Positions 1 to 44,164 of a stretch of 44,164 bases of DNA are shown here, in pieces; the stretch's first letter is position 1; the number at the start of each line of letters is the position of its first letter. Source of the DNA: Patescibacteria group bacterium (GTDB taxonomy: Bacteria > Patescibacteriota > Patescibacteriia > 2-12-FULL-60-25). The position numbers were made by a program, and so were the translations under genes. Location of the stretch: contig JAGOQX010000007.1 in assembly GCA_018063105.1 (NCBI GenBank), forward strand, positions 1 to 44,164, read 5' to 3'. The notes under the pieces are model-generated. The model saw only the letters and a program-made list of their open reading frames with translations. It had not been told where the DNA came from and ran no database searches.

Positions 1-1552
1 TATTTTCTACTTCTGCATTTACTTCTTGAATTGCATCCAGTAAGAAATGATCTAGATCGAGTGCGATTCCTTCTGGGCGTGCGTAATAGCCAAGTTGTTT
101 TCTTTCAGCCTGGCGTAGTTGTTCATCCGCAGATGCTTGTCTGACTTCCTCGTGCTTGCGCACCGTTTGAATGTGTTTCGTTGCAAGCTCCGTTACAGCC
201 TGCCAATTTTCAGGTTTTACAATGTACGCAGCTTTTGCTTTTGCCATGTGTGGATTATCGCGTAAAAAAAGCTGAAATGTTTTTAAAGCATCCAATACGA
301 TAGTCTGCGTCATCTCAACCGTTGCAAATTCCGGATTACGAGCGTTCTGTCTATTATCATGATTGATGACAGATCGTTTATCAAGTAAACGCTGATGAAC
401 GTTCGCTAGAACCTCTTGCTGAAATGTATCATACAGTTCAGATGTAGGAATCTTCATCGGATCTGCTAGAAAAGGTTGCAATTCCGGTGTTGATACCTGA
501 GGTGAAGAAATGATTTCAATGATGGTTCGATCTTGAAGTGCTCGTTGGACTCCCGCGATGATATGGTGATCTTCCGGCGTATAACGCTTATCTTCATTGG
601 CGAATTTGAGCCCATTCATGGTTTGAATACGTTTTAACGGAAAACGATATTCAGCACCACTCGGAAGTGGCAGCGTATAAATTATTTCTACATCCGGGAC
701 TGGACCGGGATCTTCAATTCCGGAACCGCAAACATATTTTAAAAAGTTAGGATCAATTCTTCCTCGAAGTTCGACCGTGGCCCCTGTGATCTTTTTTTGT
801 TCAATTGCTGCTTGGTACTTTGCAATTTGATCGTGATGTCCATCGGTACTACCATACGGCATTCGTGGAAGAAATTTTGCTTCATACGCGTATAATCCGT
901 CTTCACGCTGAATAAAGGCGTCAGGTAAAACAGGAGCTTTTGTTACGCGTTTTCCGTTGCGGGCTTCATAGGTAATATCCATTGCTGGGGGTTGGCCTAC
1001 GTATACCTGTTCCAATCCTTGAGAGTGTAGAATATCCAGCCGTGAGACTTCAAAGAGCAGCCCTTCTAGTTTAGCTTTTTGACCCGCAGAATTTTTTTCA
1101 TTTAAGGCAGATTTTAGTCCATTGATGATGCGCTCTTGCAGTGTAGGATCTTTTGTAGAAAAGAGCTCAGTAAGTTTGGCTGCTTTTTCATTTCCAATGA
1201 CTGTTTCTGCTTTTAGAGAGTACTGTTGAAATTGCTTTTCTTGATCACGAATCTTTTTAGATTCTGAACGTTGTGCTGCAATTTCTGGAAAAATTCGTAA
1301 CACTGCTCCGGAGGCACGCCCTAATCGAGCTTTTAAAGCAGGATCAACGGAGGCTAGAGTTTTCATGGTCTCGGCATCATTCAACAGCTCATCAATTCGT
1401 TTTTGTAGAGCTTGAACATCTTCAAAGAGCTGGGCATTTTCTTGTCCAAGTGTCTCTAGCTCCAGAGCTATTGTTTCAACAGTCGATTTTGTGTGAGTTT
1501 CGACGTGGGCATCTTCTATGCCTGTATCAGACGGTTTGCGTTGTTCAGGCAT
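1..1552 (-). CDS. Large hypothetical protein, possible PD-(D/E)XK nuclease domain (3' end outside window)
   Basis: An open frame runs leftward from the ATG at 1552 to the window edge without a stop, about 517 codons, so the C-terminus is missing. Residues 20-110 are rich in Glu, Gln, Lys and Leu and look coiled-coil. Around residues 205-230 the protein reads LPDAF, then about a dozen residues, then YAYEAKF; this Pro-Asp ... Glu-x-Lys spacing (P210, D211, E224, K226) is what PD-(D/E)XK nucleases show. The rest is not recognised. The start lies 5 bases after the stop of a 44-codon gene, suggesting co-transcription. No SD is seen. The nuclease assignment is inference from one motif; a structural protein with a chance match is the alternative. 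Confidence 0.6.
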   Translation of the reverse strand, partial: MPEQRKPSDTGIEDAHVETHTKSTVETIALELETLGQENAQLFEDVQALQKRIDELLNDAETMKTLASVDPALKARLGRASGAVLRIFPEIAAQRSESKKIRDQEKQFQQYSLKAETVIGNEKAAKLTELFSTKDPTLQERIINGLKSALNEKNSAGQKAKLEGLLFEVSRLDILHSQGLEQVYVGQPPAMDITYEARNGKRVTKAPVLPDAFIQREDGLYAYEAKFLPRMPYGSTDGHHDQIAKYQAAIEQKKITGATVELRGRIDPNFLKYVCGSGIEDPGPVPDVEIIYTLPLPSGAEYRFPLKRIQTMNGLKFANEDKRYTPEDHHIIAGVQRALQDRTIIEIISSPQVSTPELQPFLADPMKIPTSELYDTFQQEVLANVHQRLLDKRSVINHDNRQNARNPEFATVEMTQTIVLDALKTFQLFLRDNPHMAKAKAAYIVKPENWQAVTELATKHIQTVRKHEEVRQASADEQLRQAERKQLGYYARPEGIALDLDHFLLDAIQEVNAEVEN

Positions 1553-1557
1553 ATTTC

Positions 1558-1692
1558 TTAGTTCTTTTCTACTGTTGCACGTATCAATGTAGTCTCAACT
1601 TCATCGACAAGAATCTGCATTTCTTTACGCAGCTGCTGCAAACGCTTCTTTAATTGTCTCGCAACTTGTAGTTCTGTAAGTGAAGTCGTCAT
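1558..1692 (-). CDS. Small coiled-coil protein (44 aa) upstream of the possible nuclease gene
   Basis: A short frame starts at the ATG at 1692 and stops with TAA at 1558-1560, just before the ATG of the large leftward gene (start 1552). The 44-residue product is almost entirely charged and helical (runs such as QLKKRLQQLRKEMQ), typical of a short coiled coil. No SD is present. It is supported mainly by its tight coupling to the downstream gene and by the absence of any other explanation for the stretch. Function unknown; it could be a partner subunit of the larger protein. Confidence 0.4.
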   Translation of the reverse strand: MTTSLTELQVARQLKKRLQQLRKEMQILVDEVETTLIRATVEKN

Positions 1693-1817
1693 ATCTGGTT
1701 TACGAATATTTTACAGGGCAAACACAAAAGAATCTACTTCACTTACACGCTCGTCGAATTCTCGGTAGTATGAAGCTCTGTCGTGAGACTTGGGTTTATC
1801 GAATATGAGTGTTAATA

Positions 1818-1867
1818 AAAAAGATAAAAAAATAGGCTCCGATCGGAGCCTATTTTTTTATCTTTTT
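1818..1867. terminator. Bidirectional intrinsic terminator after rplS
   Basis: A near-perfect palindrome centred on GATC at 1841-1844, with stem AATAGGCTCC / GGAGCCTATT and A-rich and T-rich flanks on both sides. It abuts the rplS stop at 1867 and can end transcription in either direction. The stretch 1693-1817 between the 44-aa gene and this hairpin holds no recognisable gene. Confidence 0.9.
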
Positions 1868-2211
1868 TATTTCGCTTTGTGAATTTCTTTCAAGCCGCGC
1901 TTTCCTGTGCGAACGTGTGTGATTACGTTGCGGCGGGCTTTGAACGTTCGGACGAGTTCGATCTTGTCGATCACCGGGGAGGCGATTGGGAAGATACGTT
2001 CGACTCCGATACCGTCTGACACCTTGCGGACGGTCATTGTGCGTGAAACGCTACCGCCGCTCACTTTGAGGACGAGGCCTTCAAACACCTGAATACGCTC
2101 TTTTTCTTCACCTTTAGTGTTCAACTCTTTGACTTTGAGGTGAACGCGAATCTGCATACCGGTGACGACATCGGCTGCTGCAATCGGTTGGTATTTGTTG
2201 GTTTCGGCCAT
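1867..2211 (-). CDS. rplS: Ribosomal protein bL19
   Basis: 114 residues matching bL19 throughout. The N-terminal part has [19 protein letters not shown], the centre has the family signature around [10 protein letters not shown] and [10 protein letters not shown], and the C-terminus has the basic tail ([12 protein letters not shown]-like). bL19 sits at the 30S-50S interface of the ribosome. Length is normal for the family. The ATG at 2211 is not preceded by an SD, in line with the other core genes here. It ends at a strong terminator and is followed upstream by gmk after about 60 bases. Confidence 0.97.
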
Positions 2212-2272
2212 ACAATTTATGTGGCCGTAGCATACCTAATTGCAGGGAATCCGTCAATACCAGCCTGATTGG

Positions 2273-2842
2273 TTAGGCTTTTGAGGTTTTAGCCTGGATA
2301 GCATGAACCGCCTTTTCGTAGGCTTCCTCAATCTTCCCCTCCATATTCTTAATATACACGTCCGCAATTCCACGATGCGTCTCTTCCTCCGTTAGCTGTG
2401 CTGTCCGTCGTTTCATCTCTGCAGCCTCAGTCCCGCGTTTCTTCAGTCTATCGGTTAGTGCCTTCTTCGATGCATCCAAAAAAACGATGAAGGTATTTGG
2501 AATAACACGCTTCATCGTTTCTGCGCCTTGAACATCGAGCACCATCAAGATTGGTTTTTTTGTGTCCTTGAGGCGTTCGAATTCTGTCTTTGAGGAACCG
2601 TAGTAATTGCCGTAGACCTCAGCTGACTCGAAGAATCGATTCTTTTTCAGGTCTTGTTCAAAATCCTCGCGCGTCACAAACCAGTAGTCTTTCCCATTTT
2701 TTTCTCCAGGTCGTTTCGCCCGCGTGGTGCAGGTGACGAATCGTTGGAAGGGGAATGGCTTTCGCACCTTGAGCATGTCGAGGATGGTGGATTTTCCAGA
2801 TCCTGACGGGCCGGTGAGGATAATGAGCAGAGGGTGTGGCAT
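2273..2842 (-). CDS. gmk: Guanylate kinase
   Basis: 189 residues with P-loop GPSGSGKST at residues 11-19 and the GMP-binding region FVTCTTRAKRPGEKNGKDYW, characteristic of guanylate kinase. The enzyme phosphorylates GMP to GDP with ATP in the cytoplasm. The lid and C-terminal helices (ADVYIKNMEGKIEEAYEKA) are present and the length is typical. No SD precedes the ATG at 2842. It lies 10 bases downstream of the RluD-type gene on the same strand, so the two are likely co-transcribed. Confidence 0.95.
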   Translation of the reverse strand: MPHPLLIILTGPSGSGKSTILDMLKVRKPFPFQRFVTCTTRAKRPGEKNGKDYWFVTREDFEQDLKKNRFFESAEVYGNYYGSSKTEFERLKDTKKPILMVLDVQGAETMKRVIPNTFIVFLDASKKALTDRLKKRGTEAAEMKRRTAQLTEEETHRGIADVYIKNMEGKIEEAYEKAVHAIQAKTSKA

Positions 2843-2852
2843 GGGTTTGAGA

Positions 2853-3791
2853 TTAAGAAAGTTGGTTCATCACTGTCGCGAATTCTGGTGCTGGCGCAAG
2901 GTCGAATGCGTGCGGTGTTCCGGTTGTTGGATCATTGAATCGAAGATGGATACATTGCAACATGAGACGCGGAGCTTTGATGTTGCGATCTTCGGATCGG
3001 CGGATGTAGAGCGGATCACCGATGATTGGATGGCTGAACGCGAGCAGGTGAGCGCGAATTTGGTGTGTGCGTCCAGAGAAAATATCGAGCTCCATGAGCG
3101 AGGCATTGTGGAATCGTTTCACGGTTTTGAAGTGTGTCCATGCGGCTTTTCCGGCTTTTTCATTTTCCGGGATTGCAGCCATGCGCAACTTCGTGGTTGA
3201 TCGTCCAATGCGGAATTTGATCTCACCTTCATCTTCGCGAACCTCACCGTAGACGAGCGCGATGTATCGTTTTTCAACGGAGTGTTCAGCAAACTGCTTC
3301 TTCAAGTTTTCAAATGCGATCTGTGTTCGCGCGATCACCATCAACCCGCTCGCTTCTTTGTCGAGGCGGTGCATGATACCTGGACGCGTTGGATCTTCGC
3401 CAATTTTTGCAATCGCTGGATCGTACGCAATGAGCGCGTCAACAAGTGTTGGTCCCTGTTCTTTTCCATCTGGATGCACAATGACCCCGGATGGCTTGTT
3501 GATAACGACCCAGTCTGGCGTTGCCTCAATCACTTCAAGCGGAGGAAGTGGTTGGTACGTCTTTTTTGTCTCTGCTTTTTGCTTTGTTGTTTTGACGGAA
3601 TCTTCAAAATCAATGACATCACCCAATGAAAGAAAATGGTGGACGTTGACGACTTTGTTGTTCACTTTGCCTGCGCCGTGTTTCAGGAGTTTGGCAATGT
3701 GGCTTCGAGACTGTTCAGGAAGTTGTTCAGTAATAAAAACGTCCAGTCGGAGACGATTTGGTTCGCGGTCAATGGTCCAGTGGTGAAGCAT
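2853..3791 (-). CDS. rluD: RluA/RluD-family 23S rRNA pseudouridine synthase
   Basis: 312 residues with an N-terminal S4 RNA-binding domain (about residues 12-65, including SRSHIAKLLKHG) and a catalytic domain with HRLDKEASG at residues 141-149, where D144 is the catalytic aspartate. Later motifs SGRTHQIRAHL and GDPLY also match. The family isomerises uridine to pseudouridine in large-subunit rRNA. Whether the target is that of RluD (helix 69) or of a paralogue cannot be told from sequence alone. Length is normal. No SD is seen upstream of the ATG. Confidence 0.9.
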   Translation of the reverse strand: MLHHWTIDREPNRLRLDVFITEQLPEQSRSHIAKLLKHGAGKVNNKVVNVHHFLSLGDVIDFEDSVKTTKQKAETKKTYQPLPPLEVIEATPDWVVINKPSGVIVHPDGKEQGPTLVDALIAYDPAIAKIGEDPTRPGIMHRLDKEASGLMVIARTQIAFENLKKQFAEHSVEKRYIALVYGEVREDEGEIKFRIGRSTTKLRMAAIPENEKAGKAAWTHFKTVKRFHNASLMELDIFSGRTHQIRAHLLAFSHPIIGDPLYIRRSEDRNIKAPRLMLQCIHLRFNDPTTGTPHAFDLAPAPEFATVMNQLS

Positions 3792-3825
3792 AGGGGGATG
3801 ATATCAGAAGGGGTGGATAGAACAA

Positions 3826-3849
3826 CCCCGCCTTTCGCAAGAGGCGGGG
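3826..3849. repeat. GC-rich palindrome, variant of the window's REP-like repeat
   Basis: CCCCGCCT and AGGCGGGG flank an 8-base loop between the RluD-type gene and an orphan gene. No T-run follows on either strand, so it is a poor terminator. The arms resemble those of the palindromes at 10886-10915 and 11272-11301. Confidence 0.55.
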
Positions 3850-3867
3850 GAGGAATCAGCGATGTGG

Positions 3868-4368
3868 TTATTTTTGTCGACGAGTCACGACTCCAAGAAG
3901 AAGGGTGATGCAAAGGAGGAATGACCGGATTGCTGGGTCTTGCATGCGTGGACGCTGGAAATCCTCCTCCGGACTAATCTGTGAGGGGAGATCAGGGTCA
4001 AGCTTGCGGAGCGCTGTTTCCAGCTTGGGCCATACTTCAGTTCGTTGTTTGTTGAGCCGTTTGTATCGAAGCGTTCGATTTGGATCGTTCGTCAGATACC
4101 AGAAGTTGGTCAGTTTGCTCCATGCCCGCACGATTTGCCTGTCGGTAGGCTTGCGAGACATCGACAGATGCTCGTTCTGAAAACGAGAATGGTTCACGAG
4201 GTAGACGACCAGAAGTGCGTCTACGATGTCTCGATCCTCGAGCAACTCAGGAGCGGCGATGAGCATCGGCCGGAGACACTCCAGGAGAAGCGGGGAAGTA
4301 TAGGCGAAGGACTTCCACCGAGGCGGAATTGGTGCTGGTTTTGCTTTTACTACGCTCGGACCATTCAT
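3868..4368 (-). CDS. Hypothetical protein with C-terminal hydrophobic segment (166 aa)
   Basis: I do not recognise this protein. The start at 4368 (MNGPSVVK) is chosen because AAAGGAG lies at the right distance before it; the upstream ATG at 4401 has no SD. The product is soluble and helical over most of its length, with many Arg, Leu and Trp residues, and ends in a hydrophobic stretch (FLLCITLLLGVV) followed by RRQK, suggesting a tail anchor facing the cytoplasm. It has its own SD, unlike neighbouring core genes, and sits alone between the RluD-type gene and hppA. Confidence 0.65.
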   Translation of the reverse strand: MNGPSVVKAKPAPIPPRWKSFAYTSPLLLECLRPMLIAAPELLEDRDIVDALLVVYLVNHSRFQNEHLSMSRKPTDRQIVRAWSKLTNFWYLTNDPNRTLRYKRLNKQRTEVWPKLETALRKLDPDLPSQISPEEDFQRPRMQDPAIRSFLLCITLLLGVVTRRQK

Positions 4369-4435
4369 TGGGTACTCCTTTGCATGGTGCGTACACGCCA
4401 ACGTGCCTGATTTTGGCTAATTTGTCAAGAAATAG

Positions 4436-4464
4436 AAAAACGGTCACCTTGCGATGACCGTTTT
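4436..4464 (-). terminator. Intrinsic terminator of hppA
   Basis: AAAACGGTCA and TGACCGTTTT pair around a short loop directly after the hppA stop; on the minus strand the stem is followed by a T-rich stretch. Confidence 0.88.
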
Positions 4465-4470
4465 CTTTGA

Positions 4471-6465
4471 CTAGACCAGTAATGCGACCATGAGCAACGC
4501 GATGATGTTCAAAATCTTGATCATCGGGTTGATGGCTGGGCCGGCTGTGTCCTTGTATGGATCGCCGACCGTGTCGCCTGTAACTGCTGCTTGGTGAGCA
4601 AATGATTTCTTGCCGCCGAAGTGGCCTGATTCAATGTATTTCTTTGCGTTGTCCCATGCGCCACCACCAGATGTCATAGAGATGGCAACGAAGAGACCTG
4701 TCACGATGGACCCGATCAAGACACCACCAAGGGCGACCGGACCGAGGGTAAAACCAACAATGATTGGAACGATGACTGGCAAGAGGGCTGGGACAACCAT
4801 CTGCTTGATTGCCGCGCGGGTCACAATGTCGACCGTTGAAGCATAGTCAGGTTTTGCTGTTCCTTCCATGATGCCTTTGATTTCGCGGAACTGACGGCGT
4901 ACTTCTTCCACAACAGCTCCTGCAGTTTTTCCAACAGCTTCCATGGCGTATGCAGCAAAGAGGTATGGGAGCAATCCACCAATAAAGAGACCTGCGATGA
5001 GTTTTGGATCTTCCAATGTGAACACGAGATGCTTTCCGCGTTCAACAAACTCTTGGGTGTATGAGGCAAACAACACGAGTGAGGCGAGACCGGCAGAAGC
5101 GATCGCATATCCTTTGGTCACGGCCTTTGTTGTGTTTCCGACAGCATCCAATGGGTCTGTGACGTTGCGAACGTTTTCTGGTAATCCTGCCATTTCTGCG
5201 ATACCTCCTGCGTTGTCTGTGATTGGGCCAAATGCATCAATGGTCACGATAATGCCGGTGAGAGACAACATGCTCATTGCGGCGATGGCGATTCCGTAGA
5301 GACCGGCTAAGGAGTAGGCAGAAAGCATGGCTGCTGCAATGACGATCACCGGAAGTGCCGTTGATTTCATGCTCATCGCGAGACCAGCGATCACGTTTGT
5401 GCCGTGTCCTGTTTCAGAAGCCTTCGCAATACCTTGCACGGGAGCGTAGCTTGTTGAGGTGTAGTATTCGGTGATCATGACCATGAGGGCTGTCACGACG
5501 AGACCAACGAAGGCAGAAAGCGCGACGTTGGTTGCTGAGATAACGCTGCCTTCTGGGAAAAATGTTCCGGCAATCATCCAGAATGCTGCAGCTGCAAGCA
5601 CGCCAGCAACGATCAATCCCTTATACAACGCACCCATGATGTTTTTCGGATTCTTCAATGTAATGAACATTGTTCCGACGATTGATGTGATGATTGAAAC
5701 GCCACCCATCACAAGAGGGAAAATGACGACCATTTCGTTTCCTGGGAAGGAAAGTGCGCCAAGGATCATGGCTGCAACAGCGGTCACGGCATAGGTCTCA
5801 AAGAGATCAGCTGCCATACCGGCGCAATCACCAACGTTGTCACCCACGTTATCAGCGATGACGGCTGGGTTGCGAGGATCATCTTCCGGAATTCCGGCTT
5901 CCACTTTTCCAACAAGGTCTGCACCAACATCAGCCGCTTTTGTGAAAATGCCTCCACCTAAGCGTGCGAACACAGAGATGAGTGAACCACCAAAGCCGAG
6001 GGCGATGAGCGCTTTCAAATCATGGGTTGCTGCGTAAAAACCGGCAACGCCGAGAAGGCCAAGGCCTACGACGAAGAGACCGGTCACGGTTCCGCCTTTC
6101 ACGGCCATGTCGAACGCCTCACGGATTCCTTTTTTCGCTGCTTCCGTGGTGCGAACGTTTGCACGAACGGAAATGTTCATGCCGATGTACCCGGTGACGG
6201 CAGATAAAATTGCACCGACCGCAAAGCCTAATGCTGAATTTCGGCCAAGTGTGCCCCAGATGATGACAAAGACAATGGCACCGATCACGCCAATCGTCTT
6301 ATATTGACGGTTCAGATACGCTTTGGCGCCCTGTTCGATCGCGCTGGCGATCTCAATCATTTTTCCGTCACCCTTTGGTTGATTTAAAATCCAACGAATA
6401 AGATAAGCCCCCCATGCAAGGGATAAGAGCGCTGCAACTAAAGCAAAAATGAGGTAATTAGACAT
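4471..6465 (-). CDS. hppA: Membrane-bound pyrophosphatase, K+-independent type
   Basis: 664 residues, polytopic membrane protein of the H+/Na+-translocating pyrophosphatase family, which hydrolyses pyrophosphate and pumps cations across the cell membrane. The substrate-binding motif [11 protein letters not shown] is at residues 179-189, followed by the acidic motif [17 protein letters not shown] and, near the C-terminus, [17 protein letters not shown]. At residues 443-448 the sequence is GNTTKA; Lys in place of Ala here is the established marker of the K+-independent class. Independence from K+ is thus predicted, and H+ is the likely ion. Full length; no SD before the ATG at 6465. Confidence 0.96.
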
Positions 6466-6516
6466 AATTTATGGTCGAATAGTACCAATGAAAGAGCGAA
6501 ATCGTCAATGGCGTCA

Positions 6517-6646
6517 GATCATAACTCCTCCAACCTCCTCTTTTTTAAAGAGGAGGATTTTCTCTATTTTTTTCTCGATTTCGGATCTGAAAATAAAAAG
6601 AAGAACCCCCGCTTGAGACAAGAGGGGGCTGGGGGAGTTATGAGAT
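6517..6646. repeat. Inverted-repeat element, about 130 bp, MITE-like
   Basis: GATCATAACTCCTCC at the left end pairs imperfectly with GGGGGAGTTATGAGATC at the right end. Each arm continues into its own smaller hairpin: CCTCCTCTTTTTTAAAGAGGAGG on the left and CCCCCGCTTGAGACAAGAGGGGG on the right. No coding frame inside is convincing. The right hairpin, read on the minus strand, is followed by TTCTTCTTTTT and may end the gene at 6660-7193. The overall form resembles a non-autonomous repeat, but no target duplication is evident. Confidence 0.5.
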
Positions 6647-6659
6647 CGGAGGTGGAACG

Positions 6660-7193
6660 TCAGGGGAGCAAATGCAGACGAAGGAGCTCGGGACGGGACG
6701 GATCGTTGAACTTCTCGAGGAAGCTGGAGAGCCGAGCGGCAAGTTGCACCTTGGCGTCGATGATCCCGGTGTAGCCAACCGGAGTCAGTAGCCTGGCGGC
6801 CGGCGAACCGAGGACGAGGCGCGACACCCTCGTGCTGTGCGGATACACGAGGATGATCGGTCGATTCGCGTGATACGCCATCTCGATTTCGATGCCGACG
6901 CCGGACGAAGGCTCGTCGACGCAGGCCACGACGAGGAGCGAACGCACGACGGCTTCACGATCGAGATCATCCACCTGCTCTGGCGTGAGTGACGCGGCGC
7001 GCGTCGGATCGCTCACGAGATGCGGGAGATAGGCTTTCAGTCCCTGATGAACGCAGGTATCGGCCAAAGCTTCGTACAGGTCGCGACGTTTCTCTCGTTG
7101 TTCCTCGTTCATGCACGTGAGCGAGCCGGAGATGTATACGAACGGCAGAGCATGGAACTCGGGGCGGGTTGTTCCGGGAGTGTGTGTGATCAT
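6660..7193 (-). CDS. Nucleoside 2-deoxyribosyltransferase-like protein
   Basis: 177 residues with a Rossmann-like layout. FVYISGSL near residue 20 resembles the first strand and loop of the nucleoside 2-deoxyribosyltransferase fold (YxxGPL-type). The segment DREAVVRSLLVVACVDEP is followed by SSGVGIEIEMAYHANRPII, the D-x-PS-x-G-x-x-x-E-x-x-x-A pattern in which the family's catalytic Glu lies. Members cleave or transfer N-glycosidic bonds of nucleosides or nucleotides; some have other roles, so the substrate is unknown. AAAGGAGG at a spacing of 6 bases fixes the ATG at 7193. A hairpin with a T-rich tail follows the stop. Confidence 0.6.
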   Translation of the reverse strand: MITHTPGTTRPEFHALPFVYISGSLTCMNEEQREKRRDLYEALADTCVHQGLKAYLPHLVSDPTRAASLTPEQVDDLDREAVVRSLLVVACVDEPSSGVGIEIEMAYHANRPIILVYPHSTRVSRLVLGSPAARLLTPVGYTGIIDAKVQLAARLSSFLEKFNDPSRPELLRLHLLP

Positions 7194-7261
7194 GACGGCC
7201 TCCTTTAAGACCGCGGAAACTGTAGCAATTTCTGATCAGATATAAAAAAAATCGTCAACCT

Positions 7262-7336
7262 TGGTCGGTCCGGAAGGGATCGAACCTTCGACCGGGTGTG
7301 TATAAGACACCTGCTCTACCGCTGAGCTACGGACCG
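7262..7336 (-). tRNA. tRNA-Ile(UAU)
   Basis: A complete cloverleaf with encoded CCA: acceptor CGGTCCG/CGGACCG with discriminator A, D-stem GCTC/GAGC, anticodon stem GGTGT/ACACC with loop CTTATAC, and T-stem GAAGG/CCTTC. Bases 34-36 are TAT, so the anticodon is UAU and reads AUA. Most bacteria read AUA with a lysidine-modified CAU tRNA, so this anticodon is uncommon. A GAU isoleucine tRNA is also present at 9237-9313. The 5' leader (TTGGT) can pair with the CCA end and following base. Confidence 0.93.
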
Positions 7337-7359
7337 ACCAAGAGTGATGATGGGCGAAT

Positions 7360-7383
7360 GCACGTCGTTCACGAACGACGTGC
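7360..7383. repeat. Palindrome upstream of tRNA-Ile(UAU)
   Basis: GCACGTCGTT and AACGACGTGC flank a 4-base centre, 24 bases before the 5' end of the minus-strand tRNA. A close relative lies at the 5' end of tRNA-Phe (9039-9064). Confidence 0.7.
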
Positions 7384-7440
7384 CAAGTGTAGAATCTTTT
7401 CGCGGATGATTCAATGGTTTGGAGCATAGCACAGCGGAAC

Positions 7441-7469
7441 TTGCCAAAATAGGCTATTTTTGGCATACT
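7441..7469 (+). promoter_or_regulatory. Promoter of the DUF1059-like / SprT-like / reductase operon
   Basis: TTGCCA at 7441, a 17-base spacer, and CATACT at 7464-7469. The expected transcription start falls within a few bases of the ATG at 7478, so the mRNA would be leaderless or nearly so; no SD is present. Confidence 0.6.
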
Positions 7470-7477
7470 TTCTTCAT

Positions 7478-7669
7478 ATGAAAGCTATTGCTTGCCGCGG
7501 ATTCGGCATTTATGACTGTAACGCGATAATGAAAGGGCGTAATTTGGATGAAGCGATCGATGCGACGATTAAGCATCGCGTGAGTATGCATGGTGAGAAT
7601 GTAAAAGAGTTGCAGACACCGGAAAAGCGCGAAGAAATTGGATCAAAGGCAACGGATTTTGAAAAGTAG
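7478..7669 (+). CDS. DUF1059-like small protein (63 aa)
   Basis: The product begins MKAIACRGFGIYDCNA and continues with LDEAIDATIKHRVSMHG. The pattern of two cysteines (C-x-x-x-G-x-x-x-C) followed by a helix ending in H-x-x-x-x-H resembles the DUF1059 family of small proteins of unknown function. The Met at 7478 is preferred over the upstream one at 7460, which would lie inside the promoter. Three bases separate its stop from the SprT-like gene, so the two are almost certainly one operon. The assignment rests on the short conserved pattern. Confidence 0.6.
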   Translation: MKAIACRGFGIYDCNAIMKGRNLDEAIDATIKHRVSMHGENVKELQTPEKREEIGSKATDFEK

Positions 7670-7672
7670 ACA

Positions 7673-8077
7673 ATGGCAGATATCGTTCACACCGAACATG
7701 AGATGCTGGTAGACCAGCTCTTTCGTCGTTCGTGTGAAATTTTAGGTATGTCGCATTTTGAATGGCGTCCGTTGCGTCGAAGGGTGCGCGGTCGCGGAAA
7801 ATCTCGTACCATTGCGCTTGGGTATACAAAAATTGGAACAAATCTCATCACGTTGGACCTGTATACGCCTCGCACCATGGTCCCACGAAAGATTGATGCG
7901 ATCTTGCGCGTGGTGTGTCATGAGTTAGCGCACCATCAAGCTCCTCCAAAAGTAATCCGTCGTTGGTTTCGAATCGTTCGTCGTATCCATCATCCGGAAT
8001 TTTGGATGCAGTGCAAGCAGAATATTGCCTGCTTGCAACAAGATGATATATTGAAGGTCTATTTTACAGAATCCTAA
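7673..8077 (+). CDS. SprT-like / YgjP-like zinc metallopeptidase
   Basis: 134 residues. HELAH at residues 83-87 is an HExxH zinc motif with catalytic Glu, and HHPEFW around residue 106 supplies the third ligand, as in SprT-like and YgjP-like proteases. The N-terminal part is basic (RRRVRGRGKSR). SprT-domain proteins cleave protein substrates, in some cases DNA-protein crosslinks; the substrate here is unknown. Second gene of a likely operon, 3 bases after the DUF1059-like gene and 10 bases before the reductase. Length is typical for a minimal domain. Confidence 0.75.
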   Translation: MADIVHTEHEMLVDQLFRRSCEILGMSHFEWRPLRRRVRGRGKSRTIALGYTKIGTNLITLDLYTPRTMVPRKIDAILRVVCHELAHHQAPPKVIRRWFRIVRRIHHPEFWMQCKQNIACLQQDDILKVYFTES

Positions 8078-8087
8078 TCACTGAACT

Positions 8088-8810
8088 ATGCCACTTCCAG
8101 TCATGCGTCCGTTTCGTGTCGTTTCCAATACACCACTTGCAGATGAAACATTTGAATTACGTTTAACGCCAAATGATGGCGCGCCACTATTTTCCTTTCA
8201 AGCTGGGCAGTGGGTGATGTTGCATCTATTGAATGAAGATGGGTCGTCTTGGGGGAAAGCAGCGTTCTCTATTTCAAATGCGCCATGTGAAGCGAAAGAG
8301 GAGATTGATTTGGCGATTAAAGTTCATGGTGATTACACAAAACGAGCGCAGACGTTAAAGGCGGGTGATGTCGTGAACGTGCAGGGACCATACGGTGCTT
8401 TCGTCTTGCGTCCTTCAACAGAACCGCTCGTTCTCTTTGCCGGAGGAATTGGAATCACACCAATGCGCAGCATGCTTCGCCAAGTTTTGTTGAGCGGGGA
8501 GTCTCGTCGTGTTGTGTTGTTCTACTCCAATCGAACAAGAAGCATGACCGCCTACGAGCAGGAACTTCGAGATCTCGCAAAAACACATCCCCAGTTTACT
8601 GTCGTATTTTTCGCAACCCAAGAACAAGCAGATGGATGGGACGGCATTTGCGGTCGAATCGATGGAGCAAGGGTTCAGAGTGTATTGACTGATGTTGTGA
8701 ACAATGATTACTGCATGTGCGGTCCATCTCCATTTATGGACGCGATAAAAGATATGCTGTCGGGTTTGGGGGTAGATGTGAAGGCGAAGTTGCGGAAGGA
8801 ACTTTTTTAA
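8088..8810 (+). CDS. Ferredoxin-NADP+ reductase-family flavoprotein
   Basis: 240 residues in two domains. An N-terminal FAD-binding barrel includes the flavin motif AFSISNAP and VQGPYGAFVL; a C-terminal NAD(P)H domain includes AGGIGITPMRSMLR and YCMCGPSPFMDA. This is the layout of ferredoxin-NADP+ reductase-like and oxygenase-reductase proteins, which pass electrons between NAD(P)H and a carrier. The protein ends right after the NAD(P) domain with ELF, without a 2Fe-2S domain, so the partner must be separate. The start is either MPLPVM at 8088 or the Met six codons on. Last gene of a three-gene operon. Confidence 0.85.
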   Translation: MPLPVMRPFRVVSNTPLADETFELRLTPNDGAPLFSFQAGQWVMLHLLNEDGSSWGKAAFSISNAPCEAKEEIDLAIKVHGDYTKRAQTLKAGDVVNVQGPYGAFVLRPSTEPLVLFAGGIGITPMRSMLRQVLLSGESRRVVLFYSNRTRSMTAYEQELRDLAKTHPQFTVVFFATQEQADGWDGICGRIDGARVQSVLTDVVNNDYCMCGPSPFMDAIKDMLSGLGVDVKAKLRKELF

Positions 8811-8818
8811 AGGAAATA

Positions 8819-8931
8819 GGCAGTGCCACGTGAACCCCATCGAACGGGGAGCCCCGTAAAGCGCACCAGGTGAATATTTCTCTTGCGCCACGGCGTAAAG
8901 CCGCGTGCGGCCACGCCGCTATACGCGGGGC
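8819..8931 (-). repeat. tRNA-associated repeat, copy A
   Basis: Read on the minus strand this follows tRNA-Phe and its terminator. It contains CGTGGCGCAAG, then CACCTGGTGCGCTTTACGGGG, then CACGTGGCAC, in the same order as in copy B (9346-9421, opposite strand) and partly in copy C (31446-31560). GCGCA and TGCGC can pair. No reading frame is credible here. Confidence 0.8.
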
Positions 8932-8967
8932 ACGTAAAAACCCCACTTGTAGATGGGGTTTTTACGT
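8932..8967 (-). terminator. Terminator of tRNA-Phe
   Basis: ACGTAAAAACCCC and GGGGTTTTTACGT form a strong stem directly after the CCA of tRNA-Phe. The arms are symmetrical and could work in both directions. The other two tRNA-associated repeat loci have hairpins of the same design. Confidence 0.85.
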
Positions 8968-9041
8968 GGTGCCGAGGGCCAGGATTGAACTGGCGACGCA
9001 AGGATTTTCAGTCCTTCGCTCTACCACTGAGCTACCTCGGC
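8967..9041 (-). tRNA. tRNA-Phe(GAA)
   Basis: Cloverleaf with acceptor GCCGAGG/CCTCGGC, encoded CCA, D-stem GCTC/GAGC, anticodon stem AAGGA/TCCTT with loop CTGAAAA, so anticodon GAA. T-stem GCCAG/CTGGC is present. Confidence 0.96.
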
Positions 9042-9064
9042 GCGTCGTTCTCGAACGATGCGCC
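9039..9064. repeat. Palindrome overlapping the 5' end of tRNA-Phe
   Basis: GGCGCGTCGTT and AACGATGCGCC flank TCTCG-type centre bases; the left edge overlaps the first bases of the tRNA gene. It matches the palindrome before tRNA-Ile(UAU) at 7360-7383 (shared core CGTCGTTCxCGAACGA). The remaining stretch 9065-9236 has no gene that I can support. Confidence 0.65.
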
Positions 9065-9236
9065 GGGGCGCAGTTCTCGATGTGGCGAAAGGATAGCGAA
9101 TAATGGGCGCAAAAGCAAGTCCTTGCTCGGACTTGCCAAATATCATCTTTTTTTGTACCATATCGCCACATTTGAATACCCGTCTTTTGCTGGATAATCC
9201 GGCGGACGATCTCAATTGTATTTCATCATATATCGA

Positions 9237-9313
9237 GGGCGTGTAGCTCAGTTGGTTAGAGCGTTACACTGATAATGTAAAGGTCGATGGTTCGACTCCA
9301 TCCACGCCCACCA
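9237..9313 (+). tRNA. tRNA-Ile(GAU)
   Basis: Cloverleaf with acceptor GGGCGTG/CACGCCC, encoded ACCA end, D-stem GCTC/GAGC, anticodon stem TTACA/TGTAA with loop CTGATAA, so anticodon GAU, which reads AUU and AUC. Confidence 0.96.
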
Positions 9314-9348
9314 CGAAAAAACCCTCGCACAACGAGGGTTTTTTCGTG
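9312..9348 (+). terminator. Terminator of tRNA-Ile(GAU)
   Basis: CACGAAAAAACCCTCG pairs with CGAGGGTTTTTTCGTG around CACAA, starting at the tRNA CCA end. Confidence 0.9.
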
Positions 9349-9430
9349 CCACGTGGCGCAAGGAGGATATTCACCTGGTGCGCTTTACGGGGCTGTGTGC
9401 GTGCGATGGTTCACGTGGCACAGCCGTTAG
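9346..9430 (+). repeat. tRNA-associated repeat, copy B
   Basis: Bounded by a perfect 10-base inverted repeat, GTGCCACGTG at 9346-9355 and CACGTGGCAC at 9412-9421. Inside are GGCGCAAG and CACCTGGTGCGCTTTACGGGG, shared with copy A on the opposite strand. The tail CAGCCGTTAG plus a T-run is shared with copy C. It leads directly into the hicBA promoter. Confidence 0.8.
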
Positions 9431-9445
9431 AGGGATTTTTTGTTT

Positions 9446-9474
9446 TTGACGAATAGGTGGAAATCAACTAAACT
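9446..9474 (+). promoter_or_regulatory. hicBA promoter
   Basis: TTGACG at 9446, 17-base spacer, TAAACT at 9469-9474. The start of transcription is expected about 10 bases before the hicB ATG at 9492. The -35 box falls in the tail shared with repeat copy C. Confidence 0.65.
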
Positions 9475-9491
9475 TTTTCTATATTCCGTGT

Positions 9492-9764
9492 ATGTCCATA
9501 AAGCAAACGATATCAAAAAAGGCTACGATCCATTCTTATAATGTGATATTCGAACCACTGCTTGATGGTGGCTATAATGTTATTGTCCCGGCGATCTCAG
9601 AGATCTGTACGTTCGGTAAGACATTGCCAGAGGCGAAGATGATGGCGATGGATGCGATTCAGTGTTTTCTTGAAAGTGCGCGCAAAGATCATATCGCTCC
9701 GCCTCGTGATGTTCGTTTTTCTCCTAGAGTGACAAAGATGAAGGTTAGACTCCAGCCGGCATGA
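9492..9764 (+). CDS. hicB: HicB-family antitoxin
   Basis: 90 residues with the HicB-like core: YNVIFEPLLDGGYNVIVPAI, then CTFGKTLPEAKMMAMDAI and FLESARKD, the degenerate RNase-H-like fold that binds and blocks HicA. There is no C-terminal DNA-binding domain, so it belongs to the short form. The gene precedes and overlaps the toxin gene by 4 bases (ATGA), the usual antitoxin-first coupling. It has its own promoter and follows a tRNA-associated repeat, consistent with a mobile module next to a tRNA. Confidence 0.85.
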   Translation: MSIKQTISKKATIHSYNVIFEPLLDGGYNVIVPAISEICTFGKTLPEAKMMAMDAIQCFLESARKDHIAPPRDVRFSPRVTKMKVRLQPA

Positions 9765-9988
9765 CCAAGCTTCCAGTGCTTCGTGCTAAGGATATTATCG
9801 CTGCGCTTGGACGAGCTGGATTTATCATTCATCATCAACACGGAAGTCATGTACGACTTCGATGTGAAGGAAGTCCGACGCGGAACGTTACCGTGCCTGT
9901 TCACGCAGTAGATATTCCACAGGGGACGCTACGGAGGATTATCGAACAGGCCGGAATGACGCATGATGAATTTAGGAATTTATTATAA
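9761..9988 (+). CDS. hicA: HicA-family mRNA interferase toxin
   Basis: 75 residues with a double-stranded RNA-binding-like fold. LRAKDIIAALGRAGF is followed by HHQHGSHVRL, in which the His of GSH (residue 30) is the catalytic residue of the family; the C-terminus has IPQGTLRRIIEQAGM. HicA toxins cut mRNA when the antitoxin is lost. The start codon overlaps the hicB stop. Length is typical. Confidence 0.9.
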   Translation: MTKLPVLRAKDIIAALGRAGFIIHHQHGSHVRLRCEGSPTRNVTVPVHAVDIPQGTLRRIIEQAGMTHDEFRNLL

Positions 9989-9992
9989 AAAC

Positions 9993-10045
9993 TAAAAAAA
10001 AGAGCACCCGCGTGACGAGAGCGAGGGCTCGTCGTTACGCGGGTG
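9993..10045. terminator. Hairpin between hicA and the leftward gene pair
   Basis: CACCCGCGT-GACGAG and CTCGTCGTTACGCGGGTG pair; on the minus strand a run of eight T follows, ending the leftward operon 10685-10052. It may also limit hicA transcription. Confidence 0.8.
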
Positions 10046-10051
10046 GAGAAG

Positions 10052-10243
10052 TTACTTGGCTGCGGCATCAGCCTCGGTCGCCATTTGGATGATGGCACTG
10101 CAACTGCCGATGAGAATTGAGAGGATCAACATGATTCCGGAGACACCGAATTGGTGATACAGCGATCGCATCGCCTTCGCCATGATGGCGAGCCAGCCGG
10201 ATGACATCAGACCAGAGATGATGACCGCGATTTTTCTTCGCAT
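10052..10243 (-). CDS. Small two-helix membrane protein (63 aa)
   Basis: Not recognised. Two hydrophobic segments are visible, about residues 5-22 (IAVIISGLMSSGWLAIM) and 34-53 (VSGIMLILSILIGSC), with a short loop between, so it is probably an inner-membrane hairpin. AAAGGAGG lies 6 bases before the ATG, and this SD overlaps the TAA of the upstream gene, giving translational coupling. Second gene of a two-gene operon ending at a strong hairpin. Confidence 0.65.
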   Translation of the reverse strand: MRRKIAVIISGLMSSGWLAIMAKAMRSLYHQFGVSGIMLILSILIGSCSAIIQMATEADAAAK

Positions 10244-10253
10244 GGTGCCTCCT

Positions 10254-10685
10254 TTAGGCGAGAAGATTCATGCTCCGTAGAGCTTTTTCGGCCGCATGTC
10301 GAGAGCGCTCGAAGTCACGCCACTCAGGATTGTCACAGAAGTGCAGGAAGATCCACTGAATGTGTGAAAACATCTTCTGCGTTGCTTCCTGGGTTTCGAT
10401 CGCATATGGTCCGCAGCAATCCGCGAAGATAACGACGACCGATGGTTTGATCTGCTCGACGACCTTTTCGATGAGCCACTTGCCGTTCTCATCTTTGTTG
10501 CCAAGTGGCATGCGCGGAAGTTCGTATTGGTTGATTTGGTCCTCTCTGCCAAAGGCACACGGGTCCATGAGGACCGCGTCGATCTTGATATCGTCCTTGA
10601 ATCGAACCGTTCCTTCGGGTCGTGAACCATTCACCCACATCATGAACTGCTCCGCAGTCCACTTTTTGAAATGTTCCTGACTCAT
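10254..10685 (-). CDS. Hypothetical protein with possible Rossmann-like fold (143 aa)
   Basis: Not recognised. The start at 10685 (MSQEHFKKW) is preferred because a G-rich SD (AGGGGGG) precedes it; an upstream Met would add 20 residues without SD. The centre alternates hydrophobic strands and helices, DAVLMDPCAF, then KPSVVVIFADCCGPYAIE, then IQWIFLHFCDNPEWRDF, suggestive of an alpha/beta fold with a Cys-Cys pair. First gene of an operon with the 63-aa membrane protein. No function is proposed. Confidence 0.6.
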   Translation of the reverse strand: MSQEHFKKWTAEQFMMWVNGSRPEGTVRFKDDIKIDAVLMDPCAFGREDQINQYELPRMPLGNKDENGKWLIEKVVEQIKPSVVVIFADCCGPYAIETQEATQKMFSHIQWIFLHFCDNPEWRDFERSRHAAEKALRSMNLLA

Positions 10686-10793
10686 GATGCCCCCCTGAAA
10701 AGTACTCGGCTTTCCCTTGCCGTACGGGTCAGTGTGACGTATCAAGATAGAATAAAAAAAGTGGTTTTGTCAATTCTAATAGGTAGCAAAAAC

Positions 10794-10823
10794 AAAAACA
10801 CCTCGATTTCTCGAAGTGTTTTT
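10794..10823 (-). terminator. Terminator after the outer tRNA-Pro fragment
   Basis: AAAAACACCTCGA and TCGAAGTGTTTTT pair around TTTC; the minus-strand T-run follows the first truncated tRNA-Pro copy. It differs from the hairpins inside the tandem units, so it is likely the original terminator of the tRNA-Pro gene. Confidence 0.8.
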
Positions 10824-10825
10824 GA

Positions 10826-10885
10826 TGGTCGGGCTGGTGGGACTCGAACCCACGACCCTCTGCTCCCAAAGCAGATGCGCTAGCC
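10826..10885 (-). pseudogene. Truncated tRNA-Pro(UGG), 3' part, unit 1
   Basis: Identical to the 3' 60 bases of the intact tRNA at 11598-11674, from GGCTAGC in the D-loop to CCA. The 5' acceptor strand and D-stem half are replaced by the palindrome and the GIY-YIG gene, so it cannot fold as a full tRNA. Confidence 0.92.
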
Positions 10886-11161
10886 CCCGCCAGAGGCGGG
10901 TCCGCCTTTGGCGGAAACTGCTCCAATAATCGCATCCCGTATTCGTCTTCCCATGCCCGTCTTATAAAACGCCTCTCGTTTCGCTGCATCCTCCTTGCAG
11001 CAATAGCTTTCATAATAGACTAGGGTGAACGGTCCATTCTGACTGGTCCAGTCATTCGATCCCTGATTGTGTTCAAGTGCTCGTTGCTTTGGATCTTTTT
11101 CCGTCATGCCAACATAATATTTGCCGTTAGTCGTGCTTTTGAGGAAGTAGACGGAATGCAT
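10880..11161 (-). CDS. GIY-YIG nuclease-domain protein, unit 1
   Basis: 93 residues. VYFLKSTTNGKYYVGMT near the start is the GIY-YIG strand pair, followed by QRALEHN, GPFTLVYYESY and EDAAKREAFYKTGMGRR, the single-domain layout of the YhbQ/UPF0213-like group. A final Glu-containing helix (KREAF) fits the catalytic Glu. Family members cut DNA or have unknown roles. The last 12 or so residues (SAKGGPASGGG) come from the palindrome and its TAG stop is supplied by the tRNA sequence GCTAGC. TATACT sits just upstream of the ATG, so the mRNA may be nearly leaderless. The product is identical to that of unit 2. Confidence 0.88.
   Translation of the reverse strand: MHSVYFLKSTTNGKYYVGMTEKDPKQRALEHNQGSNDWTSQNGPFTLVYYESYCCKEDAAKREAFYKTGMGRRIRDAIIGAVSAKGGPASGGG
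10886..10915. repeat. REP-like double palindrome, unit 1
   Basis: Two adjacent hairpins, CCCGCCAGAGGCGGG and TCCGCCTTTGGCGGA, fused to the D-loop of the truncated tRNA-Pro on one side and in frame with the GIY-YIG gene on the other. Confidence 0.85.
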
Positions 11162-11182
11162 CTATAAAGTATATAGAAACAC

Positions 11183-11207
11183 AAAACTCTGGTCTATCCA
11201 GAGTTTT
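11183..11207 (-). terminator. Terminator inside the tandem array (after tRNA-Pro part of unit 2)
   Basis: AAAACTCTGG and CCAGAGTTTT pair around TCTAT, followed on the minus strand by T-rich bases; it lies between the tRNA-Pro part and the next GIY-YIG gene. Confidence 0.8.
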
Positions 11208-11211
11208 GATA

Positions 11212-11271
11212 TGGTCGGGCTGGTGGGACTCGAACCCACGACCCTCTGCTCCCAAAGCAGATGCGCTAGCC
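11212..11271 (-). pseudogene. Truncated tRNA-Pro(UGG), 3' part, unit 2
   Basis: Same 60-base 3' fragment as in unit 1, again joined to the double palindrome at the D-loop position before GGCTAGC. Confidence 0.92.
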
Positions 11272-11547
11272 CCCGCCAGAGGCGGGTCCGCCTTTGGCGG
11301 AAACTGCTCCAATAATCGCATCCCGTATTCGTCTTCCCATGCCCGTCTTATAAAACGCCTCTCGTTTCGCTGCATCCTCCTTGCAGCAATAGCTTTCATA
11401 ATAGACTAGGGTGAACGGTCCATTCTGACTGGTCCAGTCATTCGATCCCTGATTGTGTTCAAGTGCTCGTTGCTTTGGATCTTTTTCCGTCATGCCAACA
11501 TAATATTTGCCGTTAGTCGTGCTTTTGAGGAAGTAGACGGAATGCAT
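11266..11547 (-). CDS. GIY-YIG nuclease-domain protein, unit 2
   Basis: The 93-residue product is the same as that of the gene at 10880-11161, with motifs VYFLKSTTNGKYYVGMT and KREAFYKTGMGRR. The stop again lies in the tRNA fragment. Being next to the intact tRNA-Pro, this copy is separated from it only by the 50-base stretch that carries the hairpin at 11569-11593 and the TATACT box. Identity of the two copies means either recent duplication or continuing homogenisation. Confidence 0.88.
   Translation of the reverse strand: MHSVYFLKSTTNGKYYVGMTEKDPKQRALEHNQGSNDWTSQNGPFTLVYYESYCCKEDAAKREAFYKTGMGRRIRDAIIGAVSAKGGPASGGG
11272..11301. repeat. REP-like double palindrome, unit 2
   Basis: Same 30-base pair of hairpins as at 10886-10915, in the same junction between tRNA-Pro fragment and GIY-YIG gene. 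Confidence 0.85.
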
Positions 11548-11568
11548 CTATAAAGTATATAGAAACAC

Positions 11569-11593
11569 AAAACTCTGGTCTATCCAGAGTTTT
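11569..11593 (-). terminator. Terminator of intact tRNA-Pro
   Basis: Same hairpin as at 11183-11207, directly downstream of the intact tRNA-Pro on the minus strand. Confidence 0.8.
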
Positions 11594-11597
11594 GATA

Positions 11598-11674
11598 TGG
11601 TCGGGCTGGTGGGACTCGAACCCACGACCCTCTGCTCCCAAAGCAGATGCGCTAGCCAACTGCGCTACAGCCCG
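11598..11674 (-). tRNA. tRNA-Pro(UGG), intact
   Basis: Cloverleaf with acceptor CGGGCTG/CAGCCCG, encoded ACCA, D-stem GCGC, anticodon stem TCTGC/GCAGA with loop TTTGGGA, so anticodon UGG. T-stem GTGGG/CCCAC is present. This is the only complete tRNA-Pro in the window; three partial copies flank it. Confidence 0.95.
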
Positions 11675-11701
11675 ATGTGTGCTTTTTCTTTCTTTGGACT
11701 T

Positions 11702-11754
11702 GCTAGCCTCGCCCCTGGCGAATCCGCCTTTGGCGGAAACTGCGCTACAGCCCG
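11702..11754 (-). pseudogene. tRNA-Pro 5' fragment carrying a REP-like insertion in the D-loop
   Basis: On the minus strand the sequence reads the first 17 bases of tRNA-Pro (CGGGCTGTAGCGCAGTT), then a 29-base palindromic repeat with GCCAAAGGCGGATTCGCC, then GGCTAGC of the D-loop; homology then stops. The insertion site is the same D-loop junction as in the two GIY-YIG units. It is a degraded, non-functional copy upstream of the intact gene. Confidence 0.88.
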
Positions 11755-11825
11755 TCGTTTCTTCTTTTCTTGTGCCGGAATAATACGAGATCGTAGGAAA
11801 TTTGTCGAGGGGGTGGCGTTTTTGG

Positions 11826-12653
11826 CTATTCTCCCAAGCGTTTTCCTTTGTTTTCCGCTGTTACCGTCGGAATCCCATCTTTTTCTAATTCGTATGAACT
11901 CATGGACTGTATTAAGGATATCAACATATCGCGAGTGAAGACCTTTGGTTCTTCGCCACGAAATTGTACGCGTAGCCGCTCATCAGGGCCGAATGCTCCC
12001 AGTCGATGAATCATGGCTTCTTTGAGTTGCCCGGTAACGTTCACGCGGTCAATTGTTCCTTGGACCATCTCCGCGAATGCTTCATCATTCTCCTTTTCAT
12101 ACGCCACCGCATCAAATGTCGGGTCTGTTGAAACGATGGAAAATCCACCTTGATGACTCAGCGCCTCTGCCGTTGAGCGATCAAATGTCGCTAACATGTT
12201 TCGCAATGATCCCGCTGTGGTCTGCGTGGCGTGCGCTCCTTCATTTGGATACACAACCCAAACGAGCTGATGATCCTCATACGGCTCAAGTTTCGCAAGA
12301 TATTGATCGCGTGATCGTTCGAGGCCTGTGCGCTCCTGCTCCATGAACTTTTCAGGCTCCTCACTCAACACGCTAATCCGATACGGCCATCCGCCCGCCC
12401 GCTCCTGACCGGGTGTTCCCATGAGCGCCAACTCGGCTCGCAATGCGCCGGCCGTGGTTTCGAAAGGTTCGTCATCAATGGTTACGGCAAGCGGCTGAGC
12501 ATCTGGATAGGGGAGGAGGATCTCAAGGTTCTCGGCTTTTGCCTTCGCATATTCGCCTTTAACCAAAAGCGTCTCTTGTGTTGGTGGCTTAAAATCCGCG
12601 AATGTAGAGAGCGAGCTGAATGGATTGACCGGGATGATTTCATTTTTTGGCAT
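11826..12653 (-). CDS. Hypothetical protein with three related internal segments (275 aa)
   Basis: Not recognised. Three segments share a hydrophobic strand, a polar loop, a Thr-Ala-Gly-x-Leu-Arg-type turn and a helix: LAVTIDDEPFETTAGALRAE, LVWVVYPNEG...TTAGSLRNML, and LRVQFRGEEPKVFTRDMLIS. This suggests a repeat of a small alpha/beta unit of roughly 80-90 residues. The protein is acidic and lacks signal peptide or membrane segments, so it is probably cytoplasmic. No SD precedes the ATG at 12653. It stands alone between tRNA-Pro remnants and tRNA-Gly. Confidence 0.65.
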   Translation of the reverse strand: MPKNEIIPVNPFSSLSTFADFKPPTQETLLVKGEYAKAKAENLEILLPYPDAQPLAVTIDDEPFETTAGALRAELALMGTPGQERAGGWPYRISVLSEEPEKFMEQERTGLERSRDQYLAKLEPYEDHQLVWVVYPNEGAHATQTTAGSLRNMLATFDRSTAEALSHQGGFSIVSTDPTFDAVAYEKENDEAFAEMVQGTIDRVNVTGQLKEAMIHRLGAFGPDERLRVQFRGEEPKVFTRDMLISLIQSMSSYELEKDGIPTVTAENKGKRLGE

Positions 12654-12732
12654 ACGCGATGATTGCCCCCATCATACCAAGGTATTGCCAATGCCCGAAA
12701 CGTCCGCTACTATAACGCCACAAACACATCAA

Positions 12733-12807
12733 GCGGGTATCGTATAGTGGTTATTATGCGACCCTTCCAAGGTTGAGAGGCGGGTTCGATTCCCGCTACC
12801 CGCTCCA
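12733..12807 (+). tRNA. tRNA-Gly(UCC)
   Basis: Acceptor GCGGGTA/TACCCGC with encoded CCA, anticodon stem CGACC/GGTTG with loop CTTCCAA, so anticodon UCC; T-stem GCGGG/CCCGC. Confidence 0.94.
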
Positions 12808-12831
12808 TCGCGTTCAACGCGACCAGGTGAG

Positions 12832-12858
12832 ACACATCGAGAAATCGATGTGTTTTGT
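12832..12858 (+). terminator. Terminator of tRNA-Gly
   Basis: ACACATCGA and TCGATGTGT pair around GAAA, followed by TTTTG. The next 100 bases up to the DinD fragment hold no visible gene. Confidence 0.7.
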
Positions 12859-12962
12859 ATTGTGCGATGTCATTATAATGCTGTTCCATTTTTGTTCTAT
12901 TCTTGATATGATGTATGTGTTACCCTAATTTAGTTATTTGAATCATTCTTATAACTCCACAT

Positions 12963-13319
12963 ATGGACAATTCCATCATCCCTACATCGCTACATAAGGA
13001 TTTTGAATCCATCAAAAAGATGGATGAATATGGTTTTGAGTTTTGGGAAGCGCGAGAGTTGATGCCGTTGCTTGGATATGTGAAATGGCAAAAATTTCAG
13101 GAAGCCATAAAGCGCGCTCAAGCGACATGCGTTGCAACGAATCAGCCACTGGCTGACCATTTTACCGGCGCGGGTAAAAAGGTCGAAATTGGCTCAAAAA
13201 CAACAAGAAAAGTGACTGATTATCATCTTTCCCGCTTTGCTTGCTATCTCATCGCACAGAATGGCGACCCGCGGAAGCCGGAGATTGCTTTTGCGCAAAC
13301 GTATTTTGCCTCCATTTAG
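12963..13319 (+). CDS. Truncated DinD paralogue (N-terminal domain only)
   Basis: 118 residues closely related to the N-terminal part of the full DinD gene that follows: FEFWEARELMPLLGYVKWQKF, DHFTGAGKKVE and FACYLIAQNGDPRKPEIA all have counterparts there. The frame stops right after AQTYFASI, at the point where the full protein continues into its long helical half. The gap to the next gene is 29 bases. It may be a decayed duplicate or a stand-alone domain. The full-length family is induced by DNA damage in Escherichia coli. Confidence 0.75.
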   Translation: MDNSIIPTSLHKDFESIKKMDEYGFEFWEARELMPLLGYVKWQKFQEAIKRAQATCVATNQPLADHFTGAGKKVEIGSKTTRKVTDYHLSRFACYLIAQNGDPRKPEIAFAQTYFASI

Positions 13320-13348
13320 TCATTCAAAAAATTCTGATATCTAAATAT

Positions 13349-14194
13349 ATGGATAAAGCACTCACGCAGATTCAGCAGAGTCTGGAATCGATTAAAAAGG
13401 TTACGCAAGATCAGAACCCTGTTGAGTTTTGGTCGGCACGCGATCTGATGTTGATACTCGGTTATGTTAAATGGCAAAAGTTTCAGGAAGTTATAGAAAA
13501 AGCGAAAGATGCTTGTAGATTGAGCGATCAGCCTGTGGATAGCCACTTTTTACCGGCTCCGGTAAAAAGTTCTGGCGGTCGTCCAAAAGAGGACTATTTT
13601 CTTACGCGATATGCTTGTTATTTGATCGCGCAAAATGGTGATCCACGTAAACCGCAGATTGCACTGGCACAAACATATTTTGCGACACAGACACGCAGGC
13701 AAGAGTTATTGGTAGAGCGCGAAAAAGAAACACAGCGTCTTGAGGCGCGTGCAAAGTTGAAGGAAACTGAGGGAAAGATTGAATCCACCGTGTATCAACG
13801 TGGAATTAAACTCCAAGCGGAGTTTGCGACATTCAAAAATAAACATATTGAAGCGTTATATGGCGGTATTGGGGCACGTCAATTGAAAAATCGGCGCAAC
13901 ATACCAGCGGGGCGATCTCTTGCGGATTTTGATAGTCACGTGGAATTGAAAGCGAAAGATTTCGCGCTTGCTATGACGGATCATAACATTTCAGAGAAGA
14001 ATATCCTGGGAAAGGAAGCGATGAGTGAGGAGGTTGTTAAGAACAGCAAAGAGACACGTCAAGCATTGCTGAATCGCGGCATCGTTCCGGAAGATATTCG
14101 CGCAGAAGAAGATTTGAAAGCGATCGAGGGACGGCGGAAGAAGGAAGAAAAGGAACTGGGTAAGGGGACTCGTCAGGAGTTGATTGGGGAATAA
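13349..14194 (+). CDS. dinD: DNA damage-inducible protein D (DinD)
   Basis: 281 residues. The N-terminal half (FWSARDLMLILGYVKWQKF, HFLPAPVKSSGG, YACYLIAQNGDPRKPQIA) is a BRO-N-like domain; the C-terminal half is helical with YGGIGARQLKNRRNIPAGR, DFALAMTDHNI and EDLKAIEGRRKKEEKEL, all typical of DinD. E. coli DinD interferes with RecA filaments; in other genomes dinD often lies near restriction systems, as here. The Met at 13349 is chosen because the longer frame start would overlap the upstream fragment. Confidence 0.88.
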   Translation: MDKALTQIQQSLESIKKVTQDQNPVEFWSARDLMLILGYVKWQKFQEVIEKAKDACRLSDQPVDSHFLPAPVKSSGGRPKEDYFLTRYACYLIAQNGDPRKPQIALAQTYFATQTRRQELLVEREKETQRLEARAKLKETEGKIESTVYQRGIKLQAEFATFKNKHIEALYGGIGARQLKNRRNIPAGRSLADFDSHVELKAKDFALAMTDHNISEKNILGKEAMSEEVVKNSKETRQALLNRGIVPEDIRAEEDLKAIEGRRKKEEKELGKGTRQELIGE

Positions 14195-14205
14195 TAGTTA
14201 GTGAT

Positions 14206-14229
14206 CATTTTCGTGATGTCACGAAAATG
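14206..14229. promoter_or_regulatory. Perfect 11-bp palindrome (possible operator or terminator)
   Basis: CATTTTCGTGA and TCACGAAAATG flank TG, 12 bases after dinD. No long T-run follows, so an operator is as likely as a terminator. Confidence 0.5.
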
Positions 14230-14258
14230 GTGTAATGAAACGGATCGTCGAGCAATTA

Positions 14259-14297
14259 TTAGTGAATGAAGTGCATTTTATGGCATCCATTCACTAA
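14259..14297. promoter_or_regulatory. Inverted repeat upstream of the HTH gene
   Basis: TTAGTGAATG at 14259-14268 pairs with CATTCACTAA at 14288-14297, 34 bases before the promoter of the HTH gene; a plausible binding site for a dimeric regulator. Confidence 0.45.
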
Positions 14298-14330
14298 ACT
14301 TTGGAGTGTTTGAACATTTGATGTAGCGCA

Positions 14331-14359
14331 TTGTGCAGGATTGGTAGGTGAGTTAGAAT
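14331..14359 (+). promoter_or_regulatory. Promoter of the HTH / defence operon
   Basis: TTGTGC, 17-base spacer, TAGAAT at 14354-14359; the start would lie about 6 bases before the ATG at 14372, giving a very short leader without SD. Confidence 0.6.
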
Positions 14360-14371
14360 GGCATTGTATTT

Positions 14372-14554
14372 ATGGAAGAAGTCAAAATCCCTCCATTACT
14401 CACGCTTCGCGAGGCCAGCGAGATTTTGAAATGTCATCCGAACACGTTGCGTCTTTGGGATAAGAAGGGGATACTGAAGGCGGTACGGATTGGGGAACGC
14501 GGGGATCGACGGTATCGGAGAGAGGATATTTTGAAACTTATCGAAAAACAATAA
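14372..14554 (+). CDS. Small HTH (MerR/excisionase-like) DNA-binding protein
   Basis: 60 residues: LTLREASEILKCHPNTLRLW is a helix-turn-helix, followed by the wing-like GILKAVRIGERGDRRYRRED, the form of MerR-type and excisionase (HTH_17) domains. There is no effector domain. Such proteins bind DNA as regulators or excisionases. It lies 32 bases upstream of the PLD-SNF2 gene, with two inverted repeats before it that may be its sites, so control of the defence genes is a reasonable guess. Confidence 0.8.
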   Translation: MEEVKIPPLLTLREASEILKCHPNTLRLWDKKGILKAVRIGERGDRRYRREDILKLIEKQ

Positions 14555-14586
14555 AACATTACGATTGCTGATATAATGACGCTATT

Positions 14587-17500
14587 ATGAGGATTCCAAA
14601 AATTATTGATAATCAGCGCAAGATATTTCTTGATGTAATTAAAGAACTCGCGCCAAAATACGAGGAGCTATCCATCGCAACCGGATATTGGGATCTTTTG
14701 GGTAGCGAGCTCGTTATCGAAGAACTGAAAAAAATTAAGAAAATTCGTTTGCTGATTGGACGTGAGCCGTTGATCCCACGTCATCAATTGACCCATCCGG
14801 AACCGGACTATCCGGATACTGACATTTTTCGCGACCTCGAAAGATTGACGCCGAATCCTGGGTTGCAACAGAGCGTACGTGATTTAAAGACGTTAATCCA
14901 CGATGGTGTTTTAGAAGTTCGCGTATATCGAAAAGCATTTTTGCATGCCAAGTGTTACATTTTTGGTGGGTATGATTCAGAAGAGGCTGTCGGAATAATC
15001 GGATCTTCTAATTTTACAAAGAATGGTTTGACGCATAACACGGAACTGAATGCATTGGAATCAGATCATCGAATCGTAGTTTTCAAGCCTCAAACAAAAG
15101 AGCAAGAAGTCGGTCACCTATTTTGGTTTGACCAGCTTTGGAGTGATGAAACTACTGAAGAGTGGGACGGTAAGTTCACCGAACTTTTAGGGCAGTCTCC
15201 CGTTGGGGATGTTTTGTTTAGCCCTTATGAGATGTACATCAAAACGCTTTTTGAGCTTTATCAGGACGAGCTTGAGGATGAAGATATCGAGACGTCGATC
15301 AAGGGCGCTCATGAACTATTAGATTTCCAAAAAAAGAATGTTCAGGCGCTCATGCGGCGCTTAAATAAGTATAAAGTTGCGATGCTATCTGACTCCGTTG
15401 GTTTGGGGAAAACCTACACGGCGATTGAAGTAATTAAACAATATCTGGATAGCGATGATGGCAAGCGTCGCGTAGAGGTGATTTGTCCTAAGTCGCTCAG
15501 GCTCCAGTGGAGGAAAGAACTGAGTACACAGGGCATTAATGGACTTAATCCCATTGTCTTGCAAAACAGGAACGACATTGAAGAGGCGATGAAGATCGAC
15601 CACATCGCGAGCGTCGCGTTGTTTGTCATTGATGAATCACATAACCTCAGAAAGACGAGTGGCAAGCGCTATGAACAATTGTTGGATTGGATGCGCGAAA
15701 ATCCAAAGGCGCACATTCTGCTTTTAACCGCTACTCCAATCAATAATCAGTTGAACGACATCACTAACCAGGTGCTACTCGGAGCACGTGGCCGATCAGA
15801 TATTTTTCGAATGACCGTAGTTGATTCCAAGACGAAGCAGAGTGTTCCGGTGGATTTCGCACAAGCGATACACAATCTTTTAAAGAAAATCAATCAAGAT
15901 GTGAAGCGTGGAGCGGGCATCGATTACAACTATGTTCGCCAGATCATGACTCCGATTATCCGCACGTTCGTCGTAAGACGAACACGGCAGGGGATTGAAA
16001 AGGAGTATGGATTTTTAACCATCAATGGCAAGGAGGCTCGCTTTCCGAAAGCTATTCCAGAAAATGCAAAATATGATTTTAGTCATATTTTGGCCGAAAA
16101 AGTTCGAGAACCAATCGCGACGACTCTCCCATTAGAATCGATTTACTTGGCAGATCCAGCATCTCTTGTTGAGGACTGTAAAGATTTGAAGCACCCTCTC
16201 GATCAGCTCGACAATGTCCAGGCACACAAAACCCAAGAGGAGCTCGAGGAGGAGACCCCGATGTACTTTATTTTTCAGCTCATTTTGATGTTGGGATTCA
16301 TGCCCTATCGCTGGCGCATGTATCAGACCAGGTATTACGGAAAGACTCAGAAACAAATTCATGAGCTCGGTTTAGATGCAGATGAGAGCAAGCACCTGCA
16401 ACTACAGCTCGGTCTATATGGCATTCTTAGAACCGTTTTTCTGAAGAGAATGGAATCATCTGTCAGCTCGCTCAGAATTTCAATCGAAAATTATCAGAAA
16501 AAACTTCGACAGTTTGAGGGCGGTTTGAAGAAGGGTTACATCGTAAGCCTGAAAGACGCGGATGCTCTCCAGACATTGTTGGAATCAGATGAGGAAAATA
16601 TTGATGCAGAGGAACACGATTCCGAGATGGAGGAGGCGATCCTAGACCAGATCAAGGATCATAATTATCAGGTAGATGCGTTAAGCGCGGATATAGTTAA
16701 GGAGCAAAAAATTCTCGATCTACTTTTAGCTCAAATCAAACTGCTCGAGCAGGACGATTCTAAAATAAAGGCGCTTGCCAAGCTTCTTCATGTTTTGCAT
16801 TTCGCGGGAAAGAAGGTGCTTGTTTTCTCCTATTTCGCCGATACCATTGATTACTTGGAGAAGAACATCAAAAGGCACACATCTTTGATCACCGATGAAA
16901 ATTCAGCGTTTGTCTCATCAAAGAATCGCGGCGACGCGGATTTATACGCTTCAAGATTTTCGCCGAAATCAAAAAGTCATACGTTCAAGCCTGGAGAGAA
17001 GGAGTTATCTTATTTGTTTTCTACAGATGTCCTATCGGAAGGACAGAATCTTCAGGACTGTGGGATCATTATTAACTATGATTTGCACTGGAACCCAGTC
17101 AGAATGATCCAGCGTAACGGTCGTGTTAATCGACTTGGTTCAGAGTTCGAATCCGTGTACGTTTATAACATGAGCCCTGAATCAAAACTTGAGAATTATC
17201 TCCGTTTGGTTCAGCGGCTTGAGGGCAAGATTGAGATGATCCGTAATACAATCGGTACTGATCAATCAGTACTGACCGAAAATCCAAATCCTATTGAGTT
17301 CACTGATACGTACGAAGATATTTACAGTAATGACGAACAGGCTCGTATTAAGGCTTTGCAGGATTTGGAGCAAACGACAGATTTTCTTCTCTCGGAAGAC
17401 GAGTTCGTTTCAGACCTCAAGTTATTCCATCACTCGAGTGAGTACACGCAGGAATACAAGGATCTTGTCTACGGTATACCACAGGGAAAATGGGGAGCCT

Positions 17501-18072
17501 TTCCTGAAAGAAAACACCGTGGCGATAATCGCCCAGCGATTATGTCGCTCGCGCGTTTAAAGGCGGGTGCCGGGGTTGTTGGAATGCAATTTGCTTGCAT
17601 GGAGACAAGTGGTAATAAATTCAGTGCCGTAACTCAATTGCAGGCATTGGAATGGCTCAAGACAAACGCTACCGACAATGAACGCGACAAGGACGGTATT
17701 AACGTCGATCGTGAAATGATCGTGGATAAAACAAAACGAAGCGTTGTTACATATCATGCGAGCGATGAGGAGGGAGCTCCTAGCGGTCAACAGGCTGGAA
17801 TCCTCAAACTCATGTACGAGCAAGGGTATCCGTTCGATGAAATCGAAACAGTCAAAAAATCCTATTCAACGAAAAACGTTTTGGATGCCAAAAAGATCAG
17901 TCAGTTGGTCAGAAAAATAATCAAACTGAAAAAGGAGAATAAGCCTTATTTAACCGACTTAAAGGATCTAGTTGCTATAGCTGCCCGAACAAGCAAAGAT
18001 GGAGAGATCTCGCCTTCCATCAAGGCAGATCAAGCTGATCTGATTCTTTTTTATGCCAGAGATAACCGTTAA
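14587..18072 (+). CDS. Phospholipase D-like + SNF2-family helicase fusion protein
   Basis: 1161 residues. Residues 10-190 form a PLD-like nuclease domain with the HxK motif at LHAKCYIF (H120, K122) and the following SSNFTKNG (N142). An SNF2 ATPase follows: Walker A SDSVGLGKT (268-276), Walker B FVIDESH (DESH 349-352), LLLTATPINN, and in the second lobe SEGQNLQDCG and MIQRNGRVNRLGS (motif VI arginines). A charged helical insert separates the lobes. PLD plus SNF2 proteins next to an adenine methylase are known in restriction-like and DISARM-type phage defence; here they would cleave or remodel unmodified DNA. The gene overlaps the methylase gene by 20 bases. Confidence 0.88.
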   Translation: MRIPKIIDNQRKIFLDVIKELAPKYEELSIATGYWDLLGSELVIEELKKIKKIRLLIGREPLIPRHQLTHPEPDYPDTDIFRDLERLTPNPGLQQSVRDLKTLIHDGVLEVRVYRKAFLHAKCYIFGGYDSEEAVGIIGSSNFTKNGLTHNTELNALESDHRIVVFKPQTKEQEVGHLFWFDQLWSDETTEEWDGKFTELLGQSPVGDVLFSPYEMYIKTLFELYQDELEDEDIETSIKGAHELLDFQKKNVQALMRRLNKYKVAMLSDSVGLGKTYTAIEVIKQYLDSDDGKRRVEVICPKSLRLQWRKELSTQGINGLNPIVLQNRNDIEEAMKIDHIASVALFVIDESHNLRKTSGKRYEQLLDWMRENPKAHILLLTATPINNQLNDITNQVLLGARGRSDIFRMTVVDSKTKQSVPVDFAQAIHNLLKKINQDVKRGAGIDYNYVRQIMTPIIRTFVVRRTRQGIEKEYGFLTINGKEARFPKAIPENAKYDFSHILAEKVREPIATTLPLESIYLADPASLVEDCKDLKHPLDQLDNVQAHKTQEELEEETPMYFIFQLILMLGFMPYRWRMYQTRYYGKTQKQIHELGLDADESKHLQLQLGLYGILRTVFLKRMESSVSSLRISIENYQKKLRQFEGGLKKGYIVSLKDADALQTLLESDEENIDAEEHDSEMEEAILDQIKDHNYQVDALSADIVKEQKILDLLLAQIKLLEQDDSKIKALAKLLHVLHFAGKKVLVFSYFADTIDYLEKNIKRHTSLITDENSAFVSSKNRGDADLYASRFSPKSKSHTFKPGEKELSYLFSTDVLSEGQNLQDCGIIINYDLHWNPVRMIQRNGRVNRLGSEFESVYVYNMSPESKLENYLRLVQRLEGKIEMIRNTIGTDQSVLTENPNPIEFTDTYEDIYSNDEQARIKALQDLEQTTDFLLSEDEFVSDLKLFHHSSEYTQEYKDLVYGIPQGKWGAFPERKHRGDNRPAIMSLARLKAGAGVVGMQFACMETSGNKFSAVTQLQALEWLKTNATDNERDKDGINVDREMIVDKTKRSVVTYHASDEEGAPSGQQAGILKLMYEQGYPFDEIETVKKSYSTKNVLDAKKISQLVRKIIKLKKENKPYLTDLKDLVAIAARTSKDGEISPSIKADQADLILFYARDNR

Positions 18073-21000
18073 ATTGCCGGCACAGCTGGCCAGCCTCCAA
18101 ACTCAGCTGACTGAGTTGCAAAAACAACCGAGCTTCGCAACTTGTGTTTCTGCAATACGATCAATCATTCAGTTGTTAGGAATTCCCGCCGATGGCGAGC
18201 TTGAGCTTTTTAATACACAAAAGATCAAAACAAACGCTCATTGGTTTAAGGAGGCTGATGGATTCGCGGATCGTCGTGCCTGCTACAAAATTGCAGACGG
18301 TAAACAGATTGGATTTAAGGTGTACTGGGTACAGAAATCAAGCAAGAGAGTGATCTCGGCTGCGGTCGCGTTTACTCCAAACTTTGAAGACGAACCATTC
18401 AACGTTCATGAGCCCGTTGGTGTCGACTTCATAATTCCCGGGGAAGCAAACCGAGTAATTATTGCTTTGAGCAATAATTACGTGATTCGAACTCTTGAGC
18501 TATCCGGTCCACTCTCCATCACTCAACAGGAGATTTTTACAAAATGGCTTCAACCGTTTGATTTTAATAACAAGAAGGAAGTCCACGAAACGCTCTGGCA
18601 GAGTTTCGATCTTTCGCCACTCAATAAACGCTTCTACGGTGGAATCAGCGAGTTCTTCAAGGAGCTTCGTCAATTCTTGTCAGAAGAAAAGAAGGTATTG
18701 GATCCGAAGCATGCGGCTTTGTTTACAAACCGTTTAATCGGTCGAATAATTTTTTGTTGGTTTTTGAGAAAGAAAGGAATAATTTCTGAAGACCAAGGCT
18801 ATTTTGATATAGACAAAGCGGATGGCACGGCTTTTTATCGCAGCAAGTTGGAAACGTTGTTTTTTGGTGTTTTAAATGCGCCAATTCTAGATCGTACTGA
18901 CACTCCAGACCGTAAAACCCCTTTTCTAAATGGTGGTCTTTTTGAGGCTAAGGAAGGGGATCTATATAAAAATGCGAAGCTAGAATTCCCAGCGGATTAT
19001 TTTCATCGGTTCTTTATTTTTCTGAATCACTACAACTTTACTACCGATGAAAGCACGAGTAACTTTCAGCAGGTAGCTATCGATCCGGAAATGCTTGGCA
19101 GAATTTTTGAAAACTTGCTGGCCGAACAAACGGAAGAGAGTGGTGAACAGGCGCGGAAAGCCAAGGGCGCATTCTATACGCCGAGAGAGATCGTGGACTA
19201 CATGTGTCGGGAATCGTTAAGAACTTATCTCGCAAATAAACTACCAGATGATTCAAAGCGAGCGCACCTTCTGGAATTATTATTTGATAAAAAAGAACAC
19301 GAGTTTGATTACCGAAACTTCAGAGAGGACTTACGGCCATATAAAAATACCATTCTGGATGCTTTAGATAACCTAAAGATACTTGATCTTGCATGCGGCT
19401 CAGGGGCTTTTCCGATGGGCATGTTACAGCTTATTCTATCAGTTTATGAGCGCATGGAAGCTCGCTTCGATCCGTATAAACTTAAGTTGGATATCATCAA
19501 AAACAATATCCACGGAATTGATATCGAGCCCATGGCCGTCGAGATATCGCGTTTACGTGCCTGGCTCTCCATCATTGTTGACGAAGATATTCTGAACCAT
19601 AACCAGGAGAACAATGGCTTAGACCCGCTTCCAAACCTTGATTTTAAATTTGTATGCGCGAACAGCTTAATCCAACTCGACCGTGTATATGGAATTTTTG
19701 ATGACCCTGAAACGGAAACGAAGATGCAAGAAATTCGAAACCGTTATTTTAAAACAGAGAGCAACAAGGTAAAAGAAAAGATGCGGAGTGAATTTGATAA
19801 GCTCCTGAAGAAAGTTAACACCCTCGGAGCTTCAAAAAAACAACAACAGCTACTGACTTATCATCCATTTGATCAAGATACTCCATGCACATTCTTCGAT
19901 AGCAGCTTCATGTTTGGAGTTGAAAACTTTGATGTAGTGATCGGAAATCCACCATACGTCCAGCTTCAAAGGTTCGCTCGTACGCAAACGCAAAGCGATC
20001 TCGAATCTCAAGGATTCGAAACATTTTCCGGAAACGGTGATCTATACTGCCTCTTTTATGAGCGGGGGCTTAAGTTGCTTAAAGATAAAGGCCTGCTTAC
20101 CTTCATAACGAGCAACAAGTGGATGCGATCCGGTTACGGTGAAAAGTTGCGCAGGTATTTTATAGAACAATCTAATCCGCTCAAGCTTTTAGATTTTGGA
20201 GGGTTTAAGGTGTTTGAAAGTGCCACCGTGGATACTAATATCCTAATAACGCAAAAAACTAAAAATACTCACAAGCTTTCAGCTGTACATTTTAAAGATG
20301 ATTTTAAGAAAGGTGATGACTTAGGTGAATATGTGTTAAAACAAGCGATCACCCTCGATCATCTTAACGATTCCGTGTGGTTTATAGGCGCAAATAATGA
20401 GCAGGCTTTGAAAGAAAAAATAGAAAAGCTTGGCAAGCCCATAAAAGACTGGGAAATTAAAATGTATCGTGGTGTAACGACTGGTCTGAACGAAGCTTTC
20501 ATTGTTAGTAAAGCTACTAGAGATGAGCTTGTGAAGGATGATCCGAAGAGTGCAGATATAATAAAACCGGTGCTACGTGGACGAGATATCCGGAGATATA
20601 ATTATGAATTTCAAAATTTATTCATGATCTGTACGTTTCCAGCTCTCAGGCTGGATATCGATAATTACCCTGCAATAAAAAAGTATTTTCTCAATTTTGG
20701 AAAAGAACGTTTGGAGCAGTCGGGGAAAATATTGAGCAGCAGTCTAAGGTCACGTAAAAAAACGAGGAATGAGTGGTTCGAAACGCAGGATCAAACGAAT
20801 TATTACAAAGAATTTGAAAAAGAAAAGGTGGTATGGATTGAATTGGTCGACGATGGCCGTTTTGCTTATGTAGAACCTGGAGTCTACACAGAGGCAACCA
20901 CATTCTTTATGACTTTTGAAAGACCACGATTCCTAACGGCAATCATGAACTCAGGGCTCATAAACTGGTACTTTGATGGAATTTGTGGCGAATCTGGGGT

Positions 21001-21241
21001 TGGAACAAATAGGTGGAAAAAAATCTACGTTGAACAAATTCCTCTGCCTGAGATCAATAGTGTCGAGAGGGAAGAAATCGCAGCAAGTATAGAAGCTGTA
21101 GTTGACCAAATCCTCTTAAGAAAGAAACATGATTCAAAAATAAACACCGAAGACCTCGAAACTCAAATCGACATCTTAGTCTACTCGATGTACGAATTAA
21201 ACGAGGAAGAGATAGAAATAATAAAAAATACCAACTCATAA
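18053..21241 (+). CDS. Large DNA adenine methyltransferase, Eco57I/TaqI-like
   Basis: 1062 residues. After a 350-residue N-terminal region with no clear nuclease motif comes GAFYTPREIVDYM (372-384, motif X), DLACGSGAF (445-453, SAM-binding motif I) and NPPY (632-635, catalytic motif IV of N6-adenine methylases). The C-terminal third, with KMYRGVTTGLNEAF and VLRGRDIRRY, matches the TaqI/Eco57I-type target-recognition region. The enzyme should methylate adenine at a specific site. It starts inside the helicase gene and ends at a strong terminator, so helicase and methylase form one operon; nuclease activity would come from the PLD domain of the partner. Confidence 0.9.
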   Translation: MPEITVKLPAQLASLQTQLTELQKQPSFATCVSAIRSIIQLLGIPADGELELFNTQKIKTNAHWFKEADGFADRRACYKIADGKQIGFKVYWVQKSSKRVISAAVAFTPNFEDEPFNVHEPVGVDFIIPGEANRVIIALSNNYVIRTLELSGPLSITQQEIFTKWLQPFDFNNKKEVHETLWQSFDLSPLNKRFYGGISEFFKELRQFLSEEKKVLDPKHAALFTNRLIGRIIFCWFLRKKGIISEDQGYFDIDKADGTAFYRSKLETLFFGVLNAPILDRTDTPDRKTPFLNGGLFEAKEGDLYKNAKLEFPADYFHRFFIFLNHYNFTTDESTSNFQQVAIDPEMLGRIFENLLAEQTEESGEQARKAKGAFYTPREIVDYMCRESLRTYLANKLPDDSKRAHLLELLFDKKEHEFDYRNFREDLRPYKNTILDALDNLKILDLACGSGAFPMGMLQLILSVYERMEARFDPYKLKLDIIKNNIHGIDIEPMAVEISRLRAWLSIIVDEDILNHNQENNGLDPLPNLDFKFVCANSLIQLDRVYGIFDDPETETKMQEIRNRYFKTESNKVKEKMRSEFDKLLKKVNTLGASKKQQQLLTYHPFDQDTPCTFFDSSFMFGVENFDVVIGNPPYVQLQRFARTQTQSDLESQGFETFSGNGDLYCLFYERGLKLLKDKGLLTFITSNKWMRSGYGEKLRRYFIEQSNPLKLLDFGGFKVFESATVDTNILITQKTKNTHKLSAVHFKDDFKKGDDLGEYVLKQAITLDHLNDSVWFIGANNEQALKEKIEKLGKPIKDWEIKMYRGVTTGLNEAFIVSKATRDELVKDDPKSADIIKPVLRGRDIRRYNYEFQNLFMICTFPALRLDIDNYPAIKKYFLNFGKERLEQSGKILSSSLRSRKKTRNEWFETQDQTNYYKEFEKEKVVWIELVDDGRFAYVEPGVYTEATTFFMTFERPRFLTAIMNSGLINWYFDGICGESGVGTNRWKKIYVEQIPLPEINSVEREEIAASIEAVVDQILLRKKHDSKINTEDLETQIDILVYSMYELNEEEIEIIKNTNS

Positions 21242-21273
21242 AAGTTGGCGCGACCACATTTCCAGAAAAAGTT

Positions 21274-21303
21274 AAGGAGGCAGAACGGGCTGCCTCCTTT
21301 TCA
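21274..21303. terminator. Terminator of the defence operon
   Basis: AAGGAGGCAG and CTGCCTCCTT pair around AACGGG with TTTT following on the plus strand. It lies between the methylase and a convergent small gene. Confidence 0.88.
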
Positions 21304-21317
21304 TTCACTTGTTTCCT

Positions 21318-21536
21318 TTAACGAGTCACCTCGCCGCGCTCGATGCGTTGGCATCGATCGCACTTGCGAAGGTTTCCCGTTCCGGATCGCTTCTTATCCC
21401 GTTCGATGTTGTCACCGACGGAACAGTCGCGGAACCAGTGGTACACGTCACTGTCGATGCTGTGGTAGGCGAGACAGCGGGTTAAAATTGCGCTCATGTC
21501 TTTGAGAGAGGAGGGGTTTTGCGCTCGTTCACGCAT
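21318..21536 (-). CDS. Small hypothetical protein with C-terminal CxxC (72 aa)
   Basis: Not recognised. The ATG at 21536 is preceded by GGAGGG at a spacing of about 4 bases. The polar product has Cys at several places and a KCDRCQR motif near the end that could bind metal. The start codon lies 2 bases beyond the stop of a possible upstream frame (21529-21738), so the two may be translationally coupled. It ends at the shared terminator at 21274-21303. Confidence 0.5.
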   Translation of the reverse strand: MRERAQNPSSLKDMSAILTRCLAYHSIDSDVYHWFRDCSVGDNIERDKKRSGTGNLRKCDRCQRIERGEVTR

Positions 21537-21738
21537 CGACCCTCCGAGTTATCCTCGGTGTTGTCCCGAAGCGCAAATCTTCCCATTCGGTCGTTGGTAT
21601 GGTTAAATATAACCACACTGTTTTGATCGTGGCCGTTGATGCGACCATGTGAAGATCAGCTGAATCTTGAGTGTTAACTCGGATAGCATAGACTGGCGAA
21701 AGCCAGTTTTTGTTTATCCACTTACTATCGTACAGCAC
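21529..21738 (-). CDS. Possible small protein (69 aa, GTG start), weakly supported
   Basis: A frame with GTG start at 21738 and TGA at 21529-21531, just before the ATG at 21536 of the next gene. No SD is visible and the product resembles nothing known to me. The only support is its length and the tight junction with the SD-bearing gene downstream. The stretch 21739-21833 carries the palindrome ACGGTATACCGT. Confidence 0.2.
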   Translation of the reverse strand: MLYDSKWINKNWLSPVYAIRVNTQDSADLHMVASTATIKTVWLYLTIPTTEWEDLRFGTTPRITRRVDA

Positions 21739-21833
21739 CAGAAAATATCTTGCAAGACCCGTTCTTCGTGAAACGGTATACCGTCAAGACCTTGCCACAA
21801 GCCTTTACGCTCTTTTTTAAGAGAATTTCAAAC

Positions 21834-21862
21834 TTGACAAAATATCCATAACGGTATACTTT
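21834..21862 (+). promoter_or_regulatory. Promoter with operator-like ACGGTATAC
   Basis: TTGACA at 21834-21839 and TACTTT at 21857-21862 (17-base spacer), or TATACT at 21855 with 15 bases. AACGGTATAC overlaps the -10 region and recurs as part of ACGGTATACCGT about 80 bases upstream, as a regulator site would. Confidence 0.6.
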
Positions 21863-21906
21863 ATATTCACTATTTGATAGTTCTATATGTCTATCAAGTT
21901 ATTCTT

Positions 21907-22341
21907 ATGGAAACAGATAAATTACGTTTAGAGAAATTTGTTGGTTTTGGGGCTAAAATGAGCCGGAAAATTAGCGTCACGAAGAATTATAGCTTTGGGC
22001 TTCCTCCAACCTTCTTTGCTGAGAACGGCTTAGAGAGTTTTAATTTTGTTGAGATATATTTTGATTCGGAGGCCAAAGCTCTTGCATTGCACTTTCTCAC
22101 TGAGAAGAGTGATGCCTGTTTCAAGCTCATCAAATATGGGGTTGGTGAAAAGCGAGGCGGGTCTTTCGTTGCAAAATCTTTTTTTACTCGATTTGATCTT
22201 GATCCAAATAAAGTCAGTGGAAAGTACGAACCGACTAAAACATCTAGGGACGGTATTGGTGATCTTTTTATTATTCAGTTGAAGGAGCACCCAGTAAGTG
22301 AACCGGTTCAGTCTCAGCAAGAGCAATTAACAAACCAATAA
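21907..22341 (+). CDS. Hypothetical protein of about 144 aa
   Basis: Family not identified. The Met at 21907 (METDKLRLEKF) follows a good promoter; the earlier Met at 21874 would lie almost at the transcription start. The body is a run of beta strands and turns: SRKISVTKNYSFGLPPTFF, FNFVEIYFDSEAKALAL, KSFFTRFDLDPNKVSGKY and IGDLFIIQL; it ends in a Gln-rich tail. No membrane segment or signal is present. First gene of a probable operon: the next gene starts 5 bases after its stop. Confidence 0.65.
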   Translation: METDKLRLEKFVGFGAKMSRKISVTKNYSFGLPPTFFAENGLESFNFVEIYFDSEAKALALHFLTEKSDACFKLIKYGVGEKRGGSFVAKSFFTRFDLDPNKVSGKYEPTKTSRDGIGDLFIIQLKEHPVSEPVQSQQEQLTNQ

Positions 22342-22346
22342 AGTTT

Positions 22347-22559
22347 ATGGATGGCTCGCAGTACATGATTGGAGTCTGGATTACCGGCGTATTGTCTTTT
22401 GTGGTGATTTGGATTTATGCTTTGGTCTCATGGGGATTTCTGTTTGGTTTGATGTTTGGTTGGATCCCCGCATTGATTGGTGGCGCGATACCCGGCTTTT
22501 TGTGGCCACTCGTATTGCTTGCGGTACTCGGGATTATCTTCCTCATCATGAAGAAATAA
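22347..22559 (+). CDS. Small membrane protein (70 aa)
   Basis: Two or three hydrophobic segments, about residues 8-30 (GVWITGVLSFVVIWIYALV) and 32-66 (GFLFGLMFGWIPALIGG, then PLVLLAVLGIIFLIM), ending in KK. It fits a small polytopic inner-membrane protein. Function unknown. It sits between the 144-aa gene and an acidic micro-protein gene, at intervals of 5 and 1 bases, so all three are likely co-transcribed. Confidence 0.7.
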   Translation: MDGSQYMIGVWITGVLSFVVIWIYALVSWGFLFGLMFGWIPALIGGAIPGFLWPLVLLAVLGIIFLIMKK

Positions 22560-22560
22560 T

Positions 22561-22713
22561 ATGATCAAAGATCCTGAAATCGACGAAGAGGTAAGAGAAA
22601 TTATGACAGAACACGATCTTGATGAAGAAACCGCCGAAAAGGTGCAGGAGCTTGTGAATGATGGTGTTGATGAAGACGACGCGGTTGAGTTGGCGGAAGA
22701 AGGGGGACTGTGA
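22561..22713 (+). CDS. Acidic micro-protein (50 aa), paralogue of 24171-24329
   Basis: ATG at 22561, one base after the previous stop; TGA at 22711. The product is strongly acidic and contains IMTEHDLDEETAEKVQELV and NDGVDEDDAVEL, which recur nearly unchanged in the gene at 24171-24329. The pattern of two short helices separated by an acidic loop loosely recalls UBA-like three-helix domains, but that is speculation. Both copies follow another gene within a base or two and seem to be translated by coupling. Function unknown. Confidence 0.7.
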   Translation: MIKDPEIDEEVREIMTEHDLDEETAEKVQELVNDGVDEDDAVELAEEGGL

Positions 22714-22743
22714 TGTCTTAAACAATTTAAGCGTAATATCCAT

Positions 22744-23268
22744 ATGCCGGAACAAAAAAGTCAGACAAGCCTAGTTGGTGCTTCAGGAGAGCATTTTGTG
22801 CTCTACCGACTTTTACGAATGGGCTATCTGGCTGCACTTGCGCCTCAAGGCGCACCAAATGCAGATATCATTTGTACAGATGTGGCTGGGGAGAAGACGG
22901 CGGTTATTCAGGTTAAAACACGGCGAGATATTGGTGCAGATAAGGGATGGCACATGAAGTCGAAGCATGAGTTGCTGAAAAGCAAGAAGATGTTTTATTG
23001 TTTCGTTGATTATCAAAAGGATGAAATGTTACCACCTACCGTGTTTATAGTTCCGAGTAATGTTGTAGCAGATGCATTAAAAGAAATGCATGAGGCTTGG
23101 TTTAGAGCGCCTGGAAAAAACGGAAAAGAGCATAAGGCAACTGAAATGAGGAGATTACTTCCTAACTATTCTCGTACGCTCAATATCTCTGGTGATTTAT
23201 TGAAACGTTATGGAATAGATTGGATGGAGAAATATAGAGAAAATTGGAATTTGTTGGGTATTAATTGA
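22744..23268 (+). CDS. PD-(D/E)XK-type nuclease-like protein (174 aa)
   Basis: GASGEHFVLYRLLRMGY gives a helix with a conserved Glu, followed by NADIICTD and VIQVKTRR, the Glu ... Asp ... Gln-x-Lys arrangement of the restriction-endonuclease-like fold (E16, D41, Q56, K58 approximately). The remaining residues include a run of aromatic and basic residues. It has no methylase partner beside it, so it may act in DNA repair or defence. It lies 30 bases after the acidic micro-protein gene, and ends before a candidate structured RNA. Confidence 0.65.
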   Translation: MPEQKSQTSLVGASGEHFVLYRLLRMGYLAALAPQGAPNADIICTDVAGEKTAVIQVKTRRDIGADKGWHMKSKHELLKSKKMFYCFVDYQKDEMLPPTVFIVPSNVVADALKEMHEAWFRAPGKNGKEHKATEMRRLLPNYSRTLNISGDLLKRYGIDWMEKYRENWNLLGIN

Positions 23269-23299
23269 TTTTTTTAACAATTAGCGATGGAGACAAAGC

Positions 23300-23328
23300 T
23301 GGACAAAAACCAAAATCCGTGCTATCTT
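23300..23328 (+). promoter_or_regulatory. Promoter of the candidate RNA upstream of the HD gene
   Basis: TGGACA, 17-base spacer, TATCTT at 23323-23328; the start is expected near 23333-23336. Confidence 0.55.
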
Positions 23329-23332
23329 ATAA

Positions 23333-23520
23333 ATGTTCCTCAACAACCACAACACTGCAGCCCTCAGAAAATTGGGCCGTCATCGTCTCCCCGATATCCA
23401 TCGGAGTAGGCAGCCAGGGAAATCTGCTGGGTGCCATATGAAGATTGACGACTAACCAAAGCGGTTGGGAGATTTCATTCAGTTTTATGCTGGATTTAAT
23501 CTCTTAGCCGCTTTTTGTTT
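23333..23520 (+). ncRNA. Candidate structured RNA or leader ending in a terminator
   Basis: After a good promoter come several hairpins in a row: GCCC/GGGC near 23360, CCGAT/ATCGG, and GGCA-CCAG/CTGG-TGCC near 23410-23445, enclosed by TCGTC/GACGA. The stretch ends in a long imperfect stem (AAGCGG at 23459, CCGCTT at 23508) followed by TTTTTG. A 40-codon frame also begins at ATG 23333 and ends at TAA before the terminator stem, so a leader peptide is an alternative. The HD-domain gene starts 68 bases after the T-run. It could be an attenuator for that gene or an independent small RNA. I do not recognise the family. Confidence 0.45.
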
Positions 23521-23587
23521 TTCAAAGGTCGAACGCAATAGCGAGAAAAATGATAGTGACGTCTTAATCAATTAATATAGAACATAT

Positions 23588-24169
23588 ATGAACATAAAGA
23601 ATACCGAAAATAATGTAGAAGAAAAAGCAAAAAGTTTAGTCATGGAACGAATCACCGGTCACCGCAAAGGTCTTCCGGACGTTCCAACGTATACGCACTC
23701 ATTCCGGGTGCATGAAATCATAACGTCGCATGCGGCTGATATTGGTGTGTCATCAGACGGCTGCCTCGCTGCGCTCCTTCACGATGTGGTGGAAGATGGT
23801 GGAGTGCGTTTTGAAGACTTGATTGCCGACGGTTTCTCTCAAAGAACCGTAGAGCTCGTAAGGCTTTGCACGCACGAGGAAACGGATCTAGGCAAAGAAG
23901 CGCGTTGGACACTGATGATCGCCAAGTTGACCATTGCGAATGATCGTGAGGCATGGGCAATTAAGTTGGCGGACCTGCTCGATAACTTGAAAGAATCAAG
24001 GTATCTAGCAGAAGATAAACGGCGTTTCATGATAGAAGTAAAGGCTCAACTCATGCTGCGTTTGACGGCAAACATGTTTGAATCGCATCAACTATGGCAA
24101 GACCTTCAGAAAGAAATGGAAATACAACGAGAGGCAACAGTTTCCAAGATGGAAACGGTTCAGATTTAA
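23588..24169 (+). CDS. HD-domain phosphohydrolase, (p)ppGpp hydrolase-like
   Basis: 193 residues. H37 in YTHSFRVHEI, HD at 65-66 in LLHDVVEDGG, and D127 in IKLADLLDNLKE give the metal-binding His ... His-Asp ... Asp set of HD hydrolases. The spacing, RKGLPDVPTYTHS at the start, and HDVVED match the SpoT/MESH1-type group that hydrolyses (p)ppGpp. There is no synthetase domain. The true substrate is unproven; another nucleotide is possible. The TAA at 24167 is one base before the ATG of the acidic micro-protein gene, so the two are coupled. A candidate RNA with a terminator lies upstream. Confidence 0.8.
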   Translation: MNIKNTENNVEEKAKSLVMERITGHRKGLPDVPTYTHSFRVHEIITSHAADIGVSSDGCLAALLHDVVEDGGVRFEDLIADGFSQRTVELVRLCTHEETDLGKEARWTLMIAKLTIANDREAWAIKLADLLDNLKESRYLAEDKRRFMIEVKAQLMLRLTANMFESHQLWQDLQKEMEIQREATVSKMETVQI

Positions 24170-24170
24170 T

Positions 24171-24329
24171 ATGTCCACCACCCCAACCCCCTCCGAACCC
24201 GACGAAGAAGTCTCAACGATCATGTCCGAACACGATCTCGACGAAGAAACGGCTGAAAATGTGCAGGAACTTGTGAATGACGGAGTTGATGAGGACGAGG
24301 CGGTTGAATTGAATGCAGATGATGAATAA
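24171..24329 (+). CDS. Acidic micro-protein (52 aa), paralogue of 22561-22713
   Basis: The start overlaps the end of the HD gene region by near-contact (stop 24169, ATG 24171). It shares EHDLDEETAE, VQELVNDGVDED and AVEL with the 50-residue paralogue; the N-terminal 10 residues differ (Thr-Pro rich). Thus two copies flank a 1.5 kb stretch, each after a different gene. Function unknown. Confidence 0.7.
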   Translation: MSTTPTPSEPDEEVSTIMSEHDLDEETAENVQELVNDGVDEDEAVELNADDE

Positions 24330-24354
24330 TTAAAGTCTTAAGAATTAAGCAAAT

Positions 24355-24657
24355 ATGGAATCCCTCCACAATGTCTTTAAAAGAGTATTTGATCTAGACC
24401 TCCCCATAAGCGGTGGGGATGGTCAGTCTGTTGAGGATCCAATTATTATTGACGCAGATGAGGGTCCTGTTGCATTGGAATACCAGATTATCGAACTGAT
24501 TCATCAGTTGGGTGGTAAAAAATATACGTTTGAGGGGCAAAGTTTGATTAGTCGAGGAGATAGAAAAATTGATAAACTTTCAATAGTGCTCGACGAAGAT
24601 CAAGAACATATAAGAAGCTATTATTTTGACATCACAAAATCTTTCTCTCGTTTCTAG
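24355..24657 (+). CDS. Hypothetical protein (100 aa)
   Basis: Not recognised. The centre reads DPIIIDADEGPVALEYQII and the end YYFDITKSFSRF, with an alternating strand-helix layout; a small alpha/beta domain is plausible. It follows the acidic micro-protein gene by 25 bases, without SD. It converges with the YqcC-like gene, whose stop is 4 bases away. Confidence 0.6.
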   Translation: MESLHNVFKRVFDLDLPISGGDGQSVEDPIIIDADEGPVALEYQIIELIHQLGGKKYTFEGQSLISRGDRKIDKLSIVLDEDQEHIRSYYFDITKSFSRF

Positions 24658-24661
24658 CTTC

Positions 24662-24976
24662 TCATGCAAACATCCGATCAAATTCCCCAAGCATCGTTAT
24701 CAGTTTTTCCGCGTTTGGATCCCCGTTAAATTCTCTCATGGCTTGCACTCCGACCATACTGGTCTTAGGAAATTCTCCGTTGGATTCAATGATTTCTTTG
24801 ACGCGCGGAATAAACACAAATTGGAGCCATTGTTGATACGCCATGGTATCCATTGCAAACGCTTCTTTGAAATTCCATTGCTCATCGCGAAGCGGTTCTG
24901 TTTGATAGAATCCGATCCGTTTCATTTCTTCTTCAATCGCTTGAATTTTTTTTGCAACTCCCCCATGTGTTGGCAT
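24662..24976 (-). CDS. YqcC-like (DUF446) protein
   Basis: 104 residues. EQWNFKEAFAMDTMAYQQW followed by LQFVFIPRVKEII is the DUF446/YqcC signature (FxxDTMxFxxWLQFVFIPR). The function of this family is unknown. The rest is charged and helical. It ends immediately after the convergent 100-aa gene. Confidence 0.8.
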   Translation of the reverse strand: MPTHGGVAKKIQAIEEEMKRIGFYQTEPLRDEQWNFKEAFAMDTMAYQQWLQFVFIPRVKEIIESNGEFPKTSMVGVQAMREFNGDPNAEKLITMLGEFDRMFA

Positions 24977-25010
24977 AGTGTAATGAGTATTGCATGAGGT
25001 ATGAGAGAAG

Positions 25011-25040
25011 AAAAATCCCCAACTGCCGTCAGTCGGGGAT
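25011..25040 (-). terminator. Terminator of the gene at 25040-25486
   Basis: ATCCCC and GGGGAT, with inner ACTG/CAGT, pair; on the minus strand TTTTTC follows. Confidence 0.85.
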
Positions 25041-25486
25041 CATTGGAGGAGAAAGAATTCATGTGAGAGATGGTGGTTGAGGAGAAACACGCCGAGGCTG
25101 ATGCTGGCGATGCGCATGTTGATTTCTTGTTGCGCTGTTTCCGCGATGAACTCGTCGAGTCTATCTGGACGTGGTACGAGAAAGAGTTCTCTGGTTGATG
25201 GATCGAACTTGCTGAGTCGCGCGATCCATCCCGCTCCTCGTTCTGGGCTAATGCGCGCGAACAGGCGCGGGGCCCAGCTTTCATCTGGCTTGTTGCCACC
25301 GGCGTAGGCGATGCGAACGACGACGGGTGGTTCGGTGGTGCCGGATTTGAGGAGTCGTACGGTTCCGATTCGCAAGAGTCGAATGGTTTCGATGATGAGC
25401 AGTGCCGGAGCCTCTTCCTCCGGTGTTTCTGGCATGATCAATTTCTGAGAGACTTCGGTAATCACTGGTGCGCGACTTCGAGCCAT
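25040..25486 (-). CDS. Hypothetical protein (148 aa)
   Basis: Not recognised. The ATG at 25486 has GAGGTG at a suitable distance, whereas the longer frame starts at GTG inside the divergent glycosyltransferase gene, so the short form is preferred. The centre shows strand-rich basic segments (LLIIETIRLLRIGTVRLL, PPVVVRIAYAGG, WAPRLFARISPERGAGW) and the C-terminus is hydrophobic (SLGVFLLNHHLSHEFFLL). It ends at an intrinsic terminator and is divergent from the glycosyltransferase at 25580. Confidence 0.55.
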   Translation of the reverse strand: MARSRAPVITEVSQKLIMPETPEEEAPALLIIETIRLLRIGTVRLLKSGTTEPPVVVRIAYAGGNKPDESWAPRLFARISPERGAGWIARLSKFDPSTRELFLVPRPDRLDEFIAETAQQEINMRIASISLGVFLLNHHLSHEFFLLQ

Positions 25487-25579
25487 GTGTTGCACCTCAA
25501 TTTCAAAAGAACGATCACCCCCAGAAGACACTATTTTCCCGGCCTTGTCAATCTGCTCAACTCTCCGTACCCTGCCTGT

Positions 25580-26692
25580 ATGCGCATTGCGATCGACGCC
25601 CGAATGATGGGGCCAGAGAACACCCGTGGAATCGGGCGGTATGTTGAGGAACTTGTTCGCGCGATGTTGGACCGTGCGCCAGAGCATCGGTATGTGTTGA
25701 TTGTCAGAACCTCGTTGCATCCATTCGTTTCCCGTCCATCCGTTGAAACCATCGTCGCCGACATTCCCTGGTATGGCTTGCGTGAGCAGTTCGAGCTTCC
25801 GCGCATCCTCCGTCAGATCCGTGCTGACGTGATCCATTTCCCGCACTGGAACGTCCCACTCTTTTTCCGCGGTCGATTCATCGTCACGATTCACGATCTA
25901 CTTCTTCGTCATGTTCCGACGAGTTCCAAGATTTCAACTCGACATCCACTTATCGCAAAACTGAAACATCTGGGATTCCGATTTGTTCTTGCTCATGCAA
26001 TTTCCGGTGCTGCAAAAATTTTGGTTCCGACGAACGCGACAAAAGATGATGTAGCAACATTGTATCCAAAGGCTGTGGAAAAGATTGTTGTGACAGGGGA
26101 GGGAATGTCGGAGGTGAAGGATGTTGTGACGGATGATCAAGAGCCTCGAGGTGAAAATGGCTATCTCTTGTATGTCGGTGCAGCGTATCCGCACAAAGGT
26201 GTTCAGGACTTATTATCTGCTTGGCCGTTGATCCACGAACGATATCCAAACTTGCAATTACAGATTGCGGGAGAGCTCGATATCTTCATGAAAACCTTGC
26301 GAGATCAGGCTATTTCATCAAAATTATCTCATGTTTCGTTTCTTGATCGTGTTTCTGATGCGCGACTTTCAGAATTATTTCAACACGCGACCGCGTTTAT
26401 TTTTCCAACTCACTTTGAAGGATTTGGTCTCCCTCCACTCGAAGCAATTGCGCACGGTTGCCCCGTTCTCTGTTCTGATATTCCGGTGATGCGTGAAGTG
26501 TTGGGTGATGATGGTGCGATATTCTTCCGCGTCGGTGATTCAAATGCTATACTTACGGCTGTTCAGGAGGTGATGAGTGGACCAGAGGTTGCCCGCGAAA
26601 AAACAAAACGCTCGGCTTCGGTTTTGGCAGCTCGCCATTCTTGGCATCAGGCCGCTGAACGCACGATTTCTGTATACGGATCTGTTTCTTGA
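25580..26692 (+). CDS. GT4-family glycosyltransferase
   Basis: 370 residues with the two Rossmann lobes of GT-B enzymes: MRIAIDARMMGPENTRGIGR at the start (the nucleotide-sugar-transferase GxGR pattern), YLLYVGAAYPHKG in the second lobe, and EGFGLPPLEA at residues 280-289, the EX7E motif that binds the donor. It should transfer a sugar from a nucleotide-sugar donor to a lipid- or polysaccharide-type acceptor on the cytoplasmic face of the membrane. The Met at 25580 replaces an earlier frame start. It lies 24 bases before the DUF4012 gene, so surface-glycan synthesis is likely. Confidence 0.9.
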   Translation: MRIAIDARMMGPENTRGIGRYVEELVRAMLDRAPEHRYVLIVRTSLHPFVSRPSVETIVADIPWYGLREQFELPRILRQIRADVIHFPHWNVPLFFRGRFIVTIHDLLLRHVPTSSKISTRHPLIAKLKHLGFRFVLAHAISGAAKILVPTNATKDDVATLYPKAVEKIVVTGEGMSEVKDVVTDDQEPRGENGYLLYVGAAYPHKGVQDLLSAWPLIHERYPNLQLQIAGELDIFMKTLRDQAISSKLSHVSFLDRVSDARLSELFQHATAFIFPTHFEGFGLPPLEAIAHGCPVLCSDIPVMREVLGDDGAIFFRVGDSNAILTAVQEVMSGPEVAREKTKRSASVLAARHSWHQAAERTISVYGSVS

Positions 26693-26716
26693 TAGTCGCA
26701 TTCCATGGGAGGAAGA

Positions 26717-29395
26717 ATGTATACATCGCAAACACCGCGGAGACCGGAAACGGACTCGGCTGGGGCGGACTCTCTTGAGCGTCTGCTTTCTTTGGTTGTT
26801 GAGCAGGACGGAATGACGATCACAACGCCGCAGGGGAGTCGAAAACAACGAAAACAGGTCCAAACTTTTACATACCCGACAGCACAAGATGTTTCTTCGC
26901 CTGCAGAAATTTCCGTTGCAGATGAAATTCAGGCATTTGATGAGGCCGTTGTTCGTCACAGCATCACGCCACTGGTTCAGATTCGATCTCATGCGGTGAG
27001 CGTGCATCGAGGGGAGCATCAACAAAGTGCGTACGTTGTTTCGTTGCAATCCGTTTCGTTCCATCAAGAGGTTGAAGATTCTGAGCGCACAGAAACGGCA
27101 GATGCACTATTCTCACCGGCTTTGGCTGAGGCTGCACACGGCGTTCCATTTGAAACATACGCAACCGTGAGTACGGATTTGATGAGCGGGTTAGATTTGT
27201 GGTCATTTTCAGAACAATTTACACCAGACTCTTTTGAGAAGTGCTACGCGCAGTCATACGGAAATGTGCATCGTGTTCGTTCTGCACTGTATGGCGGCGC
27301 CTCTTTTTTCAAGAGTCTGTTTCAGCGCGTTGAGCATGCTGAACAGCAGGTTGTTCAGGACGTTGAGGCGACCTTGCACATCGTTGAAGTTCCTCGATTT
27401 TCGTTTGCGCGTGCCGTCGTTGGATTTGCAGCGCTCGCACTAGTCGTCACATTACCTGCAAATGCTGTCGCACTGTATCGTTCAGCATCAGCACAAAAAA
27501 CAGCAGCAACCGATGCGTCGCAGGCTGCAATTAGCAGTGTGATGGCAGCGGCAAAATCCGGTTCTGTGCCGCAATCGGCTGATGCGTTGAAGCAAGCATC
27601 ATCCCGATTCCGTCAGGCTGATGCGTTGTTGTCTGATGTGAGTGCATTGGCACTTGGAATCGCGTCCGTTGTTCCGACAAAATATCGGAGTGCACGAGCT
27701 CTGTTGGAAGTTGGCGACAAGTCGAGTGAGGCTGGTCGTTTGCTTGCATTAGGTCTCGACAAAGTATTCGCAGATCCGGATCGTCGATTGGATGAGCGGT
27801 TGGATTCAATGGGGGCATACGCTCGAACGTCATTAACGTTGCTGTCTGATGCAAGCAAGGCTGCCGCATCCGTTGATGTTAATGCTATACCGGCTGAACA
27901 ACGTGCGCAGGTTACGTCTCTTCTTTCTAATCTCAATCAGTCCACGCAAGCTGTTCAAGAATTTTCAGCCTTAGCAGAGTCATTGTCTCAAATGGTTGGT
28001 CGCGATCATCTCAGAAAATATCTGGTTGTATTCCAAAATAATACGGAATTGCGTCCGACCGGTGGATTCATGGGGTCATTTGCCGAAGTCACCTTTGATC
28101 GAGGTGCAATTACGGGAATCCGTGTGCCGCCTGGTGGGACGTATGATTTGAAAGGTCAGCTCACGGAACGAATTGCGCCACCAAAACCATTGCAACTTAT
28201 TTCACCGTTGTGGCAATTTCAGGATGCAAATTGGTCGCCGGATTTTCCTACGGCAGCAAAGCAGATTAAATGGTTTTGGAATAAATCAGGTCAATCAACG
28301 GTTGATGGGGTGATTGCAGTGAATGCATCAGTCATGGAAAAAATGCTGGCACTCACCGGTCCAATCGAAATGCCTGAATATGGAAAGACGATTGATAAAG
28401 ATTCGTTCTTGTTAGAAACGCAAAAGGCGGTTGAGCTGGAATATGACAAGGTGAATAACACGCCAAAGAAATTTGTGGGGGATTTGGGGATGAAGATGTT
28501 GGAGAAAGTTAAAACAATGGATCGAATCGCCTGGCTCGGGATGATGCGCATTTTATCTGATTCACTTGAAACGAAAGATATCCAAGTTGCATTTTCAAAT
28601 GAGGAAGACGAAGCACTTGCTGAACGATATGGGTGGAGCGGTCGCATCAAGCCAACGTTTGGTGATGCGCTTGCGTTGATTGAAACCAACGTCGCCGGAC
28701 AGAAGACGGATGGAGTTGTGACGGAGTCAGCAACATTAAACGTGAATATCCAGGACGACGGATCTATTGAAGACACGCTCACGTTGAATCGAGCGCATCA
28801 GGGGAAAAAGGGTGAGCTCTTCAGCGGTGTTCGCAACGTTGTTTACCTCCGCGCCTATGTTCCAAAGGGGAGTACGTTGTTGCAAGGGACGGGTTTTGAA
28901 ACACCTGATGCGAAACTGTTCAAAACACTGGATGACGATGTGCTGCCAGATGCGTCAACCGCAGCAATTGAATCAACTGAAAAACCATGGAGTCGCGATA
29001 TCACGATCAGCGAAGAAGGGGACCGCACCGTGATTTCAGGATGGTTGCAGCTTGACCCGGGTGATTCTCAAACTGTGACATTGCGATATCGCTTGCCGAT
29101 GACCGTTGAGGATATGATGTCGCACGTTGATGCTTCACCAGAACGTTCCGGGTCAGATCGGGCCAGCAAGGCGTACTTATTACTTTCAACCAGCCAATCC
29201 GGAAAAACGCAACGAGATTTCACGACAGCAATCCGATTCCCTGCATCATGGAATGTCTCCTGGAGTCGTCCAGAAGTTCCATCGAACGCACCGAGTACCT
29301 TGATTCAGTCCGGACCGTGGGATCGCGATCGTGTTGCCGTATTGTTATTTGCACCTCATGATAAAAATGCCGCTCTTCAAACGCCGTCAAACTGA
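26717..29395 (+). CDS. DUF4012-domain membrane protein
   Basis: 892 residues. GGGAGGA just before the ATG at 26717 decides the start over the upstream Met at 26705. A transmembrane helix lies at about residues 234-256. From about residue 430 on, NNTELRPTGGFMGSFAEV, VPPGGTYDLKGQL and SPDFPTAAKQIKWFW belong to DUF4012, a domain common in CPR and Actinobacteria and found near glycan genes; its activity is unknown. The N-terminal region has low-complexity Ser/Ala-rich stretches. The gene overlaps the next one by 29 bases. Confidence 0.9.
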   Translation: MYTSQTPRRPETDSAGADSLERLLSLVVEQDGMTITTPQGSRKQRKQVQTFTYPTAQDVSSPAEISVADEIQAFDEAVVRHSITPLVQIRSHAVSVHRGEHQQSAYVVSLQSVSFHQEVEDSERTETADALFSPALAEAAHGVPFETYATVSTDLMSGLDLWSFSEQFTPDSFEKCYAQSYGNVHRVRSALYGGASFFKSLFQRVEHAEQQVVQDVEATLHIVEVPRFSFARAVVGFAALALVVTLPANAVALYRSASAQKTAATDASQAAISSVMAAAKSGSVPQSADALKQASSRFRQADALLSDVSALALGIASVVPTKYRSARALLEVGDKSSEAGRLLALGLDKVFADPDRRLDERLDSMGAYARTSLTLLSDASKAAASVDVNAIPAEQRAQVTSLLSNLNQSTQAVQEFSALAESLSQMVGRDHLRKYLVVFQNNTELRPTGGFMGSFAEVTFDRGAITGIRVPPGGTYDLKGQLTERIAPPKPLQLISPLWQFQDANWSPDFPTAAKQIKWFWNKSGQSTVDGVIAVNASVMEKMLALTGPIEMPEYGKTIDKDSFLLETQKAVELEYDKVNNTPKKFVGDLGMKMLEKVKTMDRIAWLGMMRILSDSLETKDIQVAFSNEEDEALAERYGWSGRIKPTFGDALALIETNVAGQKTDGVVTESATLNVNIQDDGSIEDTLTLNRAHQGKKGELFSGVRNVVYLRAYVPKGSTLLQGTGFETPDAKLFKTLDDDVLPDASTAAIESTEKPWSRDITISEEGDRTVISGWLQLDPGDSQTVTLRYRLPMTVEDMMSHVDASPERSGSDRASKAYLLLSTSQSGKTQRDFTTAIRFPASWNVSWSRPEVPSNAPSTLIQSGPWDRDRVAVLLFAPHDKNAALQTPSN

Positions 29396-31274
29396 CGCAT
29401 CACACAAAAAGCAACAAACGGAACGAGCTCATGAAAAAGAGGTCGAGCAAAGTTTGAATGCAATTTATGTGGACGAAAAGGGGGAGCTCCCTGATCTGAC
29501 CGTTCTTGATCATCATCGTAGATCGCGCATCATCATGATCGCAGCGATCGTGTTTGGTGCAGTGATGTTGTTATGCCTCGTAGCCTGGGCAGCGATCATG
29601 TGGTTGTCGCCGTACAAGGGATTTGCCGGTCATGGATTACAGATCGCAATTGATGGACCGGCGCGCGTGTCTTTGGGCCAGGAGATGACCTATTTTGTGA
29701 ACTGGCAAAACGTTCTCCGTGACCCCCTTGCTTCAGCTCAAATCCGTGTGAGTTTTCCAACAGATTTCATTGTGACGACGGTTGACCCAGTGCTGCCTTC
29801 TGCAGAAATGGACTGGCGACTCGGAACAATTCCAGCGCAAGGCAGAGGAACGATTACGATCAAAGGAGTGTTTACCGGTGCCCTTGGCACACAAACCGCA
29901 ATTCAGGCCGTTGGGTTGTATCGTCCAGCCTCATTTAATAGTGACTTTGAGGAGGTCGGAATGTTGCCCCTTGATTACGCGGACACGATTTTGAAAGGTG
30001 AATTTTTGGTGCCAGTGAAAGTATTGCCGGGTGATGTTGTGAAAATCCAGTACAGGATTCAGAACACGGGTGATCAGCCGATGAAGGACATTGAGGCTCG
30101 GATGACATTGCCGGAGGGGTTTGTTCGAACGGCTTCTTCTACCGCAGAAGTTGAGGGACGAACGACGCGATCAAAATTGGGTGATCTTGCAGCTGGGGCA
30201 TCAACAACGGTGACGGAGATCGGGACGTTCGCATCAGGTGTGTATGGTGAAGTGCCGCTACATGGTGAAGTTGGAAAAGTGACGACAGAAGGTGTGTTTC
30301 AAGCCACGCTCAAAACGGACGCAACGCTTGCGGTCTTGGCCGGTGATCTCTCATCAAAGATCGTCGTAAATGGCGCGGTGACAGATCGCTCAGTGAATTT
30401 TGGTGACACGCTCCATGTGGCAATTGGATATCAGAATACTTCAGCGGAAGAATTAAAAGATGTGGAAATTCGCTGGATCCTTTCTCCTATTTCATCATCA
30501 GTTTCAACGAGCTCGTTGTCATCGTTGTTGAATTGGAGTCAGCTTGACGACTCAGCTTCTGGAACACGAAGTCTCACATCCATCACATGGACCAAAAAAC
30601 AGATCGGTGCTTTGGCTCGATTAACGCCGCAGCAGGATGGGATGATTGAGTTCTCTGTTCCGATCACAGCTGTTGCGACCAGTACGTCGGCTACCGGATT
30701 TCAGATCAGCGCAGAAACAACGATCGGGAGTATTGGAAAAACAGTTGTTCGTCGCATCATTCGAAGTGCGCCGATCACATTGAAATTTCGAACGGACGCT
30801 GATATCGCCGTTGAAGCCAGATATTTTTCTGAAGAAGGTGCTCCGCTCGGAAGTGGTCCGCTACCCCCAGTTGTTGGTCAGCCAACGATCTATCGCGTTG
30901 CATGGACATTGTCTAAGCACATCCATGAATTAAAAGGCGTGGAAGCGGTCGCGATTCTTCCAAAGAACGTCACATGGATTCAGAACGCGGTGATTGGTGC
31001 GGGAGAGGTGAAGTATGATGCAGCAACAAGAACGATCAAATGGACGTTGAACCGGTTGCCTGCAAATGTGAATGAAGCGAACGTTGCGTTTGATGTCCAA
31101 TTAACACCATCTGAATTTGACGCAGGCCGATTTGCGGATTTGATCGGTGAGACACGATGCTCCATGACCGATGCGGCATTAAACGAGCCTGTCCTTCGTG
31201 TGAAGGGGGGATTGAATACAGACTTGATGAATGATGAGGGTGCGAAGAATAAAGGACTAGTGAAAAAACCATAA
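29367..31274 (+). CDS. Membrane-anchored extracellular beta-sandwich protein
   Basis: 635 residues. The start MPLFKRRQTD at 29367 lies inside the DUF4012 gene, giving coupling; a basic cytoplasmic part precedes a transmembrane helix at about residues 48-72 (IIMIAAIVFGAVMLLCLVAW). After it come repeated beta domains of the kind seen in DUF11/CARDB-like proteins: IDGPARVSLGQEMTYFVNW, VVKIQYRIQNTGDQPMKD, GDTLHVAIGYQNTS and IYRVAWTLSKHIHELKGV. It is likely a surface or secretion-associated protein working with its DUF4012 neighbour. No sorting signal is visible. Confidence 0.8.
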   Translation: MPLFKRRQTDASHKKQQTERAHEKEVEQSLNAIYVDEKGELPDLTVLDHHRRSRIIMIAAIVFGAVMLLCLVAWAAIMWLSPYKGFAGHGLQIAIDGPARVSLGQEMTYFVNWQNVLRDPLASAQIRVSFPTDFIVTTVDPVLPSAEMDWRLGTIPAQGRGTITIKGVFTGALGTQTAIQAVGLYRPASFNSDFEEVGMLPLDYADTILKGEFLVPVKVLPGDVVKIQYRIQNTGDQPMKDIEARMTLPEGFVRTASSTAEVEGRTTRSKLGDLAAGASTTVTEIGTFASGVYGEVPLHGEVGKVTTEGVFQATLKTDATLAVLAGDLSSKIVVNGAVTDRSVNFGDTLHVAIGYQNTSAEELKDVEIRWILSPISSSVSTSSLSSLLNWSQLDDSASGTRSLTSITWTKKQIGALARLTPQQDGMIEFSVPITAVATSTSATGFQISAETTIGSIGKTVVRRIIRSAPITLKFRTDADIAVEARYFSEEGAPLGSGPLPPVVGQPTIYRVAWTLSKHIHELKGVEAVAILPKNVTWIQNAVIGAGEVKYDAATRTIKWTLNRLPANVNEANVAFDVQLTPSEFDAGRFADLIGETRCSMTDAALNEPVLRVKGGLNTDLMNDEGAKNKGLVKKP

Positions 31275-31335
31275 CATCAGCAAGGGCGATCTATTGACGG
31301 AACCCCTATGTTTGGATACGATGAGTCCACATTTT

Positions 31336-31412
31336 GCGCCCCTAGCTCAGCTGGATAGAGTGCGTGGCTTCGAACCACGAGGTCGGGAGTTCGATTCTCT
31401 CGGGGCGCACCA
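31336..31412 (+). tRNA. tRNA-Arg(UCG)
   Basis: Acceptor GCGCCCC/GGGGCGC, encoded ACCA, anticodon stem CGTGG/CCACG with loop CTTCGAA, so anticodon UCG; T-stem TCGGGAG/CTCTCGG-type pairing is present. Confidence 0.94.
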
Positions 31413-31447
31413 CGTAAAAACGACAGCTTACCCTGTCGTTTTTACGT
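31412..31447 (+). terminator. Terminator of tRNA-Arg
   Basis: ACGTAAAAACGACAG pairs with CTGTCGTTTTTACGT; same design as the hairpin after tRNA-Phe. Confidence 0.9.
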
Positions 31448-31560
31448 GCCCCGTGGCGTAACCAGCTGCTATGCCGAGCTTTACGGGGCTACCTATTGAT
31501 TTCGCTGTCGTTCACATGTCCCGTCGGTCGCGACCGACGGGACGTGGCACGGCCAGTTAG
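31446..31560 (+). repeat. tRNA-associated repeat, copy C (diverged)
   Basis: It holds CCGTGGCGTAA, then GCTTTACGGGGCT, then an extra perfect palindrome CCCGTCGGTCGCGACCGACGGG, then GACGTGGCAC and CAGTTAG plus a T-run. Order and spacing follow copies A and B; the middle has diverged. CCCCGT and ACGGGG can pair. Confidence 0.75.
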
Positions 31561-31620
31561 TGATTTTTTGATATTGACGTACAGCATAGATGAATGGCAT
31601 CCTCCTGAACGAGGTGAGAT

Positions 31621-31890
31621 ATGTCGGGCGTATCCTTTTCGGTAGATTCCGTCGTTCGAATTACCGTCAGAGGGGAGCTTTCTGGGAAGCAGGATACTTC
31701 TTATGGTTTACGGAAACGATGCGACGATCCGTTGCTTCATCGACTCAATGAATTTCTTCACGAGCAGGGGATTATCCCAGTTCTAGTCAATAGTCGAAAT
31801 GGATGCGGTATTCATATCGGCTACTACGAAGCCATTGATGCTGCGCGAATCCAAGCCTGGCTCATCGAACAGGGCATCACACAACTCTAA
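31621..31890 (+). CDS. Hypothetical protein (89 aa)
   Basis: Not recognised. GAGGTGA lies 5 bases before the ATG. The product has strand-rich ends (VDSVVRITVRGELSG, CGIHIGYYEAIDAARI) and RNEFLHEQGIIPVLVNS-like helical centre, a possible small alpha/beta domain. It is a single gene between copy C of the tRNA-associated repeat and a terminator overlapping the rnc stop. Confidence 0.6.
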   Translation: MSGVSFSVDSVVRITVRGELSGKQDTSYGLRKRCDDPLLHRLNEFLHEQGIIPVLVNSRNGCGIHIGYYEAIDAARIQAWLIEQGITQL

Positions 31891-31917
31891 CAGAAGCAGT
31901 TCATCGTTCTGCCGCTC

Positions 31918-31947
31918 GGACGTCCAGCAATGGCCGTCCTTTTTTTA
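31918..31947 (+). terminator. Terminator of the 89-aa gene
   Basis: GGACG and CGTCC pair, followed by eight T; the T-run overlaps the rnc stop region. Confidence 0.75.
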
Positions 31948-32661
31948 AACCGCGCCCTTCCAACCCTTCGCCTCTAACCCTGCTTCAGCAGCAGCGACCT
32001 GTGCTTCTTGTTTTGATGTTCCGCGGCCAACGGCGACCATTTCTTTTTCTAAGAAAACACCAACGGTAAATTCTTTGTTGTGATCTGGTCCTTTTTCTTC
32101 AAGAACGCGATACGTTGGTGTGATACCTAAGAGCTCTTGGGATGTTTCCTGGAACTTGCTCTTTGGATCAACGTAGAGTTCGTTTTTCAAGATGTATTGC
32201 AAATGACTCAAGATGTGGTGGTTGATAAACTTTTCTGAAGCAGGCATGCCGCCGTCGAGATAGATTGCGCCAAGAATAGCTTCGATGGCGTTTGCCATGA
32301 TGTACATGCGTGCCTTTGAATTTGCATCGCGTGCTTCACCTTTGGAGAGGAGCAAGAATTCCTCAAACTCCATTTGATTGGCAATTCCTGCTAACGTCTT
32401 TGCATTCACCAGAGCCGCGCGCCAGTTCGTGAGTTCTCCTTCTGCGTTCGCGAAATTTTTGAAGAGATGTTCTGTGACGATCAATTCCAACACCGCATCA
32501 CCTAAAAATTCGAGACGTTCGTTATGCGTGTATGCGAAATCCGCATGTTCGTTTAAATACGAGCGATGCGTTAATGCTTGTAAAATCAATGCGCGATCCT
32601 TGAATGCGTAACCTAATCGTTCTTCAAGGATGGAAAGATCTTTGTTCGGGTGGTCGTTCAT
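31945..32661 (-). CDS. rnc: Ribonuclease III
   Basis: 238 residues from the ATG at 32661; the longer frame begins at a TTG inside nusB and is less likely. The catalytic signature HNERLEFLGDAVLE (about residues 46-59) and the second acidic motif ANAIEAILGAIYLDGG are followed by a C-terminal double-stranded-RNA-binding domain (DPKSKFQETSQELL, GRGTSKQEAQVAAAEAGLEA). The enzyme cuts double-stranded RNA, including rRNA precursors. It follows nusB with a gap of 35 bases. Confidence 0.96.
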   Translation of the reverse strand: MNDHPNKDLSILEERLGYAFKDRALILQALTHRSYLNEHADFAYTHNERLEFLGDAVLELIVTEHLFKNFANAEGELTNWRAALVNAKTLAGIANQMEFEEFLLLSKGEARDANSKARMYIMANAIEAILGAIYLDGGMPASEKFINHHILSHLQYILKNELYVDPKSKFQETSQELLGITPTYRVLEEKGPDHNKEFTVGVFLEKEMVAVGRGTSKQEAQVAAAEAGLEAKGWKGAV

Positions 32662-32696
32662 AGAAGTAAAATGATTCAGAACGACGCCAACGAAGC

Positions 32697-33191
32697 TCAA
32701 ACGGATGGTTCCGTTTGCTTCGCCGAAGTCGTTTCGGTGGATTCGTCTTTAGCTTTATCTGATTCTTTGGTAATGCCTTTGGCAACCTGATCGCGAAATA
32801 CAGCGCCTAAGACGCCGTTCACAAACTTTCCGGATGATTCACCTCCAAAGGTTTTTGCGAGTTCGATCGCTTCATTGATTGCAACCTTTGATGGAATGCT
32901 TGTATCGAATTTTAATTCGTACGTTCCGATGCGCAACACGTTACGATCAACGATCGTAATTTTTGGCAACGGCCAATCTGGTGCAAACTGCGTGATGGTT
33001 GCATCAATGCTTTCCTGTTGTTCAACAATTCCCTGAATGAGTTTTACCGCAAATTCTTTTTCATCTAACTGCGGAGCGAATTCTTCTAAGTTTCGAAGAA
33101 TGATCTCATTTGGGTCTGCTTGGCGAGCGTGAAAATCCCACTCATACAGTGTTTGAAGGACGATGGCTCGCGCAAGATGTCGATTTGACAT
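32697..33191 (-). CDS. nusB: Transcription antitermination factor NusB
   Basis: 164 residues with the all-helical NusB fold: [19 protein letters not shown] at the start, then [20 protein letters not shown] and [20 protein letters not shown], and KFVNGVLG near the end, all standard signatures. NusB binds the boxA of rRNA leader RNA with NusE. The last 25 residues form a charged Lys/Glu/Thr tail not found in most NusB proteins. It lies upstream of rnc on the same strand. Confidence 0.94.
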
Positions 33192-33227
33192 AGGAAAGGG
33201 CTATGGAAAGAACGAAATGAAACCAGT

Positions 33228-33521
33228 TTAGTGGTTGTGACCCGCGTGACTATCAACGGCAGCCGCTTTCTTTGTGGTCTTTTTGGCTACAGTCTTTTTT
33301 GCAACAGTTGGTTTTGCTTTCAAAAGCTTTTCAATCTTGTTGCGTTGACCCTTCACATGGATCTTGTGACCATTATACTCCGTCGCGCCAGGGGCTGCGA
33401 TGTGTGGAAGGTGAAGCGCACCTGTTTTTTTGTCTTTTGCAATAACGGTCTTAGGTAAAGCAAAATGAGAAGCGCGGCGGCGCTTATCTGAGCTTGTTCG
33501 GCGATGTCCAGGAAGACTCAT
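33228..33521 (-). CDS. rpmF: Ribosomal protein bL32 with C-terminal Lys/Ala-rich extension
   Basis: 97 residues. The start SLPGHRRTSSDKRRRASHFAL is the bL32 signature (RRTSxSxxDKRRAxHxL). Later the typical zinc-ligand cysteines are absent; instead the protein continues with an alternating KKTVAKKTTKKAAA tail and a His-rich end (SHAGHNH). The L32 assignment is by the N-terminal half; the extension is peculiar to this lineage. Confidence 0.88.
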   Translation of the reverse strand: MSLPGHRRTSSDKRRRASHFALPKTVIAKDKKTGALHLPHIAAPGATEYNGHKIHVKGQRNKIEKLLKAKPTVAKKTVAKKTTKKAAAVDSHAGHNH

Positions 33522-33654
33522 AAATAGGAAAAATCAAGTAATGATAGAAGAATTCTAGCAGAATTCGTGTATTTTTGCAAGGGGGGAGCTGGGCGGCAGA
33601 TTCTGGCGGCTAAATCTTGTCATTTTTCGGCCGTTTTGATAGACTTGGCGCATT

Positions 33655-34248
33655 ATGATGGAAAAAACATTGGTTCTCTTAAAGCCGGATGCAGTGCAGC
33701 GTGGTTTGACAGGGTCGATTATTGAGCGTTTAGAGCGCGTTGGCCTCAAAATTGTGGGGTTAAAGATGGTTTTGCCAACAGCAGACCAAGCGAATCGCCA
33801 CTATGCGTTGACGGAAGAATGGATGCGCGCCGTGTATGAAAAGGCAAAAGCAAAATATGAGGCGTTGGGTCAAGCATTCCCATTTCCAGATCACGTTGCC
33901 TACGGAACATCTATTAAAAACGGTCTGATCGAGTTTTTAACCTCCGGTCCAGTCGTTGCTATGGTGTTGGAAGGGGAGCAGGCTGTTTCACTCGTTCGCA
34001 AGATCGTTGGTTCAACAGAACCGGCCTCCTCAGCGCCTGGAACAATTCGTGGAGACTACTCACTTGATACATACTCCTTGTCGAACGCCCAGAATCGCCC
34101 ATTGCGAAACTTGATTCACGCTTCCGGAAACGTTGAAGAATCAGCGCAGGAAGTACCGATCTGGTTTACGGCTCAGGAACTTCTTTCTGTGCAGTCAGCC
34201 ATTGATCCTGTTCAGTACGACGAAAAGCGTTTTCGCCCACAAGCGTAA
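33655..34248 (+). CDS. ndk: Nucleoside diphosphate kinase (with insertion)
   Basis: 197 residues. KTLVLLKPDAVQRGL at the start and the active-site region NRPLRNLIHASGNVEESAQE, with the phosphorylated His at about residue 155, identify Ndk. Compared with the usual 140-150 residues it has an insertion of roughly 30 residues (about 62-95, AKAKYEALGQAFPFPDH and following) and a C-terminal tail. It makes NTPs from NDPs with a second NTP. Two adjacent ATG codons (33655, 33658) are possible starts; there is no SD. Confidence 0.95.
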   Translation: MMEKTLVLLKPDAVQRGLTGSIIERLERVGLKIVGLKMVLPTADQANRHYALTEEWMRAVYEKAKAKYEALGQAFPFPDHVAYGTSIKNGLIEFLTSGPVVAMVLEGEQAVSLVRKIVGSTEPASSAPGTIRGDYSLDTYSLSNAQNRPLRNLIHASGNVEESAQEVPIWFTAQELLSVQSAIDPVQYDEKRFRPQA

Positions 34249-34281
34249 GACTTGACGATAGACCAGTAAATCGATAGATTT

Positions 34282-34312
34282 GACTCTCCACTTCGGTGGA
34301 GAGTCTTTGTTT
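34282..34312 (+). terminator. Terminator of ndk
   Basis: GACTCTCCAC pairs with GTGGAGAGTC around TTCG, followed by TTTGTTT. Confidence 0.85.
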
Positions 34313-34334
34313 CCGCATGACGAGGAGGAGTGTC

Positions 34335-34490
34335 ATGAGCGAGAACGATAGGTGTCAAGATGCTGATGAACTTGATGGTGGCTGGACGTTGGAGCTTGCT
34401 CCGCGTCCGCCATTGCAATGTGGTGAGGTAGCTCCTTCCCCGTCGCCACCTGTTCAGACGGACGGTGACGAGGAGGGTTCACGTGAGTGA
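34335..34490 (+). CDS. Small acidic protein (51 aa), coupled to a possible RelA/SpoT-like gene
   Basis: GGAGGAG precedes the ATG at 34335 (MSENDRCQD). The product is acidic and Pro-rich with ELAPRPPLQCGEVAP; no family is recognised. The stop overlaps the GTG start of the next gene (GTGAGTGA), so both are translated in tandem. Its size and position fit an antitoxin, a leader or a partner for the larger protein; that is inference. Confidence 0.55.
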   Translation: MSENDRCQDADELDGGWTLELAPRPPLQCGEVAPSPSPPVQTDGDEEGSRE

Positions 34491-35826
34491 TTCTCAGGTT
34501 GTGCCTTTCATATTTGGATCGGAGTGTCCTCCGCCAAATGTGATCGATCCGCATCATGATGAATTGCTCATCCAGAAGTTTCCGACGCTGATTTCAATCC
34601 CACAGGATCCGAAAGAGCGTCAGCGGCTTCTGGATTACTCCATTTTGACGGGCAGGCAGATACGGTACGGCGAATTGATGCGCGAAATCCTTCGGGCGCA
34701 GTCACTTGCGAAGCGTACAACTTCCGGAACCTTTGAGGAGAAGGAAGATTCCTGTCGTGAAGCTGGGTGTCGTGCGCTCCATCGGTTCTATGCGGTGACG
34801 TATGATCTCTCGGAATCGAATTACGCCCGAGACATGGCGATGTTTGCGGACTCGATGCGGGCAGCAAGGCAAACAATTCGCGATTTGTTGACGATGTATT
34901 TCCATACGCATCATCACTTCAGCCTTGGGATGAGCTCTGAAGTTGATGCGGCTGGTGATCCCATTGATCTGTTGCGACTGTGTCGTACTCCTGGTCAGGA
35001 CATCATCTCTCGCATTCGGCAGTTTGAAGCTCAACGCCAACTGACGCTCGCGCAAGTTGAATTCGAGCTGCGACTCAATCACAGTGCTCCGGAGCGACTA
35101 GATAAGGATCGTCTTCGGATCATCCGACTGCTCAAGGATCGATACTTCGAGCCGAACCAGAGCGATCAGCTTACAGTGATCGCTGAGCTGGATCCGGAAA
35201 ACGGACATCGTGTGAAGTCGTACCGGGTGATTTCAAGAAATGATCCGGAGGCTTGCACGGCGCCAACGCGTACGAGAGCTGTGTTTCATCTGGACGTTCG
35301 CATGATTCGGGTGGGCGGTCGCAACATTTGGGTGTACTTCGATTCGCGTTCAAAGGAGCGCATTCCGACAAAGCTGATTTTGAAGCGAGAACGGTATCAC
35401 GAGACGCTGACGGATTTGAACGGTGTGAAGCTCGTCTTCTTTGATCTTGAGAACGATCTGATGGATGGTGTGCGTCACATGCGCCAACGGGTCGTTCGTG
35501 CTCCGGGCTCCGTATCCGGTGAAGCGTCGAATGCGGTACGCGCGGGTGTTGTGAATCCGTTAAACAAGTACTCATCAGCAGAGTATCGTGCAACGAAGTA
35601 TAACGTGCGTATCTACAATCGGATTGTGGAAATGCAGTTCATGTACCTACCTGATTGGATTAACGAGTGGCTTGCACAAGAGCGAGAGAATCACTCACTC
35701 TACAAGCTTCTCGGATACCTTGATCGGGTGTTTCCAGTGCTCTTTCCAACAGAGCTGTTCCATCTCGATTGGCGCGACAAAAAAGAGCGTCAAGCGTTGT
35801 GGGATTTGCAGATCGCAAAGCTCTAG
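34483..35826 (+). CDS. Hypothetical protein, possible RelA/SpoT-like nucleotidyltransferase fold (447 aa)
   Basis: GTG at 34483, with GAGGAGGG before it, is preferred over the frame start at 34465. The N-terminal 200 residues are helical. Later, DSRSKERIPTKLILKRE, then TDLNGVKLVFFD near residue 310, NKYSSAEYRATKY, and VEMQF at about 381-385 echo the order of the RelA/SpoT synthetase core (SRxK, DxxGxR, GYxSxH, ExQxRT), but the key residues are only partly conserved. The match is weak; an unrelated fold remains possible. If right it would be a divergent small alarmone-type synthetase. Confidence 0.5.
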   Translation: MSDSQVVPFIFGSECPPPNVIDPHHDELLIQKFPTLISIPQDPKERQRLLDYSILTGRQIRYGELMREILRAQSLAKRTTSGTFEEKEDSCREAGCRALHRFYAVTYDLSESNYARDMAMFADSMRAARQTIRDLLTMYFHTHHHFSLGMSSEVDAAGDPIDLLRLCRTPGQDIISRIRQFEAQRQLTLAQVEFELRLNHSAPERLDKDRLRIIRLLKDRYFEPNQSDQLTVIAELDPENGHRVKSYRVISRNDPEACTAPTRTRAVFHLDVRMIRVGGRNIWVYFDSRSKERIPTKLILKRERYHETLTDLNGVKLVFFDLENDLMDGVRHMRQRVVRAPGSVSGEASNAVRAGVVNPLNKYSSAEYRATKYNVRIYNRIVEMQFMYLPDWINEWLAQERENHSLYKLLGYLDRVFPVLFPTELFHLDWRDKKERQALWDLQIAKL

Positions 35827-35834
35827 CCCTTCTT

Positions 35835-35875
35835 CCCGCCTCATCGCATCCAACGCGAGGGGCGGGTTTTTCTTT
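35835..35875 (+). terminator. Terminator of the 447-aa gene
   Basis: CCCGCCTC and GAGGGGCGGG pair, followed by TTTTTC. Confidence 0.85.
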
Positions 35876-35877
35876 TC

Positions 35878-35906
35878 TTGACGAATTTTTGTTCTCGTCG
35901 CATTCT
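35878..35906 (+). promoter_or_regulatory. Promoter of the candidate structured RNA
   Basis: TTGACG at 35878, 17-base spacer, CATTCT at 35901-35906; the -10 box is poor, the -35 box good. A start near 35913 would begin just before the closing stem of the RNA. Confidence 0.4.
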
Positions 35907-35912
35907 TAAATT

Positions 35913-36149
35913 GTCCAGAGGGTCGGCGTGAGATTTCGGGCTAAATTTGGTTTTTGGACTACGATTTCGGTATTTGCTATGGCGTGCCTCTCGGGGCGTA
36001 CCGATGCGAAGCGATGACGGTCCAGCAGCGTTCAGCTATGCATGTGCTTTAAAGATGGAGCGATCTATTTCTGTTGCGCAGCATAACGTTGTGCTCACTT
36101 ATCCAAGAGCAGACCGAATATCTCTCCCGATTCCCCTGGGCGTTTTTTT
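35913..36149 (+). ncRNA. Candidate 237-nt structured RNA upstream of HU
   Basis: Between the terminator of the preceding gene and the HU promoter lie about 400 bases without a credible gene. CCAGAGGGTCGGCGTGAGAT at 35915-35934 pairs, with a few mismatches, with the segment at 36114-36139 (ending CCCGATTCCCCTGG). A run of seven T follows at 36143. A long closing stem plus an interior of smaller hairpins and a T-run is the form of an independent RNA, for example 6S-like, but no known motif (SRP, tmRNA, RNase P) was seen. Identity unknown. Confidence 0.45.
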
Positions 36150-36212
36150 GTTTTTCAGAGAGGCCTCTTGACGTCTTCAGGGTAAAACCCTTGTCTTTTT
36201 GGGGATATCTGC

Positions 36213-36241
36213 TTGTGCGCTTTTGGCAGATGACGTATTGT
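36213..36241 (+). promoter_or_regulatory. Promoter of the HU gene
   Basis: TTGTGC at 36213, 17-base spacer, TATTGT at 36236-36241; the start would lie about 27 bases before the ATG. Confidence 0.55.
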
Positions 36242-36274
36242 ACAGGCACAATTATTCATAATCAGTTCATTTGT

Positions 36275-36556
36275 ATGGGAAAGATGACAAAGTCACAATT
36301 GATGCGAGAGCTCGCCGACAAGACGGGTTTAGCAAAGAAAGACGTTGAAACATTGCTCGAAGCAATGACGGAGATGGCTTACAAATTGGTTAAGTCCAGC
36401 GGTGAATTCACCGTTCCAGGTCTTGGCAAATTGGTGAAGGTTCATCGCAAGTCACGTATGGGCCGCAACCCAGCAACGGGCGCAGAGATCCAGATCCCTG
36501 CAAAGACCGTCGTGAAGTTCCGCGTGGCCAAGGCTGCGAAGGACGCAGTGCTCTAG
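36275..36556 (+). CDS. HU/IHF-family DNA-binding protein
   Basis: 93 residues from the Met at 36275 (MGKMTKSQL); the next Met at 36284 is equally possible, and the frame upstream is rejected because it runs through the promoter. LMRELADKTGLAKKDVETLL is the dimerisation helix pair and GRNPATGAEIQIPAKTVVKF is the DNA-binding arm with the conserved GRNPxTGxxxxIPA motif. It bends and compacts DNA as a dimer. HU versus IHF cannot be decided. Confidence 0.95.
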   Translation: MGKMTKSQLMRELADKTGLAKKDVETLLEAMTEMAYKLVKSSGEFTVPGLGKLVKVHRKSRMGRNPATGAEIQIPAKTVVKFRVAKAAKDAVL

Positions 36557-36572
36557 TCGTCCAATACAACGA

Positions 36573-36601
36573 AAAAATCCCTCCGTAGTGGAGGGATTTT
36601 T
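36573..36601 (+). terminator. Terminator of HU gene
   Basis: AAATCCCTCC pairs with GGAGGGATTT around GTAGT, followed by TTG. Confidence 0.88.
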
Positions 36602-36681
36602 GTATGCAGAAATAAAGCTCATATAATTTCAGACATTTTATAGGAGGTGACGAACGGTAGACGATCAGTTACCATGGTGGC

Positions 36682-37185
36682 ATGAAGATTATTGGTGCAT
36701 TTGCTCCGGAACGACAGCCGAGTGAGAGCGGCGTAGAGGTTGTCCGCTTACGCGATGTTCGTGCAGAGCTGTTAACGCTTGGTGGCGCGATCGTGTTTGC
36801 CGTTTGCATGCTCCTCACGGTTTTTGCAGTGAGCATTAATCGGTTTGTGAGCATTACCCAAACGCAACATGTTATTCTGATTGCGTTGGTTGGCTTATGC
36901 TGGATCTATTTTTTTGATAGCATCACAGAGCGTCTTCGACTTGTTGATCAGTGTGTTGAATTTCGTTCATTGTTTAGTCGTCATCATGTTGTTCCGTTGG
37001 CGCAGCTTGAGGCGATGCTACTTGTGTATCAAGGATTCAACTTAGAACGTGGGATGGAGACGATTGAGTTTCGAAAACATGATGCAAAAACACAAACAGT
37101 TTCGCTAGGGCCTTGTTGGCAGCGATATAAACTTGAGGCGTTTGTGCATGCTGTTGAAGAAGCCCTTCAAGAACCACTCTCTTAA
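36682..37185 (+). CDS. Two-helix membrane protein with PH-like domain (167 aa)
   Basis: Two hydrophobic segments at about residues 33-52 (GGAIVFAVCMLLTVFAVSI) and 62-79 (HVILIALVGLCWIYFF), then a soluble part of strands (CVEFRSLFSRHHVVPLAQL, METIEFRKHD, TVSLGPCWQRYKLE) ending in a helix, the layout of bacterial PH-domain membrane proteins. The function is unknown. The ATG lies in GCATGAAG just after the promoter-like stretch; the next gene starts 33 bases after its stop. Confidence 0.65.
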   Translation: MKIIGAFAPERQPSESGVEVVRLRDVRAELLTLGGAIVFAVCMLLTVFAVSINRFVSITQTQHVILIALVGLCWIYFFDSITERLRLVDQCVEFRSLFSRHHVVPLAQLEAMLLVYQGFNLERGMETIEFRKHDAKTQTVSLGPCWQRYKLEAFVHAVEEALQEPLS

Positions 37186-37218
37186 TTCGTGTTGAGAACT
37201 AATGATCATATCGTGCGT

Positions 37219-37977
37219 ATGGCAACCAAAAAAATAAAGAAAAATGGAACGTCTGTTGTGAGTGGGAATTTGAAGCGATATGTGCAATGGTTAAGTGAGC
37301 CGGGGAAGACCTGTCCGGCTGTTGTGACGCCTCAATTGTTTACCGATAGTCCGCAGTGGAGGGTCTTTCGCATCATGGCTGAGTTTATCGAAGGGTTTGA
37401 ATTCTTATCAAAACTAAAACAGGAGGTATCGATATTTGGAAGCGCTCGCGTTCAGGAAACGGACGAACATTATCAAGAAGCAAAAAAGCTGGGATATTTA
37501 TTGGGTACACGTGGATATGCTGTCTTGACCGGAGGCGGGCCTGGAATCATGGAAGCAGCAAACCGTGGAGCGTATGAAGCAAGAGGAGAGTCGATTGGGT
37601 TAAACATCCAACTGGCTCATGAGCAACGAACGAATCCATACGTCACGAAATCCATTGCATTTCATTATTTCTTCACACGGAAAGTCATGTTGTCCGCCTC
37701 AGCTCAAGCCTACGTGTACTTTCCAGGTGGGTTTGGCACAATGGACGAGATGACGGAAATGGTGACGCTCGTTCAAACGGGAAAGATCCCAAAAGAAGTT
37801 CCCATCATTTTGGTCGGCAAAGATTTTTGGGAGCCATTCGTTGATTGGGCGAATCGAGCGATGGTCGTAGAGCATGCGTTTGTTACCTCTGAGGAGGTGG
37901 GCATCTTGCATGTCGTTGATACTGCTGAAGAGGCGATGAAGATTATTCAAACAACACACGAACGATTATTCGGATAA
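37219..37977 (+). CDS. LOG-family protein (cytokinin-riboside 5'-monophosphate phosphoribohydrolase-like)
   Basis: 252 residues from the Met at 37219; an upstream GTG is possible. GGGPGIMEAANRGA at residues 105-118 and PGGFGTMDE at about 169-177 are the two LOG motifs that bind nucleotide monophosphate, with a further EMVTLVQTGK. LOG enzymes release the base from N6-modified adenosine monophosphates or related nucleotides; bacterial members also have broader AMP nucleosidase activity. It lies 14 bases before the malic enzyme gene, likely in one operon. Confidence 0.9.
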   Translation: MATKKIKKNGTSVVSGNLKRYVQWLSEPGKTCPAVVTPQLFTDSPQWRVFRIMAEFIEGFEFLSKLKQEVSIFGSARVQETDEHYQEAKKLGYLLGTRGYAVLTGGGPGIMEAANRGAYEARGESIGLNIQLAHEQRTNPYVTKSIAFHYFFTRKVMLSASAQAYVYFPGGFGTMDEMTEMVTLVQTGKIPKEVPIILVGKDFWEPFVDWANRAMVVEHAFVTSEEVGILHVVDTAEEAMKIIQTTHERLFG

Positions 37978-37991
37978 CGGAAACTCTGGCT

Positions 37992-39134
37992 ATGAAACAA
38001 GATATTGGAAAAGCCTCGATTGCATTGCATCGCAAGCTCCGGGGAAAGATTTCAGTGACCTCAAAAAAAGCAATTAAACATCGCGCTGATTTGGCATTAG
38101 TCTACACGCCCGGTGTTGGCGCGGTTTCGATGGCTATTGCAAAAAAGCCATCTGAGGTGCGTGAATTAACATGGGTAGGAAATACAGTCGCTGTGGTTTC
38201 CGATGGCTCAGCAGTTCTTGGTTTGGGAAATATCGGACCAGCTGCCGCCTTGCCAGTCATGGAAGGGAAGTGCGCAATCTTCAAACAATTCGCAAAAGTG
38301 GACGCAGTACCGATCGTGCTCGCGACGCAAGACGTTGAACAGATTATTCAGACGGTTCAGGCGCTCGAGCCATCATTTGGCGCTATTCAGCTCGAAGACA
38401 TTTCTGCTCCGCGTTGTTTTGAAATCGAGCGCTGGTTATCCGAGTCTCTTTCAATTCCGGTCATGCATGACGATCAACATGGAACCGCAATCGTGATTTT
38501 GGCAGGCATTATGAATGCGATGAAGGTGACAGGCCGACGTGATGTGAAAAAAGTAAAAATTGTATTAAACGGTGCGGGTGCAGCTGGGACTGCTGCAGCG
38601 CGATTGTTGAATGCGGCTGGATTTGTCAACGTGATCGCCTGTGATCGTGAGGGAGCGATCTGGAAGGGAAGACCTGGAATGAATGCACCAAAGCAGGATC
38701 TAGCAACGTTTACAAATCCAAATGCCTTGCACGGAACGTTGGCTGAGGTTGCTGCTGGTGCAGATGTCCTAGTTGGTATTTCTGCGGCAGGAGCTTTTAC
38801 GCCTGAGCTCATTCGTTCAATGTCGCCACGAGCCATCGTATTTGCATTAGCAAATCCAACGCCTGAAATTGTACCTGACCTTGCGAAGAAAGCGGGAGCA
38901 GCTGTAACAGCAACTGGTCGCAGTGATTATGCAAATCAATTGAATAACGCGTTGGTATATCCAGGGCTATTCCGAGGGATGCTGGATCGACGGGTGAAAA
39001 AAGTTGATGAGGCAACAAAGGTGCGTGCAGCGAATGCGTTGGCCGGATTCATCAAGAAGCCGACTGCGGATCGAATCGTTCCATCGATTTTTGACAAAGG
39101 GTTGCATCAGGCAATCGCCCGAAGTGTGAAATAG
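37992..39134 (+). CDS. Malic enzyme (NAD(P)-dependent malate decarboxylase)
   Basis: 380 residues. YTPGVG at 38-43, LEDISAP at 134-140 (metal-binding acidic residues) and HDDQHGTA at 159-166, plus the NAD(P)-binding loop GAGAAGTAAARLL, define a malic enzyme that turns malate to pyruvate and CO2. NAD or NADP preference cannot be read. In a small-genome host it can supply pyruvate and reducing power. No PTA domain is fused. It lies 14 bases after the LOG-family gene and ends at a terminator shared with rpmB. Confidence 0.93.
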   Translation: MKQDIGKASIALHRKLRGKISVTSKKAIKHRADLALVYTPGVGAVSMAIAKKPSEVRELTWVGNTVAVVSDGSAVLGLGNIGPAAALPVMEGKCAIFKQFAKVDAVPIVLATQDVEQIIQTVQALEPSFGAIQLEDISAPRCFEIERWLSESLSIPVMHDDQHGTAIVILAGIMNAMKVTGRRDVKKVKIVLNGAGAAGTAAARLLNAAGFVNVIACDREGAIWKGRPGMNAPKQDLATFTNPNALHGTLAEVAAGADVLVGISAAGAFTPELIRSMSPRAIVFALANPTPEIVPDLAKKAGAAVTATGRSDYANQLNNALVYPGLFRGMLDRRVKKVDEATKVRAANALAGFIKKPTADRIVPSIFDKGLHQAIARSVK

Positions 39135-39141
39135 AATACAC

Positions 39142-39176
39142 AAAAAAACCGGCCTCATTTGAGAGGCCGGTTTTTT
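39142..39176. terminator. Bidirectional terminator between malic enzyme and rpmB
   Basis: AAACCGGCCTC and GAGGCCGGTTT pair around ATTTGA-type loop with A-run and T-run on both sides, between two convergent genes. Confidence 0.92.
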
Positions 39177-39184
39177 GTTGAAGG

Positions 39185-39454
39185 TTAGACCTTCGCTTTA
39201 GCTGTCTTCGCAGCTGCGACGCGAGCGACGCGGCGTGTTGCTTTCTTTTGCTTGAGGGTAGGGATTTCGCCTTTGAGCGTTTTGCTCATGCGTTTGATGG
39301 TTTTGAGGGTGCGTGCAGAGACGCGAACCTTTGTTCCACCGATGCGGACCGTCTGTAAATTCAAATCCTGCCGACGTTTTGTGGCAATGTTGGAGTGGCT
39401 TCGGGATTGGCCGAAACGTGGTCCGCGGCCTGTAAGTTGGTCAATTTTGGACAT
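39185..39454 (-). CDS. rpmB: Ribosomal protein bL28
   Basis: 89 residues from MSKIDQLTGRGP at 39454; the longer frame adds an unlikely extension. GRGPRFGQSRSHSNIATKRR is the bL28 signature (GxxxxxGNxxSHAxxxTKRR-type), followed by RIGGTKVRVSARTLKTI. The C-terminal end has a Lys/Ala-rich tail (AKTAKAKV). It is a large-subunit ribosomal protein. Confidence 0.93.
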   Translation of the reverse strand: MSKIDQLTGRGPRFGQSRSHSNIATKRRQDLNLQTVRIGGTKVRVSARTLKTIKRMSKTLKGEIPTLKQKKATRRVARVAAAKTAKAKV

Positions 39455-39533
39455 AATGGTTCTAGAAGATGGCGGAATCATACACAAATGCGCTATTCTT
39501 TGCAAGCCGAGACATCACAACCTATAAAAACCT

Positions 39534-40178
39534 ATGCTTTCCGTCTTCTTTGATCAGCCTGCTATTTTCCTTGCCTGGGTATTGGCATTTCTTGTTGCCC
39601 TGTCTTTTCACGAGTTTTGCCATGCCTTAGCCGCAACATTGTTGGGTGACTCTACCCCTGGACGCATGGGGCGTCTTACTCTAAATCCGGTGGCTCATAT
39701 CGATATGATTGGTTTGTTGGCCGTCCTATTTATTGGGTTCGGCTGGGGAAAGCCCGTCCAGTTTAATCCGTATAATTTGAAGTGGAAGAAGTGGGGGCCG
39801 ACGGCCGTGGCATTTGCTGGGCCGCTGAGCAATCTCTTTTTAGGTACGTTGTCTGCGATTGGTCTCATGATTGCGGGTCCACGATTAGGTTGTTCAAATT
39901 TGTTAACCGGTTTTCTCTTTCTAAGCTTGAATATCAACATTGCCTTAATGGTCTTTAATCTATTTCCACTTCCGCCTCTGGACGGATCAAAGGCGTTACT
40001 TGCATCGTTGAGCCATCCGAAATATCAATCATTTCGAACGTTTATTGAACAGAAGGGGCAATTGATATTGTTAGGCGTTATCTTAGTGGATGCATTGTTT
40101 GGTCTTGGAATATTTGCGCGCGTTATTTCGTTTGCGTCCGGAATATTCATGTATTTCTTCCCAGCGGTCTGTGTATGA
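39534..40178 (+). CDS. Site-2 protease-family (M50) membrane metalloprotease
   Basis: 214 residues. HEFCH at residues 26-30 within a membrane helix is the HExxH zinc motif, and NLFPLPPLDG at 142-151 supplies the Asp ligand, the two hallmarks of intramembrane M50 proteases. Several other hydrophobic segments are present. The family cleaves membrane proteins within the bilayer. No PDZ domain, so it is of the short type. It shares 4 bases with the following gene, so both are co-translated. Confidence 0.9.
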   Translation: MLSVFFDQPAIFLAWVLAFLVALSFHEFCHALAATLLGDSTPGRMGRLTLNPVAHIDMIGLLAVLFIGFGWGKPVQFNPYNLKWKKWGPTAVAFAGPLSNLFLGTLSAIGLMIAGPRLGCSNLLTGFLFLSLNINIALMVFNLFPLPPLDGSKALLASLSHPKYQSFRTFIEQKGQLILLGVILVDALFGLGIFARVISFASGIFMYFFPAVCV

Positions 40179-41752
40179 TGAATCGTTGGATTGCTGCTAT
40201 TCCTTCCGTTATTTCCGTTCAGCGTTTGGTGTCAGCGTTGATTGGAATGTCGTTGATGCTTATTTTTGTCATCGCGGTTGTCACTGGGGCAAAGACGCCA
40301 AGCGTGAATGAGGTGTTATTTGGAGTGTTTCCGGTGTTAGCATCTGCAGCAATCGTTGTAGTGTTTTGTTTAAAGATTTCTGTTCGTGAACGTTTTGCGC
40401 AGGCGCTTTCATATGCTGTTTCTGCCTGTGCTATTTCAGCGGGTATAGGTGCATTCGCAGCAATTCTTGGATTATGGAATGAAGGGGATTTGCTGACAGT
40501 CCTTACGCCGAGTCAAGCGTTTGCATCACTTGCATCTGCCGGCATCTGGCCGTTGTCGTATGGGCCTGAGGCGGCAATTCGTTTTGTTCCCATCGTTTGT
40601 GCTGTTGCCATTTTTCTTCGGATTCTTCGTGCGCGAGCATCGATGGCTCGGGCAGTTACTGTATCGGTGATTGCGTATCTTCTTCTGGGTCTGCTTATTC
40701 ATTCGTTGACGTGGATCGGATTTATGTTGTCGGTGACACATCGATCAGGGATTGAGTCTCCTATCGATGTATTCCGATTACTCGTCTCTTCACAGTCTGA
40801 CGGATATTGGGTGCGTCTTCAGAATGAGCGATTTTTTGCGTCCATGGGTCGCCAGGCAGAAGTTGGTTTAGCCGGGACGCGCGCTGGGATTCTGTATTTG
40901 TTTTCTGTGATCACGACATTTGGATTTTTAACGTACCGTTCATCTGCAGCCGTTGGATTACTGAAGCGATTGGTTTCCGCCCAATCTATCCGTTTGATAT
41001 CGCTTGGTATTATTGGTATCGCCCTTGCTTCCAGTGTTCCGGGTCAACACTCCTCTGTGAGCGATGGTATTGCGATGCTCGTTTTTCTCTGTTCATTAGT
41101 GCTTTGGGTTGTGTGGTGGCGAAATATGCGCGATCTTGAAGATGTTGCTCAAGACGAACAAGAGCATGCAGATCGTCCATTGCCATCCGGAGCAATCGCC
41201 CCGCATGTCTTAGAAGATGTTTCATTTCTTGCTCTCGCATTTGCACTGTTTGGAGGCTTGCTCCTCGGTTGGCCCGTCTGTGTTGGTTTTGTATGCGCAT
41301 CTCTTTCGGTGTGGGCGCTGTCTCGAGAGGGATTACAATGGAGAGATGGTGTTGTGACAAATCTTGTTGGAAGTATCGGTGTTGCCGTTTCACTTGGTTG
41401 GGCGGGTGTAGCGTTTGGTACTCGCGATGTCCTTGCGCCGAACTGGATGCTTCGAATCTTGTTAGCTACAGCAGTTGTTGTTGGTGCAACGTTCGCCGTT
41501 CGCCAAGTTCAGCTACTCCTTGAGTCACGATGGATGCAGGCAGTCCTCATTATCTCGGTGATGATGTTGGCTTTTATTGTTGCTGGACAGAGTGCATTTT
41601 GGTTATGTGCCTTACCAATCATCGCGCTATTATTGATCCTCATAAATAAACCTGGAAAGTGGTATCGATACGCGGCAAGAACGTTTGATCTCTTTCTCGT
41701 TGTCGTAATGTTCGTCGCTGTATTTATACCGTTTGTGATTCGGCATGCGTAG
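40175..41752 (+). CDS. Polytopic integral membrane protein, unknown function (525 aa)
   Basis: At least 14 hydrophobic segments cover almost the whole protein (for example LMLIFVIAVVTGA, AISAGIGAFAAILGLW, YLLLGLLIHSLTW, and FDLFLVVVMFVAVFIPF at the end). A short charged loop (LEDVAQDEQEHADRP) splits the protein near residue 330. No transporter motif is recognised. It begins with an ATG overlapping the stop of the site-2 protease gene, suggesting a functional link. Confidence 0.75.
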   Translation: MMNRWIAAIPSVISVQRLVSALIGMSLMLIFVIAVVTGAKTPSVNEVLFGVFPVLASAAIVVVFCLKISVRERFAQALSYAVSACAISAGIGAFAAILGLWNEGDLLTVLTPSQAFASLASAGIWPLSYGPEAAIRFVPIVCAVAIFLRILRARASMARAVTVSVIAYLLLGLLIHSLTWIGFMLSVTHRSGIESPIDVFRLLVSSQSDGYWVRLQNERFFASMGRQAEVGLAGTRAGILYLFSVITTFGFLTYRSSAAVGLLKRLVSAQSIRLISLGIIGIALASSVPGQHSSVSDGIAMLVFLCSLVLWVVWWRNMRDLEDVAQDEQEHADRPLPSGAIAPHVLEDVSFLALAFALFGGLLLGWPVCVGFVCASLSVWALSREGLQWRDGVVTNLVGSIGVAVSLGWAGVAFGTRDVLAPNWMLRILLATAVVVGATFAVRQVQLLLESRWMQAVLIISVMMLAFIVAGQSAFWLCALPIIALLLILINKPGKWYRYAARTFDLFLVVVMFVAVFIPFVIRHA

Positions 41753-41841
41753 GACTTCGAACGTGCTAGGTATTTTGTATTTTTTCATACGATACTCGCT
41801 TGTTCGTGATATACTCCAGTTAAATTTCGAAATAATTTTTT

Positions 41842-44164
41842 ATGCGCTTCGCATCTATGTCTGTAATAGTTCGTTTATCCTCCTTGTCCAAAGAGCGGAC
41901 ACGATGTAGAAAAGTCGGTTTGATGGTTGGTCTAATAAGTTGCTTGTTTTTCATCTCATCGGCTCACGCAACGCAGGCTGCAACCTGTACGTTTGATAAT
42001 GGGGGTGGTGATAATCTGTATAGCAATGCATTGAACTGGGGTGGTGGGATTCCTTGTGGTGGGGTGCCGACAGCATTGGATGCAGCGGTTATTCCTGCTG
42101 GCCAAATTGCGATTTTGGATGCAGATGCAACAGTTACAAACGCAAATATTGGTGGAGCTTTGCAAATGGGTACCTATAATTTTACGACAACAGCCGGTTT
42201 ATCATCATTTGGTGTGCCGGCTGGTGGATATGTGACCTCGACGAGTGGTACGCTCCATGTGCAGGGAGTTGCAAGTATTGATGGTACGGCAAGCACAACG
42301 AACGGTAATTTTTTGTTCGATAGTACGTTTACCGTTAATAACGGTGGTGTTTGGGATATTGCCGGTGGTAGTGCAACGGCCACCGGAAGACTGACGATTG
42401 CTAGCGGCGGAACCATGATTATGGGTGCAGGAGTTCTAGATGTAGGAAATGATTTTTTAAATAACGGAGGCACCTTCACAAAAGGTACTGGAACTGTTCG
42501 ACCTACGTCAGGCGGAGCCCAGGCATTTCCATGTACCGTGGATTTCTATAATTTTACGTCTCTCAAGACGGGTGGAACGCTGACATTTCAGGCGAGCATC
42601 GGAGATAATACGATGACGATTTCGAATGGATTAACGATGAGCGGTCTTGATACGATGACGCTTGGTAATGCCTGTCGTTTGATCGTGACTCCAGCTTGGA
42701 CCGTTCCTTCTGGTTCAACGTTTAACATCGCAACGCATTCCGTAACATCAACAGGCTCCTTGACCAATGCTGGAACATTTAATGCAGGATCTGGAACATT
42801 GGATTTGAATGGTAATTTCGTAAATACAGGAACGTTTGCTGCGCAGACGGGTACGGTTCGCGTGTATGGTACAGCGGATCAAGCATTGGCCGGTGTCCTT
42901 TATAACGATCTGACTTCATTGAAGTCATCCGGTACGGCTACTTTTGCAGCCAGCTCAACTGTATTGGGTGCGTTAACGATGAACGGGGGAACGCTCTCAT
43001 CTGGTACGAGCAACATGACGGTTGTTGGTGCCTCATCGATTATTTCGGGTGCGACGGTTACGTCCACAAGCGGAACGCTGACGTTTACGGGCGCGGCTAC
43101 TTCAACGGGTTCCATCGGATCAGTTTCAGGAAATATGTTGTTTAGCAGCACGCTCCAGAATAATGGCGTGCTTGATATCGGATCTGGAAATGCGACGACA
43201 ACGGATGTTGTCACAAGTGCGGGAACGATCTACGGACGAACTGGTACGTTGCACGTTGTCTCAGACTTTGTTAATACCGGAACGTTTACAAAAGGTACGG
43301 GAACGGTTGAGGCTACCGGTGGCGTCGCGCACGTCCTTCCTGGTGTTGAATATTACAATCTTACGATCAACAAAACGGACGGAATCGCTGAAACATTTGC
43401 CTCAAATGCAACAACGACAAATGCGTTTACGTTAACCTCTGGTATTTTGTCTATTGGATCACAGTTCTTCTACGTACCGGGCACATTCTCTAATGCGGGC
43501 GGTCTTGTGACGCGTTCCACCGGAAACGTTGTTCATCCAATTGATACATTTGCATTTACAAATGTCGGTGGGACGACGGTTACCTCATATACGACGGAAG
43601 ATACGATGTACATCAGAGCTGTTGATCCAGATCGAAACACATCGGGAACCACAACGCAGTCATTTAGTGTGACAGTCACTGCTGCAGGTGGTGGTGGAGA
43701 TTCAAACGTTGTCACACTTACTGAAACGGGTGTCGCAACAGGTATTTTTACCGGATCAATTAAATTGGTGTACGCCGGTGTTCCTACTCTAGGAACCGGT
43801 CAGATGCAGATTAGCGGAAGCACAACAGGGAACACGAGCTATACAGATGCATTTGATTCAACGGATACGACGAGCACATCTGTTACGTTGACATACACTG
43901 CGACGACGAATAATAACGGCGGTAGCGGTGGAGGTGGGAGCAGCGCGGCAGGAAGCGGTTTGTCTCCTGTTGTCACAACATTTATGACAACGGCGATTGA
44001 TCAGGCTCTCCTTGATAATTTAAAGAGAATTAGCGTTCAGATTCATGGTCTTGTGAAATTACCAAATGATGGTAATGCAGGAACGCAAGAGGACTCAGCT
44101 GTGTACTATGTGGGTGCAGATGGAAAGCGCCATGCCTTCCCGAATGTACAGACCTATGCAACGT
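41842..44164 (+). CDS. Secreted repeat-rich surface protein (3' end outside window)
   Basis: An open frame of 774 codons runs to the window end. Residues 30-55 form a signal peptide: a basic start, VGLMVGLISCLFFISSAHA, then a likely cleavage site near AHA-TQA. The rest is Gly/Thr/Ser/Asn-rich with short beta repeats; three longer units recur (GTFTKGTGTV / TGTFAAQTGTVRVYG / NTGTFTKGTGTVEATG, each followed by YNL/YNFT). Near residue 690 is an NNNGGSGGGGSS-type linker, then DSAVYYVGADGKRHAFPN, a module common at the ends of Parcubacteria surface proteins. It is probably an exported beta-helix adhesin or surface layer protein. Confidence 0.85.
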   Translation, partial: MRFASMSVIVRLSSLSKERTRCRKVGLMVGLISCLFFISSAHATQAATCTFDNGGGDNLYSNALNWGGGIPCGGVPTALDAAVIPAGQIAILDADATVTNANIGGALQMGTYNFTTTAGLSSFGVPAGGYVTSTSGTLHVQGVASIDGTASTTNGNFLFDSTFTVNNGGVWDIAGGSATATGRLTIASGGTMIMGAGVLDVGNDFLNNGGTFTKGTGTVRPTSGGAQAFPCTVDFYNFTSLKTGGTLTFQASIGDNTMTISNGLTMSGLDTMTLGNACRLIVTPAWTVPSGSTFNIATHSVTSTGSLTNAGTFNAGSGTLDLNGNFVNTGTFAAQTGTVRVYGTADQALAGVLYNDLTSLKSSGTATFAASSTVLGALTMNGGTLSSGTSNMTVVGASSIISGATVTSTSGTLTFTGAATSTGSIGSVSGNMLFSSTLQNNGVLDIGSGNATTTDVVTSAGTIYGRTGTLHVVSDFVNTGTFTKGTGTVEATGGVAHVLPGVEYYNLTINKTDGIAETFASNATTTNAFTLTSGILSIGSQFFYVPGTFSNAGGLVTRSTGNVVHPIDTFAFTNVGGTTVTSYTTEDTMYIRAVDPDRNTSGTTTQSFSVTVTAAGGGGDSNVVTLTETGVATGIFTGSIKLVYAGVPTLGTGQMQISGSTTGNTSYTDAFDSTDTTSTSVTLTYTATTNNNGGSGGGGSSAAGSGLSPVVTTFMTTAIDQALLDNLKRISVQIHGLVKLPNDGNAGTQEDSAVYYVGADGKRHAFPNVQTYAT

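Follow-up and report, generated by a model that had tools for sequence, protein, structure and literature searches.

GIY-YIG nuclease genes bound to tRNA genes in Patescibacteria, with hairpin-interrupted copies of the same tRNA

Two small GIY-YIG nuclease genes lie in tandem beside a tRNA-Pro gene in a contig of a Patescibacteria group bacterium (JAGOQX010000007.1 from assembly GCA_018063105.1; the 44,164 nt analysed are designated the window), each of them joined to a copy of the 3′ part of that tRNA, which raises the question of whether this arrangement is a local oddity or an element that makes use of tRNA genes. A first-pass annotation, made from the sequence alone, had described two consecutive 386-bp units on an intact tRNA-Pro, each with a GIY-YIG gene that takes its stop codon from GCTAGC, a double palindrome and the 3′ 60 bases of the tRNA, and its description proved to be exact. 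Window positions 10825–11210 and 11211–11596 are identical over 386 bp, and a 61-nt segment of the tRNA 3′ end occurs three times, at 10825, 11211 and 11597, with a spacing of exactly 386. ARAGORN finds a single intact tRNA-Pro(tgg), and the two identical ORFs, of 93 aa, match Pfam PF01541 with E = 1.7e-14 and 54.3 bits, against a curated cut-off of 22.6; their last codons read through the double hairpin and stop at the TAG of GCTAGC in the tRNA D-arm. The coordinates of these and other features are collected in Table 1.

Table 1. Features of the window at the tRNA-Pro array and at other tRNA genes.
Coordinates	Strand	Feature	Evidence
11598..11674	-	Intact tRNA-Pro(tgg)	ARAGORN
11266..11547	-	GIY-YIG nuclease gene, unit 1 (93 aa; 3′ end runs through the hairpins and stops at TAG in tRNA GCTAGC)	ORF; Pfam PF01541
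10880..11161	-	GIY-YIG nuclease gene, unit 2 (identical)	ORF
11272..11301	-	Double hairpin TCCGCCAAAGGCGGA-CCCGCCTCTGGCGGG at tRNA position 17/18, unit 1	Same site and covarying stems in related loci
10886..10915	-	Double hairpin, unit 2	Sequence and repeat analysis
11212..11271	-	Displaced tRNA-Pro nt 18-77 (copy 2)	60/60 identical
10826..10885	-	Displaced tRNA-Pro nt 18-77 (copy 3), followed by the presumed original host terminator	Repeat analysis
11568..11594	-	Terminator-like hairpin of the element (also 11182-11208)	Inverted repeat I2
10793..10824	-	Different terminator-like hairpin, presumed original tRNA-Pro terminator	Inverted repeat I5; sequence
11702..11754	-	Second broken tRNA-Pro piece: nt 1-17, hairpins (11709-11737), nt 18-24	Repeats D3, D4
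8815..8966	-	GIY-less structured module directly after the CCA of tRNA-Phe, shared with the GIY-bearing tRNA-Ser loci	Pattern search
9314..9425	+	Same module directly after the CCA of tRNA-Ile(gat), no GIY gene	Sequence comparison
31413..31554	+	Same module directly after the CCA of tRNA-Arg(tcg), with a nested palindrome, no GIY gene	Pattern search
12808..12824		Palindrome TCGCGTTCAACGCGA directly after the CCA of tRNA-Gly(tcc), close to the one after GIY-linked tRNA-Glu and tRNA-Pro in two surveyed genomes (G004 and G026)	
9492..9988		Two short ORFs that look like a HicB/HicA toxin-antitoxin pair, just after the tRNA-Ile module	By eye, not searched

Two details go beyond the first description: a 5′ fragment of tRNA-Pro, also interrupted by hairpins, lies just upstream of the intact tRNA, and the third copy of the tRNA 3′ end is followed by a terminator-like hairpin (terminator B) different from the one inside the units (terminator A). 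The order on the minus strand is therefore tRNA[1-17] - {[18-77] - terminator A - GIY - hairpins} x2 - [18-77] - terminator B. The simplest reading is that the locus was tRNA-Pro plus terminator B, and that units were inserted at nt 17/18 in the D-loop, each bringing a replacement 3′ tRNA half with its own terminator. The two identical units come from a draft genome of 56 contigs, and the copy number of exactly two was not checked against reads, but an origin of the tandem in the assembly is very unlikely and would concern only the copy number, because the tRNA-GIY-hairpin-tRNA arrangement recurs in independent assemblies and different stacked units occur elsewhere.

The arrangement is not confined to this locus. 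The same genome has five GIY-YIG genes: the two of the array, one that follows tRNA-Ser (contig C18), one between a hairpin-broken and an intact tRNA-Trp (contig C42), and one (contig C48; locus L004, near 1906–1931; surveyed loci are designated L plus a number, and genomes G plus a number) that follows only a 26-nt 3′ fragment of tRNA-Ser with no intact tRNA nearby, a decayed or transposed copy. In 57 genomes (its own and relatives) we found 125 such genes in 44 genomes (43 with a match by the tally of the search), and all their surroundings were examined. The nearest tRNA within 300 bp is on the same strand in 87, on the opposite strand in 1 and absent in 37, whereas random positions at least 600 bp away in the same loci give 4.7% same-strand and 4.5% opposite. 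A phylum-wide draw of 287 genomes gives 46 same-strand, 0 opposite and 26 without a tRNA among 72 genes in the loci retrieved, a few of which overlap, and 80 named GTDB loci give 45 same-strand and 0 opposite; the contig search used a profile made from a subset of the proteins (A3), because a single profile of all GIY proteins was too diverse. The GTDB loci include Magasanik-, Komeili-, Kerfeld-, Shapiro-, Roizman-, Giovannoni- and Uhrbacteria, and also Omnitrophota and Oleimmundimicrobium, whereas verrucomicrobial relatives are not linked. Most tRNA isotypes are represented.

Three arrangements can be distinguished (ARRANGEMENTS). In type D, a broken 5′ tRNA copy is followed by the GIY gene and the intact tRNA; in the loci read by eye the duplicated part starts exactly at mature tRNA nt 1, and the GIY gene often ends at that point. 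In type U-II, like the window, the intact tRNA is followed by the GIY gene and a broken 3′ tRNA copy, and in type U-III the intact tRNA is followed by a hairpin starting right after CCA and then the GIY gene, without a clear fragment. Fragments of the same tRNA were found in 34 of 46 type D loci, against 1 of 46 on reversed flanks, and in 11 of 45 type U loci (control 0), so that most type U loci (34 of 45) have no clear fragment. At tRNA-Trp, 5 of 7 loci with a GIY gene but only 2 of 23 without have a fragment (p = 0.003), and in two tRNA-Arg loci broken copies flank the intact tRNA on both sides. It had been stated in advance that relatives in which the gene is never linked to a tRNA fragment would count against a tRNA-based element; the survey came out the other way, since the link holds across the phylum, with fragments of the same tRNA in most type D loci. 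The proposal of the first-pass annotation, a minimal mobile or homing-like element of tRNA-Pro or a nuclease-driven duplication, is thus supported, although the link is not confined to tRNA-Pro and the two options are not exclusive.

The broken copies are interrupted by hairpin insertions. A stem of at least 6 bp starts at 30 of 61 breaks, against 2.0% of random places, and the tRNA resumes within 60 nt in 23 of 51 type D loci, against 7 of 499 when the tRNA of another locus is used. The nt 17/18 D-loop site of the window recurs in Magasanikbacteria (L196), Kerfeldbacteria (L193), G030 (L014), G149 (L272) and, as type D, in L198 and L276. However, the idea that breakpoints fall in loops was weaker than it looked, because many breaks lie at the edge of the D-arm and the minimum match length biases this, so we refer to arms and not to loops. 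Hairpin similarity correlates with nuclease similarity in pairs that differ in both isotype and genome (r = 0.34; best of 2000 permutations 0.16), and the same holds for the first 24 nt after CCA in type U (r = 0.33; best 0.13). Examples are GGTCATNCGACC in Ser- and Arg-linked elements of several families, and the pair TCNGCC-NNN-GGCNGA / YCNNCC-TNT-GGNNGR in Pro, Asp and Ala loci and in L191. The hairpin therefore belongs to the element, and not to the host or the tRNA type. Pairing is kept through compensatory changes (score 0.571 against 0.135 +/- 0.032, 0/500), although the rows used were chosen as palindromes and this supports conserved pairing only with that caveat. A repeat of the tRNA's own 3′ end (7 nt or more) after the hairpin holds in only two clades (7 of 58 loci). 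The hairpins are not dispersed REP-like repeats: in the window's genome the core hairpin occurs only in this tRNA-Pro locus, plus one place with a mismatch and no tRNA, and the motif GGTCATNCGACC falls mostly in broken tRNAs when its stem is long, and in what looks like coding sequence, by chance, when it is short.

In a tree of 124 nuclease proteins, isotype needs 49 changes (67.9 +/- 1.9 when shuffled) and side 14 (30.3 +/- 2.6), whereas genome needs 77 (77.0) and genus 72 (72.5). Lineages therefore stay with a tRNA type and side while moving between hosts, or are lost very patchily; the tree rests on 73 columns and its deep forks are weak. A separate clade of 17 mostly unlinked genes (support 97) acts as an internal control, with 1 of 17 linked against 86 of 107 in the rest (Fisher p = 3e-9). 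Residues Y5, Y16, G18, R27, E63 and K67 are nearly invariant in 86 linked proteins, with Y5, Y16, R27 and E63 present in 84–86 of them, and omega is at most about 0.11 in the few linked pairs where dS is measurable, dS being saturated in the rest. A vertical relic, that is, old insertions inherited with frequent loss and without present mobility, would agree with the same-isotype elements at tRNA-Trp in one family and with the decay of some broken copies (L037, L078), but it appears improbable because genome and genus labels fit the tree no better than shuffled ones, many broken copies are still identical to the intact tRNA, and the nuclease site is conserved.

The protein, of about 80–100 aa across the family, has no DNA-binding domain beyond the catalytic one, and its nearest solved structures are the single-domain UPF0213 (YhbQ/YazA-like) proteins 1zg2 and 1ywl, followed by SLX1, a structure-specific DNA endonuclease. 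We know of no reported link of UPF0213 proteins to tRNA genes, and a literature search for them found nothing. An RNA-level role, in which the nuclease and the hairpin-bearing tRNA-like transcript act on the cognate tRNA or its precursor, as a tRNA-directed toxin with decoy or a processing device, would fit the isotype specificity, the conserved pairing of the stems and the orientation with the tRNA, with which the gene is probably co-transcribed. We nevertheless consider it unlikely, because GIY-YIG enzymes of known function are DNA nucleases, the closest solved relatives are UPF0213 proteins and the DNA enzyme SLX1, type U elements often follow a terminator, and many loci lack a tRNA-like copy.

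Nuclease-free relatives may also exist. In the window, tRNA-Phe, tRNA-Ile(gat) and tRNA-Arg(tcg) carry, directly after CCA, the same 110–150 bp structured module that precedes the GIY gene at tRNA-Ser. Nine of ten pattern hits in the genome follow a tRNA 3′ end, some identified by ARAGORN and some by the visible CCA end alone, and several have a nested palindrome, TCCCGTCGGTCGCGACCGACGGGA; these look like non-autonomous relatives. Additionally, double hairpins without a GIY hit lie near tRNA-Thr and tRNA-Pro in G041 (L347 and L350, contig C1 at 238723 and 436470), L350 including what looks like a tRNA-Pro 3′ fragment, and are possible footprints after nuclease loss.

We next asked whether the element corresponds to a described system. 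A tyrosine-integrase island was ruled out because the 386-bp unit holds only the GIY ORF as a recognisable gene. An intron or intein host was also rejected: the ORF lies between tRNA copies, the NCBIfam group I intron endonuclease model scores the window protein below its cut-off (24.9 against 56.05), and an Rfam scan of 20 survey loci without an adjacent tRNA found one group I intron, in the 23S rRNA gene of L045 and not over its GIY gene, which is of the same family and lies inside that rRNA gene (1243–4201). The window was not scanned with Rfam, but a 386-bp unit accounted for by tRNA, terminator, ORF and hairpins leaves no room for an intron. The same analysis placed the GIY-YIG locus of L081 (2367–2759) near a tmRNA gene. 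GIY-YIG ORFs in insertions of CPR rRNA genes that are not introns have been described as sparse and outside homing (PMC11270868), in a text that does not mention tRNA. A phage or plasmid origin was likewise not supported, as the window protein gave no match in viral contigs or plasmids, only weak PHROG matches (best E = 0.0099) and one phage record at E = 7e-3.

The closest systems are SegB of T-even phages and the mobile endonuclease ORFs of fungal mtDNA. SegB is a free-standing GIY-YIG homing endonuclease beside tRNA genes of many isotypes, with tandem amplification of nuclease plus tRNA; in phage T6 this amplification is proposed to join the tRNA 5′ part to the segB 3′ end through microhomology (PMC13096335), and here GCAGTT is shared by the GIY 3′ end and the tRNA D-arm, in the same geometry. 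SegB is, however, phage-borne, whereas here the genes are in cellular chromosomes, encode the catalytic domain only, and show strict same-strand adjacency, lineages that follow isotype, hairpin-broken tRNA copies and cognate hairpins. By the searches above the proteins are not visibly of the SegB sequence family, although SegB itself was not aligned directly. The fungal ORFs (Allomyces atp6; Glomus atp6, atp9, cox2, nad3; PMC3630166) are inserted in a conserved gene, kept whole by a duplicated gene end while the native end is displaced downstream, and this is also the case for the tRNA in the window and in L196, L014 and L272. They differ in affecting protein genes in mitochondria, and the end they carry is foreign, whereas here the copies, of either end, are mostly identical and have hairpins. 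Copies are identical in the window and many loci but differ in some (L066, L075, L106, L272); the direction was not resolved, and these comparisons do not tell whether the carried end is foreign. REP/RAYT and IS200/IS605 systems also pair a nuclease lineage with its own hairpins and have nuclease-less hairpin modules at many sites, but they use HUH/Y1 enzymes, and the sites here are tRNA genes. We found no published description of the tRNA link in CPR, in a literature search that did not cover subscription papers or preprints.

Our favoured explanation, held with moderate confidence, is a diverse family of minimal selfish, homing-like elements of tRNA genes in Patescibacteria (CPR), composed of a single-domain GIY-YIG endonuclease and a matching hairpin or hairpin pair, which leave one tRNA copy intact and the redundant one truncated and interrupted by hairpins in its arms. 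The analysis itself demonstrates the tight same-strand linkage to tRNA genes of most isotypes, the partial copies of the same tRNA at GIY loci and rarely at GIY-less loci, the hairpins at the breaks, the nuclease lineages that follow isotype and side but not host, the hairpin sequences that follow nuclease lineage, and the conservation of the catalytic site under purifying selection; the mechanism that follows is inference. In this view, the nuclease would cleave the tRNA gene, or a structure it forms, together with its flank, and repair would copy the element in by recombination through tRNA sequence. An SLX1-like enzyme that recognises a tRNA gene, perhaps through the structure its DNA can form, would explain both the tRNA specificity without a DNA-binding domain and the cognate hairpins. 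The element would land exactly at tRNA nt 1 (type D) or at or near the 3′ end (type U), separating the intact tRNA from its original leader or trailer, respectively, while hairpins spoil the displaced copy, and together this may prevent re-cleavage. No movement, cleavage or expression was observed, and whether alleles lacking the gene are cleaved and the element copied into them was not assayed. Several points weigh against this explanation: the signature of a carried foreign half is not seen in most loci, the intact tRNA would seem to remain a target, so that immunity has to rest on flanks or structure, the precise entry of hairpins into the displaced copy is unexplained, most type U loci have no clear tRNA fragment, and the protein has no DNA-binding domain beyond the catalytic one. 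No exact empty site in a close strain was found, relatives of the window being too diverged outside the tRNA for a comparison at the nucleotide level.

The exact tandem of the window is best seen as a later amplification by recombination between repeats, as described for phage SegB. It could alternatively be argued that the system is an amplification device rather than a mobile element, in which the enzyme breaks DNA at its own tRNA locus and recombination between tRNA and gene ends makes tandem copies, with tRNA dosage as the benefit. Besides the tandem and the shared GCAGTT, stacked GIY genes at one tRNA occur at L056 (G040, contig C6, 1–700; between tRNA-Tyr fragments at a contig end), L193, L279 and L281. 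This alternative seems unlikely, because most loci are single copy, the extra tRNA copies are broken and dosage does not rise, the stacked genes in L056 are different from each other, and lineages track isotype across distant hosts, which asks for transfer or targeting. A more far-reaching possibility, which we regard as tentative, is a new class of mobile DNA: structure-guided GIY-YIG mini-elements in which each nuclease lineage recognises its own hairpin and a tRNA gene arm or end, inserting into almost any tRNA gene across CPR and some neighbouring phyla, with nuclease-free hairpin modules spread in trans at tRNA 3′ ends.

tRNA genes are the classic landing sites of integrating DNA, but usually by tyrosine integrases of large islands. 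Here, a nuclease of about 90 residues seems to manage with one domain and a hairpin, in genomes of about 1 Mb that are otherwise stripped down. If this reading is right, it explains why small GIY-YIG genes are so common in Patescibacteria, gives many ready-made combinations of nuclease, hairpin and tRNA for the study of target choice, and supplies a chromosomal counterpart to the tRNA-linked amplification just described for phage SegB.
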